A DNA stretch of 64,000 nucleotides, taken from contig NZ_BJDY01000002.1 in NCBI RefSeq assembly GCF_005405385.1, positions 620,001 through 684,000 of the forward strand, written 5' to 3'. The stretch is from Lactiplantibacillus mudanjiangensis. Its GTDB lineage: Bacteria; Bacillota; Bacilli; Lactobacillales; Lactobacillaceae. Position 1 is the stretch's first letter. Each line of letters starts with the position of its first letter. The notes beneath the pieces were generated by a model. That model did not search any database. It was not told where the DNA came from and saw only the letters and a program-made list of their open reading frames with translations. Made by a program: the position numbers and the translations under genes. Positions 1 to 64,000 of the stretch are shown piece after piece.

Positions 1-375
1 TAAATAGGAAATCCCCAAAAAGCCAATGATCGAACTAGCGCCATGATGCACTGCCGGTGTAATTTTAACAATGGCAAGCGGAATAATTGCTAAAATCACA
101 CTCACAACGAAAATCCAGCCTTTATTCGGCGAATCGGGACGCTGCCGATATCGTGAATATAACCAAACCAAGGTGATTTGGTAAATTAAATAAATGATTA
201 AGGCAATCCCAGTGCGCCATTTAATGCCCCCAAAGGTTAGCATCAAGAACACAAATGAGATTAAAGATTCATACCAGTGCGAACGCCGACCATAGAGTAG
301 CCCAATCATCAACGGTAACAGCGCAATAAAGAGTAAAACGAAGTACGTTGGGTTACCGTAAGGATCAAATGACAT
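1..375 (-). CDS. dltB: D-alanyl transfer protein DltB, N-terminal part (runs off left edge)
   Basis: DltB is the membrane-bound O-acyltransferase (MBOAT family) that helps pass D-alanine from the DltC carrier across the membrane to teichoic acids. Only the first 125 codons are in the window. The protein starts MSFDPYGNPTYFVLLFIALL and shows several hydrophobic segments in a row, as expected for the multi-pass N-terminus. The start is ATG at 375, sharing one base with the TGA stop of dltA (TGATG), which is translational coupling. The catalytic His of the family lies further downstream and is not visible here. Confidence 0.9.
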   Translation of the reverse strand, partial: MSFDPYGNPTYFVLLFIALLPLMIGLLYGRRSHWYESLISFVFLMLTFGGIKWRTGIALIIYLIYQITLVWLYSRYRQRPDSPNKGWIFVVSVILAIIPLAIVKITPAVHHGASSIIGFLGISYL

Positions 376-1901
376 CATTCGGGATTAACCTCTTTGATAA
401 TCGATTTTACATCGATCTTGCCGTTTGGCGTCAATGGCAAGCTCGTTTTATAAACAAAACGTTGCGGAATCATGTATTCCATCATCATTCCTTGCAAGTC
501 TTTTTTAATCGCCGTGGTCAAAGCAAAATCACTTTCAAAGTCATTCTCCTTTGGCACTACGTAAGCGATCATTTGCGTCACCTTATGCTCTTTATTGTAC
601 TTCGGTACGGCAACGGCTTGTTCAATGTGTTGTTGTTGACCTAAGAAATGGTCGACTTCCTCTAATTCAATCCGATAGCCATGCATCTTAATTTGGAAAT
701 CAACTCGACCACGATAACGGAATAGACCATCTTCGTCCATCACACCAATATCACCAGAATGATAAGCCCGTTCGCCATCTAACATGAAGAAGGCTTTTTC
801 AGTTTTAGCCGGATTGTTTAAATAACCCTTAGAAACGCTTGGCCCACTAATAATGATTTCACCTTCAGTGCCAGCAGGAACCGATTCCCCATTGACATCA
901 ACGATACTCATCTTGGTATCTGCCTTAGCATAACCAATTGGCAACCGATCATATTTTGCTAATGCTTCATCGGTAACTTCAATCTGAGTAACCGCCACAC
1001 AAGTTTCAGTTGGACCATACGTATTGAAGATCCGTGCAGCTGGGAAACGTTGTTTTAACGTCGCCGCCGTCTTGTGGGTTAATTCTTCCCCACAGAATAG
1101 AAAGTGTGTTAAGTTTGGCAAATGTTCAGCATCAAATTTAGGTTCCAACAAGCAAATATCCATAAAGGATGGTGTCGACACCCAAACGTTAATTGGTAAT
1201 TGTGGTAACGCTGCAAATAACTGTTTAAAGTCATCGGTCACCGTCTTTGGTAACGCATATAACGTCCCACCTAAGGCCAATGTTGGATAAACGTCCATAA
1301 CTGACAAGTCAAATGAATATGGTGGTTGTGAGAGCGAATTAGGCTGTTTTGGCAACCCGAAGCCGTCACTAAGCATCCAGTTCACATAACTTAGCAAGTT
1401 ATCGTGGCTGATTTCAACCCCCTTAGGCTTCCCAGTGGTTCCGGATGTAAAGATAATATAGTAATCATCATCACCACTGACGGCATGGTCAGCGGTATAG
1501 TCGACTGGCTTAGCAAAAGTTTGTGCTAATTCAGTTGGTGTAATGACTGGTGTATCAGCCACGGTTGTTGGTAAATCAACAACGGCAATCACCGCCGCTG
1601 GTTCAGCAATTTCATTAATCATGGTCAACCGTTCGTTTGGCGAATGCGTATCAATTGGAATATAAGCCCGACCAGCTTTGACGACCCCTAAAAAGGTGGC
1701 AATCATTTCAAACGTTTGTCCACCAAAGACAATAATCGGTGCTTTTGGTTTTAGATCTAATGAATCTAAATGAGCTGCCAACGCATCTGAGTACGCCTTT
1801 AATTCAGCGTAAGTATGTGTGGCGCCTTGCACATCGTAGACCACTTTCGTTGGTTGTGTGCGTGCAAAATCATCAATTGTTTTGATCATATTTTCAATCA
1901 T
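375..1901 (-). CDS. dltA: D-alanine--poly(phosphoribitol)/D-alanyl carrier protein ligase DltA
   Basis: DltA adenylates D-alanine with ATP and loads it on the phosphopantetheine arm of DltC, the first step of teichoic acid D-alanylation. It is a 508-aa member of the ANL (acyl-adenylating) superfamily: the nucleotide-binding signature YIIFTSGTTGKPKG lies at about residues 148-161, a YGPTE motif follows near 300, and the C-terminal lysine motif PNGKI (Lys about 495) closes the active site. The ATG at 1901 has a GGGGGAAAG ribosome site; an upstream in-frame TTG at 1916 overlaps that site and is unlikely. It is followed by dltB with overlap and preceded by dltX. Confidence 0.96.
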   Translation of the reverse strand: MIENMIKTIDDFARTQPTKVVYDVQGATHTYAELKAYSDALAAHLDSLDLKPKAPIIVFGGQTFEMIATFLGVVKAGRAYIPIDTHSPNERLTMINEIAEPAAVIAVVDLPTTVADTPVITPTELAQTFAKPVDYTADHAVSGDDDYYIIFTSGTTGKPKGVEISHDNLLSYVNWMLSDGFGLPKQPNSLSQPPYSFDLSVMDVYPTLALGGTLYALPKTVTDDFKQLFAALPQLPINVWVSTPSFMDICLLEPKFDAEHLPNLTHFLFCGEELTHKTAATLKQRFPAARIFNTYGPTETCVAVTQIEVTDEALAKYDRLPIGYAKADTKMSIVDVNGESVPAGTEGEIIISGPSVSKGYLNNPAKTEKAFFMLDGERAYHSGDIGVMDEDGLFRYRGRVDFQIKMHGYRIELEEVDHFLGQQQHIEQAVAVPKYNKEHKVTQMIAYVVPKENDFESDFALTTAIKKDLQGMMMEYMIPQRFVYKTSLPLTPNGKIDVKSIIKEVNPE

Positions 1902-1948
1902 TGTGCTTTCCCCCAAAAATAATCTCAGGCATAAAACTGCTTGCCCAT

Positions 1949-2098
1949 TTAGAACTCGTTATAAATAAACTTAGCCTGGTTGATACCACTGTACCCATAG
2001 AGATAAACCAAAGCTAACATGACCGCAAAGTAGAAGATCGTTAAAGTTATAAACTGCACCACTGGGCGCTGAAACCAAACTTTCAATTTTGCGAACAT
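1949..2098 (-). CDS. dltX: D-Ala-teichoic acid biosynthesis small protein DltX
   Basis: This 49-aa protein starts MFAKLKVWFQRPVVQFITLT, has a single transmembrane segment at about residues 15-36 and ends in a polar tail, FIYNEF. Small size, one membrane pass and location directly before dltA match DltX (DUF3687), the short protein required for D-alanylation in Gram-positive dlt operons. The conserved C-terminal tail is thought to act in the acyl relay; that role is family knowledge, not visible here. A GGGGTGGAG ribosome site precedes ATG at 2098. Confidence 0.9.
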   Translation of the reverse strand: MFAKLKVWFQRPVVQFITLTIFYFAVMLALVYLYGYSGINQAKFIYNEF

Positions 2099-2128
2099 TG
2101 CTCCACCCCCTCAAAATGCCCCAACTGG

Positions 2129-3298
2129 CTATTTCAAATTGCCAGCTTCTAATTCATTAAATAGTTTTTCAGCCGTCGTTTGAATGGTCACCGTTGGCCG
2201 ATAATAGTTGGATAATAAGACAACGCCATTTTTGCCATCATCTGATAGCATAATCGATGATTCATAACCATAGCCAATTCCATGCGACCGAATCGCATTG
2301 GCCATGTTATAAACACCACCACCATACGTGCTACTAGTTGCAGCGGTATGCAAGATAGCGACATTTTGCGGGGTAACAACCTTCCCCGTCAAAATCGCCT
2401 TTTCAGCTTTAAATAGATCACCGGCACTCATATAAATTTGTCCAGTACCTAACTCATTGGCCATTTGGGCAGTCGTTTCATGAAAAGCCGTGTGATAAGT
2501 GGCCACTACTTGAGAACCCGAATACTTGTATCCTTGTGTCCCATGCTGCCCTTGCCCAGCACTAACGAAACCAGTATGTTTCAACTGCAAAGCGTTAATA
2601 ATATGCTGGGTGAAATACCGCCGATAAGATTCACCGGTAACCTGTCGAATAATCCCCGCTAATAAAACATAATTAACTGGTTGATAATTCCACTGTCCCA
2701 TCTTAGCCGGATCACTGTTTAAATTTTCAACTGCATAATCAATGACACGAGCCTCTGATAATGCTTGTGATGATCCCTTACCAAAGGTCAAACCTGAGTC
2801 CATATCTAACATACGGCGTAACGTGATTTTTTTACCACCCGCGATGCCTGGATAATACTTGGACAATGGATCATTCAAGTTGATTTTGCCAGCTTGAACC
2901 AACCGCATCACACAAGCCGCGGTCAGTGACTTTTGAATCGATAAAATTTGGTATTTTGATAATGGTGTATTGGGTTGCCCCGTTGCCTCATCAGCATAGC
3001 CAAATCCTTTATGATAAATAACGTGACCATTTTTAACAACTAACGCAGTCCCCACAAACTTGGTTAGCGCTAAGAGTTTTGTCACCTGTTGATTTGATGC
3101 TTTCGTTTTAACAAAGTGTGTCTTTGCAACACGATGCTTGATCTTTTTCTTTTTAGCCGCAATTTTACGTTTCTTCTTTTGCTTCGCCGCCTTCTTCTGA
3201 ATCTGGACCGACCAGTCAGCCGTATGCACATAATAGCCCACACCGCCAACGACGATTAAACCCAACAAGAAATACATCAATACTTTTAAACGTTTCAC
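2129..3298 (-). CDS. dltE: DltE-type serine hydrolase (beta-lactamase/PBP fold, formerly pbpX2)
   Basis: This 389-aa membrane-anchored serine hydrolase leads the dlt operon. A transmembrane helix is at residues 8-27, a very Lys-rich linker follows (about 35-65), then a class C beta-lactamase-like domain with SIQK (Ser120, Lys123) as the SxxK motif and Tyr205 in a YQP motif where classical enzymes have YxN. In L. plantarum the gene at this position, first called pbpX2, was shown to be DltE, which removes D-alanine from lipoteichoic acid instead of acting as a carboxypeptidase. As I recall, its triad is S128/K131/Y213; the constant offset of eight supports orthology. Start is GTG at 3298 with a GGGAG site; an in-frame stop lies just upstream. 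Confidence 0.85.
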   Translation of the reverse strand: MKRLKVLMYFLLGLIVVGGVGYYVHTADWSVQIQKKAAKQKKKRKIAAKKKKIKHRVAKTHFVKTKASNQQVTKLLALTKFVGTALVVKNGHVIYHKGFGYADEATGQPNTPLSKYQILSIQKSLTAACVMRLVQAGKINLNDPLSKYYPGIAGGKKITLRRMLDMDSGLTFGKGSSQALSEARVIDYAVENLNSDPAKMGQWNYQPVNYVLLAGIIRQVTGESYRRYFTQHIINALQLKHTGFVSAGQGQHGTQGYKYSGSQVVATYHTAFHETTAQMANELGTGQIYMSAGDLFKAEKAILTGKVVTPQNVAILHTAATSSTYGGGVYNMANAIRSHGIGYGYESSIMLSDDGKNGVVLLSNYYRPTVTIQTTAEKLFNELEAGNLK

Positions 3299-3748
3299 AA
3301 GGCATTAACTCCCCCATTAGTTAATTAATCACTCTTTGATCTCCTAATGACCGTCGCAATTAATTGAATGATTGACAACCTTGATTCAATAAATAGTCTA
3401 CCAATCTTGAAAATATAATCACCATTTTCACCTGAAAACTTCATATTGTTGCTTATCCGTTTAATCAATAAACGATTTTGTAACGGTTTTGTAACATGAC
3501 CGTTAGCCGTCAATTGTCCCCAGCCATTTAGACGGTTCACCTCCTTAATTAATACTAGCACCCACCTTAAGCTATTTATAATATATCGAAACTATTTGTT
3601 CATAAAAGTGGTGCCCGCAAGTTCAGTTAATAAACCAAGTACCACGGTTCATTCAATAGTTCTAGCATAGCGAACCCATCTTCATCGTAAAAGCCACCTT
3701 CACTAAACATCTACTGAGAATTTCTCAGATTTAGCCGTTTAAGCCCGC
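3299..3748 (-). other. Non-coding stretch upstream of dltE: possible promoter and orphan Shine-Dalgarno
   Basis: This 450-nt interval lies between dltE and the dnaJ terminator. A TATTAT hexamer at 3578-3583 could be a -10 box for the dlt operon, though only a poor -35 (TTTATG) is 17 nt upstream. At 3535-3547 the minus strand reads TAAGGAGGTGAAC, an almost perfect anti-16S match, followed 12 nt later by ATG and a five-codon ORF (MAGDN). A 78-codon frame overlaps (GTG start overlapping the site, ending at 3325), but its composition does not look protein-like. I see no convincing gene. Confidence 0.4.
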
Positions 3749-3781
3749 AAAAAAAGCCGTATCAGTTTAACCTGACACGAC
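3749..3781 (-). terminator. Rho-independent terminator after dnaJ
   Basis: On the minus strand a 10-bp stem (two G-U pairs) with a 6-nt loop is followed by seven T, 13 nt after the dnaJ stop codon. It closes the heat-shock operon. Confidence 0.85.
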
Positions 3782-3794
3782 CTTTATCTGAAAC

Positions 3795-4937
3795 TTAATT
3801 ATTGAATAGTTTATCAAAAAGTGAACTCTTCCCATTGCCAGCAACGGTTTTACCGCTAGCTTTCGCAAAAGTCTTCAACGCTTCTTTTTGACCCTTGTTT
3901 AACTTAGTTGGCGTTTGAATCGAAACGGTGACTTGTTCATCACCAGTACCGTTACCACGCAAACGTGGTGCACCCTTACCGCGCAAACGGAAAGTCGTGC
4001 CAGTTTGTGTCCCGGCTGGAATCTTCATCTTCACATCACCATGGACCGTTTTCACGCGAACTTCATCACCTAAAGCAGCTTGCACGAAGTCAATTGGTAA
4101 CTTGAAGTAGATTGTCGCCCCATCACGTTCAAACTCATCGCTAGGTTCAACTCGGAAAATAATGAAGAGGTCCCCGTAAGGGCCGCCATTAGCGCCGGCT
4201 TCCCCTTGGTTTTGCAACCGCATTTGTTGCCCTTCTTCAACCCCAGCTGGTACCGTCACTTTGATTGAATGACTTTGTTCCGTATGACCAGAGCCACCAC
4301 AAGTTGGGCACTTGTCTTTGATTTCTTTCCCAGTCCCATGACAAACATCACAGACTTGTTGACTCATCATCCGGCCAAGTGGTGTATTCGTTTGAACTTG
4401 AATATAGCCACTCCCATGACATTTTGAACAAGTCACTGGTGACGTCCCGACCTTGGCACCAGAACCATGACAAGTTTCACATTGTTCTTCACGATTATAG
4501 GTAATGTTGGTTTTCTTACCGAAGATTGCATCTTCAAACTTCAAGGTCATTTCATATTGCAAATCGCGACCTTGTTGCGGTGCTGTCGGATTTGGTCGAC
4601 GACTGCCACCACCGGCACCACCAAAGAATGAACTGAAAATATCTTCAAAACCGCCACCGCCGCCAAAACCACCAAAGTCTTGACCACCGCCGAAGCCGCC
4701 ACCACCAAAACCTTGTTGGCCGCCAGTTGAACCAAATTGATCGTATTGGGCCCGCTTTTGGGCGTCACCTAACGTTTCGTAAGCTTCATTGACCGCTTTA
4801 AATTTTTCTTCTGCGCCAGGTTCATGGTTTAAATCAGGATGATACTTTTTTGAAAGTTTTCGGTAAGCCTTCTTAATTTCGTCCTGACTGGCGTCTTTAG
4901 CCACACCCAGAACCCCATATAAATCTTGTTCTGCCAT
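3795..4937 (-). CDS. dnaJ: Chaperone protein DnaJ (Hsp40)
   Basis: DnaJ delivers unfolded substrates to DnaK and stimulates its ATPase. The 380-aa protein has the full class I layout: J-domain at residues 4-69 with HPD at 33-35, a Gly/Phe-rich stretch (about 73-115) with repeated FGGGGFGG units, four zinc-finger repeats CxxCxGxG ([32 protein letters not shown]) at about 154-225, then the two substrate-binding beta domains. GGAGG lies 4 nt before the ATG. It is the last gene of hrcA-grpE-dnaK-dnaJ, separated from dnaK by a terminator-like hairpin that may lower its expression. Confidence 0.98.
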
Positions 4938-4993
4938 CGTATCCTCCTAATGATCCTTGATAAAAGTCTCATTAATACTAGCATAGTTGACAC

Positions 4994-5026
4994 AAAAAGC
5001 CAAAGCCGCGCGGCCTTGGCTTTTTT
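4994..5026 (-). terminator. Strong hairpin with T-run between dnaK and dnaJ
   Basis: A 13-bp GC-rich stem (arms AAAGCCAAGGCCG and CGGCTTTGGCTTT, one G-U pair) with a tiny loop is followed by T residues. It lies 17 nt after the dnaK stop. As no separate dnaJ promoter is obvious, it probably acts as a partial terminator or 3'-end stabiliser that sets the DnaK:DnaJ ratio. Confidence 0.75.
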
Positions 5027-5043
5027 GCGTTAACTGATCATGC

Positions 5044-6906
5044 TTACTTCTTGTCCTTATCTTTATCTAAGTCTTCGAAGTCGCCATCAACAGTATTATC
5101 GTCACCTTTATCAGCAGTCTTGTCAGTACCATCGGCGGTTGCGCCGTCAGCATTGCCTTGTGCTTCTTGGGCTTGTTGGTAAAGCTTTACAGATAAGTCT
5201 TGAACAATCTTGTTCAAGTCATCCTTCTTAGCTTTCATATCATCGATGTTGTTGTCATCTTGAGCTTTCTTCAAAGCATCACGGGCATCTTGAGCCTTCT
5301 TGACTTCATCTTCAGAAACTTTACCGTCAAGTTCTTTGAGTGTCTTATCAGTGGTGAAGATCAATTGGTCAACTTCGTTCTTCAAGTCAACTTCTTCTTT
5401 ACGCTTCTTATCAGCGTCTTCGTTTTCCTTGGCTTCTTTAACCATTTGATCGATTTCTTCATCTGAAAGACCCGATGAACTCTTGATGGTAATCTTTTGT
5501 TCCTTGTTCGTGCCCATATCCTTAGCCGAAACGTTCACGATCCCATTCTTATCGATATCGAATTTAACTTCGATTTGAGGAACGCCACGAGGTGCGGCAG
5601 GAATATCGGTTAATTGGAAACGACCCAACGTCTTGTTGTCCGCAGCCATTGGCCGTTCACCTTGCAAGACATGAATATCAACAGCTGGTTGGTTATCAGC
5701 GGCCGTTGAGAAGACTTGTGACTTGCTCGTTGGGATCGTGGTGTTACGATCGATTAACTTCGTGAAGACACCACCCATGGTTTCAATCCCTAATGATAAT
5801 GGCGTAACGTCTAATAAGACGACATCCTTAACATCACCAGTGATGACCCCACCTTGAACAGCAGCCCCTAAGGCAACCGCTTCGTCAGGGTTAATTGAAT
5901 GGTTAGATTCTTTGCCAGTCCATTTTTCAACAGCTTCTTGAACAGCTGGAATCCGAGTTGACCCACCGTTTAAGATGACAACATCTAAGTCAGAAGCTGA
6001 TAAATCAGCATCCTTCAAGGCGTTTTCAACTGGAATCCGAGTCTTTTCAACTAGGTCAGCTGTTAATTCGTTGAACTTAGCCCGTGTTAAGCTTTGTTCC
6101 AAATGTAATGGGCCACTAGCACCAGCGGAGATAAATGGCAAACTGATATTAGCTTCAGAAACCCCAGAAAGGTCCTTCTTAGCTTTTTCAGCTGCATCCT
6201 TTAACCGTTGTAAGGCCATCTTGTCTTGTGACAAGTCAACACCGTTGTCAGCTTTGAAACCAGCAACTAACCAGTCGATGATCTTTTGGTCAAAGTCATC
6301 CCCACCAAGATGGGTATCCCCATTAGTTGATAAGACTTCAAAGACACCGTCGCCTAATTCAAGGATGGAAACATCAAAGGTCCCACCACCAAGGTCATAA
6401 ACTAAGATTTTTTCATCTTTATCAGTTTTATCCAAACCATAAGCCAAAGCAGCAGCCGTTGGTTCGTTGATAATCCGTTCGATATTCAAGCCAGCGATCT
6501 TACCAGCATCTTTAGTCGCTTGACGTTGCGCATCGTTAAAGTAAGCAGGTACTGTAACAACGGCCTTTTCAACCGTGTCGCCCAAGTAATCTTCAGCAAA
6601 ACCTTTGATGTATTGTAAGATCATTGCTGAGATTTGTTGTGGCGTGTAATCCTTGCCTTCAACCGTTACTTTGTAGCCAGCTTCGCCCATGTGACGTTTG
6701 ATTGAAGCCACCGTGTTAGGGTTAGTGATTGCTTGCCGTTTGGCAACTTCACCGACTTGTGTTTCGCCATCTTTAAATGCAACAACTGATGGGACCGTCC
6801 GGCCACCTTCAGGCGTTGTGATAATCTTTGGTTCACTACCTTCAAGTACTGCGACAGCTGAGTTCGTAGTCCCAAGGTCAATCCCAATAATTTTATTACT
6901 TGCCAT
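5044..6906 (-). CDS. dnaK: Chaperone protein DnaK (Hsp70)
   Basis: DnaK is the central ATP-dependent Hsp70. The 620-aa protein starts [20 protein letters not shown], giving the phosphate-1 loop IDLGTTNS; the second Hsp70 signature is [10 protein letters not shown] near 170 and the third, [14 protein letters not shown], near 310. The substrate-binding domain and helical lid follow, ending in an acidic/basic tail, [10 protein letters not shown]. Length is normal for Firmicutes, which lack the insert found in Gram-negative DnaK. It lies between grpE and dnaJ, under control of HrcA via the CIRCE elements upstream of hrcA. Confidence 0.98.
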
Positions 6907-6947
6907 AAATTAACAAACCTCTTTTTTTAATAAGTTTTTATTTTGTA

Positions 6948-7538
6948 TTATTGTGCAACAACAACCATTGCTGGCCGTAACGTCCGATCCTTAAATAAGT
7001 AGCCTTTTTGTAAGACTTGGACAACCGTATCAGCTGGATGTTCATCCGTTGCTGGTACTGTTTGAACGGCTTGATGCAAGTTCGGATCAAAAGTCTCACC
7101 GGCAGCGGGAACTTCTGTCACGCTGTGTTGTTTCAAAGCAGTTTGCAAATGATCATAGACCATTTCGACACCCTTCTTCAATTGTTTGGCAGCTTCATCG
7201 TCAGCCTCAGTGGCTAACGCCCGTTCTAAGTTGTCTAACACAGGTAAGACGTCTTTTGCTAAACTTTGACCATCATATTTAATGGTGGCTGCTTGTTCTT
7301 TCTTGAAACGACTCTGCATATTGACTAATTCAGCTTGCGCCCGTAAACGTTGATCGTCCTTTTCATCAACTTGTTGTTTTAAATCTGCAATTTGTTGGTC
7401 TTTTGGATCAACCACTGTTTCAGCTTGTGCTTTTTCATCAGTAGCGGTTGTCGCTTGACTGGTTGTCGCTTGACTGGTTGCCGTTGATTCAGCCGTAGCT
7501 TCATCGGTGGCAGTTGTACTAGTTGGTTCTTTTGCCAA
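6948..7538 (-). CDS. grpE: Nucleotide exchange factor GrpE
   Basis: GrpE releases ADP from DnaK. The protein has a low-complexity Thr/Ala/Gln-rich N-terminus with repeated ATTSQ units, a long coiled coil (about residues 50-110: QQIADLKQQVDEKDDQRLRA) and the compact beta-domain ending YLFKDRTLRPAMVVV. The frame is open from a GTG at 7562 that overlaps the hrcA stop. The best ribosome site, AAGGAG at 7548-7553, sits 9 nt before a TTG at 7538, giving a 196-aa protein starting MAKEPTS, so I chose that start; an ATG at 7547 directly abuts the site and is unlikely. Confidence 0.93.
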   Translation of the reverse strand: MAKEPTSTTATDEATAESTATSQATTSQATTATDEKAQAETVVDPKDQQIADLKQQVDEKDDQRLRAQAELVNMQSRFKKEQAATIKYDGQSLAKDVLPVLDNLERALATEADDEAAKQLKKGVEMVYDHLQTALKQHSVTEVPAAGETFDPNLHQAVQTVPATDEHPADTVVQVLQKGYLFKDRTLRPAMVVVAQ

Positions 7539-7558
7539 TGATTTCATCTCCTTGTCCG

Positions 7559-8602
7559 TCACTCATCAAAGTACCGGTAATATTCTAACAGTTTGCGGGC
7601 CAACTCTTGTTGGAAAACGCCCATTAACCCAATCATCCGGGAATAAGGCATCGCCGTTGGTCCGAGTAACGCAATCATGCCTTGACCATGTTGATCAACA
7701 TCATAAGTAGCTGTAATCAAACTGTAGTCTTTTAACAAATCGTTGGTGATTTCATTCCCGATCCGCACCTGAATCTGTTGACCAGGTGGTCCAATCACAT
7801 CCGCGATGTGATCGGTTTGATCAAGCAATGAATACAATGATCGCATTTCTTGCGGATCTTGCTTAGTCGTATAGTCGAATAAATTCAACTTACCACCCAC
7901 ATAGAACCGTTCGGCAGCTGCCTTGGACAACACTCGCCCGAAGATATCCAAGAACCCATTTGGATGTTGCAAGTATTGCGACAACTTCAATGGAATCTCA
8001 GATTGTAACTTGGCAAGGACGTCTTGTAACGGCAGGCCGATCAATTGATCATCGATAAACCGGACAACCGGTTCGAGTTCATCACCGGTTAGATCATTAG
8101 GAATCGTAAACGTTTGGTTTTCCACGTCACCATTATTGGTTACCAGAATAGCCATGACTTGATGATTACCTAATGGCACTAACCGGAATCCACTCAACCG
8201 ACTATTCTTCACTTCCGGCCGCAACGTAAACGTCGTGTAACTCGTCAATTGTGACAAGATATCCGCCGATTGCGCCACGATCTCATCGATTTTATGGAAT
8301 TCACCACCCAACGAATGTTGGATCACCTTCAAATCTTGGCTATCCACTTTTTCAGGCTTCAAAATATGATCAACATAATAACGATAGCCTTTAATTGATG
8401 GAATCCGACCTGAAGATAGATGCGTCTTGACGATTAATCCGATTTCTTCCAAATGCGCCATTTCATTACGAATCGTGGCTGAGCTGACTTTCATTGGTAA
8501 CTCTTGCACCAATGATTTCGAGCCCACGGGATTACCGCCTTCGGTATAGTCACGAACAATGGCCTTCAAAATCAGGCTTTGTCGTTCAGTTAACGTGATC
8601 AT
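7559..8602 (-). CDS. hrcA: Heat-inducible transcription repressor HrcA
   Basis: HrcA binds CIRCE and represses class I heat-shock genes; it needs GroE to fold, which couples repression to chaperone supply. The 347-aa protein has an N-terminal winged helix ([19 protein letters not shown], then [16 protein letters not shown]) and a long GAF-like effector/dimer domain. It is the first gene of the operon, and two CIRCE elements flank its promoter, so it represses itself. The ATG at 8602 follows AAGAGG closely; a GTG at 8605 adds one residue. Confidence 0.96.
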
Positions 8603-8611
8603 CACCTCTTT

Positions 8612-8638
8612 TTAGCACTTAACTTAATGGAGTGCTAA
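8612..8638. promoter_or_regulatory. CIRCE operator, proximal
   Basis: TTAGCACTT-N9-GAGTGCTAA, one mismatch from the CIRCE consensus TTAGCACTC-N9-GAGTGCTAA. It lies between the hrcA -10 box and the hrcA start codon, the classical position for HrcA repression. Confidence 0.95.
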
Positions 8639-8648
8639 TACAAGTACT

Positions 8649-8677
8649 AATATAACAACCCCATCTCTTAAAGTCAA
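8649..8677 (-). promoter_or_regulatory. Vegetative promoter of hrcA-grpE-dnaK-dnaJ
   Basis: Minus-strand -35 TTGACT (8672-8677), a 17-nt spacer and -10 TATATT (8649-8654). It lies exactly between the two CIRCE elements. Confidence 0.9.
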
Positions 8678-8693
8678 GGAAAGACAAAGTTTT

Positions 8694-8720
8694 TTAGCAA
8701 AATAATTGGTCGAGTGCTAA
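8694..8720. promoter_or_regulatory. Second, degenerate CIRCE upstream of the -35 box
   Basis: TTAGCAAAA-N9-GAGTGCTAA: the right half is perfect and the left half keeps TTAGCA, with the exact 9-nt spacer. Its position upstream of the -35 suggests cooperative or looped HrcA binding around the promoter. Confidence 0.75.
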
Positions 8721-8785
8721 TTTTTAAAGCCTGTGACAAAAGGCGTTCTGAGACCGAGCATAGTTTTTTGGCGCACGTTTCGACC

Positions 8786-8820
8786 AAAAAAGAGCCCAGG
8801 CTCACATCTCCCAGACTCTT
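8786..8820 (-). terminator. Terminator after aldB
   Basis: Minus strand: AGAGTCTGGG, 9-nt loop, CCTGGGCTCT, then a T-run; the stem holds three G-U pairs. It lies just after the aldB stop and before the hrcA regulatory region. Confidence 0.75.
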
Positions 8821-8826
8821 CGTCAC

Positions 8827-9534
8827 CTACCGTTCAGCCGTATTAATTGCTGAATCAATCGTTTGATTATCAAATTGTGTCTGACGATAATCAGCATTGT
8901 CAATTGGCAAATGCACTTGAAAATCGGCAAATGATTGTAACTTCAAATCAGCATGGTCAATTTCAAAACCGAGTAAATGACCACCAAGTTGATGATCCGT
9001 ACTCAAAAAGTGTAAATGGAACCCACCAACTGTCGCCCCTTGGAATAACTGTGGCGCATAATACCCAATAATTGTCCCAGTGACGTTATCGCCAACAAAT
9101 TCAGGTTGTTTAGCGGTCGCTTCGACTAAGGTTGGGTATGGTTGAACTTGTTTTGGCGCCACTCGCGTCTTGATATGGGTAAACGTCCCATCAATCCGCA
9201 CACCAGCAAAAACATTTTGCAGCTGATGCTCAGTGAGCAACTGTTGTTCAAAAGCCGCTTGCGTTAAATTAGTTAACGGTGTCGTCGCGGTGTCGTCTTC
9301 AAAGTGAACTGAAGCAAACGGTAACTTTTCGGTCGCCGCGATTTCACGAATCGCGCCATCTTCACGCGCTTGATAAGCATGGCCATCTAAAATGATGACT
9401 TCGCCATTTAAGCCTTCCAACGTCCCAATCCCGGTATCACCATGTTGCAACAATTCTGCGGCTGTAATCGTTCCCGTAAATAGACCAGGCACGAGTAATC
9501 CTAAGGTTCCATGTTGATAAATTGTACTTGTCAT
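8827..9534 (-). CDS. aldB: Alpha-acetolactate decarboxylase
   Basis: Converts (S)-2-acetolactate to (R)-acetoin, draining excess pyruvate into neutral product. The 235-aa length is standard for the family. His173 and His175 (motif HLH) and His186 have the spacing of the three zinc ligands of the family. The ATG overlaps the ribF stop by one base (TAATG), so it is translated by coupling in the truB-ribF-aldB operon. No acetolactate synthase is adjacent. The pairing with flavin synthesis is of note because some acetolactate synthases carry FAD, but that link is only a guess. Confidence 0.93.
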   Translation of the reverse strand: MTSTIYQHGTLGLLVPGLFTGTITAAELLQHGDTGIGTLEGLNGEVIILDGHAYQAREDGAIREIAATEKLPFASVHFEDDTATTPLTNLTQAAFEQQLLTEHQLQNVFAGVRIDGTFTHIKTRVAPKQVQPYPTLVEATAKQPEFVGDNVTGTIIGYYAPQLFQGATVGGFHLHFLSTDHQLGGHLLGFEIDHADLKLQSFADFQVHLPIDNADYRQTQFDNQTIDSAINTAER

Positions 9535-10535
9535 TAGTCTTCTTCAACCTCCTGAGTGGTTAGCATCACTTGTAATCGTGGTGTTGCTTGAAACGGTTGG
9601 GTCGCAAAGTACGCCCGCGTCGCTTGTTCATCCTGTTTTAATTGTTCAACGAGACCGGCAGCCCCATCAAACTTGATTTCTCCGCGCATCCGGTGACACC
9701 AACGCACTTTAACGTGAGTCCCATAAATATCACCTTTGAAGTCTAGTAAATTGATTTCGACGGTAATGGGCCGATGATCACCAAAAGTCACATTACGACC
9801 AACGGAAGCCATGCCGGGAATCCAAGTGCCGTTGACTTCGACCATGGTCGCATAAATGCCAATGCCTGGAACCCGCGTATTATTTGAATGGGCGACATTA
9901 GCCGTTGGAAAGCCAATTGTGCGTCCACGAGCTTCACCATGAACAATCGTCCCTTGAGTTTCATATTGGTAACCCAACAACTCATTAGCGTCATCAATCG
10001 CACCGGCATCCACTGCTTGACGAATACGCGTTGAGCTAATTTTTTCACGACCATCCACTGCCTTGGGTACTTCAATAATATTAAAACGACCACGTCCATA
10101 AATAGCCAGCTTCTGCATATTGGCAACATCGGCAGGACCATAAGTATAATCAAAACCAGCCACCACGGTTTGCGTATGAAGACCAACAATTAGCTGATCG
10201 ACAAACGTTTGTGGGGGCATCGCGCCAACCTCAGCATCGAAATGCAAGACATATAAAATATCGACACCCATTTCAGCCATTAACTCGGCTTTTTCATCGA
10301 CCGTCGTTAAATAGCGAACTTGTTGAGGATCCCGTTGTTGGAACACGACTGACGGGTGTTGATCAAATGTCATCACCGCTAGCTTAGCCTTTTGAGCTAA
10401 AGCTTCTTGTCGAGCCGCTTGAACCACTTGTTGATGACCACGATGCACCCCATCAAAAAAGCCGAGCGCCAAAACAATCGGGTCGGCCGGAATTTGATTA
10501 GCGGCATCGGGATAATTTAATTTAATGACCTGCAT
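9534..10535 (-). CDS. ribF: Bifunctional riboflavin kinase / FAD synthetase
   Basis: Phosphorylates riboflavin to FMN and adenylates FMN to FAD. The 333-aa protein has an N-terminal nucleotidyltransferase domain with GFFDGVHRGHQ (about residues 26-36) and the later SSTRIR motif, then the C-terminal riboflavin kinase barrel from about 185, with the GRTIGFPTANV motif. Domain order and length are those of the usual bacterial RibF. It sits 12 nt after truB, a very common pairing in Firmicutes, and is coupled to aldB. Confidence 0.96.
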   Translation of the reverse strand: MQVIKLNYPDAANQIPADPIVLALGFFDGVHRGHQQVVQAARQEALAQKAKLAVMTFDQHPSVVFQQRDPQQVRYLTTVDEKAELMAEMGVDILYVLHFDAEVGAMPPQTFVDQLIVGLHTQTVVAGFDYTYGPADVANMQKLAIYGRGRFNIIEVPKAVDGREKISSTRIRQAVDAGAIDDANELLGYQYETQGTIVHGEARGRTIGFPTANVAHSNNTRVPGIGIYATMVEVNGTWIPGMASVGRNVTFGDHRPITVEINLLDFKGDIYGTHVKVRWCHRMRGEIKFDGAAGLVEQLKQDEQATRAYFATQPFQATPRLQVMLTTQEVEED

Positions 10536-10547
10536 GACAAAGACTCC

Positions 10548-11471
10548 TTAATTCACTGAAAACATTTTTAACGGTTTATACCGTTGTTCTTTTTCGCGAT
10601 AACTATACAGACATTTTATGCTGTCTTGATAAGTTAACGCAACAATCGTGTTCGCATCGGGATCAATTTGTTGCCCTTCGTCAGCGGTGATAAACGCGCC
10701 ATTCTTAACGCGATCCCATTGTGCCGCGGTTAAGGCAACTTGTGGATACTCACTTAATGCGATATCGATTGGCGCTAGTAAATCACCGGCTGTTCCAGCT
10801 TCGACACTCGCTGCAATCTGTTCAAAGGTAACCGTTTGATCGAGCGTAAAGCCACCACTCTTTAGGCGGGTTAAATCACTCATCACCGCGGGCACACCAA
10901 GTTGCTTGCCGACATCAACAGCCAAGGTTCGGACATAGGTGCCTTTACTACAAGCGACGGTAAAATAAATCGTTTGGGTTTGCGTTGCAGCATCATAAGT
11001 CGCCGCTTCCCGCTGAACAAATTTCGTAATTTCAATTTGTCGTTTTGGTCGTTCAACAGTTTCACCATGGCGGGCATAGTCATACAATCGACGACCATTG
11101 ACTTTCACCGCCGAAAACATTGGTGGGATTTGAGTAATCGATCCCGTCATTTTAGCTAAAGCCGCATCGATTTCGTCAGTCGTGAATGGCGTTGTGATTG
11201 CTTGTCGATCGACTTCTTCACCATCTAAATCTTCTGTCGTCGTGGCAAACCCTAAAGTGATACTCCCTTGGTATTCTTTGCCAGACGCCACCAAGAATTG
11301 CACCACTTTGGTAGCGTTCCCAATACAAATAGGCAAAACGCCATCAACATTAGGATCCAGCGTCCCTGAATGACCCACTTTTCTCGTTTGATATAATTTT
11401 CTAATTTTAGCAACGCAGTCAAAACTAGTGAGACCGCGTGGTTTATAGAGCGGTAAAATTCCGTTTGTCAT
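10548..11471 (-). CDS. truB: tRNA pseudouridine(55) synthase TruB
   Basis: Makes pseudouridine 55 in the T-loop of tRNAs. The 307-aa protein carries the catalytic motif GHSGTLDPNVDGVL, with the nucleophile Asp39 in GTLDP, and the SAVKVNGRRLYDYAR motif near residue 120. The C-terminal PUA-like domain follows. AGGAG precedes the ATG. A terminator separates it from rbfA, so truB-ribF-aldB form their own unit. Confidence 0.96.
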   Translation of the reverse strand: MTNGILPLYKPRGLTSFDCVAKIRKLYQTRKVGHSGTLDPNVDGVLPICIGNATKVVQFLVASGKEYQGSITLGFATTTEDLDGEEVDRQAITTPFTTDEIDAALAKMTGSITQIPPMFSAVKVNGRRLYDYARHGETVERPKRQIEITKFVQREAATYDAATQTQTIYFTVACSKGTYVRTLAVDVGKQLGVPAVMSDLTRLKSGGFTLDQTVTFEQIAASVEAGTAGDLLAPIDIALSEYPQVALTAAQWDRVKNGAFITADEGQQIDPDANTIVALTYQDSIKCLYSYREKEQRYKPLKMFSVN

Positions 11472-11499
11472 AATTTACTCCTTAAAATTAACTCTGTTT

Positions 11500-11505
11500 A
11501 GTATA
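11500..11505 (-). promoter_or_regulatory. Extended -10 promoter for truB-ribF-aldB
   Basis: Minus strand TGTTATACT gives an extended -10 (TGn followed by TATACT), 29 nt before the truB ATG. I see no good -35 hexamer at the right spacing. Confidence 0.55.
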
Positions 11506-11552
11506 ACACAACTTAATGACCAACCTCGGTAGCGGTACCAACTTCTAAAGGT

Positions 11553-11587
11553 ATAAAAAAAGACAGTGATCAACTTGATCACTGTCT
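11553..11587 (-). terminator. Terminator after rbfA
   Basis: A perfect 12-bp stem AGACAGTGATCA/TGATCACTGTCT with a 3-nt loop and seven T on the minus strand, 17 nt after rbfA. It ends the rimP-nusA-infB-rbfA operon. Confidence 0.92.
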
Positions 11588-11604
11588 GAAAACTTGAACC
11601 GGTA

Positions 11605-11958
11605 CTAATCCTGCCGTTTTAAGTTATTAATTAATTCATCAATCCGGCTCCCATATTGAACAGAAGTGTCCCGTTCAAAAATGAGTTCTGGCGTTTTATA
11701 GATACTCAACCGTGAGCCTAATTCACTACGAATTAAACCTTTAGCTTTTTCCAAACCAGTAGCGGTTTTTTCACCATCTGACGCCTTGTCAGATAAAATA
11801 CTGTAGTAAATGGTCGCTTGTTGCAAGTCACCAGTCACCGTGACACCCGTAATCGTTAACCCAGATACCCGTGGATCACGGACCCGTTTTAACAAAATGT
11901 CATCGACTTCTTTTTGGATCTCTTGTTCTAGCCGACCAACCCGATAATGTTGTGCCAT
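11605..11958 (-). CDS. rbfA: 30S ribosome-binding factor RbfA
   Basis: A 117-aa single KH-like domain protein that assists late 30S subunit assembly and 16S rRNA maturation. It starts MAQHYRVGRLEQEIQKEV and keeps the central RDPRVSGLTITGV segment and the C-terminal RTPELIFERD-type motif (here KTPELIFERD). AAGGAGG lies upstream. It is the last gene of the nusA-infB operon. Confidence 0.96.
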   Translation of the reverse strand: MAQHYRVGRLEQEIQKEVDDILLKRVRDPRVSGLTITGVTVTGDLQQATIYYSILSDKASDGEKTATGLEKAKGLIRSELGSRLSIYKTPELIFERDTSVQYGSRIDELINNLKRQD

Positions 11959-11981
11959 TTTAGTGCACCTCCTTAGGGGTA

Positions 11982-14540
11982 TTATTCAATTGGAACTTCC
12001 TTCATCACATAAGCTTCAATCACATCATTAACCTTGATATCATTGTAGTCTTCAATCCGAAGTCCTAATTCGAAACCTTGTTTAACTTCTTTAACGTCAT
12101 CCTTGAAACGACGTAGACTAGCTAACTTACCGTCATAAATGACGACGCCGTCACGGATCACCCGAACACCAGAATCACGATGAATGACACCGTCAGTGAC
12201 CATCCCACCACCGATAGTCCCAATCTTAGAAACCTTGTAGATTTCACGGATTTCAGCTTGACCAGTGATTTTTTCTTCGTAGGTTGGTTCGAGCATCCCT
12301 TTCATCGCGCTTTCGATTTCATCGATTGCGTTGTAGATGACTTGATGCAAGCGAATGTCAACATCGTCAGTATCCGCTTGCGACTTCGCTTGTGGCGTAG
12401 GCCGGACGTTGAACCCAATAATAATCGCGTTACTTGCTTCGGCTAAAGCAACGTCACTTTCGTTAATGGCCCCAACGGCCGTATGAATAATGTTGACGCG
12501 AACACCTTCAACATCAATCTTACGTAAACTACCAGCTAACGCTTCAACAGACCCTTGTACGTCAGCCTTAATAATAACGTCAACTTCTTTAAGTTCACCT
12601 TGCTTCATTGAATCAAACAAGTTATCCAAAGTAACGTGATTAGTTGCTCGACGATCTTCCATTAACGCTTGTTTAGAACGTTGTTCACCAGCATCACGCG
12701 CCGTCTTTTCATCATCAAAGACGACGAAACGATCACCAGCTTCAGGCACGTCGCTCAACCCAGTAATTTCGATTGGTGTTGATGGACCAGCTTCTTCAAT
12801 CCGATGGCCACTATCGTTGGTCATCGTCCGAACACGCCCATAGGTATTCCCAACGACGATTGGGTCACCAATGTGCATCGTCCCTTGTTGAACTAACAAG
12901 GTCGCAGTTGAGCCCTTCCCACGATCCAAACTAGCTTCCAAGACGGAACCAGCCGCGTTTTGATCAGGGTTAGCCTTTAATTCCAAGACTTCAGCTTGTA
13001 ACAAGATCATTTCCAATAATTCATCTAAGTTTTTACCAAACTTAGCCGAAATTTGAACAAAGATCGTGTCGCCACCCCAGTCTTCTGGGATTAAATTGTA
13101 TTCAGCCAATTGTTCGATGACATGGTTAGGATTGGCACCTGGCTTATCAATCTTGTTAACCGCCACGATAATTGGCACATTAGCTGCTTTCGCATGATTG
13201 ATCGCTTCGATAGTTTGTGGCATGACCCCATCATCAGCCGCTACGACTAAGACAGTGATATCAGTAATATCAGCACCACGCGCCCGCATTTCGGTAAAGG
13301 CCGCATGCCCAGGTGTATCCAAGAAGGTGATGACTTTGCCATCATGTTTAACTTGGTAAGCCCCGATTGCTTGGGTGATCCCACCGGCTTCACCAGCCGT
13401 CACGTGCGTATGACGTAACTTATCCAATAAGGTCGTCTTACCATGGTCAACGTGTCCCATAACCGTGACAACGGGTGCCCGTGGTACGGCGTTTTCCATG
13501 TTTTTGTTTTCATCGTCGAAGAATTTATCCAAATCAGTCACATCGACTTGTACTTTTTCTTCAGCTTCGATGCCATAATCAGTCGCCAAAATTTCAATCG
13601 TATCTTTATCTAAAGATTGATTTTGGTTGACGGCAACGCCTAACATAAACAACTTCTTGATGATTTCAGCAGGTTCGCGATGCAAAATCTTACCCAAATC
13701 TTGAGCATTCATCCCGACCGTGTAAATCAACGTTTCTGGCAACGGCTTGTCCTTACGAACTGGCGCTGGCTTGTTGTTTACTTGGCGAATACGTTGGTTC
13801 TTACGGCTTTGTTTCTTATTGTTCCGACGTTTATTACCGTTACCACGATAACGACTACCGTTACTATTGTTTAAGCCACCACCGAAACGGCCACTACCAT
13901 TACGGTTGCTATTGCTGTTACCGCCGTTGCTACGGTTTTGCGTGTTGTTACCGTTGCTAGAACGGTTAGCGCTACCGTTTGAACTGCGATTGCTGTTCGT
14001 GTTATTCCGGTTTTGGCTGTTGTTACCGCCATTTGACCGATTACTGTTATTGTTTGACCGATTAGCCGAGTTGTTGCTGCGGTTAGCACTGCTATTGTTC
14101 CGATTTTGTGACCCATTGGAACGATTTTGGCTATTATTAGTTGACCGCGTGTTCGTTGAGTTATTTGAACGTGAACCGTTGTTGCTATTATTCGTCCGGT
14201 TACCGTTATTACTCCGACTTTGGCTATGGTTATTATTATTACGATTATTATTCAAAGAATCACCACTCTGTTGATGACGCGAGTTGGATTGCTGCTCACT
14301 AGAAGCAGTTCGTGTCACATTTCCAGCTTCAGTATGTGAAGCTTGGCTAGTTGTTGCATTAGCCGATTGAGATTTAGGATGGGTGCCAACGCGAGCCTGC
14401 TTAAGTTGCTGGGCTTCATTGTCACCGAGGGTCGACATATGATTTTTAACGGTAAAACCCAATTGTTGCGCTTGAGCAATCAATTGTTTGCTCGGCACAT
14501 TGAGTTCTTTGGCTAATTCATAAATCCGCTTTTTCCCCAT
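11982..14540 (-). CDS. infB: Translation initiation factor IF-2
   Basis: IF-2 is the GTPase that places initiator tRNA on the ribosome. The 852-aa protein has an N-terminal IF2-N domain (1-50), a long linker very rich in Asn/Ser/Arg/Gly (about 95-235), a second IF2-N domain (about 265-320), and the GTPase domain with G1 GHVDHGKT at 362-369, DTPGHAAFT (G3) and NKIDK (G4), followed by the usual beta-barrel and C-terminal domains. AAAGGAGG precedes the ATG. The linker is built from repeats of a few AAY and AGY codons and may vary in length between strains. Confidence 0.97.
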
Positions 14541-14554
14541 CTTATCATCCTCCT

Positions 14555-14860
14555 TTAGTTCGTCATGATCGCAACCATTTTCTTGGCAAATCCGGCATCG
14601 GTAATCGCAATTATCGTCCGTTTTTTACCAGTGGCAGCATTCAATTCCGCCTTCGTAAAGGTATCGATCACTGGTACTTCATAAAATTGGGCCTTATCAT
14701 GGAACTTCTTGGCGGTCGTGGGCCCCGCATCACTGGCAATAAAAACCAATTTTGCAGATTGATTTCGGATCGCGACAAGCGCTAAGTCTTCACCGGCAAT
14801 CTGTTTTTGGGCACGCTGAGAAAGTCCCAGTAGGTTCAAGCAAGCTTGTTTAGGCGTCAT
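14555..14860 (-). CDS. ylxQ: L7Ae/L30e family RNA-binding protein YlxQ
   Basis: A 101-aa protein starting [19 protein letters not shown], with the L7Ae-like core [16 protein letters not shown]; the family binds kink-turn RNAs, and its exact role in this operon is unclear. The frame stays open further upstream to 14995, but that part overlaps ylxR and is a shadow. ATG at 14860 overlaps the ylxR end by 11 nt and has an AAAGG site. The order nusA-ylxR-ylxQ-infB is conserved in Firmicutes. Confidence 0.92.
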
Positions 14861-15149
14861 CACCGAATAATTCCTTTCGGGCTTGTTGATGGTCAACATA
14901 AGCCACCAAGTCATCATAAAATTCAGTGCCAACTTTAATGCCAAACGCTTTGTCAAATGTTTTTTGCTTCTTAGCTTGTTCCGCAACTTTAACATCTAAC
15001 GCAATGTAGGCACCTCGACCAGGCATTTTTCCTGTCGGATCAACGCTCACTTCATCTTGTTTATTCTTGACAACCCGGACTAGTTCTTTCTTGGGATGCA
15101 TTTCACCCGTTACAATATCTTTACGTAACGGCACTTTTCTTTTTTTCAT
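14850..15149 (-). CDS. ylxR: YlxR family RNase P modulator / RNA-binding protein
   Basis: A 99-aa protein of the DUF448/YlxR family, starting MKKRKVPLRKDIVTGEM and holding the conserved PGRGAYI motif near residue 44. In B. subtilis the homologue has been reported to affect RNase P (RnpM). It lies 18 nt after nusA with GGAGG in front of the ATG, in the usual nusA-ylxR-ylxQ-infB order. In many species the conserved start is followed by a CxxC pair; here the sequence is KVPLRKDIV, without the Cys. Confidence 0.93.
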   Translation of the reverse strand: MKKRKVPLRKDIVTGEMHPKKELVRVVKNKQDEVSVDPTGKMPGRGAYIALDVKVAEQAKKQKTFDKAFGIKVGTEFYDDLVAYVDHQQARKELFGDDA

Positions 15150-15167
15150 CAGCCCGACCTCCTTCAG

Positions 15168-16409
15168 TTATTCTGCAGCGCTATCAGCGGCATCATCACT
15201 GACAATAGCCGAATCTTCTTCAGGCATTGCATCAGCTGAATCTGCCGAGACAGGTGCATCATCATCAACGGTTAAGTCAGCAACGTCATCCGTAGCAACT
15301 GGTGTGACATCATCATCACTCGTCGTTTCAGTTTCAGCTGCAGCCACATCCGCTGTGTTTGCTTCCATTATATCAGATGCTTCAGTTTCCGATTTAATAT
15401 CGATCTTGAAGCCAGTCAATTTAGCTGCTAAACGTGCATTTTGGCCGCGCTTACCAATGGCTAAAGATAATTGATAGTCTGGCACAACCACGGTACAACC
15501 GCGTTCGTTTTGTGGATCAAAAATGACATCCAAAACTTCCGCAGGATTCAAAGCATTCGCGATAAAGACGGCCGTATCATCGGTCCATTCAACGATATCC
15601 ATGTTTTCACCATGAAGTTCATTCACAATGGTTTGAACCCGTTGACCTTTAGGTCCAACACAAGTCCCCACTGGATCAACATTAGGATTATTAGAACGAA
15701 CCGCAACCTTGGCCCGATCGCCGGCTTCGCGAGCGATTGACACGATTTCAACGATACCATCAAAGATTTCAGGAACTTCTTGTTCAAACAACCGTTTTAA
15801 CAAATCTGGCGCTGTCCGTGACACAAAGACTTGTGGTCCTTTAGTCGCGTTTTCAACCTTAGATACGAAGACCTTGATTTTATCATGAATCCGGTAAACT
15901 TCACCAGGTAATTGATCAGAGCGACCCATGACCGCTTCAACCTTACCTAAGCTAACATAAACAAATCGATTGTCTTGGCGTTCAACTTCACCCGTGACAA
16001 TTTCATTTTCATATTGGCTATATTCATCAAAGATAATGCCACGTTCAGCTTCACGAACCCGTTGCATAATAACTTGTTTAGCCGTTTGGGCCGCAATCCG
16101 ACCGAAGTTTTTAGGTGTGACTTCAAAACGAATATCATCACCAATTTCGTAAGCACGGTTGATTTCTAACGCGTCTTGTAAGCTCACTTCTAATCGTGAA
16201 TCAAACACATCTTCAACCACTTCTTTAACCGCATAAACATGAATATTACCTTTAACTTGGTCAAAGTCAACTTCCACGTTTTGGGCTTGGCCGTAGTTCC
16301 GTTTGTAGGCAGAAACTAAGGCAGCTTCCAAAGCCTCAATCACAACTTCTTTTTTAATGCCTTTTTCTGATTCCAGGGTGTCTAAAGCCCCTAATAATTC
16401 CTTACTCAT
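15168..16409 (-). CDS. nusA: Transcription termination/antitermination factor NusA
   Basis: NusA binds RNA polymerase and nascent RNA and modulates pausing, termination and antitermination. The 413-aa protein has the N-terminal RNAP-binding domain (1-130), an S1 domain (about 135-200, GEVERQDNRFVYVSLG) and two KH domains (KVAVRSNNPNVDPVGTCVG and LAIGKRGQNARLA). A roughly 65-residue acidic tail rich in Asp, Ala and Ser follows, longer than in B. subtilis NusA. AAAGGAG precedes the ATG. Confidence 0.97.
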   Translation of the reverse strand: MSKELLGALDTLESEKGIKKEVVIEALEAALVSAYKRNYGQAQNVEVDFDQVKGNIHVYAVKEVVEDVFDSRLEVSLQDALEINRAYEIGDDIRFEVTPKNFGRIAAQTAKQVIMQRVREAERGIIFDEYSQYENEIVTGEVERQDNRFVYVSLGKVEAVMGRSDQLPGEVYRIHDKIKVFVSKVENATKGPQVFVSRTAPDLLKRLFEQEVPEIFDGIVEIVSIAREAGDRAKVAVRSNNPNVDPVGTCVGPKGQRVQTIVNELHGENMDIVEWTDDTAVFIANALNPAEVLDVIFDPQNERGCTVVVPDYQLSLAIGKRGQNARLAAKLTGFKIDIKSETEASDIMEANTADVAAAETETTSDDDVTPVATDDVADLTVDDDAPVSADSADAMPEEDSAIVSDDAADSAAE

Positions 16410-16428
16410 GCGTAAACTCCTTTGCTAA

Positions 16429-16905
16429 TTAGAACTTAACAGCTAATCGCGCTTGGGCGATTTGTTGCCGATCAATGACCACCGTCTTATGGCGGGTTTT
16501 ATCTAAATAATTAATTGTCAATGTTTCTGGGGTCACTTCAGCTAAATCGCCTTCGAAGACCTTTTTGCCATCAACTTTTTGATATAGCCCCACATGGACA
16601 TATTGACCAATGGCATTTTGGTAATCGGCTTCTTTCTTCAATGGCCGTTCGGCACCTGGTGAAGAAACCTCCAAAAAGTACGCTTGGGGAATTGGATCAG
16701 GATCCATCGTATCTAACTTTTCACTTAATTCATCACTAACCATGGCACATTCTTCAATGTTAATGCCACCTGGCTTGTCGATATAGACTCTTAAGTACCA
16801 ACTTTGCCCTTCTCTAACAAATTCAACATCAACTAATTCAAACTGGTGGGCCGCCACAATGGCCTGGGCCACCGGTTGAATTGTTTCAACAACATTACTG
16901 CTCAC
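16429..16905 (-). CDS. rimP: Ribosome maturation factor RimP
   Basis: RimP assists 30S assembly. The 158-aa protein has the two-domain layout with [20 protein letters not shown] near residue 30-50 and the [11 protein letters not shown] motif near 85-95. The frame is open to an ATG at 16959, but AGGAGG lies 6 nt before a GTG at 16905 ([10 protein letters not shown]), which fits the usual family length and is chosen. It is the first gene of the rimP-nusA-ylxR-ylxQ-infB-rbfA operon. Confidence 0.94.
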
Positions 16906-16934
16906 GTTGCGCCTCCTATCCAGATTAGTCCAAT

Positions 16935-16970
16935 AAAAAGAGTGAGCATCGCTGCTCACTCGTTAACGAG
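16935..16970 (-). terminator. Terminator or attenuator in the rimP-nusA leader
   Basis: Minus strand: stem GAGTGAGCA/TGCTCACTC with a 4-nt loop followed by TTTTTATT, 30 nt before the rimP GTG and downstream of a good promoter. A palindrome CTCGTTAACGAG (16959-16970) overlaps the 5' arm of the stem, so the two structures exclude each other in part. It may end polC read-through, or attenuate the nusA operon. Confidence 0.7.
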
Positions 16971-16987
16971 TTTTAAATTACACTCAT

Positions 16988-17016
16988 ATAGTATCATAAT
17001 TATGCATAATCCGCAA
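16988..17016 (-). promoter_or_regulatory. Promoter of rimP-nusA operon
   Basis: Minus strand -35 TTGCGG (17011-17016), 17-nt spacer, -10 TACTAT (16988-16993). It lies between the polC stop and the leader terminator. Confidence 0.6.
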
Positions 17017-17042
17017 CCCAGCGCCTTTTACAGCCACAAAAT

Positions 17043-20000
17043 TTAGAACAAAGATAATTGGTTTTCGTCCGGTAACCCTTCTAAAACCCCATTATCAGTC
17101 ATAAATTCAATCAACGTCTTCGAAACCTTCCCCCGTTTAGCTAAATCTTCTTTCGACAAGAATGGTTTATCTGCTCGCGCAGCCACGATTTGCTTGGCGA
17201 CGTTTAGCCCCAGTCCGGGAACTGCCCGGAACGGTGCAATCAACGTGTCACCTTCAATAAGCCAATCTGCCGCATCAGATTTATCCAAATCAACCATCGA
17301 GAAGTTAAAGCCTCGTTCAACCATTTCGTTGGTTAATTCCATAACAGTTAGTAAGTTCTTTTCCTTCGTTGACGCATCCATGCCTTTATCAGTAATAGCT
17401 TTCATCGATGCCTTAATGGCTTCTTTACCGTGCGCCATCGCAACTAGGTCAAAGTCATCAGCCCGAACTGAGAAGTAGGCTGCATAATAAATAAGTGGGA
17501 AGTACACCTTAAAGTAAGCCACCCGCAACGCCATTAAAATATAAGCCGCCGCATGAGCCCGTGGGAACATATACTTAATCTTCAAACACGACTCAATATA
17601 CCAATCAGGCACATTCGAATCTTTCATCGCTTGTTGCCAGTCATCTGGAATCCCACGGCCTTTCCGCACGTGTTCCATAATCTGGAACGACATATCGGAT
17701 TCCATACCGTAGTGAATCAAGTCGGTCATGATGTTATCCCGACACCCAATAACCTCAGCTAACGTAACCGTGCCATCTTTAATTAATTCTTCCGCATTAC
17801 CTAACCACACATCAGTCCCATGTGACAACCCTGAAATTTGTAAGAGTTCATTGAATGTCGAGGGATGCGTTTCTTCTAACATGCCGCGAACAAACCGCGT
17901 CCCGAATTCAGGAATACCTAGGGTCCCAGTTTTAGAGAAAATTTGATCTTCCGTGACACCTAACACTTCTGGACTTGAAAAGATTTTCATGACATTCGGA
18001 TCGACTGGTGGGATACTTTCAGGCTCAATCCCAGATAAATCTTGTAACATCCGGATCATCGTCGGATCATCATGTCCCAGAATATCCATTTTCAAAATAT
18101 TGTCATGGATCGAATGGAAATCAAAGTGGGTGGTTTGCCAAGCAGCGGTTTGATCATCAGCCGGGTATTGTACCGGCGTAAAATCATAAATGTCCATGTA
18201 ATCGGGCACAATAATAATCCCAGCCGGATGTTGCCCAGTTGTCCGCTTAACTCCAGTTGTCCCTTTAGCTAAGCGATCAATTTCCGCATTTCGCAAATTT
18301 TGGCTGGTATCACGCTCATAAGCTTTAACGTAACCATAACCCGTCTTATCCGCAACTGTCCCAATAGTCCCCGCTCGATAAACATTCTTTTCACCGAACA
18401 AGACTTTGGTATAGTTGTGCGCAATCGGTTGATAATCTCCTGAGAAGTTCAAATCAATATCCGGAACCTTGTTCCCATAAAATCCCAAGAACGTTTCAAA
18501 CGGAATATTTTGACCATCACGTACCATATCAGTCCCACATTCAGGACAATCTTTTGGTGGCAAATCATACCCTGACCCATATTCATTATTGACATAAAAA
18601 TGCGAATATTGACATTTCGGACAACGATAATGCGCTGGCATCGGATTCACTTCAGTAATCCCAGATAAAGTCGCCACTAAACTTGACCCCACGGACCCCC
18701 GTGACCCAACTAAGTACCCATCTTTATTGGATTTATAAACCAAACGTTGCGCAATCAAATAAATAACGGAGAACCCATTACCGATAATACTCTTCAGTTC
18801 TTTATCGACTCGTTTTTGAACAATTTCTGGTAACGGCGTCCCATACCAAGCATGGGCGCGATCCATCGTTAATTGCTTGATTTCATCCTCAGCCCCAGGC
18901 ATCCGCGGCGTATAGAGCTTGTCTTTAACCGGCTGCACATTTTCGAACCGGTTAGCAATCGCTTGAGAATTTTCAACCACAATTTTATGAGCCACATCTT
19001 CGCCTAAGAAACTAAAGTCTTTGAGCATCTCATCAGTCGTCTTAAAATGCACATCAGGACGTTCAGTCCGGTTCAACGGATTGGCACCGCCTTGTGAATG
19101 AATGAGGACCTTCCGATAAATTTTATCTTCAGGATTTAAGTAATGCACATCACCTGTCGCGACAACCGGAATGTCCAATTCATCACCTAATGAAACCATG
19201 TTGCCGATAATTTCTTCCAAATGTTGATTATCCGCGATGAGTTCACTCTCAAGCAATGGGGCGTAAGCTGCTTTGGGTTGCACTTCCAAAAAGTCATAGT
19301 AACTGGCTTTTTGCCGTGCTTCAGCAGCCCCTTTTTGCATCATGGCCGTAAAGACTTCACCACTAGAACAAGCCGAACCAACCAAAATGCCATCACGATA
19401 TTTATTTAAAATACTTCGTGGCACTCGTGGTACCCGGTAATAATATTCCACGTTAGATAACGACACAATCCTAAACAAGTTCTTCAACCCGGCTTGTGTC
19501 TGTGCATATAGTGTCGCATGGAATGGTCGTGCATGCCGATAAGCCGCATTTTCATTCATATGGTCATTTAACTGATCATGAAAAGCCACGTCGTATCGTT
19601 CTTCCGCATCTTTTAGGAACAAATGATTCAAGTGACCCGTTGATTCCGCATCATAGATTGCCCGGTGATGATGTTCCAAATTAACGCCAAACTTTTTAGC
19701 TAACGTATTCAACCGATAACTCTTGAAAGTTGGATACAGCCAGCGCGCTAAGGTCAACGTATCAATAATTGGATTCTCAATTGGCCCCATATCATGACGC
19801 GCATAACCAGTATTCATAAACCCAATATCGAATGTGACGTTATGCCCAACGATAATCGCATCGCCGTAAAATTCACGGAACAATCGGAAAACTTCTTCTT
19901 CCGATTTCGATCCACGAACCATATCATCAGTAATACTGGTTAAGTTCGTCGTCGTTTCAGACAAATGAAAACCGGGATCGATGAATTCTTCAAACTGATC

Positions 20001-21356
20001 GACCACATTTCCCTTGACCATCTTGACCGCTGAAAGTTCGATCACTTTATCATAAATCGCTGACAACCCCGTTGTTTCCGTATCAAAAATGACATAGGTC
20101 GATTCTTTTAAATCGACGTGAGCATCGTTATACGCAATCGGTACCCCATCATCAACCATGTTGGCTTCGACCCCGTATAACACCTTAATGCCATTCTTTT
20201 GACCGGCCGCAAAGGCTTCAGGAAAGGCTTGGGCCCCTGAATGATCGGTCACCGCAATCGCCGGGTGCCCCCATTTAGCCGCCTGCTTCACAAAATCTGA
20301 GACACTATTGGTCGCATCCATTTGACTCATATTCGAGTGTAAATGCAATTCAACCCGTTTGTCGTCGGCTGGGGCATTATCTTGACGTGAGGCATGAGTG
20401 GTTTCGTTAATATCATAGGCGTTTAACGTTAAATCACGCATAAAGCTATCTTCTTGCACGGAACCACGAACACGAACCCACATGCCTGGTTTCATCGCCG
20501 CAAATTGGGCTTCATCATCGCTATTACGCGAGAACTTCTTCACAACCATCGACGAACTATAATCAGTCACTTTTAAAATCAACAGTTGTCGTTGTGACCG
20601 CAACGTCCGGACTTCCACATCAAAGACATAGCCTTCAATAATGACGGATCGTTCTTCTTCGGTAATTTGAACTAACTGTTTAGCTGGTTCAGCCGGATTG
20701 ATGCCTTTCCCTAACTGAACAGGGCCTTCAATCGGTGCCGGTGCATCGGATTGTTGCCGCTTTTCATTAGCCTTTTTAATGGCCGCTTCCGCTTTTTTCG
20801 CTAATTCTTGATCAGATTTAGCTTTTTGCGCATGAAACGCTTGGATTTTGGCTTGCGAAGCTGATTCATCGATCATCGTGTGCACGGAAAACTTCGGAAA
20901 GCCGAGTGCTTGATAAGTCGATTCAATCGGACCTAACGCCTGATTGGTTAAAAAGCGTTGAATCACTTCATTTTCAGCCAGCAATAACACCCGATCATCT
21001 TCATAAGTGGGCACGTTACTATTGCATAACGATTGCACTAACGGTGAGGTAATCCCACTATTTTGCACGATCCACTCCCAATAATTCGCCAATTCTGTCG
21101 AGTTGACCGTGGTCTCATCGGTACTAATCATCACTTTAACCTCAGCGATATCGTGAAAAGCCAGTCGCAATTTATTTTGGAACGTCATAAACTGACTAAA
21201 TGGTAAGACGTGTTGGAAATGTAAATGAAATTCCCAGATTTTTGACGTTTGATGAACAGTTAACTTATCAATCGTCGCATCAGCAAAACACGGATCATCT
21301 GGTAACTCGATTTGTTCAAGTAACTTCATAAACATTTCGTGCTGATTTAAGCTCAC
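17043..21356 (-). CDS. polC: DNA polymerase III alpha subunit PolC (Gram-positive type)
   Basis: The main replicative polymerase with built-in proofreading. The 1437-aa protein shows an OB-fold (about 238-315), a PHP domain split around the exonuclease ([13 protein letters not shown] from 335), a DEDDh exonuclease starting [10 protein letters not shown] (Asp425, Glu427), a zinc-finger region CPKC...CPEC, the polymerase palm with [10 protein letters not shown], and at the extreme C-terminus QLSLF, a sliding-clamp binding motif. The start is GTG at 21356 with AAGGAGG 7 nt upstream. It follows proS but a strong terminator lies between them. Confidence 0.98.
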
Positions 21357-21387
21357 GCGGGCGCCTCCTTATCTAAAAAATGAACTA

Positions 21388-21426
21388 AAATCACCTAGTT
21401 TCACGGTGCTCGAAACTAGGTGATTT
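21388..21426 (-). terminator. Perfect 15-bp hairpin after proS
   Basis: Arms AAATCACCTAGTTTC and GAAACTAGGTGATTT are perfectly complementary with a 9-nt loop. The T-run after it is broken (TTTTAGTTCATTTTTT on the minus strand), so termination may be partial and polC may be fed by read-through. Confidence 0.8.
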
Positions 21427-21492
21427 CTGCATACCCTAACTGTCTTAGTGTACGCATTTTTCAATTAACTTGCAATCATTCTTGTCTAACGT

Positions 21493-23202
<1,710 letters not shown>

Positions 23203-23242
23203 TTAGACATATTCTCCTTCATGGTCCTATTTTAATAATCGC

Positions 23243-24520
23243 TTAGAAGAAATATCGTTGGATATCGTTCCAAGTGACTAACACCATTAATAACATCAAT
23301 AAACCAAACCCAATTAACGTAATCACGCTTTCTGTCTCCACTCGAAGTGGTTTTCCGCGAATACCTTCAATAATGTTTAGTAACAGCTTACCACCATCCA
23401 GTGCTGGAATCGGTAATAAGTTGACGATACCTAAGTTAATGGATAATACTGCAAGCAAGTAAATCACTTGCCGGATGCCGGACTTAGCGGCTTGCGAAGT
23501 GGTCGCAAAAATCGCCACTGGTCCGCCTAAATCATTTAAGCTAAATCCGTGAGTGACCATCCGACCCAAGACTTGAAAAATCTGAGTCGTGATGCTCCAC
23601 GCACCCGTAAAGCCATAGGTCAACTTGGTACTCAACCGTGAGTCAGTATGACTGCCCCATTGTACCCCAATTTGACCAACGCGATTGCCCGAAACCGTCT
23701 TTGCTTTCGGCTTCACACTAACTGTTCGCGTTTGACCAGCCCGTTTAACACCTAATTTAACGGTCTTATTCGGACTATCTTGAATCAACACTGAAATCGA
23801 TTGCGCACTGGTCATCTTTTTGCCATTAACGGACACAATCTGATCACCAGCTTTAATCCCAGCTTGACGGGCAACTGAATTAGCGGTTGTAGCAGCAACC
23901 TTCGTCGTAACGGTCGTAACGCCACCTTGCATGAAGGCTAAAATGGCAAACGTGATAATCGCCAAAATAAAGTTATTCATCGGCCCCGCAAAGTTGGTCA
24001 GCATCCGTTGCCAGAGTTTGGCCGATTGGAACTGAACGTCAACGGGGGCAATCTGAACTTCGGTGCCATCACTTTCAATAATCGTGGCATCATGATCTAC
24101 TGGATACCGTTTAACTTCACTTTCGTCACCATTTTCATAGCCTTCAATCCAGAGTTCTTTTTCTAGATCACTAGCCGTCACTGATAACGGAATCCCATTA
24201 AACAAGGTCGTCTTCTTGCTGGCATTAATCGAATGAACCAAGCCATCCTGACCAACTTGTAAACTAATGGGGGTCCCGGGTTTAAGTTCGTCGTCTTCGT
24301 CATCCGCAACTCCAGCCATCCGCACATAACCACCGATCGGCAGTAATCGCAACGTATAGGTTGTGGCATTTCGACGGAACGCGACTGCCTTGGGGCCCAT
24401 CCCAACTGAAAACTCTCGGACTAAGATCCCGGCCCGTTTAGCAAAGTAAAAGTGACCGAATTCATGCACAATTACCAAAATCCCAAAAACGATAATGAAT
24501 GTAATAATTGTAACTATCAA
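23243..24520 (-). CDS. rseP: Site-2 intramembrane zinc metalloprotease RseP/Eep
   Basis: Cleaves membrane-embedded substrates, such as anti-sigma factors and leftover signal peptides. HEFGH at residues 19-23 is the HExxH zinc site in the first transmembrane segment; a PDZ domain lies mid-protein (GIKAGDQIVSVNGKKM) and the second zinc motif NLLPIPALDGG lies near the C-terminus. The frame is open to a GTG at 24541, but AAAGGA lies 8 nt before a TTG at 24520 that starts MIVTIITFIIVFG, so I chose that (425 aa). It sits between cdsA and proS. Confidence 0.94.
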   Translation of the reverse strand: MIVTIITFIIVFGILVIVHEFGHFYFAKRAGILVREFSVGMGPKAVAFRRNATTYTLRLLPIGGYVRMAGVADDEDDELKPGTPISLQVGQDGLVHSINASKKTTLFNGIPLSVTASDLEKELWIEGYENGDESEVKRYPVDHDATIIESDGTEVQIAPVDVQFQSAKLWQRMLTNFAGPMNNFILAIITFAILAFMQGGVTTVTTKVAATTANSVARQAGIKAGDQIVSVNGKKMTSAQSISVLIQDSPNKTVKLGVKRAGQTRTVSVKPKAKTVSGNRVGQIGVQWGSHTDSRLSTKLTYGFTGAWSITTQIFQVLGRMVTHGFSLNDLGGPVAIFATTSQAAKSGIRQVIYLLAVLSINLGIVNLLPIPALDGGKLLLNIIEGIRGKPLRVETESVITLIGFGLLMLLMVLVTWNDIQRYFF

Positions 24521-24563
24521 GAAGTGGGTCCTTTCTTCCACTCACAGTGGAGGTCCTTAGTGA

Positions 24564-25349
24564 TTAAAACAAGCCAAAGAGGTGAGCAATTGGAAAGACT
24601 AATAACATACTGTCAAAGCGATCTAAGATCCCACCATGGCCAGGTAAAATTTTACCAGAATCCTTGACCCCATAGTAACGCTTCAAGGCAGATTCCACCA
24701 AGTCTCCGAACTGACCAACGATCGATAAGATAATCGTGATCACTAACATACTGAGCCAATTTTGGTAACCGACTTGTAAGGCAAGTGCAAAGGCCGTGGC
24801 AATCACCACGCCAATCACACTCCCACCAACGCAGCCTTCCCAAGTTTTATTGGGGCTGATTGGCGTGACCTTATGTTTACCGAGCTTGCGGCCAACCATA
24901 TAAGCACCACTATCAGTTGTCCAAACGATAAACATCAAATATAGTAACATTTCAACGTTAACACCACGAGCGGCCGTAAAATAGTTGAATCCCATCCCAA
25001 TGTAGAAAATACCTAGCGTTAAGACGCCAGCATCATCAAATGAAAATCGATTCCGTGACCAAACCGTGTGTAATAACATTAAAATAATGAAGAAATAAAC
25101 CACATAAGCTTTGTTCAATTGGTCTGGGAGACCATTAAACCAGCGATTAGGCGCAATTTCTACCATCACAGCCAACATACTGACAATCGCTTCAAACGAA
25201 ATCAGCAGTTTTTTCCGCATAATTAACAATTCTGACATCGCGATCGCCCCAAGCAGCATCGCCACAATATCCAAGGTTACCCCACCAATAAAAATGACGG
25301 GAATAAACAAGATTAGCGCAATAACCGCCGTAATGACGCGTTGTTTCAT
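24564..25349 (-). CDS. cdsA: Phosphatidate cytidylyltransferase
   Basis: Makes CDP-diacylglycerol from phosphatidate and CTP, the branch point of phospholipid synthesis. The 261-aa multi-pass membrane protein holds the CDP-diglyceride synthetase signature near its C-terminus (SALKRYYGVKDSGKILPGHG, then GILDRFDS). It is 15 nt after uppS in a conserved membrane-biogenesis operon. Confidence 0.96.
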   Translation of the reverse strand: MKQRVITAVIALILFIPVIFIGGVTLDIVAMLLGAIAMSELLIMRKKLLISFEAIVSMLAVMVEIAPNRWFNGLPDQLNKAYVVYFFIILMLLHTVWSRNRFSFDDAGVLTLGIFYIGMGFNYFTAARGVNVEMLLYLMFIVWTTDSGAYMVGRKLGKHKVTPISPNKTWEGCVGGSVIGVVIATAFALALQVGYQNWLSMLVITIILSIVGQFGDLVESALKRYYGVKDSGKILPGHGGILDRFDSMLLVFPIAHLFGLF

Positions 25350-25364
25350 AAGCTAAAACTCCCT

Positions 25365-26144
25365 TTATTTATGATCCGACAGCCCCCCAAAGCGTCGATC
25401 ACGGTGTTGAAAATCCGCGATACAAGCTTTTAAGGTTGTCGCTGTAAAATCTGGCCATTTAACATCTGTAAAGACCAGTTCACTATAGGCAATTTGCCAA
25501 AGCAAAAAGTTTGAGATCCGTTCTTCACCACTCGTCCGAATCAACAGGTCAGGATCGTGATATTGACCGAGCGCTGACGTCATCAAAGCATCGTCAACAG
25601 TACGTTCATCAATTTGATCAACCGTTAACTTACCAGCTTGTACCTGTTGTGCAATGGCTTGAATCCCAGTCACCATTTCAGCGCGTGAGCCGTAATTAAG
25701 TGCAAAATTCAAAACCATCCCATCACACGCTTGCGTATCAGCAACCGCATCACGGACCGCCTTTTGGGTCTTAGCTGGCAATTGATCCGTATAGCCCATC
25801 ACTTGGACACGGACATTGTGCTTAACCAAATCAGGGACAAACGTATCAAAAAAGCTAACCGGTAACTGCATCAAATAGTTGACTTCATCAGTCGGACGTT
25901 TCCAGTTTTCTGTTGAAAAGGCATAAAGGGTGAGCACCTTGACCCCTAAATCGCTAGCTGCGATTGTGATCTTTTTGACGGTGTTCATGCCTTCTTTGTG
26001 TCCAGCCACGCGTGGTAAATGCCGTGACTTGGCCCAGCGACCGTTACCATCCATAATAATGGCCACGTGAGCTGGAATGCGTTGCGCATCTAATTCAACG
26101 TTCTCATCAGTTGCTGGATCATTTTTATTAAAAAAAGCGAACAA
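25365..26144 (-). CDS. uppS: Undecaprenyl diphosphate synthase (isoprenyl transferase)
   Basis: Extends farnesyl-PP to the C55 lipid carrier used for peptidoglycan and teichoic acids. The 259-aa protein carries the cis-prenyltransferase motif HVAIIMDGNGRWAK with catalytic Asp32, and the C-terminal RTSGEERISNFLLWQ. The start is TTG at 26144 with GGAGG 5 nt upstream; the first 22 residues are variable. The substrate would come from the mevalonate pathway, to which mvaS in this window belongs. Confidence 0.96.
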   Translation of the reverse strand: MFAFFNKNDPATDENVELDAQRIPAHVAIIMDGNGRWAKSRHLPRVAGHKEGMNTVKKITIAASDLGVKVLTLYAFSTENWKRPTDEVNYLMQLPVSFFDTFVPDLVKHNVRVQVMGYTDQLPAKTQKAVRDAVADTQACDGMVLNFALNYGSRAEMVTGIQAIAQQVQAGKLTVDQIDERTVDDALMTSALGQYHDPDLLIRTSGEERISNFLLWQIAYSELVFTDVKWPDFTATTLKACIADFQHRDRRFGGLSDHK

Positions 26145-26213
26145 GTTGCACCTCCAAAAAAAAGCTTAACCAAGCACTATTTTACCAAAAAAAGCGCCAT
26201 TAAACTATCTTCA

Positions 26214-26250
26214 ACAAAAAAAGGCTTGAATTTCTTCAAGCCTTTTTAAA
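26214..26250 (-). terminator. Terminator after frr
   Basis: Minus strand AAAAAGGCTTGAA-GAAA-TTCAAGCCTTTTTTT: a 13-bp stem, GAAA tetraloop and T-run, 16 nt after the frr stop. Confidence 0.93.
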
Positions 26251-26265
26251 CAATCCGTACTCAAA

Positions 26266-26829
26266 TTAACCTTCGAGTACTTCTTTTTCTTTGTCAGCCA
26301 CAATCGCATCAACATCTTTGATGGCTTGATTGGTCAACTTTTGCGTTTGATCTTCAAGATCATGTAATTGATCGTCAGTAAAGTCGCCATTCTTATGGCC
26401 CTTCTTCAAGGCATCCATGGCGTCACGACGAACATTACGAACGGCAACCTTGGCACGTTCACCTTCGGCCTTAACGTCCTTAGCCAATTCTTTCCGGCGT
26501 TCTTCCGTCAATTGTGGAATCACTAACCGGATAGCCGACCCATCGTTAGCTGGGCTAATACCTAAGTCAGAAGCTAAAATAGCTTTTTCGATTTCTTTTA
26601 AAGCTGACTTATCAAATGGTGTTACCATTAACACCCGTGGTTCAGGCGTACTAATTGCGGCCATTTGGTTTAATGGGGTCAAAGTCCCATAATAATCAGC
26701 GGAAATCCGGTTCAATAAAGACGCATTGGCACGACCAGCCCGGATATTTCCGAGTTCGCGTTGCAATGAGGCTTCCGCTTTTTTCATCTTATCTTGTGCT
26801 GCAGTTAAAATTGGTTCTGTTGCTGCCAT
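26266..26829 (-). CDS. frr: Ribosome recycling factor
   Basis: Splits post-termination ribosomes with EF-G. The 187-aa protein has the standard family length and the conserved [15 protein letters not shown] segment, the central [14 protein letters not shown] motif and a helical C-terminus ([19 protein letters not shown]). It starts [15 protein letters not shown]. It follows pyrH with only 2 nt between stop and start, so the two are co-translated. Confidence 0.97.
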
Positions 26830-26831
26830 TG

Positions 26832-27635
<804 letters not shown>

Positions 27636-27654
27636 CTAAAAGCTTCCTGGCCGT

Positions 27655-27693
27655 AAAAAAAGGATTGCGACAAAACAATGTTTTGTGCAATCC
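27655..27693 (-). terminator. Terminator after tsf
   Basis: Minus strand GGATTGC...GCAATCC stem with an inner CAAAACA/TGTTTTG stem, followed by seven T, 20 nt after the tsf stop. Confidence 0.88.
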
Positions 27694-27712
27694 CCCTTAA
27701 TCAGACTAAAAT

Positions 27713-28591
27713 TTAGTCTTTGATTTGGCTCATAATTTCATCAACGAAATTACCAGTTTGCTTTTCGATGCCTTCGCCGACTTCGAAACGAACAAAGGTG
27801 TTAACCTTGCCGCCCTTAGATTCAACGAAATGTGCAACAGTTTGGTCAGAATCCTTAACGAATTCTTGATCATCCAAACTGATTTCTGAAAGCCACTTGT
27901 TCAAACGGCCTTCAACCATTTTTTCAACGATCTTTTCAGGTTTGCCTTCGTTCAAAGCTTCCTTAACTAAAACGTCTTTTTCATGAGCTAACGTTTCAGC
28001 AGGCACTTGTTCGCGAGAAACGTATTCTGGGTTGATGGCAGCAACGTGCATGGCAACGTCTTTAGCTGCATCTTCATCAGCGCCATCTAAGACAACTAAC
28101 GCGCCAATTTGGCCACCATTATGGATGTATGAACCAAAGTTTTGGTCAGCGCCCTTTTCGATCACTTTGAAACGACGTAAGCTGATTTTTTCACCAGTCA
28201 CTTGAGTCGTGGCAATAACAGCATCGTTAATGGTGCCCTTGTCAGAAGCTAAAGCTAAGGCTGCGTCAACTGATTCTGGTGCTTCATCAGCAATCTTGTC
28301 AGCAATTTCAGCAACTAAAGCTTTGAAAGGATCACTTGAGGCAACGAAGTCAGTTTCAGAGTTAACTTCAACGATCGCAGCATGGTCGCCTTTAATGGCA
28401 ACGGCAGCCATCCCTTCAGCAGCAACACGGCCACTCTTCTTTTCAGCTTTAGCAACACCTTTTTCGCGTAAAACGTCAACGGCTTTTTCCATGTCGCCTT
28501 CAGTTTCAACTAACGCTTTTTTAGCGTCCATCATACCAACACCGGTTTTATCACGGAGTTCTTTAACTTGTGCTGCAGAAATCTTTGCCAT
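27713..28591 (-). CDS. tsf: Elongation factor Ts
   Basis: Nucleotide exchange factor for EF-Tu. The 292-aa protein begins [20 protein letters not shown], the UBA-like N-terminal domain with the conserved [12 protein letters not shown] motif, followed by the core exchange domain (VNSETDFVA near residue 75). It lies after rpsB as in nearly all bacteria; a hairpin with T-rich 3' flank lies between the two. Confidence 0.97.
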
Positions 28592-28625
28592 AGTTTACTC
28601 TCCTTTGAGCATGTTTGATTTTATA

Positions 28626-28680
28626 TAAAAAGCTGCCCTCAAAATCAGGCCGATAAGGTCCACGACTTTTAAGACAGCCT
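28626..28680 (-). terminator. Hairpin between rpsB and tsf, possible partial terminator
   Basis: Minus strand arms GCTGTCTTAAAAGTC and GATTTTGAGGGCAGC pair over about 14 positions with three G-U pairs and one mismatch, followed by TTTTTATAT. The loop is about 17 nt. Probably a partial terminator or RNA processing site that sets the S2 to EF-Ts ratio. Confidence 0.6.
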
Positions 28681-28692
28681 AATTTATTTCAA

Positions 28693-29499
28693 TTATTTTT
28701 TGTCAGACTTAGCGTCGTTGTCGCCTTCAACAGCTTCAACGATATCTTCTAAAGAATCAACTGACTTTTTAGCGTCTTTGTTGTCTTTAAATGAGTCTTC
28801 GGTAACATCTTCGTCTTCACCTTGACGACCTTCAATAACAGCATCAGCCATTTTTGAAGTCAACAAACGAACGGCACGAATAGCGTCATCGTTTGATGGG
28901 ATGATAACATCGATATCATCAGGATCAGTGTTGGTATCAACCATCGCAACGATCGGAATGTTCAATTTTTGAGCTTCCTTGACGGCGATTTGTTCCTTAC
29001 GAGGATCAACGATGAACATCACATCTGGGATGCGAGGCATGTCTTCGATACCACCCAAGAATTTTTCAAGCTTAGCACGTTGCTTGATTAATAATGAAAC
29101 TTCCTTCTTAGGTAAACGATCGAAAGTACCGTCTTCTTCCATCTTCTTCAATTGCTTAAGACGCTTGATCCGAGTTTGGATGGTGTTCCAGTTAGTCAAA
29201 GTCCCACCTAACCAACGATGGTTAACGTAGTATTGACCAGCACGGGTAGCTTCTTCTTCGATTGAGTCTTGGGCTTGTTTCTTAGTCCCAACAAACAAGA
29301 TAACGCCATCATCAGCAGCGGCATCCTTAACGAAGTTGTAAGCAGAATCGATCATCTTGACCGTCTTTTGTAAGTCAATGATGTAAATGCCGTTCCGTTC
29401 CGTAAAGATGTATGGTTTCATCTTTGGGTTCCAACGACGAGTTTGGTGACCGAAATGGACACCGGCTTCAAGCAATTGTTTCATAGAAATAACAGCCAT
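28693..29499 (-). CDS. rpsB: 30S ribosomal protein S2
   Basis: Small-subunit protein S2. The 268-aa protein starts [20 protein letters not shown], with the typical [14 protein letters not shown] motif, and contains [14 protein letters not shown] and the [20 protein letters not shown] segment. The last 35 residues form an acidic extension rich in Asp, Glu and Lys. GGAGG lies 10 nt before the ATG. Confidence 0.98.
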
Positions 29500-29621
29500 A
29501 ATATATGTGCCTCCAAAAATTTTGTTTTTTCCTCCTCATGGCTCACTTGACAGCAGAACTCTTCCGAGCACGACTACCATCATCACCACAAGTGTGAATT
29601 GGTGTTTTAGCACCGAAAGAT

Positions 29622-29650
29622 AGTATACCGAAAAATAAAGACGCTTGCAA
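29622..29650 (-). promoter_or_regulatory. Promoter and long leader of rpsB-tsf
   Basis: Minus strand -35 TTGCAA (29645-29650), 17-nt spacer, -10 TATACT (29622-29627). The transcript would have a leader of about 115 nt that starts with a small hairpin GGTGCTAAAACACC; such leaders are often used for r-protein feedback, but I cannot match it to a known family. Confidence 0.7.
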
Positions 29651-29723
29651 GAAGTTTCATTCAGAATTTGTAATTTTTCAATTGTATGCTAAACTATTTT
29701 TCGCATAGGAGGCTCAATTAAAC

Positions 29724-30446
29724 ATGATCAAAGCGATTATTTTTGATGTAGATGATACCCTCTACGATCAAAAATCACCAGTTGAGACTGCCTTAGCGCA
29801 AACATTAGACCACGCGCTATCGGCGTCTGAACTGGCCGTCATTTTCAATCGGTTTCGTGACTTTACGGATCACACCTATCATCAAGTGATGACCCATGAG
29901 TTGACCCTCAAGGCTTGGCAAACCGCTCGTTTGCGGCACGCCTTAGCCCTATTGAACCTGCCTACAATTAGTACCGATTGGGCCATTCAATTCGAGATGG
30001 CTTACCAGCAGGCTTTAAAAAAGATTCAACTATTCAGTGGTTTGAGCACAACCTTGGCTAAGCTCAGTCATCATTTTCAGATCGGCATCATTACCAATGG
30101 TCCGACTGAAATCCAACGTCAGAAATTGCATCAATTGCAAATTGAACGATACGTTCACGCTGACAATATTTTCATTGCTGAAACGCTAGGAATTGCCAAG
30201 CCTGACCCATCAATCTTCACCACTTGGGCCCATCAGGCTGGCATTCGTGCCAATCAAGCTGTCTATGTTGGTGACAACGCCACGTTAGATATGTCTGGCG
30301 CCAAACACGCTGGTTGGCAAACATTTTGGTTTAACCATCGACAGGCCTTAGCCACATCATCAACTGTCATTCCAGACCAAACGATCGAAACACCTGACGA
30401 GTTGAGCGACTTGCTCATGGCCCTCGTTCAAGCAGTCACGATTTAA
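29724..30446 (+). CDS. HAD family hydrolase, subfamily IA (YjjG/YfnB-like)
   Basis: A 240-aa phosphatase-type protein. Motif I is FDVDDTLYD with nucleophile Asp8 and Asp10; motif II is GIITNGPTEIQ; motif III/IV is KPDPSIF...YVGDNATLD, where GDN holds the metal-binding Asp. The cap is alpha-helical (subfamily IA). Members of this group act on nucleoside monophosphates or small sugar phosphates, and the real substrate cannot be told from sequence. AGGAGG precedes the ATG. It is a plus-strand singleton divergent from rpsB. Confidence 0.9.
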   Translation: MIKAIIFDVDDTLYDQKSPVETALAQTLDHALSASELAVIFNRFRDFTDHTYHQVMTHELTLKAWQTARLRHALALLNLPTISTDWAIQFEMAYQQALKKIQLFSGLSTTLAKLSHHFQIGIITNGPTEIQRQKLHQLQIERYVHADNIFIAETLGIAKPDPSIFTTWAHQAGIRANQAVYVGDNATLDMSGAKHAGWQTFWFNHRQALATSSTVIPDQTIETPDELSDLLMALVQAVTI

Positions 30447-30461
30447 CCGATTGCGTTAGTT

Positions 30462-30490
30462 AAGCTTAGGCGACCTGCCTAAGCTTTTTT
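30462..30490. terminator. Shared terminator of convergent genes
   Basis: Perfect 10-bp stem AAGCTTAGGC/GCCTAAGCTT, 5-nt loop, then a T-run on the plus strand. It overlaps the stop codon of the minus-strand DJ-1 gene. Confidence 0.9.
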
Positions 30491-31087
30491 TGTTGCCGTA
30501 GTTTTAAACGGATCACCATACTGCTGACAATAGTTGGTATACCCAAGTTGTTGTAAGTTTAATGTTTGTTGATCCTGATCAGTGAACAAATCTAGCTGTT
30601 TGAGTACGGCCTTCGCAAAGTCAATTGCGGCTGTACCGTTGGCCGTCACTAGATTACGATCCGCTACGACTTGCGTGGCTTCAAAATCTTTTGGATTCTG
30701 ATAAGCTGCCGCGTTCTGCCACAAAATTTGCGCATTGCCAGTATGTCGATAGCCGGTGAGCAAGCTGCGTGTCGCTAAGTAATCCACCGCCCCGCAAATC
30801 GCCCCAACGATTGTCCCTTGAGTTAACCGTGTCTTTAAATAGGCCGTTAATGTTGGTAAGTCTCGTTGCCATGACTGTCCACCAATCAAAACAACCAAAT
30901 CCACAACACTAGGTAGCGCCGTTAATTGCACATCGACCGTTGTGGTAAATCCACCAATTGAGTGCACTGTTGGTTGATCAGACGCCGTTATAATATGCCA
31001 ATCTTGCCGTTGATTTAATTGTCCCGCTAAATATGCTGGCTCCCAGTCCGCATATTGATCCAACATCACAAATAAAGCTGTTTGCAT
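30479..31087 (-). CDS. DJ-1/PfpI family protein
   Basis: A 202-aa class I glutamine amidotransferase-like protein. The nucleophile elbow is GAICGA (Cys near residue 100), after the VVLIGGQSW strand, and the family fold continues with VTANGTAAIDFA. The family includes proteases, chaperones, glyoxalases and deglycases; sequence alone does not say which. It has its own promoter upstream and no functional partner next to it. Confidence 0.85.
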   Translation of the reverse strand: MQTALFVMLDQYADWEPAYLAGQLNQRQDWHIITASDQPTVHSIGGFTTTVDVQLTALPSVVDLVVLIGGQSWQRDLPTLTAYLKTRLTQGTIVGAICGAVDYLATRSLLTGYRHTGNAQILWQNAAAYQNPKDFEATQVVADRNLVTANGTAAIDFAKAVLKQLDLFTDQDQQTLNLQQLGYTNYCQQYGDPFKTTATKKA

Positions 31088-31124
31088 TTTTATAATCCCC
31101 TTTTTTTGATGACTATGTTCTTAG

Positions 31125-31153
31125 TATAGTGATTATAACAGCCAAGCACAAAC
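31125..31153 (-). promoter_or_regulatory. Promoter of the DJ-1 family gene
   Basis: Minus strand -35 TTGTGC (31148-31153), 17-nt spacer, -10 TATACT (31125-31130), about 40 nt before the start codon. A further TATAAT lies inside the spacer. Confidence 0.65.
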
Positions 31154-31174
31154 ATACGTTCTAAAAAGATTTAA

Positions 31175-31208
31175 AAAAACACGCCATCCGAAGATGAGCG
31201 TGTTTTTA
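31175..31208 (-). terminator. Terminator after ldhD with UUCG-type loop
   Basis: Minus strand AAAAACACGC stem arm, inner CATC-TTCG-GATG hairpin, GCGTGTTTTTTT; 14 nt after the ldhD stop. Confidence 0.92.
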
Positions 31209-31222
31209 GCAATAATCAGAAA

Positions 31223-32221
31223 TTAGTCAAACTTAACTTGCGTATCAGCTTTACCAGTTTCGATAAATTGTTTGTTACTGTTCATTGAAACGTGAACCAT
31301 GTTATGAACGGCAGTTTCAGTATAGAAAGCAGTATGTGGTGTGATTAAAACGTTGTCGCGGTTGAACAAGTTCATGAAGACCTTGTCATCAATCGTTTGA
31401 CCTTCTAAGTCTTTGTTGAAGATCTTAGTTTCGTATTCATAAGTGTCAAGCGCAGCACCGGCAACTTTGCCGCTGTCTAAAGCCTTGATCAAATCTTCTG
31501 AATCGATGAGTGTCCCACGGGCAAAGTTCAAGATGTAGGCGCCATCTTTCATCTTGCTGAAGGCATCCGCATTTAACATGTGGTAGTTATCCTTCAAGGC
31601 AGGAACGTGTAAAGTAATAACGTCAGCTTGGGCGTATAATTCGTCCAAGGTATCAACGTACATACCTTCTTTTTCAAGTTCAGCGTTACGGTAAACATCG
31701 TAACCGATAACCTTTGCGCCGAAACCTTTGAAGATATCGATAGCAGCACGACCAATACGGCCAGTACCAACAACACCAACAGTCATGGTGTTTAATTCTT
31801 TAGCAATATCTGGAGCCCAACGGAAGTCTTGCTTAGCTAACTTCTTGTTGAACAATGGGGTTTGACGTAATAATTGCATCAATTGCGTTACTGATAATTC
31901 AGCAATCGCATTTGGTGAATATGCTGGTACATTAGAAATGTTTAAGCCACGAGCTTTAACAGTAGGAACGTCCAAGTTATCAACACCAACGTTACGAAGA
32001 GAAATGTTCTTAACCCCTTCGTCAGCCAACTTGTTTAATACTTCAGCAGTATAGTCTTTTTGTTGGTATACATCGGCACCGTCGAAGCCTTTAGCTAAAT
32101 CAACGTTGTCTTCAGTAAGTAATTCTGGAACCAATTTAACTTCAACATCTGGGTTTTCTTTCATCCAAGTATCGAAGAAAGGACGTTCGTCGTCACGTAC
32201 AGCATAAGCAATAATTTTCAT
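31223..32221 (-). CDS. ldhD: D-lactate dehydrogenase
   Basis: Reduces pyruvate to D-lactate with NADH, regenerating NAD in fermentation. The 332-aa protein of the D-2-hydroxyacid dehydrogenase family has the Rossmann motif VGVVGTGRIGRA (about 148-159) and the catalytic trio at the family's usual numbers: Arg235 (NFARGTLID), Glu264 and His296 (ITPHTAF). Length equals that of other lactobacillus D-LDHs. AGGAGG precedes the ATG. It is monocistronic with its own terminator. Confidence 0.97.
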   Translation of the reverse strand: MKIIAYAVRDDERPFFDTWMKENPDVEVKLVPELLTEDNVDLAKGFDGADVYQQKDYTAEVLNKLADEGVKNISLRNVGVDNLDVPTVKARGLNISNVPAYSPNAIAELSVTQLMQLLRQTPLFNKKLAKQDFRWAPDIAKELNTMTVGVVGTGRIGRAAIDIFKGFGAKVIGYDVYRNAELEKEGMYVDTLDELYAQADVITLHVPALKDNYHMLNADAFSKMKDGAYILNFARGTLIDSEDLIKALDSGKVAGAALDTYEYETKIFNKDLEGQTIDDKVFMNLFNRDNVLITPHTAFYTETAVHNMVHVSMNSNKQFIETGKADTQVKFD

Positions 32222-32247
32222 TACAAGAATTCCTCCTATATATTGAT

Positions 32248-32271
32248 ACAGTAAATATTATAACAGTAAAT
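32248..32271 (-). promoter_or_regulatory. ldhD promoter region with direct repeats over the -10
   Basis: Minus strand TTTACTGT-TATAATA-TTTACTGT: two direct copies flank a TATAAT -10 hexamer. No clear -35 is present. The repeats could be a regulator site; no regulator can be named. Confidence 0.45.
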
Positions 32272-32305
32272 GTCAGAAATAGAATGACTATTTATGAAAA
32301 CTTTG

Positions 32306-32578
32306 CTAAATTTTCACATCATGGGCAGCTAAATACTGTAATTTCGCCTTTCGTGGCTGATGTTTAAACGCATATTCAGCTTTCAAAGCGGCTGATTTAT
32401 TGTCAAAAGTTTCATGATAAATCATTTTTAAGGGACGTCGTGACGCTGGCCGGGTATATTTAGCCCCTTTACCTGCGTTATGTGTCGCCAATCGTCGATC
32501 TAAATCATCTGTAAACCCACCATACAATGTCTGATCCGCACATAACAAAACATAAAAATAATACGGTTTACTTGCCAT
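32306..32578 (-). CDS. GIY-YIG nuclease family protein
   Basis: A 90-aa single-domain UPF0213-type protein starting [20 protein letters not shown], with the GIY-YIG signature as YYFYVLL...LYGGFT, then Arg and the late Glu (AEYAFK) of the fold. The frame is open further upstream to 32668, but that part overlaps trmN6; ATG at 32578 overlaps the trmN6 end by 11 nt. The same pair (methyltransferase plus GIY-YIG) is adjacent in B. subtilis (yabB-yazA). Confidence 0.9.
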
Positions 32579-33320
32579 AAAGTAATTGTCGCACCTCTTC
32601 TTGATACGTGCCATCTGCCGCATAGACCACGATTGGTGGCATAATGCGCACGCCATTGGGTTTGCCATCCTTAATCATTTCAATCAATACCATATTTGCT
32701 TCACGATCCGCTTTGGGATGCACAAATCGTAACCGTTTAGGGGCTAAGCGATGTTGCTGCATCGCTGCAAATAAATCATCCAAGCGTTCTGGTCGATGAA
32801 CGAAGTAGGCCTTGCCATTCATTTTCAGTAAATCACTCGTCGCACCCAAAATATGATCAAGATCCGCCGTTATTTCATGACGGGCAATCGCTAAATGAGG
32901 ATTGGGATTTTTTTGACTTTCAGGTTGATCCTTAAAATATGGTGGATTGCATAGTACCACATCGATCGAATCTTTTTTAAGTTGATCCGTAACGGTCAAC
33001 AAATCTTGATTCAACACCGTCATTTGATCAGTCAAGTCATTTAATTGAATACTCCGTGTTGCCATATCGGCCAAGCGTGGTTGTAATTCCACTTCTGTGA
33101 TATGACCATTCGTTGTGCCACTCACGAAGAGACCAACCGCTCCATTACCCGCACAAAGATCAACAATTTGTGTTTTAGCGGCCCGACTCACAGTGGCAAA
33201 AGCGCCCAGCAAAACAGCATCAAGTGAAAACGAAAAAACGGTTGGACTTTGAATGATTTGAATATTCTTACTATATAATTGGTCAATACGCTCATCCGCG
33301 CGTAAGGCGATTGTCGCCAT
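32568..33320 (-). CDS. tRNA1(Val) A37 N6-methyltransferase (TrmN6/YabB family)
   Basis: A 250-aa SAM-dependent methyltransferase. The SAM loop [10 protein letters not shown] lies at about 54-63 and the N6-adenine motif NPPY at 125-128; the family methylates A37 in tRNA-Val in E. coli. The first residues ([19 protein letters not shown]) match the YabB/TrmN6 group. It is followed by the GIY-YIG gene with overlap. Confidence 0.88.
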
Positions 33321-33430
33321 GTGATCCCACCCTTTTTTAAAATATCATTGTCAGCTTACCACAAATTGCTTGCACCAAGTGAAAACTTTCGTCATACTAT
33401 GGACAGGATCTGATCGAAAGGAAGATTGCC

Positions 33431-34066
33431 ATGTTCTATTCATTTATGCGGGGCTTGGTTCGGGTCATCATTGGCTTAATCAATGGCAAGCCACGATACC
33501 AAGGTCGCGAAAACTTACCCGATGGGGCTTATATTTTAGTTGGTCCCCACCGGACGTGGTTTGACCCGTTGCTATATGCCCTCGCAGGGAGTCCAATGCA
33601 ATTTAGCTTTATGGCGAAAGAAGAACTTTTCAAAAACCCCGTTTTACGGTTTATTTTAACGCGCGCCAATGCGTTTCCGGTTAACCGGGATCATCCTGGT
33701 CCCTCAGCGATTAAAACACCGGTTAAGTTTTTACGTAGCGGTAAATTATCACTGATTATGTTTCCATCTGGAACTCGTCATTCCCAAGAATTAAAAGGTG
33801 GCGCTACCGTCATTGCTAAAATGGCCCGTGTCCCATTGATTCCAACGGTTTATCAAGGCCCATTGACGTTTAAGCGGCTCTTTACTCGCCAGAGAATTAC
33901 CGTTCGTTTTGGCAAACCGATCTATATTGATCGTAAGCTCAAACTCGACGAAGCTGGTCAAAAACAAATTGAAACCCAAATGCTGACCGCGTTTGATGAA
34001 TTAGATCAAGCAATTGATCCTAACTTTCATTACGTTGATCCAGCCACAAAAAAACACGCCCATTAA
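33431..34066 (+). CDS. plsC: 1-acyl-sn-glycerol-3-phosphate acyltransferase
   Basis: Acylates lysophosphatidate to phosphatidate, the substrate of CdsA. The 211-aa protein has the acyltransferase box HRTWFDP (HX4D; His40, Asp45), the second block with NRD, the third block FPSGTR and a following VPLIPTVYQGP segment. A hydrophobic N-terminus probably anchors it. It is a plus-strand singleton, divergent from trmN6. Confidence 0.93.
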   Translation: MFYSFMRGLVRVIIGLINGKPRYQGRENLPDGAYILVGPHRTWFDPLLYALAGSPMQFSFMAKEELFKNPVLRFILTRANAFPVNRDHPGPSAIKTPVKFLRSGKLSLIMFPSGTRHSQELKGGATVIAKMARVPLIPTVYQGPLTFKRLFTRQRITVRFGKPIYIDRKLKLDEAGQKQIETQMLTAFDELDQAIDPNFHYVDPATKKHAH

Positions 34067-34080
34067 TGGCGTGTTTTTTT
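34052..34080. terminator. Bidirectional terminator between plsC and yneF
   Basis: Stem AAACACGCC/GGCGTGTTT with a 7-nt loop, A-run on one side and T-run on the other; it serves convergent plsC (+) and yneF (-). Confidence 0.9.
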
Positions 34081-34083
34081 AGC

Positions 34084-34317
34084 TTATTTTTCGTTGCGAG
34101 CCGAAGCTTTCATCGAATTTAACATTTGATGAAGTTTCTTTTCTGATGGGCGTTGACCCATTTGCATCATCATGGTCCGTAACATCTCTTCACTAATTGG
34201 TGGATTTTGCTTTAAGTAGTTCTTCATGTAGTGCCGTGCACCGAAGAAACCGCCGACTAACCCGATTAAGATCCCAACTAGTAAGACCAATACACCAATA
34301 CCAATATTCACAGTCAT
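34084..34317 (-). CDS. yneF: YneF family (UPF0154) membrane protein
   Basis: A 77-aa protein with one N-terminal transmembrane helix (about residues 4-26, glycine-rich) and a helical cytosolic part holding the family motif NPPISEEMLRTMMMQMGQRP. Function is not known. It lies near lexA, as in B. subtilis, where yneF also sits close to the lexA-yneA region. Confidence 0.92.
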   Translation of the reverse strand: MTVNIGIGVLVLLVGILIGLVGGFFGARHYMKNYLKQNPPISEEMLRTMMMQMGQRPSEKKLHQMLNSMKASARNEK

Positions 34318-34366
34318 TCCCCTCCCTTAAACAGTCTTCAATAAACTAGTCTACACAACTTATTTA

Positions 34367-34406
34367 TAAAAGAAAAGGAAAATTTACACAAAGTGTAAAC
34401 TTTCCT
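34367..34406 (-). terminator. Terminator after ynzC
   Basis: Minus strand 13-bp stem GGAAAGTTTACAC/GTGTAAATTTTCC (one mismatch) with a 3-nt loop, followed by TTTTCTTTT, 9 nt after ynzC. Confidence 0.85.
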
Positions 34407-34414
34407 TCATTAAC

Positions 34415-34654
34415 TTAATCGTCACGTAAGCCGCGATCCCGTTGGATCTGACGAACTTTTTCAGGGGTAACTTCTTTGCCTTGCTTGTCGTACACTTGTA
34501 ACATTTCAACTTGTTGACGGAAACCCGCCCGAAATTCTTTTAAGTATTTCTCACGTAAATCTTTACGTTCGACTTTTTCTAATTCAGTCAGACCTTCTGT
34601 TTTGGCTTTGTGTGCCAATTCATTAATACGGCCTAATAATTCTTTTGAAATCAA
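34415..34654 (-). CDS. ynzC: YnzC family (DUF896) protein
   Basis: A 79-aa helical protein, starting MISKELLGRINELAHKAK, with the conserved ERKDLREKYLKEFRAGFRQQ core. The start is TTG at 34654 with AAAGGAG 8 nt upstream; the open frame further up is not protein-like. In B. subtilis ynzC is the last gene of the SOS-induced yneA-yneB-ynzC operon divergent from lexA. Here only ynzC remains in that place, still sharing the lexA regulatory region. Function unknown. Confidence 0.88.
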   Translation of the reverse strand: MISKELLGRINELAHKAKTEGLTELEKVERKDLREKYLKEFRAGFRQQVEMLQVYDKQGKEVTPEKVRQIQRDRGLRDD

Positions 34655-34699
34655 TCCATTCGCTCCTTTCAAAAGCATGAATAGAATACCTGATTTCCG

Positions 34700-34728
34700 A
34701 ACATAAATCAATTAAAAGACTTTGTCAA
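34700..34728 (-). promoter_or_regulatory. ynzC promoter with consensus -35
   Basis: Minus strand TTGACA (34723-34728), 17-nt spacer, TATGTT (34700-34705). The SOS box abuts its -35, and an SOS half-site CGAAC (34698-34702) overlaps the -10. Confidence 0.75.
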
Positions 34729-34729
34729 C

Positions 34730-34743
34730 CGAACATTTGTTTG
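34730..34743. promoter_or_regulatory. LexA operator (SOS box)
   Basis: CGAACATTTGTTTG matches the Gram-positive SOS box CGAAC-N4-GTTYG. It overlaps the lexA -35 box and abuts the -35 box of divergent ynzC, so LexA should repress both. Confidence 0.93.
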
Positions 34744-34769
34744 AAAGGTGCTGCAGGCTATGCTACAAT
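34741..34769 (+). promoter_or_regulatory. lexA promoter
   Basis: TTGAAA (34741-34746), 17-nt spacer, TACAAT (34764-34769), 40 nt before the lexA ATG, with the SOS box overlapping the -35. Confidence 0.85.
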
Positions 34770-34809
34770 TGGTGTAACCAACAATGAAAATAAAAAATGA
34801 GGTGCCACG

Positions 34810-35439
34810 ATGAGTAAAACATCAGAAAGCAAACAAATGGCCGTTCTACGTTTTATTTATGAACGTGTCAATGAGAAAGGCTATCCGCCAACGGTCCGCG
34901 AAATTGGCGAAGCTGTCAACTTGTCTTCGACCTCCACGGTACATGGACACATGTCTCGACTTGAGAAAAAAGGCTTGTTGCAAAAAGATCCAACGAAGCC
35001 CCGAGCAATTGAAGTAACCCCCGCTGGTTATGAAGCTTTGGGTGTTGAAACCATGCCTCATCAAATTCCCGTTTTGGGAACAGTAACGGCTGGTCAACCC
35101 ATCTTAGCGGTGCAAGAAGCAACCGACTATTTTCCAATGCCGAAAGAACTCGAAACTTTTGGCGGTGACTTATTCATGCTCACCATTCGTGGTGAAAGTA
35201 TGATTAACATCGGGATCATGGATGGCGATCAAGTCATCGTCCGGCGGCAAAGTTTTGCGGATAACGGTGATATTATCATTGCGATGACCGATGAAAACGA
35301 AGCTACTTGCAAACGTTTCTTCAAAGAAGCTGATCATTATCGACTCCAACCAGAAAATGATACGATGGCTCCCATTATCCTAACGAGTGTCAGTGTCTTA
35401 GGTAAAGTTGTCGGTTTATACCGTGACATGCTTTACTAA
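34810..35439 (+). CDS. lexA: SOS response repressor LexA
   Basis: Represses DNA-damage genes and self-cleaves when RecA is active. The 209-aa protein has the N-terminal winged helix ([20 protein letters not shown]), the Ala94-Gly95 cleavage site (VTAGQP), catalytic Ser130 (GESM) and Lys168 (CKRF). All features for self-cleavage are present. A SOS box in its promoter shows autoregulation. Confidence 0.98.
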
Positions 35440-35452
35440 TTTTCAACCAATA

Positions 35453-35492
35453 AAAGAGCTGCGTGACCTATTTTGGTCGCACAGCTTTTTTA
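35453..35492 (+). terminator. Terminator after lexA
   Basis: 12-bp stem AGCTGCGTGACC/GGTCGCACAGCT with two G-U pairs, 6-nt loop and TTTTTTATT. Confidence 0.88.
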
Positions 35493-35536
35493 TTGTTATT
35501 CCTGATACATCAGCATATTGCCACACCCAATTTATG

Positions 35537-36184
35537 TTAATGACCTGGCAAATACTTACTAGCTTCCCGTTTGGCCAAATTTGATAACACCGGATGCGTG
35601 ACTAAGAAGTTGGCTACCCAGGCTGGTTCAGTCTTACTGTAATCACGTAAGGCCCAGCCAATCGCTTTTTGAATAAAGAATTCTGGGTCATCCTGATTCT
35701 GTTCGATCATTTTTGTTAGGTACAATGGATTTGTCGCCGATTTTTGTCCCAGTTGCAACGTAATCCCGACTCGTCGCAACCACTTATCTTCAGCTATTAG
35801 ATAATCTTCACCTAACGTTGCCAATGCTTGGTGCTGCCAAATATACGTGGCTAAGACTTTTCGCCAACTATCAACACTATCCCACCAAGCTGACACAGTG
35901 ACCTGATCTTGACACCATTGATACTGTGCTGGAGTTAAACGACGAACATTAGCTAAAGCCAAATCAATTGCCACATATTGATACTCGCGATATGGCTGTT
36001 GATAATAAAATTCAAGCCAAGTTGTCAATTCGGCTGACGTCACTTTCTTACTCTGCTGCGCGATGGGCCGTGTCAATTGTCGCCGTTCACCGGCTTTAAC
36101 GCCTAAAAATTCGAATTGATGCCGCATATAGGCCGCCATTGGTGCTTGATTATTTGGATAAGTGGGTAAGAATAATGATAGCAT
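35537..36184 (-). CDS. DNA alkylation repair protein (AlkD-like HEAT repeats)
   Basis: A 215-aa all-helical protein of the AlkD/DNA alkylation repair family. The C-terminal part FFIQKAIGWALRDYSKTEP holds the conserved Trp/Arg-Asp helix seen in AlkD enzymes that excise N3/N7-alkylated purines. The frame is open to 36229, but GGAGG lies before the ATG at 36184 (MLSLFLPTYPNN), which I chose. Placement beside lexA may be chance, as I see no SOS box upstream. Confidence 0.85.
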   Translation of the reverse strand: MLSLFLPTYPNNQAPMAAYMRHQFEFLGVKAGERRQLTRPIAQQSKKVTSAELTTWLEFYYQQPYREYQYVAIDLALANVRRLTPAQYQWCQDQVTVSAWWDSVDSWRKVLATYIWQHQALATLGEDYLIAEDKWLRRVGITLQLGQKSATNPLYLTKMIEQNQDDPEFFIQKAIGWALRDYSKTEPAWVANFLVTHPVLSNLAKREASKYLPGH

Positions 36185-36199
36185 TGACTTTTTCCTCCT

Positions 36200-36236
36200 A
36201 AAAAAGGTGATCGGAACTCGCCCGATCACCTTTTAA
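36200..36236 (-). terminator. Terminator after GH25 gene
   Basis: 13-bp perfect stem AAAAGGTGATCGG/CCGATCACCTTTT, T-run on the minus strand, a few nt after the GH25 stop and just before the AlkD-like gene's ribosome site. Confidence 0.9.
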
Positions 36237-36241
36237 ATCGT

Positions 36242-37171
36242 TTATTCTGTAACGACTAATGTCTTTTTAGCACTAATATATTGATTATTACTTAGCTTAA
36301 AGCGATAAGCACCACCGTTAGACTTCTTAACCGCTTTAACGGTTAACGTTGTCCCTTTGGCGTACTTAGAACCACTCTTAGTCTTAAAGCTAACGTCTTT
36401 ATAGCCATTAACTTTTTTGAGTGTCTTAACTTGCTTACTTGTTGGCACACTATGGTAATACTTGGTCGTCTTTTTCGCTGAGACGCTGCTATTAATAGTA
36501 CTACTGTGTGGCAACAACCAGCTGCTAACTGCACTACTGTCTAAAATTTTACTCAAATCAACATTGCCGCTAATCCCACTAACCCGGCCAGTTGCTGAAT
36601 ATTGCCATAAATCCGCAGTTAATTTTGGCTTGGCTGAATAATTGGCAATCCAAACACCGTCAAATAAACTTTGATCGAATTTTACAGTACTTGCATACCA
36701 TTCCCCAGAATACAAGATTAACTTTTTATTCGTCAACTTGCGCATTTGCGTGACCCAAGCTTTTGCATATTTCCGTTCAGCTGCAGCACTGACGCCGCTC
36801 ATGTGTTTTTCATCGTCTAACACAAAGAACTTCGCTTTTGAATTGCTACGGCTGTAAAATTGCTTGGCTTCCGTTTGGGCATCCGCCACACTGGTGAATT
36901 CTGCAAAAGCGTATTGACCAAATGGCACCCCATATTTCGCGGCACCATTAGCATTGACATTACGTTTCGTATCAATTGTACCGCCACCATGTTGAACCCG
37001 AATGATGGCCATCTTCGTCACCTTAGATGTTTTTGACCAGTTGATGTTACCTTGGTATTGAGACACATCAATCACTTTATTGGCACTGGCAAAGGCACTC
37101 GTACTAATCCCTAGTGCAATTAACCCACTAATTCCAGCAATTATCAGTCGACCTAACTTTCCTTTTCGCAT
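36242..37171 (-). CDS. Secreted GH25 family lysozyme (muramidase)
   Basis: A 309-aa exported cell-wall hydrolase. A signal peptide spans about residues 1-29 (RLIIAGISGLIALGISTSAFA), followed by a GH25 domain with VIDVSQYQGNINW and the acidic pair FVLDDEKH; the strand ending in ADLWQYSATGRV is also typical. The last 90 residues form a beta-rich tail likely to bind the wall. ATG at 37171 has AGAGGAG 7 nt upstream; a GTG two codons earlier overlaps that site. Role: wall turnover or release of muropeptides. Could also be a phage-derived lysin, but it stands alone among core genes. Confidence 0.88.
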   Translation of the reverse strand: MRKGKLGRLIIAGISGLIALGISTSAFASANKVIDVSQYQGNINWSKTSKVTKMAIIRVQHGGGTIDTKRNVNANGAAKYGVPFGQYAFAEFTSVADAQTEAKQFYSRSNSKAKFFVLDDEKHMSGVSAAAERKYAKAWVTQMRKLTNKKLILYSGEWYASTVKFDQSLFDGVWIANYSAKPKLTADLWQYSATGRVSGISGNVDLSKILDSSAVSSWLLPHSSTINSSVSAKKTTKYYHSVPTSKQVKTLKKVNGYKDVSFKTKSGSKYAKGTTLTVKAVKKSNGGAYRFKLSNNQYISAKKTLVVTE

Positions 37172-37339
37172 GTGCACGCTCCTCTTTATTAGCTGACCCC
37201 ATTGTACAATGTAAATAAGGCAATGCCACGACAGTTATTTTACATTTTCTTAACAAATATTTTTGCTAACTACTTTCGGCGATTAAATTGTTCAATGGTA
37301 TAATGAACTTACCAATCAAAATTTTGGGAGTTGGTCTTT

Positions 37340-37948
37340 TTGTTATTTTTAGCAATTATCGGTATTATCGTTTTCCTATTAGCTATTTTTTCGTTATTTT
37401 CGGCTCGGCAATCTGGCGGTGGCTGGAAGTTTTTAGCTGTCATCACCGTTATCAGCGCGTTAGTCACCATTTACGCCACCATCAAATTACCATTTTGGCC
37501 CTATAATCAAACTAAAACTGAACAGACTACGAAAAGTAGCAGTGCCACATCAAATTCGGCCAAGCTCGACTCATCGGACACGGTCTTTAATGAAGACAGT
37601 CAAAAGAAAGCCGCGGCAACGACTAAACTTAAAGAAGACAGTATCCTGAAACAATTGAAGACAAATTATCAATCGATCGGAACGTTTACTTTGGATCGTG
37701 ACACTAAGACTTTCACGTTAAAACCAACTGGTAAAAAATACGTGAAATCGTTAAAAATTATCAAAAAGTACCCTAGCAAGAACCAAAAAGCCCGTACGAC
37801 TGTGGTTAGTAACTATGAATCCTTGTCTAAATCAATCAAGAAGAATTTAGCTAAAGGCTATACCGTTCGCGTCTTAGAACCTGGGACCACTAAAACCTTG
37901 CTTAGCCTGAAAGATGGTCAAGTTCTCGTTAATAATTTAAAGAAATAG
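37340..37948 (+). CDS. Membrane-anchored protein of unknown function
   Basis: About 202 aa. Two hydrophobic segments lie at the N-terminus (roughly 1-18 and 28-46), then a Ser/Thr/Lys-rich linker and a basic C-terminal domain with three beta-like stretches. The TTG at 37340 is 9 nt after GGGAG; a TTG at 37331 is an alternative, and an upstream ATG at 37302 is out of frame. TATAAT at 37299-37304 is a good -10. I do not recognise the family. It is a plus-strand singleton convergent with mvaS. Confidence 0.65.
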   Translation: MLFLAIIGIIVFLLAIFSLFSARQSGGGWKFLAVITVISALVTIYATIKLPFWPYNQTKTEQTTKSSSATSNSAKLDSSDTVFNEDSQKKAAATTKLKEDSILKQLKTNYQSIGTFTLDRDTKTFTLKPTGKKYVKSLKIIKKYPSKNQKARTTVVSNYESLSKSIKKNLAKGYTVRVLEPGTTKTLLSLKDGQVLVNNLKK

Positions 37949-37953
37949 CCACT

Positions 37954-37992
37954 AAAGGCCGCAATCCGTTTGACGTGATTGCGGCCTTTTTA
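37954..37992. terminator. Bidirectional terminator between the membrane protein gene and mvaS
   Basis: 13-bp stem AAAGGCCGCAATC/GATTGCGGCCTTT, 10-nt loop, T-run on plus; it ends next to the mvaS stop. Confidence 0.92.
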
Positions 37993-39162
37993 TTAAGCCT
38001 GTTGATCCAAATATTGACGCTGCTCGTTTACTTGGCCGGTTAATACAAATCGCTGTGGATCATTTTGATAGTCCAATTGCTGATCATCCGCAATCCATTG
38101 CAATTGATGATTAAAGAGTGCTTCATATTCGGCCACATTCACTCGTTGACGACGGGTCAATCGTTGTGGTAACTCAAGATCTAATCCACGTTGATATTTT
38201 GGCTGCAAGCGACCCGTATAGAACTCGCCTTCCGCGCCAGAACCGTAGCTAAAGAGACCGATCAAATCGCCAGCTTTCAAATCCGGATCACTAACTAATA
38301 AAGATAACAAGCCTAAATAAAGCGACCCGGTATACAAGTTACCCACTTGCCGACTAAATCGCCGCGCATGTTCAAAATGGGCCAACAACGTTGTTTGCTG
38401 ATCAGTTGTCGCCATTGGCAAAACACTTCGTAACGCCTTTAAACCCATTTTTGTATATGGCAAATGGAAGGTTAACGCTGCAAAATCGGCTAAATCAGCT
38501 GACTGTTCTTTTAAGTACGCTTGGAACACATCTTGGAAGTAGTCAATGTAAATGTTGGATGAGTATTTACCATCGACCAAGGCTTCGGTATGATACAATG
38601 GCCGCCAAAAATCCATCACGTCGTCACTCAGTACGACTGAATCATCGTTTAATACTAAAATCTGTGGATCAGCACTCACTAACATCGCGACGGCACCACC
38701 ACCTTGGGTCGGCTCCCCAGCGGTGTTCAATCCATAACGAGCGATATCACTACCAATCACTAACGCTTTTTTAGTTGGATGAACCCGAATGTGATCGGCC
38801 GCTAACTGTAACCCAGCCGTAGCCGCATAGCAGGCTTCCTTCATTTCAATCGTTCGTGCCCGTTTGGACAATCCTAGTAATTTGGCAACATAAATAGCCG
38901 CCGCCTTAGAATTATCAACGCCAGATTCGGTGGCGACAATCACTAGATCAATGGCCGCAATATCTTCAGCGGTTAACATCGGATAGGCCGCATTAGCTGC
39001 CAAGGTAACGGTGTCTTGCGACGGTGGAATCACCGCCATTTGTGATTGACCGATCCCAATTAAATACTTATCTGGGGCCTGTTGTCGAGCATCGGCTAGT
39101 TCAGCCATGTCAACATATAGATGTGACGTGGCAAAATGCATTTTATCAATTCCGACTTGCAC
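37993..39162 (-). CDS. mvaS: Hydroxymethylglutaryl-CoA synthase
   Basis: Condenses acetyl-CoA and acetoacetyl-CoA to HMG-CoA, the first committed step of the mevalonate pathway that feeds UppS. The 389-aa protein has the catalytic trio at the positions known for bacterial HMGS: Glu79 (VATES), Cys111 (KEACYAAT) and His233 (TFHLPYTK). Start is GTG at 39162 after GGAGGAG. The other mevalonate genes are not in this window. Confidence 0.97.
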   Translation of the reverse strand: MQVGIDKMHFATSHLYVDMAELADARQQAPDKYLIGIGQSQMAVIPPSQDTVTLAANAAYPMLTAEDIAAIDLVIVATESGVDNSKAAAIYVAKLLGLSKRARTIEMKEACYAATAGLQLAADHIRVHPTKKALVIGSDIARYGLNTAGEPTQGGGAVAMLVSADPQILVLNDDSVVLSDDVMDFWRPLYHTEALVDGKYSSNIYIDYFQDVFQAYLKEQSADLADFAALTFHLPYTKMGLKALRSVLPMATTDQQTTLLAHFEHARRFSRQVGNLYTGSLYLGLLSLLVSDPDLKAGDLIGLFSYGSGAEGEFYTGRLQPKYQRGLDLELPQRLTRRQRVNVAEYEALFNHQLQWIADDQQLDYQNDPQRFVLTGQVNEQRQYLDQQA

Positions 39163-39452
39163 GTAATCTCCTCCAATTGGTTAATACTAATTAATATTTT
39201 TTCAAATGATGGTTTTTGTTTAATTATAAAATGGCGCTGCTATGCTATTATCCTTTTTGTTATGCACAATCTCTTTTATCGTCCAAACAAACTGGATCAT
39301 AAACACCGACTTAACACTTACCCTAGTTTAACCGAAACAAGCTTAAAAAGTAATCTAATTCCGTTTATTTAACCAATCTCTCGAATATCTGTTGACAGGC
39401 TAGATGTCCTCTAGGAAGATGATGATAAAAACACCAGCTAAAAAAGAGGATA

Positions 39453-39947
39453 ATGATGACTAAAAATTTAAATCAATATGTTGACATCTACAAGAAAGCA
39501 CTAAATAAAGGCGAGATTGAAATCGCTTATGTTGCACTCCGAAAGTTTATGTCCACGTTACGGGCCACTTTCATCAAAAATGCGCCACAATATACTTGCG
39601 GTAACGTGTTTTCAGGCTACATGGACTATACCTACTTTTATTTTTATGATAGTTATTTAAAAGAAAAACAATTACGTTTTGGATTAGTATTGAATCACCA
39701 AAAAATGCAGTTCGAACTCTGGTTATTAGGCAGAAACGAAAAAGTTCAAGCGGGCTATTGGGAATTACTTAAAGATTCACATTGGAATTCGAAACTAAAT
39801 GAAAAACCGATCTATTCCGTCTTAAGCATCACGCTTTTAGCAGATCCAGACTTTAACGACCTCGATTCGCTTGCAACGCTTATTTGGCAAGCAACATTAA
39901 CACATACTCGCGACATCGAAGACGATTTAAGAACCCACTCCCACTAA
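39453..39947 (+). CDS. Uncharacterised protein, resembles DUF7000-type
   Basis: A 164-aa protein rich in aromatic residues (NVFSGYMDYTYFYFYDSYLK) with LRFGLVLNHQKMQFELWLLG in the middle; no signal peptide or membrane segment. It resembles a family of small Firmicutes proteins of unknown function that I recall as DUF7000, an uncertain match. Two ATG codons (39453, 39456) follow GAGG. It is a plus-strand singleton. Confidence 0.7.
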   Translation: MMTKNLNQYVDIYKKALNKGEIEIAYVALRKFMSTLRATFIKNAPQYTCGNVFSGYMDYTYFYFYDSYLKEKQLRFGLVLNHQKMQFELWLLGRNEKVQAGYWELLKDSHWNSKLNEKPIYSVLSITLLADPDFNDLDSLATLIWQATLTHTRDIEDDLRTHSH

Positions 39948-39963
39948 TGGTTTTCAATGTTGA

Positions 39964-40920
39964 TTAGTTTACTCTGACCAAGCCACGTTCCACATAATTT
40001 TGAACCGCAATTTTAATCGTCTCAACGTTGGAATAACGCGGCTGATAGTCAAGTAGCCGTTGTTCTTTGTTGACATCAAATGAGCCACTACGCGCAATAT
40101 GATAATACGTATGTTCACAAGCCGCTTTATCATTAACATAAGCACACCACTCACGCCATGGTAGAAAATCAATTTGTGGCGTTTGATTAAAATAGGCATA
40201 CATCAACTTGGCATAACCATATAACGTTATCGAGCCCCCACTAGCGGCATCGAAACTTTCACCAAGTGCCTGATTACGATGACCAATGGCTTGAAAGAAG
40301 CATTGCGCCACATCATAAGCATGAACATGATGTAACGTCTCCATCCCAAAGTTTGGTAATAAAATGGGTTCGCCATTTGCGATCTTTTGAAATGGGGTCA
40401 ACAATGTATTACCCCATGGATTAATAATTGCCCAACCTGGCCCAGAAATTTGACCAGGCATGATAATGGTCGCTGGAAAATGATGCTCACGATACTCGGC
40501 CTTTAAAAACTGTTCCGAGGCGAACTTTTCTTTACCATAGTCATCCAGTGGTTCTTTTTGAATGGAATCTGGATTCAACGGCAACACTTCGGCGCGACCG
40601 TGTGCCCAACATGATGAACAAAATAAATAGTGACTGCAGCGTGTCTGCCGTAGCGCCGATACCATTGATTGCGTCTCTTTTAAAGTAAAACTAATCAAAT
40701 CAACCACTACATCTTGATCAAGTGCGGCAATTTTTTCAGCAAACTCAGGATCTTGTTGCCGATCTAATTGCACAGTTTCGACGCGTTGCCAAGCAGGATC
40801 TGAAACATAAGGATTTGCTTGACCACGCGTCACACTAACCACTTCGTGACCAGCATTCACTAACATTGGTACTAAATAGGTGCCGATATGCCCTGAGCCA
40901 CCAGTTACCACAATTTTCAT
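39964..40920 (-). CDS. NAD-dependent epimerase/dehydratase (extended SDR)
   Basis: A 318-aa protein with the extended-SDR NAD(P) motif VVTGGSGHIGTYLVP at residues 4-18 and a C-terminal substrate domain. The usual YxxxK active site is present only as DDYGKEKFASEQ near residue 140. Substrate unknown; the family handles nucleotide sugars and similar compounds. ATG at 40920 follows the stop of the upstream merR-like gene at once, with GGAGG inside that gene. The merR-type gene and this one form a two-gene unit, so the regulator probably controls it. Confidence 0.85.
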   Translation of the reverse strand: MKIVVTGGSGHIGTYLVPMLVNAGHEVVSVTRGQANPYVSDPAWQRVETVQLDRQQDPEFAEKIAALDQDVVVDLISFTLKETQSMVSALRQTRCSHYLFCSSCWAHGRAEVLPLNPDSIQKEPLDDYGKEKFASEQFLKAEYREHHFPATIIMPGQISGPGWAIINPWGNTLLTPFQKIANGEPILLPNFGMETLHHVHAYDVAQCFFQAIGHRNQALGESFDAASGGSITLYGYAKLMYAYFNQTPQIDFLPWREWCAYVNDKAACEHTYYHIARSGSFDVNKEQRLLDYQPRYSNVETIKIAVQNYVERGLVRVN

Positions 40921-40921
40921 C

Positions 40922-41356
40922 CTAATCATCCTCCATATTCATAATTTTAGGAAAAGGTAAACTTTCATCATTCGCATTAACCGACTCCGTTCCAGCTGCG
41001 ACAGCGCGTTGATAATAGGCAGCCTTATAGTTCAAGCAGTCGCGATAGGTTTGTAACTTAAGAATCTCTTTATCGACTGCGGCCATCTGATCTTTAAAAA
41101 TGGTCAATCGCTTTGCTAACGTGGCATCCCCGCCACGCGTTAACGCTACATACTCCTGAATCTGTGAAATGGTCATTCCGGTTCGTTTCAGACATAAGAC
41201 GACATATAAATAATGTAGGTCATCTTCTTCAAACAATCGTTTACCACCAGTTGAACGCTTAATATCCGGCATTAATCCTTGTTGATCATAATATCTAAGC
41301 GTATTCACCGACACACCCAGTCGTTGGGCGACTTCGCCAATACTATATGTCACCAT
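40922..41356 (-). CDS. MerR family transcriptional regulator
   Basis: A 144-aa MerR-type protein. The N-terminal winged helix is YSIGEVAQRLGVSVNTLRYY followed by DQQGLMPDIKRSTGGKRLF, then the coiled-coil dimer helix (about 80-120). It has few Cys, so it is likely an organic or redox sensor, not a metal sensor of the classical type. A MerR-type promoter with an 18-bp palindrome in a 19-nt spacer lies directly upstream, indicating autoregulation together with the downstream epimerase gene. Confidence 0.93.
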   Translation of the reverse strand: MVTYSIGEVAQRLGVSVNTLRYYDQQGLMPDIKRSTGGKRLFEEDDLHYLYVVLCLKRTGMTISQIQEYVALTRGGDATLAKRLTIFKDQMAAVDKEILKLQTYRDCLNYKAAYYQRAVAAGTESVNANDESLPFPKIMNMEDD

Positions 41357-41374
41357 CTCATCTCCTATGTACTT

Positions 41375-41405
41375 ATCTTAAAACCTCGCGTGTACGCGAG
41401 GTCAA
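41375..41405 (-). promoter_or_regulatory. MerR-type promoter with 19-nt spacer and palindromic operator
   Basis: Minus strand -35 TTGACC (41400-41405), a 19-nt spacer and -10 TAAGAT (41375-41380). The perfect inverted repeat CCTCGCGT-N2-ACGCGAGG (41384-41401) fills the spacer. The overlong spacer plus dyad is the hallmark of MerR-activated promoters. Confidence 0.92.
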
Positions 41406-41484
41406 GGGGAAACATCATTTTTATTTGATTAAAGTGAAAAAGTCTTATATAGACTGCTACTCAATAATTTATTACTGCGCATCA

Positions 41485-41643
41485 CTAAAAATCAATATTA
41501 TGTTGCTCTTGATAAGCTAATAACGCTAAATATTCATCATAGGCTTTCTTAGCTTCATCAGGAGCATTGTCTACAAGTTCAAGTGGGCCAGTTGAATGCC
41601 AAATATACCATTCTGGATGTTTTACAAATTCACAGATAAACAT
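41485..41643 (-). CDS. Small protein of unknown function, 52 aa
   Basis: A 52-codon frame starting MFICEFVKHPEWYIWHSTGP, ending QEQHNIDF, with GAGG 9 nt before the ATG. The composition (many aromatic and acidic residues, normal codon use, no low complexity) looks like a real small protein. A decayed relative seems to lie at 42045-42134. No family recognised. It is in the AT-rich accessory patch. Confidence 0.6.
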   Translation of the reverse strand: MFICEFVKHPEWYIWHSTGPLELVDNAPDEAKKAYDEYLALLAYQEQHNIDF

Positions 41644-41722
41644 TTTTATTTTTCCTCTTTAAATTCGATTAACGATAACTTCCATTGACCGGGCGAAAGC
41701 TAGAATACTTGTAGCAGTGTTT

Positions 41723-41956
41723 CTAATATATCCGATCATGATAATCATCAGGAGTATCAACTGGAATGCCAGTTTCAAGGCATCCATCAATTAGTTTCTT
41801 GACTCGATAGGCACCTTTGACTGAAAAGTCATAGTTCTCACTCCTAGTTATATTGAGGTACTCATAAAGTGGAAATCCGATCTGAAAATAGGACTCATAT
41901 TTAGCCATAACTTGATTAATAATAGCCATTGCACCACTTTCTGCACTAAACAACAT
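41723..41956 (-). CDS. Small protein of unknown function, 77 aa
   Basis: Starts MLFSAESGAMAIINQVMAKY and continues with a Tyr/Phe-rich segment; no membrane helix or signal peptide. The ribosome site is weak (GCGGTGA, 6 nt before the ATG). Codon use and charged residues look protein-like. It may belong with the neighbouring small ORFs as cargo of an accessory patch; no function can be given. Confidence 0.5.
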   Translation of the reverse strand: MLFSAESGAMAIINQVMAKYESYFQIGFPLYEYLNITRSENYDFSVKGAYRVKKLIDGCLETGIPVDTPDDYHDRIY

Positions 41957-42044
41957 TGATCACCGCTTTCTATAAATCTCTGTCCGAAAACATTCTACAA
42001 AGAGACTAAACAAAATTCGCCTAACAAGCTAAATCGAATACTTC

Positions 42045-42134
42045 TTAAAAATCAATCTCATGTTCTTTTTCAGCTTCCTAGGGTATCTTCAACCAATACC
42101 ACATGGCTCAAGTAAACCACTCAAAATGTTTCAT
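42045..42134 (-). pseudogene. Decayed copy of the 52-aa small gene
   Basis: Read on the minus strand from ATG at 42134, the frame gives MKHFEWFT, stop, AMWYWLKIP, stop, EAEKEHEIDF, stop. The intact gene at 41485-41643 has VKHPEWYIW near its start and QEQHNIDF at its end. The shared KHxEW start and HxIDF-stop end in the same order suggest a shortened, stop-ridden paralogue. The match is short, so this is a suggestion. Confidence 0.4.
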
Positions 42135-42252
42135 TAACTCCTGAACGAGCACCCTTCCTTAAATCTTTTTTGCTGATAATACTTTTCAATAATATCATCT
42201 TGTCGAGGAAAATCGATGTATAAAAAATAACACTCAACTTTATCGTTGGGTG

Positions 42253-42519
42253 CTAATAATAGCGAGTAATCCCATTTTTGTCGGTTTTACCACTTTGTTT
42301 CATTTTTTCTTGGTAATCATCAAACTCTTGTTTTGCCCATGCAGGTGCATTCGGATCAATTGTATCATTGCCCTCTATATCAGTACTCGATTCCTTTTGG
42401 TTGATCGAGCATCCTGCAACACCTCCAGTGACATCCTTTTTCCAAGTGCTTTTTAAACACCCGTGCCTATCACGATGATCTATCGATATCTTGATACCTA
42501 AAAAGTCACTTCTTTTCAA
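42253..42519 (-). CDS. Possible gene fragment with lipobox-like motif
   Basis: An 88-codon frame whose last 60 residues look protein-like (DPNAPAWAKQEFDDYQEK). A lipobox-like VAGC lies at about residue 34-37, but the sequence before it is polar and basic, not a signal peptide, and the only start is a TTG without a clear ribosome site. It may be the end of a lipoprotein gene whose start was lost or frameshifted. No family recognised. Confidence 0.35.
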   Translation of the reverse strand: MKRSDFLGIKISIDHRDRHGCLKSTWKKDVTGGVAGCSINQKESSTDIEGNDTIDPNAPAWAKQEFDDYQEKMKQSGKTDKNGITRYY

Positions 42520-42528
42520 ATTGAAGAA

Positions 42529-42888
42529 CTATTTTACTGCGTTAGGAAAATAATATTGTGCATAATTCTTCATATTATCTAAAAACGACTCAACATTTTG
42601 TGAAGTTATTGGCCCAACCGTATTAGTCGATACCGTCTCCAACCAATCATAATAGGTGTTAGCAGCTACACTTTTTCGAACAGCTTGCAACACTTCTCCT
42701 CGAGAATAACGACTATATTCATTATCTAGTTGTTGCCGAATTGGCCGAATATATTTAACTGCACGCTTAGGGCTCGCCTCGTTGAAAAGCTTTGCAGCTT
42801 CAACACCGTATGTTAAATATTCTTGCACTCGTTCAATCAGTTCTTCTTTAGTATATTCAAAGATAGCAAAATCCAAAAATGCATTCAT
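42529..42888 (-). CDS. Uncharacterised protein, 119 aa
   Basis: Starts MNAFLDFAIFEYTKEELIER at an ATG with GGAGG 11 nt upstream; the frame runs further up to 42921 without a better start. Predicted mostly helical with many Tyr and Glu; no signal peptide. It is AT-rich like its neighbours. I do not recognise it; size and setting would fit an immunity protein or a mobile accessory gene, but nothing in the sequence proves this. Confidence 0.55.
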   Translation of the reverse strand: MNAFLDFAIFEYTKEELIERVQEYLTYGVEAAKLFNEASPKRAVKYIRPIRQQLDNEYSRYSRGEVLQAVRKSVAANTYYDWLETVSTNTVGPITSQNVESFLDNMKNYAQYYFPNAVK

Positions 42889-43116
42889 GTTTTTATACAC
42901 CTCCAAATAATAACTATACAAAAAAATTCGTTGTTAAGCGAGGCTTAGTAAAAACTTCGCTAGACATTTATAGACAATAATTTATTTGCTCAACAAATTC
43001 AAATTTTGAATAATCAGTACTGGTACCAATCTTTTTATCCCAATTTGCTATATTTCGTTAATTATACAGCAGGCCAACGTTTAGACTCGCTCTAATTAGG
43101 AGACATTTAACACCTA

Positions 43117-43689
43117 CTATCTTTTTGCTTTACGCTCCTCTACATCCGTTCGAATCTCATTTAAACACCGTTGATACGAGTTTCTCAAATCATCATAATC
43201 ACTTATTTTTAGCTGAATTATAGTTAAGGGATCAACAGAATATCCGGCAAAATCGTCCTTGAGACAAGAAATAATAAACGCTGTATACATCGGAAGCATT
43301 TGTAAGTCATCTTTAGAATATATAATTTTCATTCCAGTCGCATCTTCATACGGATGCGTATACACATACTGCATCATAGAGGCTAATGCATTTACAGTTC
43401 TATCTGAACCATAAATAACAGTTTGATGAATCAAGTCCATTAGTTCCGTCACACCGGCCTCATCGTCGATCTTTTCCATGTATGTGATTCTGCGAGCCCA
43501 TCTGTCAAACACTTCCTTTTGACCTTGACCACCTAGTTGCTTAAAGAAAGATTCTCTCTGTAATTGACTGCTGTCTTTGGATTTTCTATCTTCAAGAAGT
43601 TAATCCTGCCAAACATAAGGTGCTCGCGCGATGAATCCCAGAGCAATTAACAACCCAATTGTTACTAGCCAACTCGTAATGTCGTGCAT
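43117..43689 (-). pseudogene. Membrane-anchored unknown protein interrupted by an in-frame TAA
   Basis: From ATG at 43689 (AGGAGG 7 nt upstream) the frame reads MHDITSWLVTIGLLIALGFI, a membrane helix, to a TAA at 43600-43602 (codon 30). It then continues in the same frame for another 160 codons (LLEDRKSKDSSQLQRESFF and on) to 43117. One base change (TAA from CAA, GAA or AAA) would restore a 190-residue protein with an N-terminal anchor and helical cytosolic domain. The downstream part could also be translated from an internal start near 43512. Family unknown. Confidence 0.6.
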
Positions 43690-44116
43690 TATTATCTCCT
43701 CCTAAAATCTAAACGTGACAAAACCTCAAAACTATCGCTGGTGTTAGTCAGAAGATAATTATAGTAATGAAAATTAACGTTCCATCTTACACTTCATAAT
43801 AATTTTAATATTTCATTCAAAAAATTCTACTCAGTAACATGCGTTTTTACACCGTAACGTATCACACTCCAATTTTTACTGTAATACCTTTTATAATTTA
43901 TTTTGTCATAGCTTTATCGTCTCTCTGCCTTTAAAATTCATCGATAATGATTCTTTTACAACTAAGAATAAAGATTAATTATCATATTTAGGCATAAAAC
44001 TCACCCTATAACCTTCTATATATTTCAAAATGGCAATCATTTTAGGATATTTTCTATTTATCACACAAGAAGTGCACAAACAAGTTCCATATCATAGTAC
44101 ATTTCAATGAGATTTC
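43690..44116. other. AT-rich non-coding stretch
   Basis: About 430 nt between the interrupted gene and the tRNA-Ser terminator. It is strongly AT-rich, has no open frame with a ribosome site, and shows no obvious repeat of the tRNA 3' end that would mark an attachment site. Confidence 0.6.
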
Positions 44117-44166
44117 AAAAAAAGGAACCCCGCTAAACGTTGATTTAACGGGATTCCTTTTTTTTG
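44117..44166. terminator. Terminator after tRNA-Ser
   Basis: Long stem AAAGGAATCCCGTTAAA/TTTAGCGGGGTTCCTTT with 6-nt loop and T-runs on both sides, about 26 nt after the tRNA 3' end on the minus strand. Confidence 0.92.
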
Positions 44167-44191
44167 ATGTTACTCTTATGAACCTTAATAA

Positions 44192-44278
44192 GGAGAGTAC
44201 AGGATTTGAACCTGCGCGCCGGTATTAGCCGGTTCGACGGATTTCGAGTCCGTTGCATTACCACTCTGCCAACTCTCC
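44192..44278 (-). tRNA. tRNA-Ser(CGA)
   Basis: An 87-nt cloverleaf on the minus strand: acceptor GGAGAGT/ACTCTCC, anticodon loop CTCGAAA giving anticodon CGA (codon UCG), a long variable arm (AACCGGC...GCCGG) typical of class II tRNA-Ser, and T-loop GGTTCAAATCC. The CCA end is not encoded. It is a single tRNA at the edge of an accessory patch. Confidence 0.96.
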
Positions 44279-44382
44279 ATGTGGTACTTGAATAGTATAG
44301 CATAATTTATGTTGAGAACAAATATTTATTCAGGAAAATCCCGTCACATTTATCAGCATTTACTACACAAGTATCACTGATT

Positions 44383-44877
44383 TTACGACCGCACAATCGG
44401 CCCCTCTTCGCCCGAAAGCTTATGTGTCCGTTTAGCCGGGTTCTTAAGATCTAACTTGAATGCCTTTAGTTTCTTCTTTTGATACGTTTTATAATCAGTC
44501 GTTAACAACAATTTGCCCTTTCGGTAGACAACTGAATCAGAATGACCACCCTTAACGATGCCACGCTTTTGCGTATGACCCACTAACCGATAAACGTGCG
44601 GTCTGAGTTTCTTATACTTCAGATGAACATCCTTTTGTAACGGCCAATTAGATACCGCCAACGTAAATGATTTACTCGTCACTGTATAATAATAACCAAA
44701 TCCTTCTGCCTGACTCGTCCTTTTACCTTGGTATAATCCCCGAATTTCTTTTGGCGTTCCGTGATGCCAGCTAGCCGCATTCACGGTTAGCGATCCCGCT
44801 GACAGCCCGATTACCGTCAGTAACATCAACAAACTAATTTTAAATAACTTTATTTTTTTCAACGACCTGCACCCCAT
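44383..44877 (-). CDS. Secreted protein of unknown function
   Basis: A 164-aa exported protein. The signal peptide covers about residues 1-34 (KIKLFKISLLMLLTVIGLSA, cleavage after VNA), and the mature part is basic (high pI) with repeated Lys-rich strands. The ATG overlaps the stop of the upstream CAP-domain gene by one base (TAATG), so the two are translated together. No family recognised; related lactobacillus proteins of this kind are small extracellular proteins. Confidence 0.75.
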   Translation of the reverse strand: MGCRSLKKIKLFKISLLMLLTVIGLSAGSLTVNAASWHHGTPKEIRGLYQGKRTSQAEGFGYYYTVTSKSFTLAVSNWPLQKDVHLKYKKLRPHVYRLVGHTQKRGIVKGGHSDSVVYRKGKLLLTTDYKTYQKKKLKAFKLDLKNPAKRTHKLSGEEGPIVRS

Positions 44878-45668
44878 TATTTATGTGACAGCAAGACAAA
44901 CATATAAATCGCTTCACCATGCTGAGTCGCCCCAAAGCCAACCTGCGTATGCGTCTTACTCAACAAATATGGTTTAGCTTTAGCACCCTTATTTGCCACT
45001 AAATTCGTATGACTCATGAGCTCATCAATTGTACCTTTACCCCATTCGGCCCCGGTTTCGTAATGAATAATCGGATTATTTTTAGGCGCAATGTAATTAT
45101 CGAAAACCCAACCAGCATGTGAAACACCGGTCACATTCACTTTAAATTTTTTACCAGATTTAAGCATTTGATTACTATTATTTTGCGCAACTCGATCAAG
45201 TTTTGCGTTTTCTTTCAACGCAGATAACCCTTGTTGTTTCCGTTCATTATTTAATGCCGTCAACGCGGCCTTCCGATAAGCCGTCACACTATATTTACCA
45301 TAACCCCACAAGTTTTGGACATTGGTTGCATGAACGTATCCTTTCACTTTTCCATTTTTTGAGATGAGATAAGTTAAAGTAGTTGTCTGCCCATTTTTTT
45401 GACGGACCTTAACTTGTTTTGTGGCGTAAAACTTCGTGTATAAATATTTGGTCATCTGGTAGTTCTTATGCGTTAGCTTTGCGCTAGTATACATCCAACC
45501 ACCATTGACATGTACCTTGCGCTTGGCCTGATACTCGGTCGTCTTGATCACCTTCGCCGCATTGGTCTTAGCCAGTGCTGGTTGAGTCTGGTTCGCTATC
45601 ACAGCGGTACCCACCATTGCCACACTAAAAACCGTTAATGTCGACACCATTGCTTTTCTAATTGTCAT
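44877..45668 (-). CDS. Secreted CAP-domain (SCP/PR1) protein
   Basis: A 263-aa exported protein: signal peptide about 1-34 (cleavage near PALA-KT), a basic lactobacillus-type N-terminal surface repeat (about 40-125) and a C-terminal CAP domain from about 130 (LTALNNERKQQGLSALKENA, later HAGWVFDN and GFGATQHGEAIYMF). CAP proteins are extracellular and of mostly unknown role in bacteria. Start taken at the second of two ATG codons after GGAGG. It is transcribed with the secreted protein at 44383-44877. Confidence 0.85.
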   Translation of the reverse strand: MTIRKAMVSTLTVFSVAMVGTAVIANQTQPALAKTNAAKVIKTTEYQAKRKVHVNGGWMYTSAKLTHKNYQMTKYLYTKFYATKQVKVRQKNGQTTTLTYLISKNGKVKGYVHATNVQNLWGYGKYSVTAYRKAALTALNNERKQQGLSALKENAKLDRVAQNNSNQMLKSGKKFKVNVTGVSHAGWVFDNYIAPKNNPIIHYETGAEWGKGTIDELMSHTNLVANKGAKAKPYLLSKTHTQVGFGATQHGEAIYMFVLLSHK

Positions 45669-45690
45669 CATTACTCCTCCAAATTCATGA

Positions 45691-45742
45691 TTAACATATT
45701 ATTACTTATGTTAATATTAACAAATAAGAATAATCCTATCAA
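45691..45742 (-). promoter_or_regulatory. Promoter of CAP operon with inverted repeats
   Basis: Minus strand TTGATA (45737-45742), 17-nt spacer, TAATAT (45714-45719). The inverted repeat TTAACATA-N8-TATGTTAA (45691-45714) sits just downstream of the -10, together with GTTAATATTAAC; a repressor site there is plausible. Confidence 0.65.
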
Positions 45743-45908
45743 CATTAGTGGTAAAAAGAACGACATCATCTAATGACTTATGATCGTTATTTGGGTAATA
45801 TTATTAAATAGTCTCTATAACCACAACCATTTTAACCTTTTATTATTTTTATAGATAAACAACCCATTGCTTATCAAGTCCCATTCTGTATCAGACAAAG
45901 CCAACGAC
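45743..45908. other. Non-coding stretch between the CAP operon and the fab operon end
   Basis: No open frame with a ribosome site. The interval only carries the upstream part of the CAP promoter region and AT-rich sequence. Confidence 0.5.
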
Positions 45909-45963
45909 AAAAAAGCCACGACAGAGATTAGACAACTTTCATCTAATCACCATCATGGCTTTC
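45909..45963 (-). terminator. Terminator of the fab/acc operon
   Basis: Minus strand two-part hairpin: outer AAAGCCATGA/TCGTGGCTTT (one G-U) and inner GATTAGA/TCTAATC, then TTTTTT. It lies 20 nt after the last gene. Confidence 0.88.
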
Positions 45964-45983
45964 AAAAATCAAGTTTTCACATA

Positions 45984-46514
45984 TCACCACGCCAACGTCC
46001 CCACAACTCCTGGTACGATTTTTACTGATATCAACTCAAATACCTGACCGTGATACATCGCACGATCACATAATGGCAACTGAACAACGACCTGGCGCGG
46101 TGATTTGGTTAACCCACAACCTAGTAATTTCAAAACGGCCTCTTTAGCTGTCCATAACCGCCAAGCCATGGTTACTTGTTCAACAGCCGACAACGACTGC
46201 AAGAAAGCCCATTCTGCTGCCGTAAACGCCCGCTTAATCTTGGTTAACACCAATGGCCGACATTGTTCAATATCGAACCCAACTGCTTGTGGCGCAACGA
46301 TCACTGCCACGAACCGCTGAGAATGACTAATACTGACTCCCCAATGCGGTTTTGTAGGTAAATACGGTTGCCCTAAACGATGATAAGCTAACGATTCAGA
46401 TTGCATCGCTCGCGCTAATGCCCGCCCAGTCTGGCTCTGAGCCAGTTTTAACCGCTGACCAACCATTCCATCAGGTAAAAGCTGCCACTTCAATTTAAAA
46501 GTGGTTAATGCCAT
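45984..46514 (-). CDS. 4'-phosphopantetheinyl transferase superfamily protein
   Basis: A 176-aa Sfp/AcpT-type protein with the two family blocks: VGFDIEQCRP (Gly-Phe-Asp-Ile-Glu) near residue 87 and WTAKEAVLKLLG near 120-130, which bind CoA and Mg2+. It would move phosphopantetheine from CoA to Ser39 of the AcpP made in the same operon. Start ATG overlaps the fabI stop (TGATG). It is the last gene of the fatty-acid operon. A separate AcpS may exist elsewhere in the genome. Confidence 0.9.
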   Translation of the reverse strand: MALTTFKLKWQLLPDGMVGQRLKLAQSQTGRALARAMQSESLAYHRLGQPYLPTKPHWGVSISHSQRFVAVIVAPQAVGFDIEQCRPLVLTKIKRAFTAAEWAFLQSLSAVEQVTMAWRLWTAKEAVLKLLGCGLTKSPRQVVVQLPLCDRAMYHGQVFELISVKIVPGVVGTLAW

Positions 46515-47272
46515 CAGCTCAAATGAACCCCTTTATCCACGTAAATCACATCACCGGTCATCCCAGTCGATAGGTCACTCAACAAGAACGCGGCAACGTT
46601 GCCAATTTCACGCGTCTTCACAGGTACCCCATCAACCGTCATATTTTGTGACAATTTCAATAGTTGTCGATGCTCATGAATCCCAGTTACAGCTAAAGTT
46701 TTGACGGCTCCCGCTGAAATCGCATTGACGCGAATTTCTTGCGGGCCGAGATCACGCGCTAAGTAACGAACGTTGGCTTCCAGTGCAGCCTTAGCCACCC
46801 CCATCATATTATAATTAGGCACGGCCCGTTCAGAACCAAAATATGTCAGTGTCACCAAGCTAGCACCCGGTTTCAACATTGGCCGTGCTGCCCGTGCAAT
46901 CGCAATTAACGAGTAGGCACTGATATTTTGAGCTAAATCGTAGCCGGCCTTAGTTGTCTCAACGAAATCACCTTCTAAGGTAGCCTTGTCCGCATAGGCA
47001 ATGGCATGGATTAAGCCATCAATTTCACCGTATTCCGCTTTAATGGTCGCAAAAGCCTGTTCAATCTGATCATCATCGGCCACATCACAGGCAACCATGG
47101 GCTGATCTTTCGCAACAAACCGTTGCAAGCTTTGTTTCAAGCGATCATTTTGATACGTTAAAATCACCCGCGCCCCTTGAGCAATAAGGGCCTCCGTGCA
47201 CCCCCATGCAATACTGCGCTGATTGGCCACTCCCATCACGACCAACGTTTTACCTGTTAAAATGCCATCCAT
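46514..47272 (-). CDS. fabI: Enoyl-ACP reductase FabI
   Basis: Performs the last reduction of each elongation round with NAD(P)H; it is the target of triclosan-type inhibitors. The 252-aa divergent SDR shows the FabI N-terminus (LVVMGVANQRSIAWGCTEAL) and the YxxMxxxK-type active site NYNMMGVAKAALEANVRYLA. It is followed by the phosphopantetheinyl transferase with overlap and preceded by accA. Confidence 0.96.
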   Translation of the reverse strand: MDGILTGKTLVVMGVANQRSIAWGCTEALIAQGARVILTYQNDRLKQSLQRFVAKDQPMVACDVADDDQIEQAFATIKAEYGEIDGLIHAIAYADKATLEGDFVETTKAGYDLAQNISAYSLIAIARAARPMLKPGASLVTLTYFGSERAVPNYNMMGVAKAALEANVRYLARDLGPQEIRVNAISAGAVKTLAVTGIHEHRQLLKLSQNMTVDGVPVKTREIGNVAAFLLSDLSTGMTGDVIYVDKGVHLS

Positions 47273-47292
47273 AACTTCAAATCCTCACTTCA

Positions 47293-48066
47293 TTAAAATT
47301 GACGATAGCGTGCCTGACGCTCAGCAACTAATTCAGTCACTGGCTTGGCCGCTAATCCTTGAAACGCTTGACTTAAGGCCTGTTGTAACTTATTACAGTC
47401 CGCAGCCGTTTTCACTTCTGGTACAATTCGTTCAACCATACCATCCGCTAACAGTTCCGCTGGGGTCAAACGCATTTTAGCGGCCGCTTGTGGCGCCTTA
47501 TTGGCATGCTTCCATAAAATAGTTGCATAGCCTTCAGGCGACAAAATCGAATAAGTGCTGTGTTCAAATAACCAAACTTGATCACCACAAGCTAACGCTA
47601 ACGCGCCGCCACTACCACCTTCACCCACAATCACACTGATAAATGGGACTTTCAATTGCAGTCCGGTTAATAAACAATCGGCAATGGCTCGCCCTTGTCC
47701 CGCATACTCAGCATCGACACCCGGATAGGCACCTGGCGTATTAATCAATGCTAATACCGGATAACCAAGCTGTTCTGCCAGCCGCATGACTCGTCGTGCT
47801 TTACGATAACCAGCTGGAGTGGCACATCCAAAATGCCGCGCTTGGTTTTCCATAGTCGATGTCCCTTTTTGAATCCCAATCGTCATCACGGTTTGACCAG
47901 CCAACATCGCTACCCCGGTAATAACCGCCTCATCATCACCGGCTTGTCGATCACCATGCAACTCAAAAAAATCGGTTGTCAATCCAGCTATCAAACGTTG
48001 AATGCTAATCTTGTCAGTTGCCCGTGCGGCTAACACTTGATCATACGCTGATTGATTTTCAGCCAT
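47293..48066 (-). CDS. accA: Acetyl-CoA carboxylase carboxyltransferase alpha subunit
   Basis: With AccD it transfers CO2 from biotin to acetyl-CoA. The 257-aa protein is of the shorter Firmicutes type and contains GDRQAGDDEAVITGVA and the glycine loop GEGGSGGALALACGDQVW with the LSPEGYATILW segment. ATG at 48066 overlaps the accD end; the open frame above it is a shadow of accD. Confidence 0.95.
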   Translation of the reverse strand: MAENQSAYDQVLAARATDKISIQRLIAGLTTDFFELHGDRQAGDDEAVITGVAMLAGQTVMTIGIQKGTSTMENQARHFGCATPAGYRKARRVMRLAEQLGYPVLALINTPGAYPGVDAEYAGQGRAIADCLLTGLQLKVPFISVIVGEGGSGGALALACGDQVWLFEHSTYSILSPEGYATILWKHANKAPQAAAKMRLTPAELLADGMVERIVPEVKTAADCNKLQQALSQAFQGLAAKPVTELVAERQARYRQF

Positions 48067-48901
48067 TGTCGCCACCTCCACTCGTTAATCGTAATAAACG
48101 ACCCAGCGTCGCTTTCAAAACTGGTCGTGGCACAACTTGATCAATCCAACCATTTTTTAATAAGGTTTCGGCGCGTTGAAAATCAACCGGTGGCGTCTGC
48201 TGAATCGTCTGTTCAATCACTCGGCGACCGGCAAACCCAATTAATGCCTTTGGCTCACTTAAAATAATATCGCCTTGCATCGCAAAACTAGCCGTCACAC
48301 CACCAGTTGTGGGATCGGTTAAAACTGTTATATACAATAATCCGGCATTACGGTGTTTTGCTACTGCCGCTGACACCTTTGCCATCTGCATTAAAGCGGA
48401 CATTCCTTCTTGCATCCGGGCACCACCCGATGCCGTCAATAGGATCACAGGTAACTTTTGAGCCGTACAACGATCAAATAATCGGGTGATTTTTTCTCCG
48501 GTGGCACTACCTAAACTACCCATCATAAAATAGGGATCCATCACACCTAACCCAACCGTCTCATCCTCAAGTTTGGCTAACCCAGTCAATACACTTTCTT
48601 TCAACTTAGTTGCTGCTTTTGCCTGCGTTATTTTCGCTCGATAAGCCGCATCAGCGAATCGTTCCGGTATTGTTAACTCAGCATCTAGTTCTTGAAAGTC
48701 ATCTGTCAACTGAGCAACTCGTGTCCAAGCAGTTAACCGAAAGCCATAACCACAATGTGGACAAACTTGCCATTCAGTTAGTTCTTGGGTATAACAAGTT
48801 TTTTGACAGACCGGACATTGTGTCAATAACTCATCTGGAATTTGGTCGCGTCGCACCGATAATTGTTGCTCAGTTGGCGCTTGAAATTTTCGTTTGGGCA
48901 T
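48059..48901 (-). CDS. accD: Acetyl-CoA carboxylase carboxyltransferase beta subunit
   Basis: Partner of AccA. The 280-aa protein has the N-terminal zinc ribbon CPVC...CPHC (about residues 28-50), then the crotonase-like domain with GLGVMDPYFMMGSLGSATGE and SGGARMQEGMSALMQM. It overlaps accC by 32 nt and accA by 8 nt, showing tight coupling. Confidence 0.96.
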   Translation of the reverse strand: MPKRKFQAPTEQQLSVRRDQIPDELLTQCPVCQKTCYTQELTEWQVCPHCGYGFRLTAWTRVAQLTDDFQELDAELTIPERFADAAYRAKITQAKAATKLKESVLTGLAKLEDETVGLGVMDPYFMMGSLGSATGEKITRLFDRCTAQKLPVILLTASGGARMQEGMSALMQMAKVSAAVAKHRNAGLLYITVLTDPTTGGVTASFAMQGDIILSEPKALIGFAGRRVIEQTIQQTPPVDFQRAETLLKNGWIDQVVPRPVLKATLGRLLRLTSGGGDNG

Positions 48902-50258
48902 CGGTCAACCATCCTTTCAAAAATGACTTTTCAATATAAGTAGTGGTCGTCTCACCCGTTTGCACTGCAGTAGTGTCCAACAATGCAGTTAAGAAATGAC
49001 GATTGGTCTTCACACCTGTAATCGATAATTCTGTCAAACACCGCTGCAATTTACGAATCGCCGTTGCGCGATGACGACTATGCACAATCACTTTCGCAAT
49101 CATTGAATCGTAAAACGGTGAAATCGTACTTCCAGCAACCACGCCGGCATCAATTCGAACACCTAACGTACCGACTGGATACAATAATTGGTCAATCCGA
49201 CCCGGTTGTGGGCGAAATTGTTGCGCGGGATCTTCGGCATTTAAACGTGCTTCAATCGCCACACCTTGAATTTTAATATCAGCTTGCGTGAATGGTAGCG
49301 GCTCACCGGCCGCAACAATCACTTGAGCCTTAATTAATTCGACACCCGTGACCATTTCAGTCACGGTATGTTCAACTTGCAATCGGGTATTCATTTCCAA
49401 AAAGTAAAACTGATGATCAGGGCTCATTAAAAATTCAAAAGTACCAGTATTTGTATAATGCAATTTCTTGGTTGTACTGGCAACTAGTTCACCTAATTGT
49501 TGGCGTTCGCTGGTCGTTAAGGCTTGACAAGGACTCTCTTCAATTACCTTTTGATGTTGTCGCTGTAGCGAGCAATCTCGCTCTGGTAAGTAGACGCTGG
49601 TCCCATGCTGATCAGCAATCACTTGAACTTCGATATGTTTAGCCGCCGTAATTATTTTTTCGAGATATAATCGGTCATCACCATAAGACACTTGGGCCTC
49701 TTGCTGGGCGGTTTCAAACGCGATCATTAACTCATGATCATTGTTTACCGCTCGAATACCCTTACCGCCACCACCAGCAGCGGCTTTGATCATCACTGGA
49801 TAACCCAGTTGTTTAGCAGCCGTGACTGCCGCGCTTGCGGTATCCAGAATACCGACACTGCCTGGAATAACTGGCATCCCCAAAGCCTGCATCGTTTGGC
49901 GCGCAACGGCTTTGTCACCCATCTTTTCAATCACCGCAGGATCCGGGCCAATAAACGTCAATTGGCACTCCGCACACAAAGCAGCAAACGTCGCATTTTC
50001 AGATAAGAAACCATACCCAGGATGAATCGCTTGGCACCCCGTTAAATTAGCCGCACTAACAATTGCTTGCATATTCAAATAAGAGTCAACCGCAGGCCCA
50101 GCGCCAATACAAATCGCTTCGTCTGCCAACTGCACAAACGGGCTATCTTGATCAGCCACCGAATAAACGGCCACCGCTTGAATGGCTAATTCATGCAAGG
50201 CACGAATGATCTGTACCGCGATTTCACCACGATTGGCAATTAATACTTTGGTAAACAT
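48870..50258 (-). CDS. accC: Biotin carboxylase (acetyl-CoA carboxylase)
   Basis: Carboxylates the biotin on AccB using ATP and bicarbonate. The 462-aa ATP-grasp enzyme starts MFTKVLIANRGEIAVQIIRA, with the glycine loop MIKAAAGGGGKGIR, the biotin carboxylase signature near YFLEMNTRLQVEH and VGVDAGV-type end. ATG at 50258 has GGAGG 8 nt upstream. Confidence 0.97.
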   Translation of the reverse strand: MFTKVLIANRGEIAVQIIRALHELAIQAVAVYSVADQDSPFVQLADEAICIGAGPAVDSYLNMQAIVSAANLTGCQAIHPGYGFLSENATFAALCAECQLTFIGPDPAVIEKMGDKAVARQTMQALGMPVIPGSVGILDTASAAVTAAKQLGYPVMIKAAAGGGGKGIRAVNNDHELMIAFETAQQEAQVSYGDDRLYLEKIITAAKHIEVQVIADQHGTSVYLPERDCSLQRQHQKVIEESPCQALTTSERQQLGELVASTTKKLHYTNTGTFEFLMSPDHQFYFLEMNTRLQVEHTVTEMVTGVELIKAQVIVAAGEPLPFTQADIKIQGVAIEARLNAEDPAQQFRPQPGRIDQLLYPVGTLGVRIDAGVVAGSTISPFYDSMIAKVIVHSRHRATAIRKLQRCLTELSITGVKTNRHFLTALLDTTAVQTGETTTTYIEKSFLKGWLTDAQTKISSAN

Positions 50259-50278
50259 GACCGTTTCCTCCTTCACCT

Positions 50279-50695
50279 TTAAGGTTGTATAACAAAAATC
50301 AAATCGGCGGTCACCACGACTTGGCCTTCACAACGAATAACACCATGTCCCATGCCAATTCGATGCTTTAATTTAGTCAACGTCACCATGGTTTGCAGAC
50401 GGTCACCAGGCTGTACCGAAGCTTGAAAGGTGGCTTGTTGAATGCCACCAAAAAAGACGTTTTTCCCCTGATTATCAGGCATCGAAAGCAACGCTGCCAC
50501 CCCTGTTTGAGCGAGAATTTCTAGTAACAGTGGACGCAACATCGTCCGTCCAGTTAACGTCTCAGATTGAAAGAACCACTCGTTAATCGTTACGAGCTTC
50601 TCAGCCTGTGCCTGAACCCCTGGCGTCACGTCAATCAATCTGTCCAGTAGTTGAAACGGATACCGTTGTGGGATTAAGTCTTGAACAGTTGCCAT
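50279..50695 (-). CDS. FabZ-like hotdog protein lacking the catalytic His
   Basis: A 138-aa hotdog-fold protein homologous to 3-hydroxyacyl-ACP dehydratase FabZ. In the canonical copy of this operon the active site reads FFQGHFPGNPVMPG with His50 and Glu64. Here the same place reads FFQSETLTGRTMLRP: His is replaced by Glu45, the HFPG turn is gone, and the helix Glu is kept (Glu59, LLLEILAQ). It may be a non-catalytic partner of FabZ, a changed-specificity enzyme or a decaying copy. It overlaps accB by one base (TAATG) and lies 20 nt before accC, so it is still under operon selection. It corresponds to the second fabZ of L. plantarum fab operons. Confidence 0.85.
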   Translation of the reverse strand: MATVQDLIPQRYPFQLLDRLIDVTPGVQAQAEKLVTINEWFFQSETLTGRTMLRPLLLEILAQTGVAALLSMPDNQGKNVFFGGIQQATFQASVQPGDRLQTMVTLTKLKHRIGMGHGVIRCEGQVVVTADLIFVIQP

Positions 50696-51126
50696 TAGTC
50701 CACCTCAATCTCAAATAATGGCTCGTCATATTCAACCATGGTCGCATCGCTCACCAATATTTTCGTAATCGTGCCACTCACCGGACTTGGCACGTCATTG
50801 ATTAGCTTCATCGCTTCAATCACACAGACCGTCTCACCGGCTTTAACATGATCACCAACTGATACAAAGGCCGGTTTATCAGGCGACGCGGCTAAATAAG
50901 CCACACCAACTAGTGGTGCTTTAATCTTTGGTTGCTCAGTAGTTACGGCTTTAGCAACTTGGTCTGCTATCACTGGCTTAGCACTCGCAGTGGTATCAGA
51001 TGCCATGTCCACATTCTTATTTAAATGCAGCGTAAACTGGTCTGTCTTTAAATCCAACACTTGCGCCGTGGATGTATCAAACTGACTCATTAGGGTTGTA
51101 ATCGTTTCACTGTTCAATTCACTCAT
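50695..51126 (-). CDS. accB: Biotin carboxyl carrier protein of acetyl-CoA carboxylase
   Basis: Carries biotin between AccC and AccA/AccD. The 143-aa protein has a flexible Ala/Pro/Lys linker (about 45-72) and the C-terminal biotinyl domain with VIEAMKLIND, where Lys107 is biotinylated (EAMKL). Start ATG at 51126 overlaps the fabF TGA (ATGA). Confidence 0.96.
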   Translation of the reverse strand: MSELNSETITTLMSQFDTSTAQVLDLKTDQFTLHLNKNVDMASDTTASAKPVIADQVAKAVTTEQPKIKAPLVGVAYLAASPDKPAFVSVGDHVKAGETVCVIEAMKLINDVPSPVSGTITKILVSDATMVEYDEPLFEIEVD

Positions 51127-52364
51127 GCAGTCACCCACTTTTTAAACGCCACCACCGCATTGTGTCCGCCAAAGCCGAAGGAATTACTCAACGCATAAGT
51201 AGGCGCAGTCTGCTGGTTGGCTTCATCTACTAGTGTGACTGGACACGCTGGATCTTGCTGCGTCACTCCCACATTAACCGGCAGACGACCTTGCTGCAAA
51301 GCACCAACCGTGGCAATCGCTTCAATTGCCCCCGCCGCACCAAGTAAATGACCGGTCATCCCTTTAGTACTGCTGACCTTCAGTGATTCATTAGCCGCAA
51401 AGAGACTGGCAATCGCCTGGGCTTCGGCGCTATCGTTGGCGGCCGTCGCGGTCCCATGCGCATTGATATAATCGACTGCTGCCGGCGTAATTCCCGCTTC
51501 ATCAATCGCCTGTTGCATTGCGCGTTTGGCACCAGCACCATCTGGGCGTGGAGCTGTCATATGATAGGCATCACTCGTTGTCCCGTAACCCACAATTTCG
51601 GCCAAAATGGTCGCACCGCGTTGTTGCGCATGATCCAAGGTCTCTAGCACCAAGGTACCGGCACCTTCACCCATCACAAACCCTTGACGTTGGCTATCAA
51701 ATGGTAATGACGCTTGCATCGGATCAGTCGCCTTAGATAAAGCTGTTAATGCCGCAAATCCCGCAATCCCAATCTGGTTCACAGAAGCTTCTGAACCACC
51801 TGTAATGATCGCGTCGGCTTTGCCTTGGCGTAGGTATTCAAACGCATCACCAATCGCATTCGTTGCCGAAGCACACGCTGTCACAATTGCTTGACTCGTG
51901 TTTTGCGCATTAAATTGCATCGCAATATTGCCCGCCACCATATTTACAATGGCATTTGGCACAAATAATGGTGAGACGCGTTTAGGACTCTTATCATGCA
52001 TTTTAATCACTTGTTCTTCGATCGTCGTTAAGCCACCGATGCCGGACCCATAGATGACGCCTAAGCGTTCGGGGTCAATTGTCTCGGCCGTCAAACCGGC
52101 TTGGGTCATCGCTTCATCGGCGCTATATAACCCATAAGTTGAAAACAAGTCCAACCGGTTAGCTAATTTTTTAGCCAAGCGTTTCTCCGGTTGAAACCCG
52201 TTGACTTCGCCAGCAACGGTAATTCCCGTCGCAGTGGCATCAAATTTAGTAATTGGGTTAATCCCAACTTGACCTGCAAAGATCCCCGTCAAAAAATCGG
52301 TCACATCGTTTCCTAAAGGGGTGACGGCCCCCATCCCAGTTACAACGACTCGTGGTTGTGTCAT
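51123..52364 (-). CDS. fabF: 3-oxoacyl-ACP synthase II FabF
   Basis: Elongating condensing enzyme. The 413-aa protein has the Cys-His-His triad: Cys164 (VTACASATNA), the first His in NAHGTATAAND and the second in KGMTGHLLGAAG. AGGAGG lies 7 nt before ATG at 52364; an in-frame ATG at 52382 overlaps the fabG stop but has no ribosome site of its own. Confidence 0.97.
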   Translation of the reverse strand: MTQPRVVVTGMGAVTPLGNDVTDFLTGIFAGQVGINPITKFDATATGITVAGEVNGFQPEKRLAKKLANRLDLFSTYGLYSADEAMTQAGLTAETIDPERLGVIYGSGIGGLTTIEEQVIKMHDKSPKRVSPLFVPNAIVNMVAGNIAMQFNAQNTSQAIVTACASATNAIGDAFEYLRQGKADAIITGGSEASVNQIGIAGFAALTALSKATDPMQASLPFDSQRQGFVMGEGAGTLVLETLDHAQQRGATILAEIVGYGTTSDAYHMTAPRPDGAGAKRAMQQAIDEAGITPAAVDYINAHGTATAANDSAEAQAIASLFAANESLKVSSTKGMTGHLLGAAGAIEAIATVGALQQGRLPVNVGVTQQDPACPVTLVDEANQQTAPTYALSNSFGFGGHNAVVAFKKWVTA

Positions 52365-52381
52365 CTTCATTCCTCCTAGCA

Positions 52382-53107
52382 TTAAATCGTCATCCCACCA
52401 TCGATGGTGACGACCTGTCCAGTTAAATAAGGTTGTTGTAATAAAAATTGAATTACTTGGGCGACTTCCGCCGGCGTTCCAAACCGGTGTAATGGAATCT
52501 CGGCCAACGCCGCTGTCGTCACTGGCTCGGACAATTGATCAGTCATGGCCGTCGTAATCATCCCAGGCGCCACGGCATTACACCGAATCTGGCGACGAGC
52601 CCCTTCTTTAGCGGTTGTCTTGGTTAAACCAATGACTCCCGCTTTACTAGCAGCGTAATTGGCTTGGCCAATATTGCCGTGCAAGCCCACCACACTAGCA
52701 ACATTCACAATAGCCCCACGATGCTGACGTTGCATGACTTTTAGCGCATATTTCGTCATGTTAAACGTCCCGACCAAATTCGTTTGTAACACGGCTGCAA
52801 AATCTTGCCCACGTAACCGCGTTAATAACTTGTCGTGGGTGATTCCTGCATTGTTCACTAACCCATCCAAGCGGCCAAAGCGCGCCATAACTGTTGCCAC
52901 AAGTTGCTCAGCGCTGGTCTCATCACCGACATCGCCGACTAGTTGGGTGACATTGGGCCATTTTGCCTGCAGCTGTGCCCAGTCATCGGCCGGTAGTTCA
53001 TGATGCACGTTCATAACAACTTGCCCTACTTGTGGGGCTAATTGGGCAACCGCTGCGCGGCCAATACCATGAGCAGCACCCGTAATCAAAATCACATCAT
53101 CGGTCAT
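52382..53107 (-). CDS. fabG: 3-oxoacyl-ACP reductase FabG
   Basis: Reduces 3-ketoacyl-ACP with NADPH. The 241-aa classical SDR has the cofactor loop TGAAHGIG (about 9-16), NNAGIT, and the active site with Tyr-x-x-x-Lys in YAASKAGVIG. It overlaps fabD by 4 nt (ATGA). Confidence 0.96.
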   Translation of the reverse strand: MTDDVILITGAAHGIGRAAVAQLAPQVGQVVMNVHHELPADDWAQLQAKWPNVTQLVGDVGDETSAEQLVATVMARFGRLDGLVNNAGITHDKLLTRLRGQDFAAVLQTNLVGTFNMTKYALKVMQRQHRGAIVNVASVVGLHGNIGQANYAASKAGVIGLTKTTAKEGARRQIRCNAVAPGMITTAMTDQLSEPVTTAALAEIPLHRFGTPAEVAQVIQFLLQQPYLTGQVVTIDGGMTI

Positions 53108-54033
53108 GCTTGAACACCTCCATTAATCAAGGCCATCAGCGCCTGCCAGTCATGACTATTTTCTAACGTGAACACGTTAGCCGTTGGAATCGTCTGTTTG
53201 GCAAACTTCGCTAAATTATGACCAGGTCCCACTTGAATAATCATATCGACCGCGGCCGCTTTCACAGCCTGTAAACATTGGTCAAAATGCGTTGGGGCCA
53301 CTAACTGTTGCGTTAACGTCGTTTTCACGGTCGCCATGGTAAATGGTTGCCCTGTTGTGTTACTGATCACCGGTACTTGGGGTAAGCGAACATCTACAAA
53401 ATCCAACCGTTTCGCTAAAGCGGTACTTGCCGTAGTCATTAATGGTGTATGTGAAGCCACCGCCACTGATAGTGGTACCACGCGTTTAATACCGTGAGTT
53501 TTTAAAAAGGCTGTTGCAGCCTGAATACCAAGCGCATCACCGCCCAAAACAATTTGATCGGCTAAATTATAATTGGCTGGATAAGCACGTCCACCCGCAG
53601 TCTGTGCGGCTCGACAGGCCATCTCAACCAGTTCCGGCGTTACCTTTAATGCCGCCACTAGTTGTCCTGGCTGTTGTAAGCCGGCACGTTCCATATAACG
53701 GGCGCGATCAGCAACGAGTTTTATCCCAGTCGACACAGACATCACTTTAGCCGCAATCAGGGCACTATATTCGCCTAAGCTCAATCCCGTCACCACAGCG
53801 GGTTGTGGAAATTGGGACTGTAGCAACTGATATAAACCCAAATCCATGGCCGTGATGGCGACTGGAATTCGGGTCACATCGTCTAGCCAATCGTCATCAC
53901 AGCGTAAGTCCCAAGTCAGTTGTTGATTAACCGCATCAATTGCAGTTCGATAAATGGGTTGTTCAGCATATAAATCAGCCCCCATTCCCGCAAATTGCTG
54001 CCCTTGACCACTGAATAAAATTGCCGTTTTCAT
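53104..54033 (-). CDS. fabD: Malonyl-CoA:ACP transacylase FabD
   Basis: Loads malonate on AcpP. The 309-aa protein holds the nucleophile motif GLSLGEYSALIA with Ser85, the start FSGQGQQFAGMG and the active-site His in VASHTPLM. It starts 3 nt after the acpP stop. Confidence 0.96.
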   Translation of the reverse strand: MKTAILFSGQGQQFAGMGADLYAEQPIYRTAIDAVNQQLTWDLRCDDDWLDDVTRIPVAITAMDLGLYQLLQSQFPQPAVVTGLSLGEYSALIAAKVMSVSTGIKLVADRARYMERAGLQQPGQLVAALKVTPELVEMACRAAQTAGGRAYPANYNLADQIVLGGDALGIQAATAFLKTHGIKRVVPLSVAVASHTPLMTTASTALAKRLDFVDVRLPQVPVISNTTGQPFTMATVKTTLTQQLVAPTHFDQCLQAVKAAAVDMIIQVGPGHNLAKFAKQTIPTANVFTLENSHDWQALMALINGGVQA

Positions 54034-54036
54034 CGG

Positions 54037-54285
54037 CTATTCCTCAGGCGTACTAACTTGAGCAACCACATAATTGACCAAATCACCCACCGTCGCTAAC
54101 GCATCATCGGTTTCAATTTCAATATCATATTCATCCTCAATTTTGTCGATCACTTCAAAGACATCTAAGCTATCCAACGCCAAGTCATCGGCAAAATTTG
54201 TCGTCATCGTAATCTTGGCAGCATCCACATCTAATTGCGTTACGATCATCTTTTTTACTTGTTCAAATACCTCTGTGTTAGTCAT
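54037..54285 (-). CDS. acpP: Acyl carrier protein
   Basis: An 82-aa acidic helical protein with the attachment site DSL (Ser39) in DDLALDSLDVFEV. GGAGG lies 8 nt before ATG at 54285. It lies between fabH and fabD, and its modifying enzyme is the last gene of the operon. Confidence 0.96.
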   Translation of the reverse strand: MTNTEVFEQVKKMIVTQLDVDAAKITMTTNFADDLALDSLDVFEVIDKIEDEYDIEIETDDALATVGDLVNYVVAQVSTPEE

Positions 54286-54316
54286 GTTAAAATCCTCCAT
54301 AAAAGTTAGTTTTGAC

Positions 54317-55291
54317 TTATAAAGTCACAATTGCGGTTCCGACAGATAGGCCACCGCCAAACCCGGTAAACACCAATTTATCGCCTGGCTGATAAGTTCC
54401 TCGTGCGAGTTGCTCAGCCAATAAAATTGGTTCACTAGCGGCTGCCGTATTGCCGTAATCAGCAATATTCATCGGTAACTGGTCGGTGGTTAGTTGTAAT
54501 TGGTCACCCACCTGCTTAATAATTCGTGCGTTGGCCTGATGTAAAATAAATCCTTTAATATCGGTTGTTGTCAGTTGTGCATCAGTTAAGGCCGCCTGAA
54601 TTGAAATTGGCACTTGCTTGGTGGCAAAGTCATAAACACGGCGACCATTCATTTTAAATGGCCACTGCGTGCTGTCCGTGGCAGTTGCCCACGGATGCTG
54701 ATTTGGCAACTGTCCAGCCGTTAAATAGTGACCGGCCGCACCAAATGTCGCATAATGACTACCTAGCCATTGTCCGCTCGACTCGGCTGGTCGTGTTATG
54801 AGCAGCCCACCGGCACCATCGCCAAACAGCACAGCCGTACGACGATCATGCCAATCGACTAACCGACTAAGCGTTTCACTGCCAATCAGCATGGCGGTTT
54901 GCCCTGGTTGCAAGTGACAATTAACCACTTGCATACCATAGACAAATCCCGCACAAGCCGCATTAATATCAAACGCAACCGCATTGTCAGCACCGATCGC
55001 TGCTTGAACCTGTGTCGCAGTAGCCGGCGTTAAGTAATCCGGTGACATTGTCGCCACGACGATGAGATCAATTGCGGTAGCGGCGACTTGGCTTTGTCTT
55101 AATAATTTTTTAGCAACCGCCGCGGCTAAGCTAGTTGTCGTTTCAGTCGTGGCAACATGTCGTTGCCGAATGCCCGTGCGTTGTGTGATCCAGTCATCCG
55201 AAGTCGGCATCAATGCCGTTAAGTCTTGATTGGTCACCACTTTTTTGGGTACTGCTTTGGCACTCGCTAATATCGAAAATGATTGTGTCAT
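54317..55291 (-). CDS. fabH: 3-oxoacyl-ACP synthase III FabH
   Basis: Starts chains from acetyl-CoA or branched primers and malonyl-ACP. The 324-aa protein has Cys113 (INAACAGFVYG), His in ILHQANARI (about 249) and Asn in DYGNTAAAS (about 279). No ribosome site precedes the ATG at the usual distance; a stable hairpin occupies the 5' flank instead. Confidence 0.96.
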   Translation of the reverse strand: MTQSFSILASAKAVPKKVVTNQDLTALMPTSDDWITQRTGIRQRHVATTETTTSLAAAVAKKLLRQSQVAATAIDLIVVATMSPDYLTPATATQVQAAIGADNAVAFDINAACAGFVYGMQVVNCHLQPGQTAMLIGSETLSRLVDWHDRRTAVLFGDGAGGLLITRPAESSGQWLGSHYATFGAAGHYLTAGQLPNQHPWATATDSTQWPFKMNGRRVYDFATKQVPISIQAALTDAQLTTTDIKGFILHQANARIIKQVGDQLQLTTDQLPMNIADYGNTAAASEPILLAEQLARGTYQPGDKLVFTGFGGGLSVGTAIVTL

Positions 55292-55298
55292 GGGGGTA

Positions 55299-55342
55299 GT
55301 CGAGATGTGTGCTCAAGCTTCCCAAACCGCCAACATCTCGAC
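55299..55342 (-). other. Intercistronic hairpin between fabZ and fabH
   Basis: Minus strand GTCGAGATGT and ACATCTCGAC form a perfect 10-bp stem with a 24-nt loop; only TACCCCC separates it from the fabH ATG. The only SD-like sequence, AAAGGTGG, lies on the 5' side of the hairpin, so folding would bring it near the start codon. Confidence 0.7.
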
Positions 55343-55367
55343 CCTAAGCCACCTTTCTCTCAAAGAT

Positions 55368-55805
55368 TTAGTCGGTCGCCCCAACAATAAAGGTTAAATC
55401 CGCCGTACAAGCCGGCTGATCATCGACCATTGCCTGGCAACTAACCGTTCCCATGTTGGATCGTTGTTTGGTCAATTGGACATGTAATTTTAAAACATCA
55501 CCTGGCCGTACCATGTGCCGAAACTTGGCTTGTTTGATCGCGCCTAAATAGGCGGTTTTACCTTGAAACTTTTCAGATTTCAAAATCAGAATTGATGCGG
55601 CCTGTGCCAAGGCTTCAATGATTAGAACACCTGGCATCACCGGATTACCCGGAAAATGGCCTTGAAAAAAAGATTCGTTAATCGTGACATTTTTCGTCAC
55701 AACAATTGATTCTCCTGGATGTAACTCGTCCACCCGATCCATAAATAAAATGGGATAGCGATTCGGAATCAATTGCATAATTTCACTTGCTGATAAGACA
55801 CTCAT
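55368..55805 (-). CDS. fabZ: 3-hydroxyacyl-ACP dehydratase FabZ
   Basis: Dehydrates 3-hydroxyacyl-ACP. The 145-aa hotdog protein has the full active site FFQGHFPGNPVMPG with His50 and Glu64 (LIIEALAQA). It is the first gene of the 13-gene fab/acc operon, with AAAGGAG in front of the ATG and a strong promoter upstream. Confidence 0.96.
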   Translation of the reverse strand: MSVLSASEIMQLIPNRYPILFMDRVDELHPGESIVVTKNVTINESFFQGHFPGNPVMPGVLIIEALAQAASILILKSEKFQGKTAYLGAIKQAKFRHMVRPGDVLKLHVQLTKQRSNMGTVSCQAMVDDQPACTADLTFIVGATD

Positions 55806-55843
55806 TGTTTGTTGCTCCTTTCGTGGCGTTTGGGAATGGCATT

Positions 55844-55872
55844 AAGTTAGCGATTTGGGAAAAAATTGTCAA
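55844..55872 (-). promoter_or_regulatory. Promoter of the fab/acc operon
   Basis: Minus strand consensus -35 TTGACA (55867-55872), 17-nt spacer, -10 TAACTT (55844-55849), about 38 nt before fabZ. I see no fabT-like regulator gene next to it. Confidence 0.85.
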
Positions 55873-55982
55873 TCGATTTTTGGCAAATCGTTTATAATAT
55901 GTCATTTCTAATTAAACCTAAAAGCTGATGCCAATTGACTTTCGACCGCACAAATTTATTTTGGAATTTATAGGCATTTTAC

Positions 55983-56004
55983 GCTAAACTGATATCAGTT
56001 TAGC
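55983..56004. promoter_or_regulatory. 22-bp perfect palindrome between fab promoter and HIT gene
   Basis: GCTAAACTGAT followed at once by its exact complement ATCAGTTTAGC. It lies 110 nt upstream of the fab -35 and 90 nt before the HIT gene start; TATAAT at 56044-56049 would be a HIT -10. Likely a dimeric repressor site. Confidence 0.65.
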
Positions 56005-56093
56005 TAATGAATGTCATCAGGTTAGTTATTGGACTATAAAGTTTATAATGTGTTAAATACCTGTTTTATTAAAATAATTAAAAGAAAGCCGTC

Positions 56094-56558
56094 ATGCTCA
56101 TGAAAAATTGCCTCATTTGCCAACGGATCACCGCCATTCAGCAGCACCAAAATCCTTGGTTCGTGCGCGAACTGACAAGTGGTTACGTTGTCTTGGCTGA
56201 TTCTCAATATTTTAAAGGTTATACGCTTTTCCTCGCCAAAGCTCACGTGACGGAACTTCACTTAATGACGCCAGCACAAAAAACACGCTTCTTAATTGAA
56301 ATGAGTTGGGTCGCCGAAGCTTGCGCACTAGCCTTTCACGCCGATAAAATGAACATTGAAATGCTCGGTAATGGTGACGCCCATGCTCATTGGCATCTTT
56401 TTCCACGCCATCTTGGGGATACGCCTAAACCCGGACCAGTTTGGTGGGTTGATCCAGCCATCATGTATGCCGACACAGCGACCCCCAATGCGACCGAATT
56501 AGCAACAGCTAAAGCCGCATTGAACCAAGCGTTAGATCACGTTTTAGCTAAATACTAA
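56094..56558 (+). CDS. HIT family protein
   Basis: A 154-aa histidine-triad nucleotide-binding protein. The N-terminus MKNCLICQRI has the CxxC start seen in many HIT proteins, and the triad region is HAHWHLFPR. The family hydrolyses or transfers nucleotidyl groups (Ap4A, AMP-lysine). ATG at 56094 or 56100. Its stop codon lies inside the 14-bp terminal repeat of the following RNA-like element, so the last residues may have been set by an insertion. Confidence 0.88.
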   Translation: MLMKNCLICQRITAIQQHQNPWFVRELTSGYVVLADSQYFKGYTLFLAKAHVTELHLMTPAQKTRFLIEMSWVAEACALAFHADKMNIEMLGNGDAHAHWHLFPRHLGDTPKPGPVWWVDPAIMYADTATPNATELATAKAALNQALDHVLAKY

Positions 56559-57076
56559 AGGTTGAAAGTTAAGTATGACGGTAATTACGCTAAATTGATC
56601 ACCTACGTCAGCCAGCGATTCTGCCGGCTGTGGGGACCGGTTCCAGCCAAAGTGCGGGCTGCCACCTCGCTTTCGAGCCTAGCAAAAACCGCTAGTCTCA
56701 AAAGTCGTCCACATCGTAAAGTCCGGAAAAGTCATTCGGACTAACGATGTTTTCACGGCCGGCGCCATCACTGGCTAACTCCGGTTACCTTGTGGTTGTT
56801 AATCAAGTTTGTGATCACCACTATAACTGAGAGTGCGCACACATTGAGCCCAGCCGTGGGAAGCTCTTAGCGATTTATCGCTTAGAGCTTGGCGCTTTTG
56901 AAACACGGGTTTGGTGGTTCAAAACGACGGTTCAGACCGCTCTTTGGCTGAACCGGTCCGCCCACAGCGTTCCGGCTCAATGTGGGCGAACGGTAGGTGG
57001 CAAGTACGATCAGTTTTGATCGATGAATGCTCATCATGTCAACGATTATTGCTAAAAAGTAGCTTTCAACCTTTAG
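56555..57076 (+). ncRNA. Candidate large structured RNA, about 520 nt, with terminal inverted repeat
   Basis: No protein-like frame fits here. The ends CTAAAGGTTGAAAG (56555-56568) and CTTTCAACCTTTAG (57063-57076) pair perfectly. Inside, at least ten further helices can be drawn: CACCTAC/GTAGGTG (56600/56993); CAGCC/GGCTG (56609/56626); a second CAGCC/GGCTG (56644/56657); CTAGC/GCTAG with outer GAG/CTC (56676-56698); ACATCGT..AGTCCG/CGGACT.ACGATGT (56711-56750); GTGGT/ACCAC (56792/56817); CACATTGAGCC/GGCTCAATGTG (56840/56974), extended by CGC/GCG; inside it GTGGG/CCCAC (56856/56961), a 13-of-14 bp hairpin (56861-56890), TTTTGAA/TTCAAAA (56896/56918) and GGTTCAG/CTGAACC (56929/56948); and CGATCA/TGATCG (57007/57017). 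G-U pairs that only work on the plus strand (56569-57062, 56599-57000) favour that orientation. A short relative lies at 60167-60239. Not RNase P, tmRNA, 6S or SRP RNA by visible motifs. Confidence 0.6.
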
Positions 57077-57102
57077 CTAAATATCAATAATTTGAAAATA
57101 AA

Positions 57103-57134
57103 AAAAACCAATTCGTCAATGCGAATTGGTTTTT
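57103..57134. terminator. Bidirectional terminator after the structured RNA / 49-aa ORF
   Basis: 13-bp perfect stem AAAAACCAATTCG/CGAATTGGTTTTT, 6-nt loop, A-run and T-run on either side. It can end both the plus-strand RNA and the minus-strand EIIA-like unit. Confidence 0.92.
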
Positions 57135-57146
57135 ATTAGTTGCGAG

Positions 57147-57296
57147 TTAACAAGCATGTTGCGTTTTCTTAACGGTTACCGTCGTTTGATATTGCGGCGT
57201 GACCGCTTTAGTCACATGAGATTGTGCTCGTGCAGCATGTGCGACTAGTCGCCCACGGACATAGCGAATGACTGCCAAAGTGATTAATAATGTCAT
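57147..57296 (-). CDS. Small protein, 49 aa, coupled to the EIIA-like gene
   Basis: Starts MTLLITLAVIRYVRGRLVAH and ends KKTQHAC; a short hydrophobic N-terminus is followed by a basic, Thr-rich part. Its ATG overlaps the TGA of the EIIA-like gene (ATGA), a coupling that makes translation likely. No family recognised. A terminator follows about 13 nt after the stop. Confidence 0.5.
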   Translation of the reverse strand: MTLLITLAVIRYVRGRLVAHAARAQSHVTKAVTPQYQTTVTVKKTQHAC

Positions 57297-57715
57297 GACT
57301 GCATCACCATCCCTGTCATCACTTCACGTTGTGGCGCTTGCGCCGTCAAAGTGGTTTGTGTAACCAATACCGCTTGTTGCGCCTGCCGAACAGCCGTGAT
57401 ATCAAAGGTTCCGAGTAACGTCATTGGTGAGACTGAATCGCCAACGCGAACTTGCCAATCAAACAAGGTTGTTGTGGCATGCGCTAAGGCCTGCGTCAAC
57501 CGCACCCAATACGTATGCCCCTCTAAATCCTGCAATTTAATCGCTCGTGTATTTAACGCGACAACTTCACCATGAATCGGTGAATGCACCTCAGCATTAG
57601 TTGGCTTGATTGCCAACCGAACTTGTTCATTGGTGGCAACGGATGCTAAATCGACTGGCATCCCCATAACCGGTGCTTTAAGTTTAAATTGATGATGCCG
57701 TCGAAATAGTCCCAT
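57293..57715 (-). CDS. PTS EIIA (glucose-type) domain protein lacking both active-site His
   Basis: A 140-aa protein with the EIIA-Glc fold pattern: KAPVMGMPVDLASV at the start, AEVHSPIHGEVVALN, and RVGDSVSPMTLLGTFDI at the end. In active EIIA-Glc two His 15 residues apart (KHAIGL and IHIGID) form the phosphorylation site. Here these places are Arg57 (NTRAIKL) and Arg72 (WVRLTQAL), also exactly 15 apart. It cannot be a normal phosphocarrier; it may be a regulatory or scaffolding paralogue. ATG at 57715 is 8 nt after GGAGG. No EIIB or EIIC is adjacent. Confidence 0.8.
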   Translation of the reverse strand: MGLFRRHHQFKLKAPVMGMPVDLASVATNEQVRLAIKPTNAEVHSPIHGEVVALNTRAIKLQDLEGHTYWVRLTQALAHATTTLFDWQVRVGDSVSPMTLLGTFDITAVRQAQQAVLVTQTTLTAQAPQREVMTGMVMQS

Positions 57716-57839
57716 GATCATAGCCTCCAGTATTTTTTAAACGTTACTTTGTTAACGCTTCCTTACTACATTTATACTGTACGGTATGAGACGCGTTTCA
57801 GGTCAAGGGTTTCTGTTAACTTTTTTCAAAAAAATTTTG

Positions 57840-59057
57840 CTACGCCGATCGTTTAATTAAACAACCGGCCGCTAACACGAGTAAGCCCAACGAAACACCA
57901 TAGGCGGCTTGTTGCGATTCGACATTATAAATCAGGACGATACCAATACTACCGATCGGGACTGCCAACGTGGCTAACGACATTAATAACCCTTGCAAGC
58001 TCCCAACGATCTCAGCAGGTGCACGTTGTAATAAACCGGCATTCAGTTTCGGATTCAATTGGCCCATGCCAAAGCCAGCTAACAACATTCCCAACGTCAC
58101 CACCCAAAAATTTTGTCCCCACCAAAGCTCGATATAAATCAAACTCAACACACCAATTGTGAACCAGACCATGGTCCGATAAGTCAGGCGACGCAACCAA
58201 GCTAGTTGTAACCAGCTACCTAAAATCAGCCCACCGATAAAGCCTGTATTGACAATCACGATACCAACACTAAAACTAACCGGTAACCGTGAACCTTGTT
58301 GCAACAAAAACAAAGTCAAAATACCATCAATACTCGCACCCACTGCATTAACCAACAATAAATTCAAACTAACGGCTACGAAATTCAGACCAGCACTCGC
58401 TTCCATCACCACTTTGACTTGTCGCAGCAACGCCCGTATTGACAAAACTGGTAGCTTTTTAGCAACTAATGGTAATGTCAAAACACGCTGCTGCCAGTTC
58501 AAAACTAAACCGGCTAACAAGAAAGTGAACGCGTTAACCGCACTGGCTAGTTGGTAACTACCATTTAGTCCAATGAGCACCACTCCGCCAGCTTGACCGA
58601 CTAGTTGCATTAAGGTGGCAATCCCCTGATTGATTCCCAACGCTTCAGCTTGCCACTGAGTCGGTACTTTTGCTTGCAGCAACGGTTGCCGCAAACAAGC
58701 ACTCAATTGACCAAGCAAGTCCGAACCTAAATTAATGGCAACGACCATGAAAAAAATTCCCATCGTCCGGTGATTAATTAATGGTGTCATCACGGCATAC
58801 AACCCCGCTTGTAACCACTTCGTTCGCATCAACCACCGGCCTTTTGCCACCAATCGATCAGCTAAACGTCCTAAAGCCAAGCCAAATACGCCAGGTAAAA
58901 CCGCGGCTACCGAAACAACTGACACCAACAGTTGTGCCTGAGCAAACGTCCGGGCATACGTCAATAAAATCAGATTAAACAAACTAACACCGATCGTTTC
59001 TAACACATCTGCACCCGTTAAGGCCACAAATGCACGATTCTTTAACAAAGCTGTCAA
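57840..59057 (-). CDS. MFS transporter
   Basis: A 405-aa, 12-helix major facilitator, close in pattern to the macrolide/multidrug efflux (MefA/YfmO-like) group. The loop 2-3 motif is seen as GLALGRLADRLVAKGR. Start is TTG at 59057 with AGGAG 10 nt upstream. It is divergent from a winged-helix regulator across a large palindrome, so it is likely induced by its substrate. Confidence 0.85.
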   Translation of the reverse strand: MTALLKNRAFVALTGADVLETIGVSLFNLILLTYARTFAQAQLLVSVVSVAAVLPGVFGLALGRLADRLVAKGRWLMRTKWLQAGLYAVMTPLINHRTMGIFFMVVAINLGSDLLGQLSACLRQPLLQAKVPTQWQAEALGINQGIATLMQLVGQAGGVVLIGLNGSYQLASAVNAFTFLLAGLVLNWQQRVLTLPLVAKKLPVLSIRALLRQVKVVMEASAGLNFVAVSLNLLLVNAVGASIDGILTLFLLQQGSRLPVSFSVGIVIVNTGFIGGLILGSWLQLAWLRRLTYRTMVWFTIGVLSLIYIELWWGQNFWVVTLGMLLAGFGMGQLNPKLNAGLLQRAPAEIVGSLQGLLMSLATLAVPIGSIGIVLIYNVESQQAAYGVSLGLLVLAAGCLIKRSA

Positions 59058-59082
59058 CGGCTGATCACTCCTATATGTAAAA

Positions 59083-59120
59083 TTATTTTATCATTTAAAT
59101 TAATTTAAATGATAAAATAA
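59083..59120. promoter_or_regulatory. 38-bp perfect palindrome between MFS gene and regulator
   Basis: Left arm TTATTTTATCATTTAAAT, two bases TA, right arm ATTTAAATGATAAAATAA: 18+2+18 with no mismatch. It lies in the short divergent region; the regulator's -10 TATAAT (59123-59128) starts 3 nt after it. Very likely the operator of the regulator at 59180. Confidence 0.85.
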
Positions 59121-59179
59121 AGTATAATCAGTTGATTTTATTTTGTCAAACGGATACGCTAACTTGTGAGGTGAATGAA

Positions 59180-59731
59180 ATGACAACATCAACGCGGTCT
59201 CAACTCGCGAAACTATTAGCCGACGATAAAGTCATGGCCATTATTACGGCCACCAAAGACCCCAACGGCTTAACACCAAAACAAATTTCAACCGCAACTA
59301 AAATTCCGCTTAATCAGTTGTACTACACGATTAATAAAATGGTCGCTGCTGATTTATTAACTGTTGTACAGCAACTCAAGGTCAAGAATCTAACAGAATA
59401 CTACTACTCCAGTTATCAGTTAACCCAAGCCGAAATGTCAACACCAGCGTTATCACGGGCCTGGGTGCAAGCTCATCCCAGTGACGTTACTCAACTACTC
59501 CTCTATCAGCAACAGCAATTTTTAACCCATTTAGAACAAAAGCTAGAGACAGCAGCGGATACTGAACTCGATACGCTACTAGCAACCTTTAGTAAACTCG
59601 AGTTATCCCCGGCCGGCACCCAAAAATTACGTGCGGATCTATTGAATCTGATTGAAAATGCTGAAAAAAATGACCCTGATCCGGCTGCCACCGACAAACA
59701 AGTGAATCATCTCCTAATTGAAAAGTGGTAA
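59180..59731 (+). CDS. Winged-helix transcriptional regulator (ArsR-like)
   Basis: A 183-aa protein starting MTTSTRSQLAKLLADDKVMA. A winged helix lies at residues 5-75 (NGLTPKQISTATKIPLNQLY, then YTINKMVAADLL), followed by a helical effector/dimer part. GAGGTG precedes the ATG; the frame runs further up but lacks a start with a ribosome site. Divergent to the MFS gene and next to a 38-bp palindrome, it is the likely local repressor. Confidence 0.82.
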   Translation: MTTSTRSQLAKLLADDKVMAIITATKDPNGLTPKQISTATKIPLNQLYYTINKMVAADLLTVVQQLKVKNLTEYYYSSYQLTQAEMSTPALSRAWVQAHPSDVTQLLLYQQQQFLTHLEQKLETAADTELDTLLATFSKLELSPAGTQKLRADLLNLIENAEKNDPDPAATDKQVNHLLIEKW

Positions 59732-59831
59732 TTTTTAATAGTTAAAAATGAAAGTTTCCCTCCTTGGCGTAGTTATTTAATGATGAACATCATTTATTCA
59801 TCACAATAATTATTTTTGGGGAGGTATGATC

Positions 59832-60170
59832 ATGATTGATAAAGAAACCCCCATTCCGGCCGAAGTTAAAGGTTGGAACTGGGGCGCGTTTACATTTTCT
59901 TATCTTTGGGGAATCGGCAACAAAACTTATTTGCCACTCTTGGCTTTAATTCCTGGTTTCAATCTCATTTGGGTTTTTGTTTGTGGGATTAAAGGCAATA
60001 CTTGGGCCTGGCAAAAAGGTCAGTATCAAGCAGTAGACATCGATAAGTTTAAAGCAACTCAAGCAACCTGGAATCGCGCAGGTATCGTGGCATTTATTGT
60101 AAACAGCGTGCTAATTTTGGTCTCTTATCTCATGTTCTTCAGTATTTTAATGCAGTTGTTCAGTAACTAA
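59832..60170 (+). CDS. Small membrane protein, DUF2628-like
   Basis: A 112-aa protein. The N-terminal GWNWGAFTFSYLWGIGNK motif, a membrane helix (about 36-54), the GIKGNTWAW segment and a second helix (about 86-110) match the DUF2628-like family of small bacterial membrane proteins of unknown role. ATG at 59832 is 7 nt after GGGGAGG; an ATG two codons earlier sits on that site. Its stop codon is within the left end of the short repeat element that follows. Confidence 0.75.
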   Translation: MIDKETPIPAEVKGWNWGAFTFSYLWGIGNKTYLPLLALIPGFNLIWVFVCGIKGNTWAWQKGQYQAVDIDKFKATQATWNRAGIVAFIVNSVLILVSYLMFFSILMQLFSN

Positions 60171-60239
60171 AGGTTGAAACCGTAACGAGTCAGGTGGCAA
60201 AAATGCTAATTTTGGCTAAAAAACAGCTTTCAATCTTAG
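60167..60239 (+). repeat. Short relative (73 nt) of the structured RNA element
   Basis: Left end CTAAAGGTTGAAA is identical to the large element at 56555, and the right end CTTTCAATCTTAG differs by one change and one deletion, so it still pairs (G-U in place of G-C, one bulge). Inside, AGGTGGCAA and GCTAAAAA..AGC also match the 3' part of the large element. It again begins exactly at the stop codon of the upstream gene. Confidence 0.7.
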
Positions 60240-60250
60240 CCCAATAACTA

Positions 60251-60295
60251 AAAAAATAGTGCAGCAGTCAATTTCTGACTACTGCACTATTTTTT
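60251..60295. terminator. Bidirectional terminator after apt
   Basis: Outer stem AAAAAATAGTGCAG/CTGCACTATTTTTT with an inner AGTCA/TGACT stem. It serves apt on the minus strand and the small membrane protein gene on the plus strand. Confidence 0.9.
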
Positions 60296-60298
60296 AAC

Positions 60299-60817
60299 CT
60301 AAAAGTCCATTAGGCTTAAGATATCGTAACCTTTAATTTTATCACGGCCGTGTAAGTCTTGTAATTCAACTAAGAACGCGGTCCCAACCACATTACCACC
60401 TAATTCTTCAACTAAGCGAATGGTTGCGGAAATCGTTCCACCCGTGGCTAACAAGTCGTCAGTCACCAAGACATTTTGACCAGGTTTAATCGCATCTTTA
60501 TGCAAGTAAAGGGCTGATTGGCCGTATTCCAAGTCATAAGTTGCTTTAACCGTTTCCCGTGGTAACTTACCCTTTTTACGAGCAGGGGCAAAACCAACGC
60601 CTAGTTCATAAGCGACGGGACAACCCACGATAAAACCACGTGCTTCAGGGCCGACAATCATGTCGACATGTTTGTCACGTGCAAATTTAACGATTTGATC
60701 AGTTGCTTCACGATAAGCTTCGCCATCAGCCATCAATGGTGAAATATCCCGAAAGATAATGCCGGGTTCCGGATAATCTGGAATACTGGCAACGTATTTT
60801 GTTAAATCTAATGCCAT
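60299..60817 (-). CDS. apt: Adenine phosphoribosyltransferase
   Basis: Salvages adenine to AMP using PRPP. The 172-aa protein has the PRPP motif [13 protein letters not shown] (about 120-132) and the [11 protein letters not shown] start of the family. AAAGGAG lies upstream of the ATG. It lies 18 nt after recJ; the recJ-apt pair is conserved in Firmicutes. Confidence 0.97.
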
Positions 60818-60835
60818 TACTTATAAACAGCTCCT

Positions 60836-63163
60836 TTAATTCTTCACTGCAGCTTGGTTTTTCACCCAGGTTTGAAGCGCTGCAGATTTACTATACAAAA
60901 GAGTTTCTTCAGCAGCAATTTGTTGCTCGCGTAGCTGATAACTAGGGGCGTGATGTAAATCCGCTTTTTGTGGATTCGAAACTCCATTCATGACACCATC
61001 ATTTATTTTAACAAATCCCACCTCAAAAAACACCTGTATCATGAAAATAAGCAGATTTCGTTGAAGATGTAAGTGTCCAGCCACCAGTGACAGTTGGTGA
61101 TGGATATCGACATCATGATGTGCCAACGTGAATTTATATAGTTTACCAAATTGTTCGCGATTTGGCATTCCCGCCAAATAAAGCGATTCACGCCGATACA
61201 AGTACAAGGTCACTTGATTGAGTGGTAATTGTTGTAAAACGTCGGTTAAATCAGCTAATGTATCTGGACAGTCCACAATAAACACTGATTGATCAGTCAC
61301 TGCTGCTAGTGCCGCTTGGTCACTCGCCAAAACCGCTTGACTATGATCATTCAAGTAATCCGTTAATCGTTTCATCAAATTCTGATGGAAGAACACATAA
61401 ACCCCTGGCTGATTAAACTGATGCGCCGTTAAATGTTGTGTCCGGGCATCGATCACCTGACTGCCAGTTACGGCTAAATCTTTCACCATAACTTGTGGCT
61501 TAGTCTGACCATTCCAAGTATTGGCACTCAGTTCACCCACAACTTTGACATTTGTTGGACTGGCCTCAATTGCCCCAGCTGCAGTCCCCATTGAAAAAGC
61601 AATCGCATCGACATTTTGCGTGCCATCACTTAATTGAAGTTTCAAATGCTGTTTGTCCGCCCCAATCGCCCGCACTTGGGTGATTTCAGTCGGATCAATT
61701 TCAAACATCGGTGCTGGATTATCGGTTCCAAATGGCGCTAACGGTTGCAAGGCCGCCAACGTTTCCAAAGTGGCCTCACTTAACGGCAAGACACCATCTA
61801 CTTGTAAAGTTGCTTGCGCATGCGCAGCTAAATCATTAGCTGTCGCCGCTGTTTCTAACGCCTCTTTTAGCGTTGACAATTGATCAGCCATGACGGTCAA
61901 GCCGACAGCCATGTGATGCCCCCCAAACGCAACTAAATCATCGCGAATCGGATCAATGGCCGCAAACAGGTTATAGGCGTCAATACTACGCCCACTCCCT
62001 TTTAGTCGCCCGTCAGCATCTTCATTCAAGACTAAGGTTGGTTTACCCGTCGCTTCCACTAACCGACTCGCCACAATCCCTAAGACGCCTTCGTGCCAAT
62101 CTTTCCCAGTAATCACTAACGTCTGCCGGGCCTGATTTTCCGGCAACTGAGCTTGCGCTAAAGCACTATCCGCAATATCACGTACTAAGCCTTGACGTTT
62201 GTCATTGAGTTGGTTAATGGTCGTCGCTAAACTCGTCGCGCGCTCGTCATCTAAAGTGGTCAGTAATTCGACCCCACTTTGTGCCGACTGCAACCGTCCC
62301 AACGCATTCAAGCGCGGTGCGATCCCAAAACCGATGCTCGTGGCATCTAACTGATCATTGTCCAAACCAGCTGCTTTAATCAAAGCTGATAGACCTGGCC
62401 GCGTTGTTTGTTGTAAAACTTTTAGCCCCAGCGTAACCAAGGTCCGATTTTCACCAGTTAACGACACTAAATCGGCAACAGTCCCAATTGCCGCTAAATC
62501 GAGCAATTCCTCAGGAACTTCTTCCAATAGGGCCGTTGCGACTTTAAAGGCCACGCCGGCACCTGATAATTCGCCAAACGGATAGTGCCCCTCTGGATGA
62601 CGTGGATGCACAATTGCATACGCATCGGGTAATTCTGCTGGCAATTCATGATGGTCAGTTACGACCACGTCAATGCCTCTTTCTTGAACCGCATTAATGA
62701 CGTCATTACCTGCTACCCCATTATCAACGGTCACGAACAGTTTAGTCCCCGCTTCAATTAAGTGGTCAAAAGCGGCTTGATTGGGGCCATAGCCATCCTT
62801 AAATCGATCAGGAATATAATAATTCACTTGTGCGCCCACTTGATCAAGCGTTTCAACCATAATTGACGTACTCGTTAACCCATCGGCATCATAATCGCCA
62901 TAAACGGTGATCTGATCACCAGCTACAATCGCATCCTGAATTCGATCAATAGCCTTTTGCATATCATGCATTTGCAATGGATCATTTAATGGTTGTTGAT
63001 CCGCTTGTAAAAATATCTTCGCCGTTGCCGGCGTAGTGATGCCACGCGTGATTAATAGTCGTGCGACTAATGGTGTGACCGAGACGGCTTCAGCTAAAGC
63101 CGTCACCGCTGTCTCGTCAACCGTTGGTGTTGGTTGCACCCAGTGCTTTTTTGCTGCTAACAT
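60836..63163 (-). CDS. recJ: Single-stranded-DNA-specific exonuclease RecJ
   Basis: A 5'-3' ssDNA exonuclease of recombination and mismatch repair. The 775-aa DHH-family protein has motif I DYDADG at 90-95, VVTDHHE (DHH) near 170, the DHHA1 part with GSGRSIDAYNLFAAI and the Firmicutes-type extra C-terminal domain (from about 570), which explains its length beyond the Gram-negative enzyme. AAGGA lies before the ATG. Confidence 0.97.
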   Translation of the reverse strand: MLAAKKHWVQPTPTVDETAVTALAEAVSVTPLVARLLITRGITTPATAKIFLQADQQPLNDPLQMHDMQKAIDRIQDAIVAGDQITVYGDYDADGLTSTSIMVETLDQVGAQVNYYIPDRFKDGYGPNQAAFDHLIEAGTKLFVTVDNGVAGNDVINAVQERGIDVVVTDHHELPAELPDAYAIVHPRHPEGHYPFGELSGAGVAFKVATALLEEVPEELLDLAAIGTVADLVSLTGENRTLVTLGLKVLQQTTRPGLSALIKAAGLDNDQLDATSIGFGIAPRLNALGRLQSAQSGVELLTTLDDERATSLATTINQLNDKRQGLVRDIADSALAQAQLPENQARQTLVITGKDWHEGVLGIVASRLVEATGKPTLVLNEDADGRLKGSGRSIDAYNLFAAIDPIRDDLVAFGGHHMAVGLTVMADQLSTLKEALETAATANDLAAHAQATLQVDGVLPLSEATLETLAALQPLAPFGTDNPAPMFEIDPTEITQVRAIGADKQHLKLQLSDGTQNVDAIAFSMGTAAGAIEASPTNVKVVGELSANTWNGQTKPQVMVKDLAVTGSQVIDARTQHLTAHQFNQPGVYVFFHQNLMKRLTDYLNDHSQAVLASDQAALAAVTDQSVFIVDCPDTLADLTDVLQQLPLNQVTLYLYRRESLYLAGMPNREQFGKLYKFTLAHHDVDIHHQLSLVAGHLHLQRNLLIFMIQVFFEVGFVKINDGVMNGVSNPQKADLHHAPSYQLREQQIAAEETLLYSKSAALQTWVKNQAAVKN

Positions 63164-63193
63164 GGCATCCTTCCTTTCATCATCAATCGATCT

Positions 63194-63541
63194 TTATTGC
63201 GCTGATGTCGGTTCTGTCGGCGTTTTTGACCGATTTTGTTTACCTTTATTGTTTAAACGTAACGTTAAACTTTTATTTTCAGTCGTTAGCTTGTCAATTT
63301 CTGCTTGAGCCGCAGCTAAGGCTTCGGCATGTGCACTGCGCTCTTTAGCCGCAGCGACTGTCGCCATTAATACCGCAATCACCACGCCTAAAATTAGCGT
63401 GATCACAATCACTAAGATCAGTGGCCAATGGACTGCAGCTACCCCAAAGTTCACCCGAACTGGCTCAACATTTAAAATCGCAAACACCACAATAATCAAC
63501 ACAATCACTAACGCACTTACTAATCGCCATTGATTCTTCAT
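63194..63541 (-). CDS. LapA domain (DUF1049) membrane protein
   Basis: A 115-aa protein with two membrane helices (about 8-26 and 40-65) and a C-terminal coiled coil rich in Ala, Glu and Lys. NVEPVRVNFGVAAVHWPLIL between the helices is the LapA signature. The family is linked to LPS assembly in Gram-negatives; its role in Firmicutes is unknown. ATG at 63541 has AAGGGG 8 nt upstream. Confidence 0.85.
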   Translation of the reverse strand: MKNQWRLVSALVIVLIIVVFAILNVEPVRVNFGVAAVHWPLILVIVITLILGVVIAVLMATVAAAKERSAHAEALAAAQAEIDKLTTENKSLTLRLNNKGKQNRSKTPTEPTSAQ

Positions 63542-63558
63542 GACCACAACCCCTTATT

Positions 63559-64000
63559 TTATTTAAAATTAAAGACCGATCCCGCTAACCAATCGCCCAG
63601 TTTAGGTGCTAATTGATAACCGAGATTAGCCGCGTTCATCACCCACGGTATATTCAGTTCACGCCGATGATGTCCTAATTTACCCACAATTTGTTCAGCC
63701 AGTTTAACTGGATTTAAGGCTAACCAACTGACCGCATCTAAATAGTGCCCCGTTGGATCAGCGGTTTTAAAAAAGTCCGTCGTGATTGGTCCGGGATTAA
63801 CCGTCAATACATTAATATTGGCCGCCCGCAATTCCAGCCGTAACGCATTATCATAAGCAATCAATGCGGCCTTCGTCGCGGCATAAACAGCCGATTTAGG
63901 CGTGGCCATTTTACCAGCCATGGAGGCAATATTGACGATTTCGCCATGTCCCGCCGTTAACATCTTTTTGGCGGCTAATTGACTGACATACATCACGCCC
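63559..64000 (-). CDS. Short-chain dehydrogenase/reductase, 3' part (runs off right edge)
   Basis: The C-terminal 147 codons of a classical SDR. NIASMAGKMATPKSAVYAATK holds the active site (the Ser in IASMAG, Tyr and Lys in YAATK), followed by NPGPITTDFF. The cofactor motif is outside the window. Substrate unknown; the long tail after the catalytic domain resembles the DltE/YqjQ-type SDR group of lactobacilli, a loose guess. Confidence 0.88.
   Translation of the reverse strand, partial: GVMYVSQLAAKKMLTAGHGEIVNIASMAGKMATPKSAVYAATKAALIAYDNALRLELRAANINVLTVNPGPITTDFFKTADPTGHYLDAVSWLALNPVKLAEQIVGKLGHHRRELNIPWVMNAANLGYQLAPKLGDWLAGSVFNFK

Follow-up and report, generated by a model that had tools for sequence, protein, structure and literature searches.

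MITEs of bacteria, among them Correia/NEMIS, RUP and ERIC, are short, non-coding, hairpin-forming elements which occur in high copy number between genes, have inverted ends and are flanked by a target duplication. REP, BIME and REPIN sequences are extragenic and palindromic, with units arranged in inverted pairs. Elements with hairpin ends are the kind moved by Y1 transposases. Large, multibranched RNAs form a further group, which includes GOLLD, ROOL and OLE, the first of these taking its name from lakes and the Lactobacillales. The unit of REP-type repeats spans 20-40 bp according to the accessible part of one report (PMC3733652). Each of two others mentions Lactobacillus a single time in its accessible part, where L. 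johnsonii appears in a table of genomes (PMC2267715; PMC1590033).

The window analyzed here is a 64,000-nucleotide stretch of the Lactiplantibacillus mudanjiangensis genome, in which a preliminary description had proposed a discrete large structured RNA behind a HIT gene. The proposed region does not have the look of a single RNA gene and is not a single-copy RNA gene; it is a non-autonomous, MITE-like mobile element. Overall, it is probably best explained as a MITE-like element whose two-unit fold is kept in place, likely at 3' ends. No description of it was found in a literature search which took in few subscription papers.

The element behind the HIT gene

The element occupies positions 56555-57076 of the window (522 bp, no strand assigned) and belongs to a family of at least 135 copies. 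As noted previously, its ends form a perfect 14-bp inverted repeat, with the left copy CTAAAGGTTGAAAG at 56555-56568 (plus) and the right copy CTTTCAACCTTTAG at 57063-57076 (minus). A target duplication, GCTAAATA, which likewise has no strand, lies at 56547-56554 and again at 57076-57083; it measures 8 bp when it is taken to share the terminal G of the right repeat and 7 bp otherwise. The HIT-domain gene (56094-56558, plus; PF01230, E 9.5e-07) ends within the element, as its stop codon overlaps the left end. Read from the sequence, the HIT frame would be one residue longer before its stop if the element and one duplication were removed. On the other side lies a PTS EIIA-like gene in the opposite orientation (57293-57721, minus). 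Outside the element, a hairpin at 57103-57134, which by eye has runs of A and T on each flank, is terminator-like on the minus strand (1 found by the scan, with 0.9 expected in shuffles).

Internally, the element consists of two paralogous units of ~190 nt in inverted order, whose 3' sides in model orientation face outward, and each of which has three hairpins enclosed by a closing stem. The left unit lies at 56607-56779 on the minus strand (covariance model R1, 157.1 bits; 2014-2186 minus of locus L303) and the right unit at 56834-56988 on the plus strand (R1, 84.4 bits; 2241-2395 plus of L303), the window coordinates being converted from the model matches on that locus. The closing helix of the right unit spans 56840-56984 (plus), in which CACATTGAGCC (56840-56850) pairs with GGCTCAATGTG (56974-56984); this is the 11-bp long-range pairing of the preliminary description. 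The region is gene-free as described, for the longest reading frame within it, among the listed frames of at least 40 aa, has 60 aa and none is convincing.

The dense helices had been judged unlikely to arise by chance, and folding bears this out. The plus strand folds at -228.7 kcal/mol (z -10.8) and the minus strand at -227.3 (z -10.5), and none of 100 shuffles of either strand reached such a value. The earlier account mentions neither the equal folding of the two strands nor the repeat nature of the stretch. A scan of the whole window at Rfam gathering scores returned only tRNA-Ser (cga; 44191-44278, minus), which lies far from the element. A permissive scan of 56400-57200 gave seven matches, each far under its gathering score, and further scans at both settings left the element without a match, the permissive matches again falling far below gathering. 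Thus, of the structured RNA first proposed, the strong structure, the covariation (below) and the lack of an Rfam family stand. A discrete large plus-strand RNA is not supported, in view of the terminal repeats, the target duplications, the many copies, the two inverted paralogous units and a wobble-pair signature that is nearly absent (below).

Copies, mobility and relatives

A first search of the own genome, with 40 of 228 candidates scored, gave at least 40 long matches, all spanning 406 bp or more at 82-100% identity, and at least five short ones. A conserved 45-mer with up to three mismatches was matched 109 times (54 forward, 55 reverse), and the left-end 14-mer with up to one mismatch 132 times; reversed patterns of both gave 0 matches. 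Profiling of the fetched loci yielded 121 elements, and the inclusion of 17 more regions raised this to at least 135, which cover 56,329 bases or ~1.7% of 3,289,607. This is a lower bound because the genome was fetched in parts only. The 17 additional regions, all with end matches, held further copies, deleted derivatives, and ends that stand alone or match by chance (L258, L261 and L271).

Both ends were recognisable, within three mismatches of 14, in 51 of the 121 elements. An exact flanking repeat of at least 7 bp (7-10 bp, mode 8) surrounds 29 of these 51; three others have one of 4-6 bp and 19 have none, and when flanks were mispaired as a control none of the 51 gave a repeat of 6 or more. 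The stretch is almost certainly a mobile palindromic repeat. Two internally deleted derivatives that keep both ends were also seen (L265 3012-3204, 193 bp; L267 2790-3012, 223 bp). Of the 132 end matches 100 were listed, and those examined included neither a transposase-bearing copy with the same ends nor an autonomous partner element; the ones outside known copies were further copies, derivatives or stray ends. A putative DDE-type transposase acting in trans would have moved the element. An empty counterpart of the window site was sought in the genus, where adjoining matches were short, ~70% identical and none crossed the site.

In other species, 293 units were found in 149 loci. Where two adjacent units were separated by under 400 bp, they were divergent in 75 cases, in the two tandem orders in 11 and 3, and convergent in 0, with some overlapping loci counted twice in these figures. 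In the own copies together with 57 early loci, 100 of 102 neighbouring units were divergent. A divergent neighbour was lacking for 143 of the 293 units, 18 of these close to the edge of a locus, and the covariance model detected a diverged partner in 3 of 22 seemingly single-unit loci (two of these being the same place). In Levilactobacillus and relatives the units are themselves repeats, their homology mostly stopping at the base of the closing stem. Around single Levilactobacillus units no target duplication above control was seen (22 of 70, with 19-25 in the control). Three tandem units ~280 bp apart, ~93% identical over the repeat, were observed in Levilactobacillus wangkuiensis (L218 5387-6150).

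A further 164 loci (914,758 bases, nearly all from other species) contained 10 stretches with both ends at up to two mismatches per end, one of which (L312) is an own copy. An exact duplication of at least 7 bp borders four of the nine from other species. Two of the four are G001 loci (L314 and L315), whose enclosed unit pairs differ strongly in sequence, and the other two are from Levilactobacillus yonginensis (L236, and L254, which encloses a single unit). Loci L016, L023, L152, L189 and L231 have both ends and no duplication. Comparison of filled and possibly empty sites gave an internal deletion (L193/L232), a site filled in both (L214/L239) and one pair which resembles an old insertion and has no clear duplication (L029/L118). 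In the first of these, a unit of L. fuyuanensis (L193 6610-6805) is cut in L. parabrevis to part of its stem base (L232 49-116), and the remnant looks like a hairpin deletion scar.

Relatives, some of them single units, were matched in 85 of 301 Lactobacillaceae genomes sampled, from 12 of 40 genera, by a survey model of only 36 pairs with at most nine candidates scored per genome. At the order level the model matched 12 of 246 genomes, and the four matches outside the family were marginal (E 1.1e-4 to 5.9e-4). A 32-base pattern searched in a genome collection of 84,980 species returned 78 stretches, every one from lactobacilli. These were mainly Levilactobacillus, together with Companilactobacillus, Secundilactobacillus similis, Lactiplantibacillus fabifermentans, Lactobacillus sp. 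HBUAS51381 and one MAG. Plasmids and phages searched in distant mode gave no match. Among viral contigs the pattern occurs in one stretch, a 4.9-kb IMG/VR contig (L328 248-279) which holds the unit motif and is perhaps bacterial sequence. Copy-holding loci were also seen to carry a T-box leader (L010 454-692) and a PreQ1 riboswitch (L017 849-893).

Covariation, strand and change in place

Covariation in homologues is heavy. Across 192 nonredundant units and 64 pairs predicted on both strands, all four Watson-Crick types, each counted if present in two or more rows, occur in 32 pairs, three types in 11, two in 16 and one in 5, and most helix pairs covary between species. Such dense covariation would suit a strand-specific noncoding RNA family carried on a mobile element, each unit on its own strand and the two pointing apart. 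So would irregularities that appear conserved by eye, for example a GGA/GGA internal loop and an AGACCGC..GGCT hairpin with its bulge and loop. In the same 192 units (9320 cells) G-U also exceeds A-C, by 279 to 215 (92 rows versus 55).

RNase P of the same family, processed alike and represented by 30 of 61 Lactobacillaceae genomes searched, served as the control. In pairs common to both strands it has 102 G-U versus 7 A-C (6.9% versus 0.5%), whereas three samples of 30 units have 48/32, 39/26 and 55/46, so that G-U makes up 2.9-3.7% and A-C 1.9-3.1% of the both-strand pairs of units. When all pairs of the sense fold are counted, RNase P has 406 G-U and 23 A-C, and the unit samples 81/33, 73/28 and 55/46; here the excess in units is stronger than in the common pairs (in two of the three samples), yet far from that of RNase P. 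Sense and opposite fold energies lie far apart for RNase P (-168.7/-118.7) and are nearly equal for units (-131.3/-127.0, -153.5/-143.7 and -134.2/-132.3). Mean identity is lower among the units (0.56-0.57) than among the RNase P sequences (0.72), and misalignment may therefore add A-C cells to these counts. Judged against RNase P, conservation of the fold thus differs little between the two strands, which is not the pattern of a dedicated RNA strand.

The preliminary description had suggested the plus strand from two G-U pairs. This is not supported, for the wobble signature is nearly absent and, in pairs common to both folds, the bias among own copies is not plus throughout. In common pairs, the wobble-type cells of own copies, whose numbers are inflated by shared ancestry, are 54 plus versus 152 minus in the left unit, 92 versus 34 in the right unit, 46 versus 8 in the middle and 7 versus 22 between units. 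Seen from each unit's own orientation, this bias runs the same way in both, as selection on an RNA would give, or strand-biased mutation. In the union of both folds the counts are 322 plus versus 242 minus (left) and 230 versus 178 (right). The left-unit counts thus reverse between pair sets, and the own-copy bias depends on the pairs chosen. Moreover, promoter-like sites number 0 in 56400-57250, where 1.0 was expected, and no clear common promoter is visible by eye upstream of the units. A strand-specific plus-strand RNA was rejected as the main reading because G-U exceeds A-C far less than in RNase P, a rejection limited by the part of the own-copy bias and the all-pairs counts that point the other way. 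The broader reading, with an RNA on each unit's own strand, is unlikely.

Neutral change in dead copies would likewise level G-U and A-C, and change in place was therefore tested at orthologous sites, taken as the 20 longest between-species matches. One poorly aligned pair (L187_1749/L188_6241) is retained in the counts. Changes affected 202 of 2846 paired positions (7.1%), 130 of 1026 unpaired ones (12.7%) and 420 of 2523 (16.6%) in the 5' flank, 130 nt of non-coding sequence which is either intergenic or spacer between units. The 3' flank, which is often coding, changed less than the units (132 of 2389). With structures taken from one sequence per pair, which favours kept pairs, 1171 pairs were kept, 103 had single-sided changes, 19 were compensated and 8 were changed doubly without pairing. 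The single-sided changes include 37 G-T and 27 A-C, which again speaks against an RNA strand. In 18 of the 20 cases the orthologue is closer than any sampled same-species paralogue, and gene conversion is therefore disfavoured as the cause.

The units also endure in own copies in which the two ends are not both recognisable, where unit identity is 0.924 and 0.930 (0.934 and 0.946 in two-ended copies) and flank identity 0.594 and 0.626 (0.746 and 0.906), in a comparison of 39 and 34 copies of 73. The weaker flanks of the former copies are partly expected, because the copies were sorted by their ends. On balance, we favour the view that the fold is kept by selection in place.

Pairing could also be created and maintained with no selection, by template-switch mutation between the hairpin arms. 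This would yield strand-symmetric pairing, and the mechanism has been published for RNA genes, as far as the accessible part of the source goes (PMC8794818). It accounts poorly for unpaired bases that also change less than the 5' flank, with paired bases lower still, and for irregular loops that persist by eye. Furthermore, at most one compensated double change was found in 18 of the 20 orthologous pairs, the other two (both L187/L188) having 4 and 5. We regard template switching as improbable, and return to a fold kept by selection.

Gene 3' ends are the preferred sites of the copies. With genes called crudely, as ORFs of at least 90 aa, and five further own copies at locus ends left out, 52 of 116 own copies lie between convergent genes, 57 between tandem and 7 between divergent ones. 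In the background of 238 element-free gaps longer than 60 bp these numbers are 23, 142 and 73. The 3' end faces the copy in 161 of 232 neighbouring genes. Other species show it less strongly than the own genome does, with fewer convergent settings (22 convergent, 32 tandem and 8 divergent among 62 pairs).

The both-strand fold and the frequent convergent setting together suggest a cruciform or else a 3'-end structure that serves in both directions. The fold would be useful where it was inserted, mostly at gene 3' ends, because it would work on whichever strand is used. Read-through transcripts from either neighbour would form the same branched hairpin, which would then mark, block or protect the 3' end. 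Such a two-way structure at transcript 3' ends is the likeliest form in our view, and is put forward tentatively.

Ranked just below it, and nearly as likely, is a DNA cruciform or single-stranded hairpin bound by a protein in transposition, chromosome structure or recombination, which we hold to be possible and rather doubtful. It is consistent with covariation that is mostly Watson-Crick and shows little strand preference, with the palindromic double-unit design and with the common internal gaps (23 of 121 elements). Against it, no candidate binding protein was identified, and Y1 transposases do not track the element in the genus. Y1 matches were found in 13 of 21 genus genomes, the one in the own genome being interrupted by a stop. 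They are absent from the carriers G001, G004, G007, G009, G011 and G020 and present in some other carriers, while G018 and G019, where the survey model had no match, have 3 and 7. Mobilisation by Y1 was rejected, as Y1 presence is unrelated to element presence among these genomes.

Comparison with known systems

Deep covariation alone would have pointed to an RNA gene, and it is the comparison of G-U with A-C, set against RNase P, that leads away from one. Should selection act on the fold at many insertion sites, a mobile repeat would have turned into a general component of 3' ends or of chromosome structure. The setting would be a large, food-associated bacterial family and an element to which no Rfam model was matched. 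More speculatively, these could be widespread mobile structural modules, independent of orientation and selected on both strands, which are used at the 3' ends of hundreds of lactobacilli genes.

The element resembles GOLLD, ROOL and OLE in being large and multibranched. It differs from them in its many dispersed copies, in the near absence of a wobble signature and in having no Rfam match. With REP, BIME and REPIN it shares an extragenic position, palindromic sequence and inverted unit pairs. In contrast, its unit has ~190 nt, compared with the 20-40 bp given in the accessible part of the REP report (PMC3733652), and, unlike in REP/RAYT systems, six carrier genomes are without a Y1 transposase. 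The likeness to MITEs extends to non-coding sequence, high copy number, inverted ends, target duplication, intergenic position and hairpin formation, and as a kind the element is ordinary, a MITE-like palindromic repeat. It is set apart from MITEs by two paralogous inverted modules with ~64 pairs, most of which covary, and by the conservation of these modules in copies without ends. The element is therefore unusual in its size, its depth of covariation, its two-unit design and its conservation after insertion.
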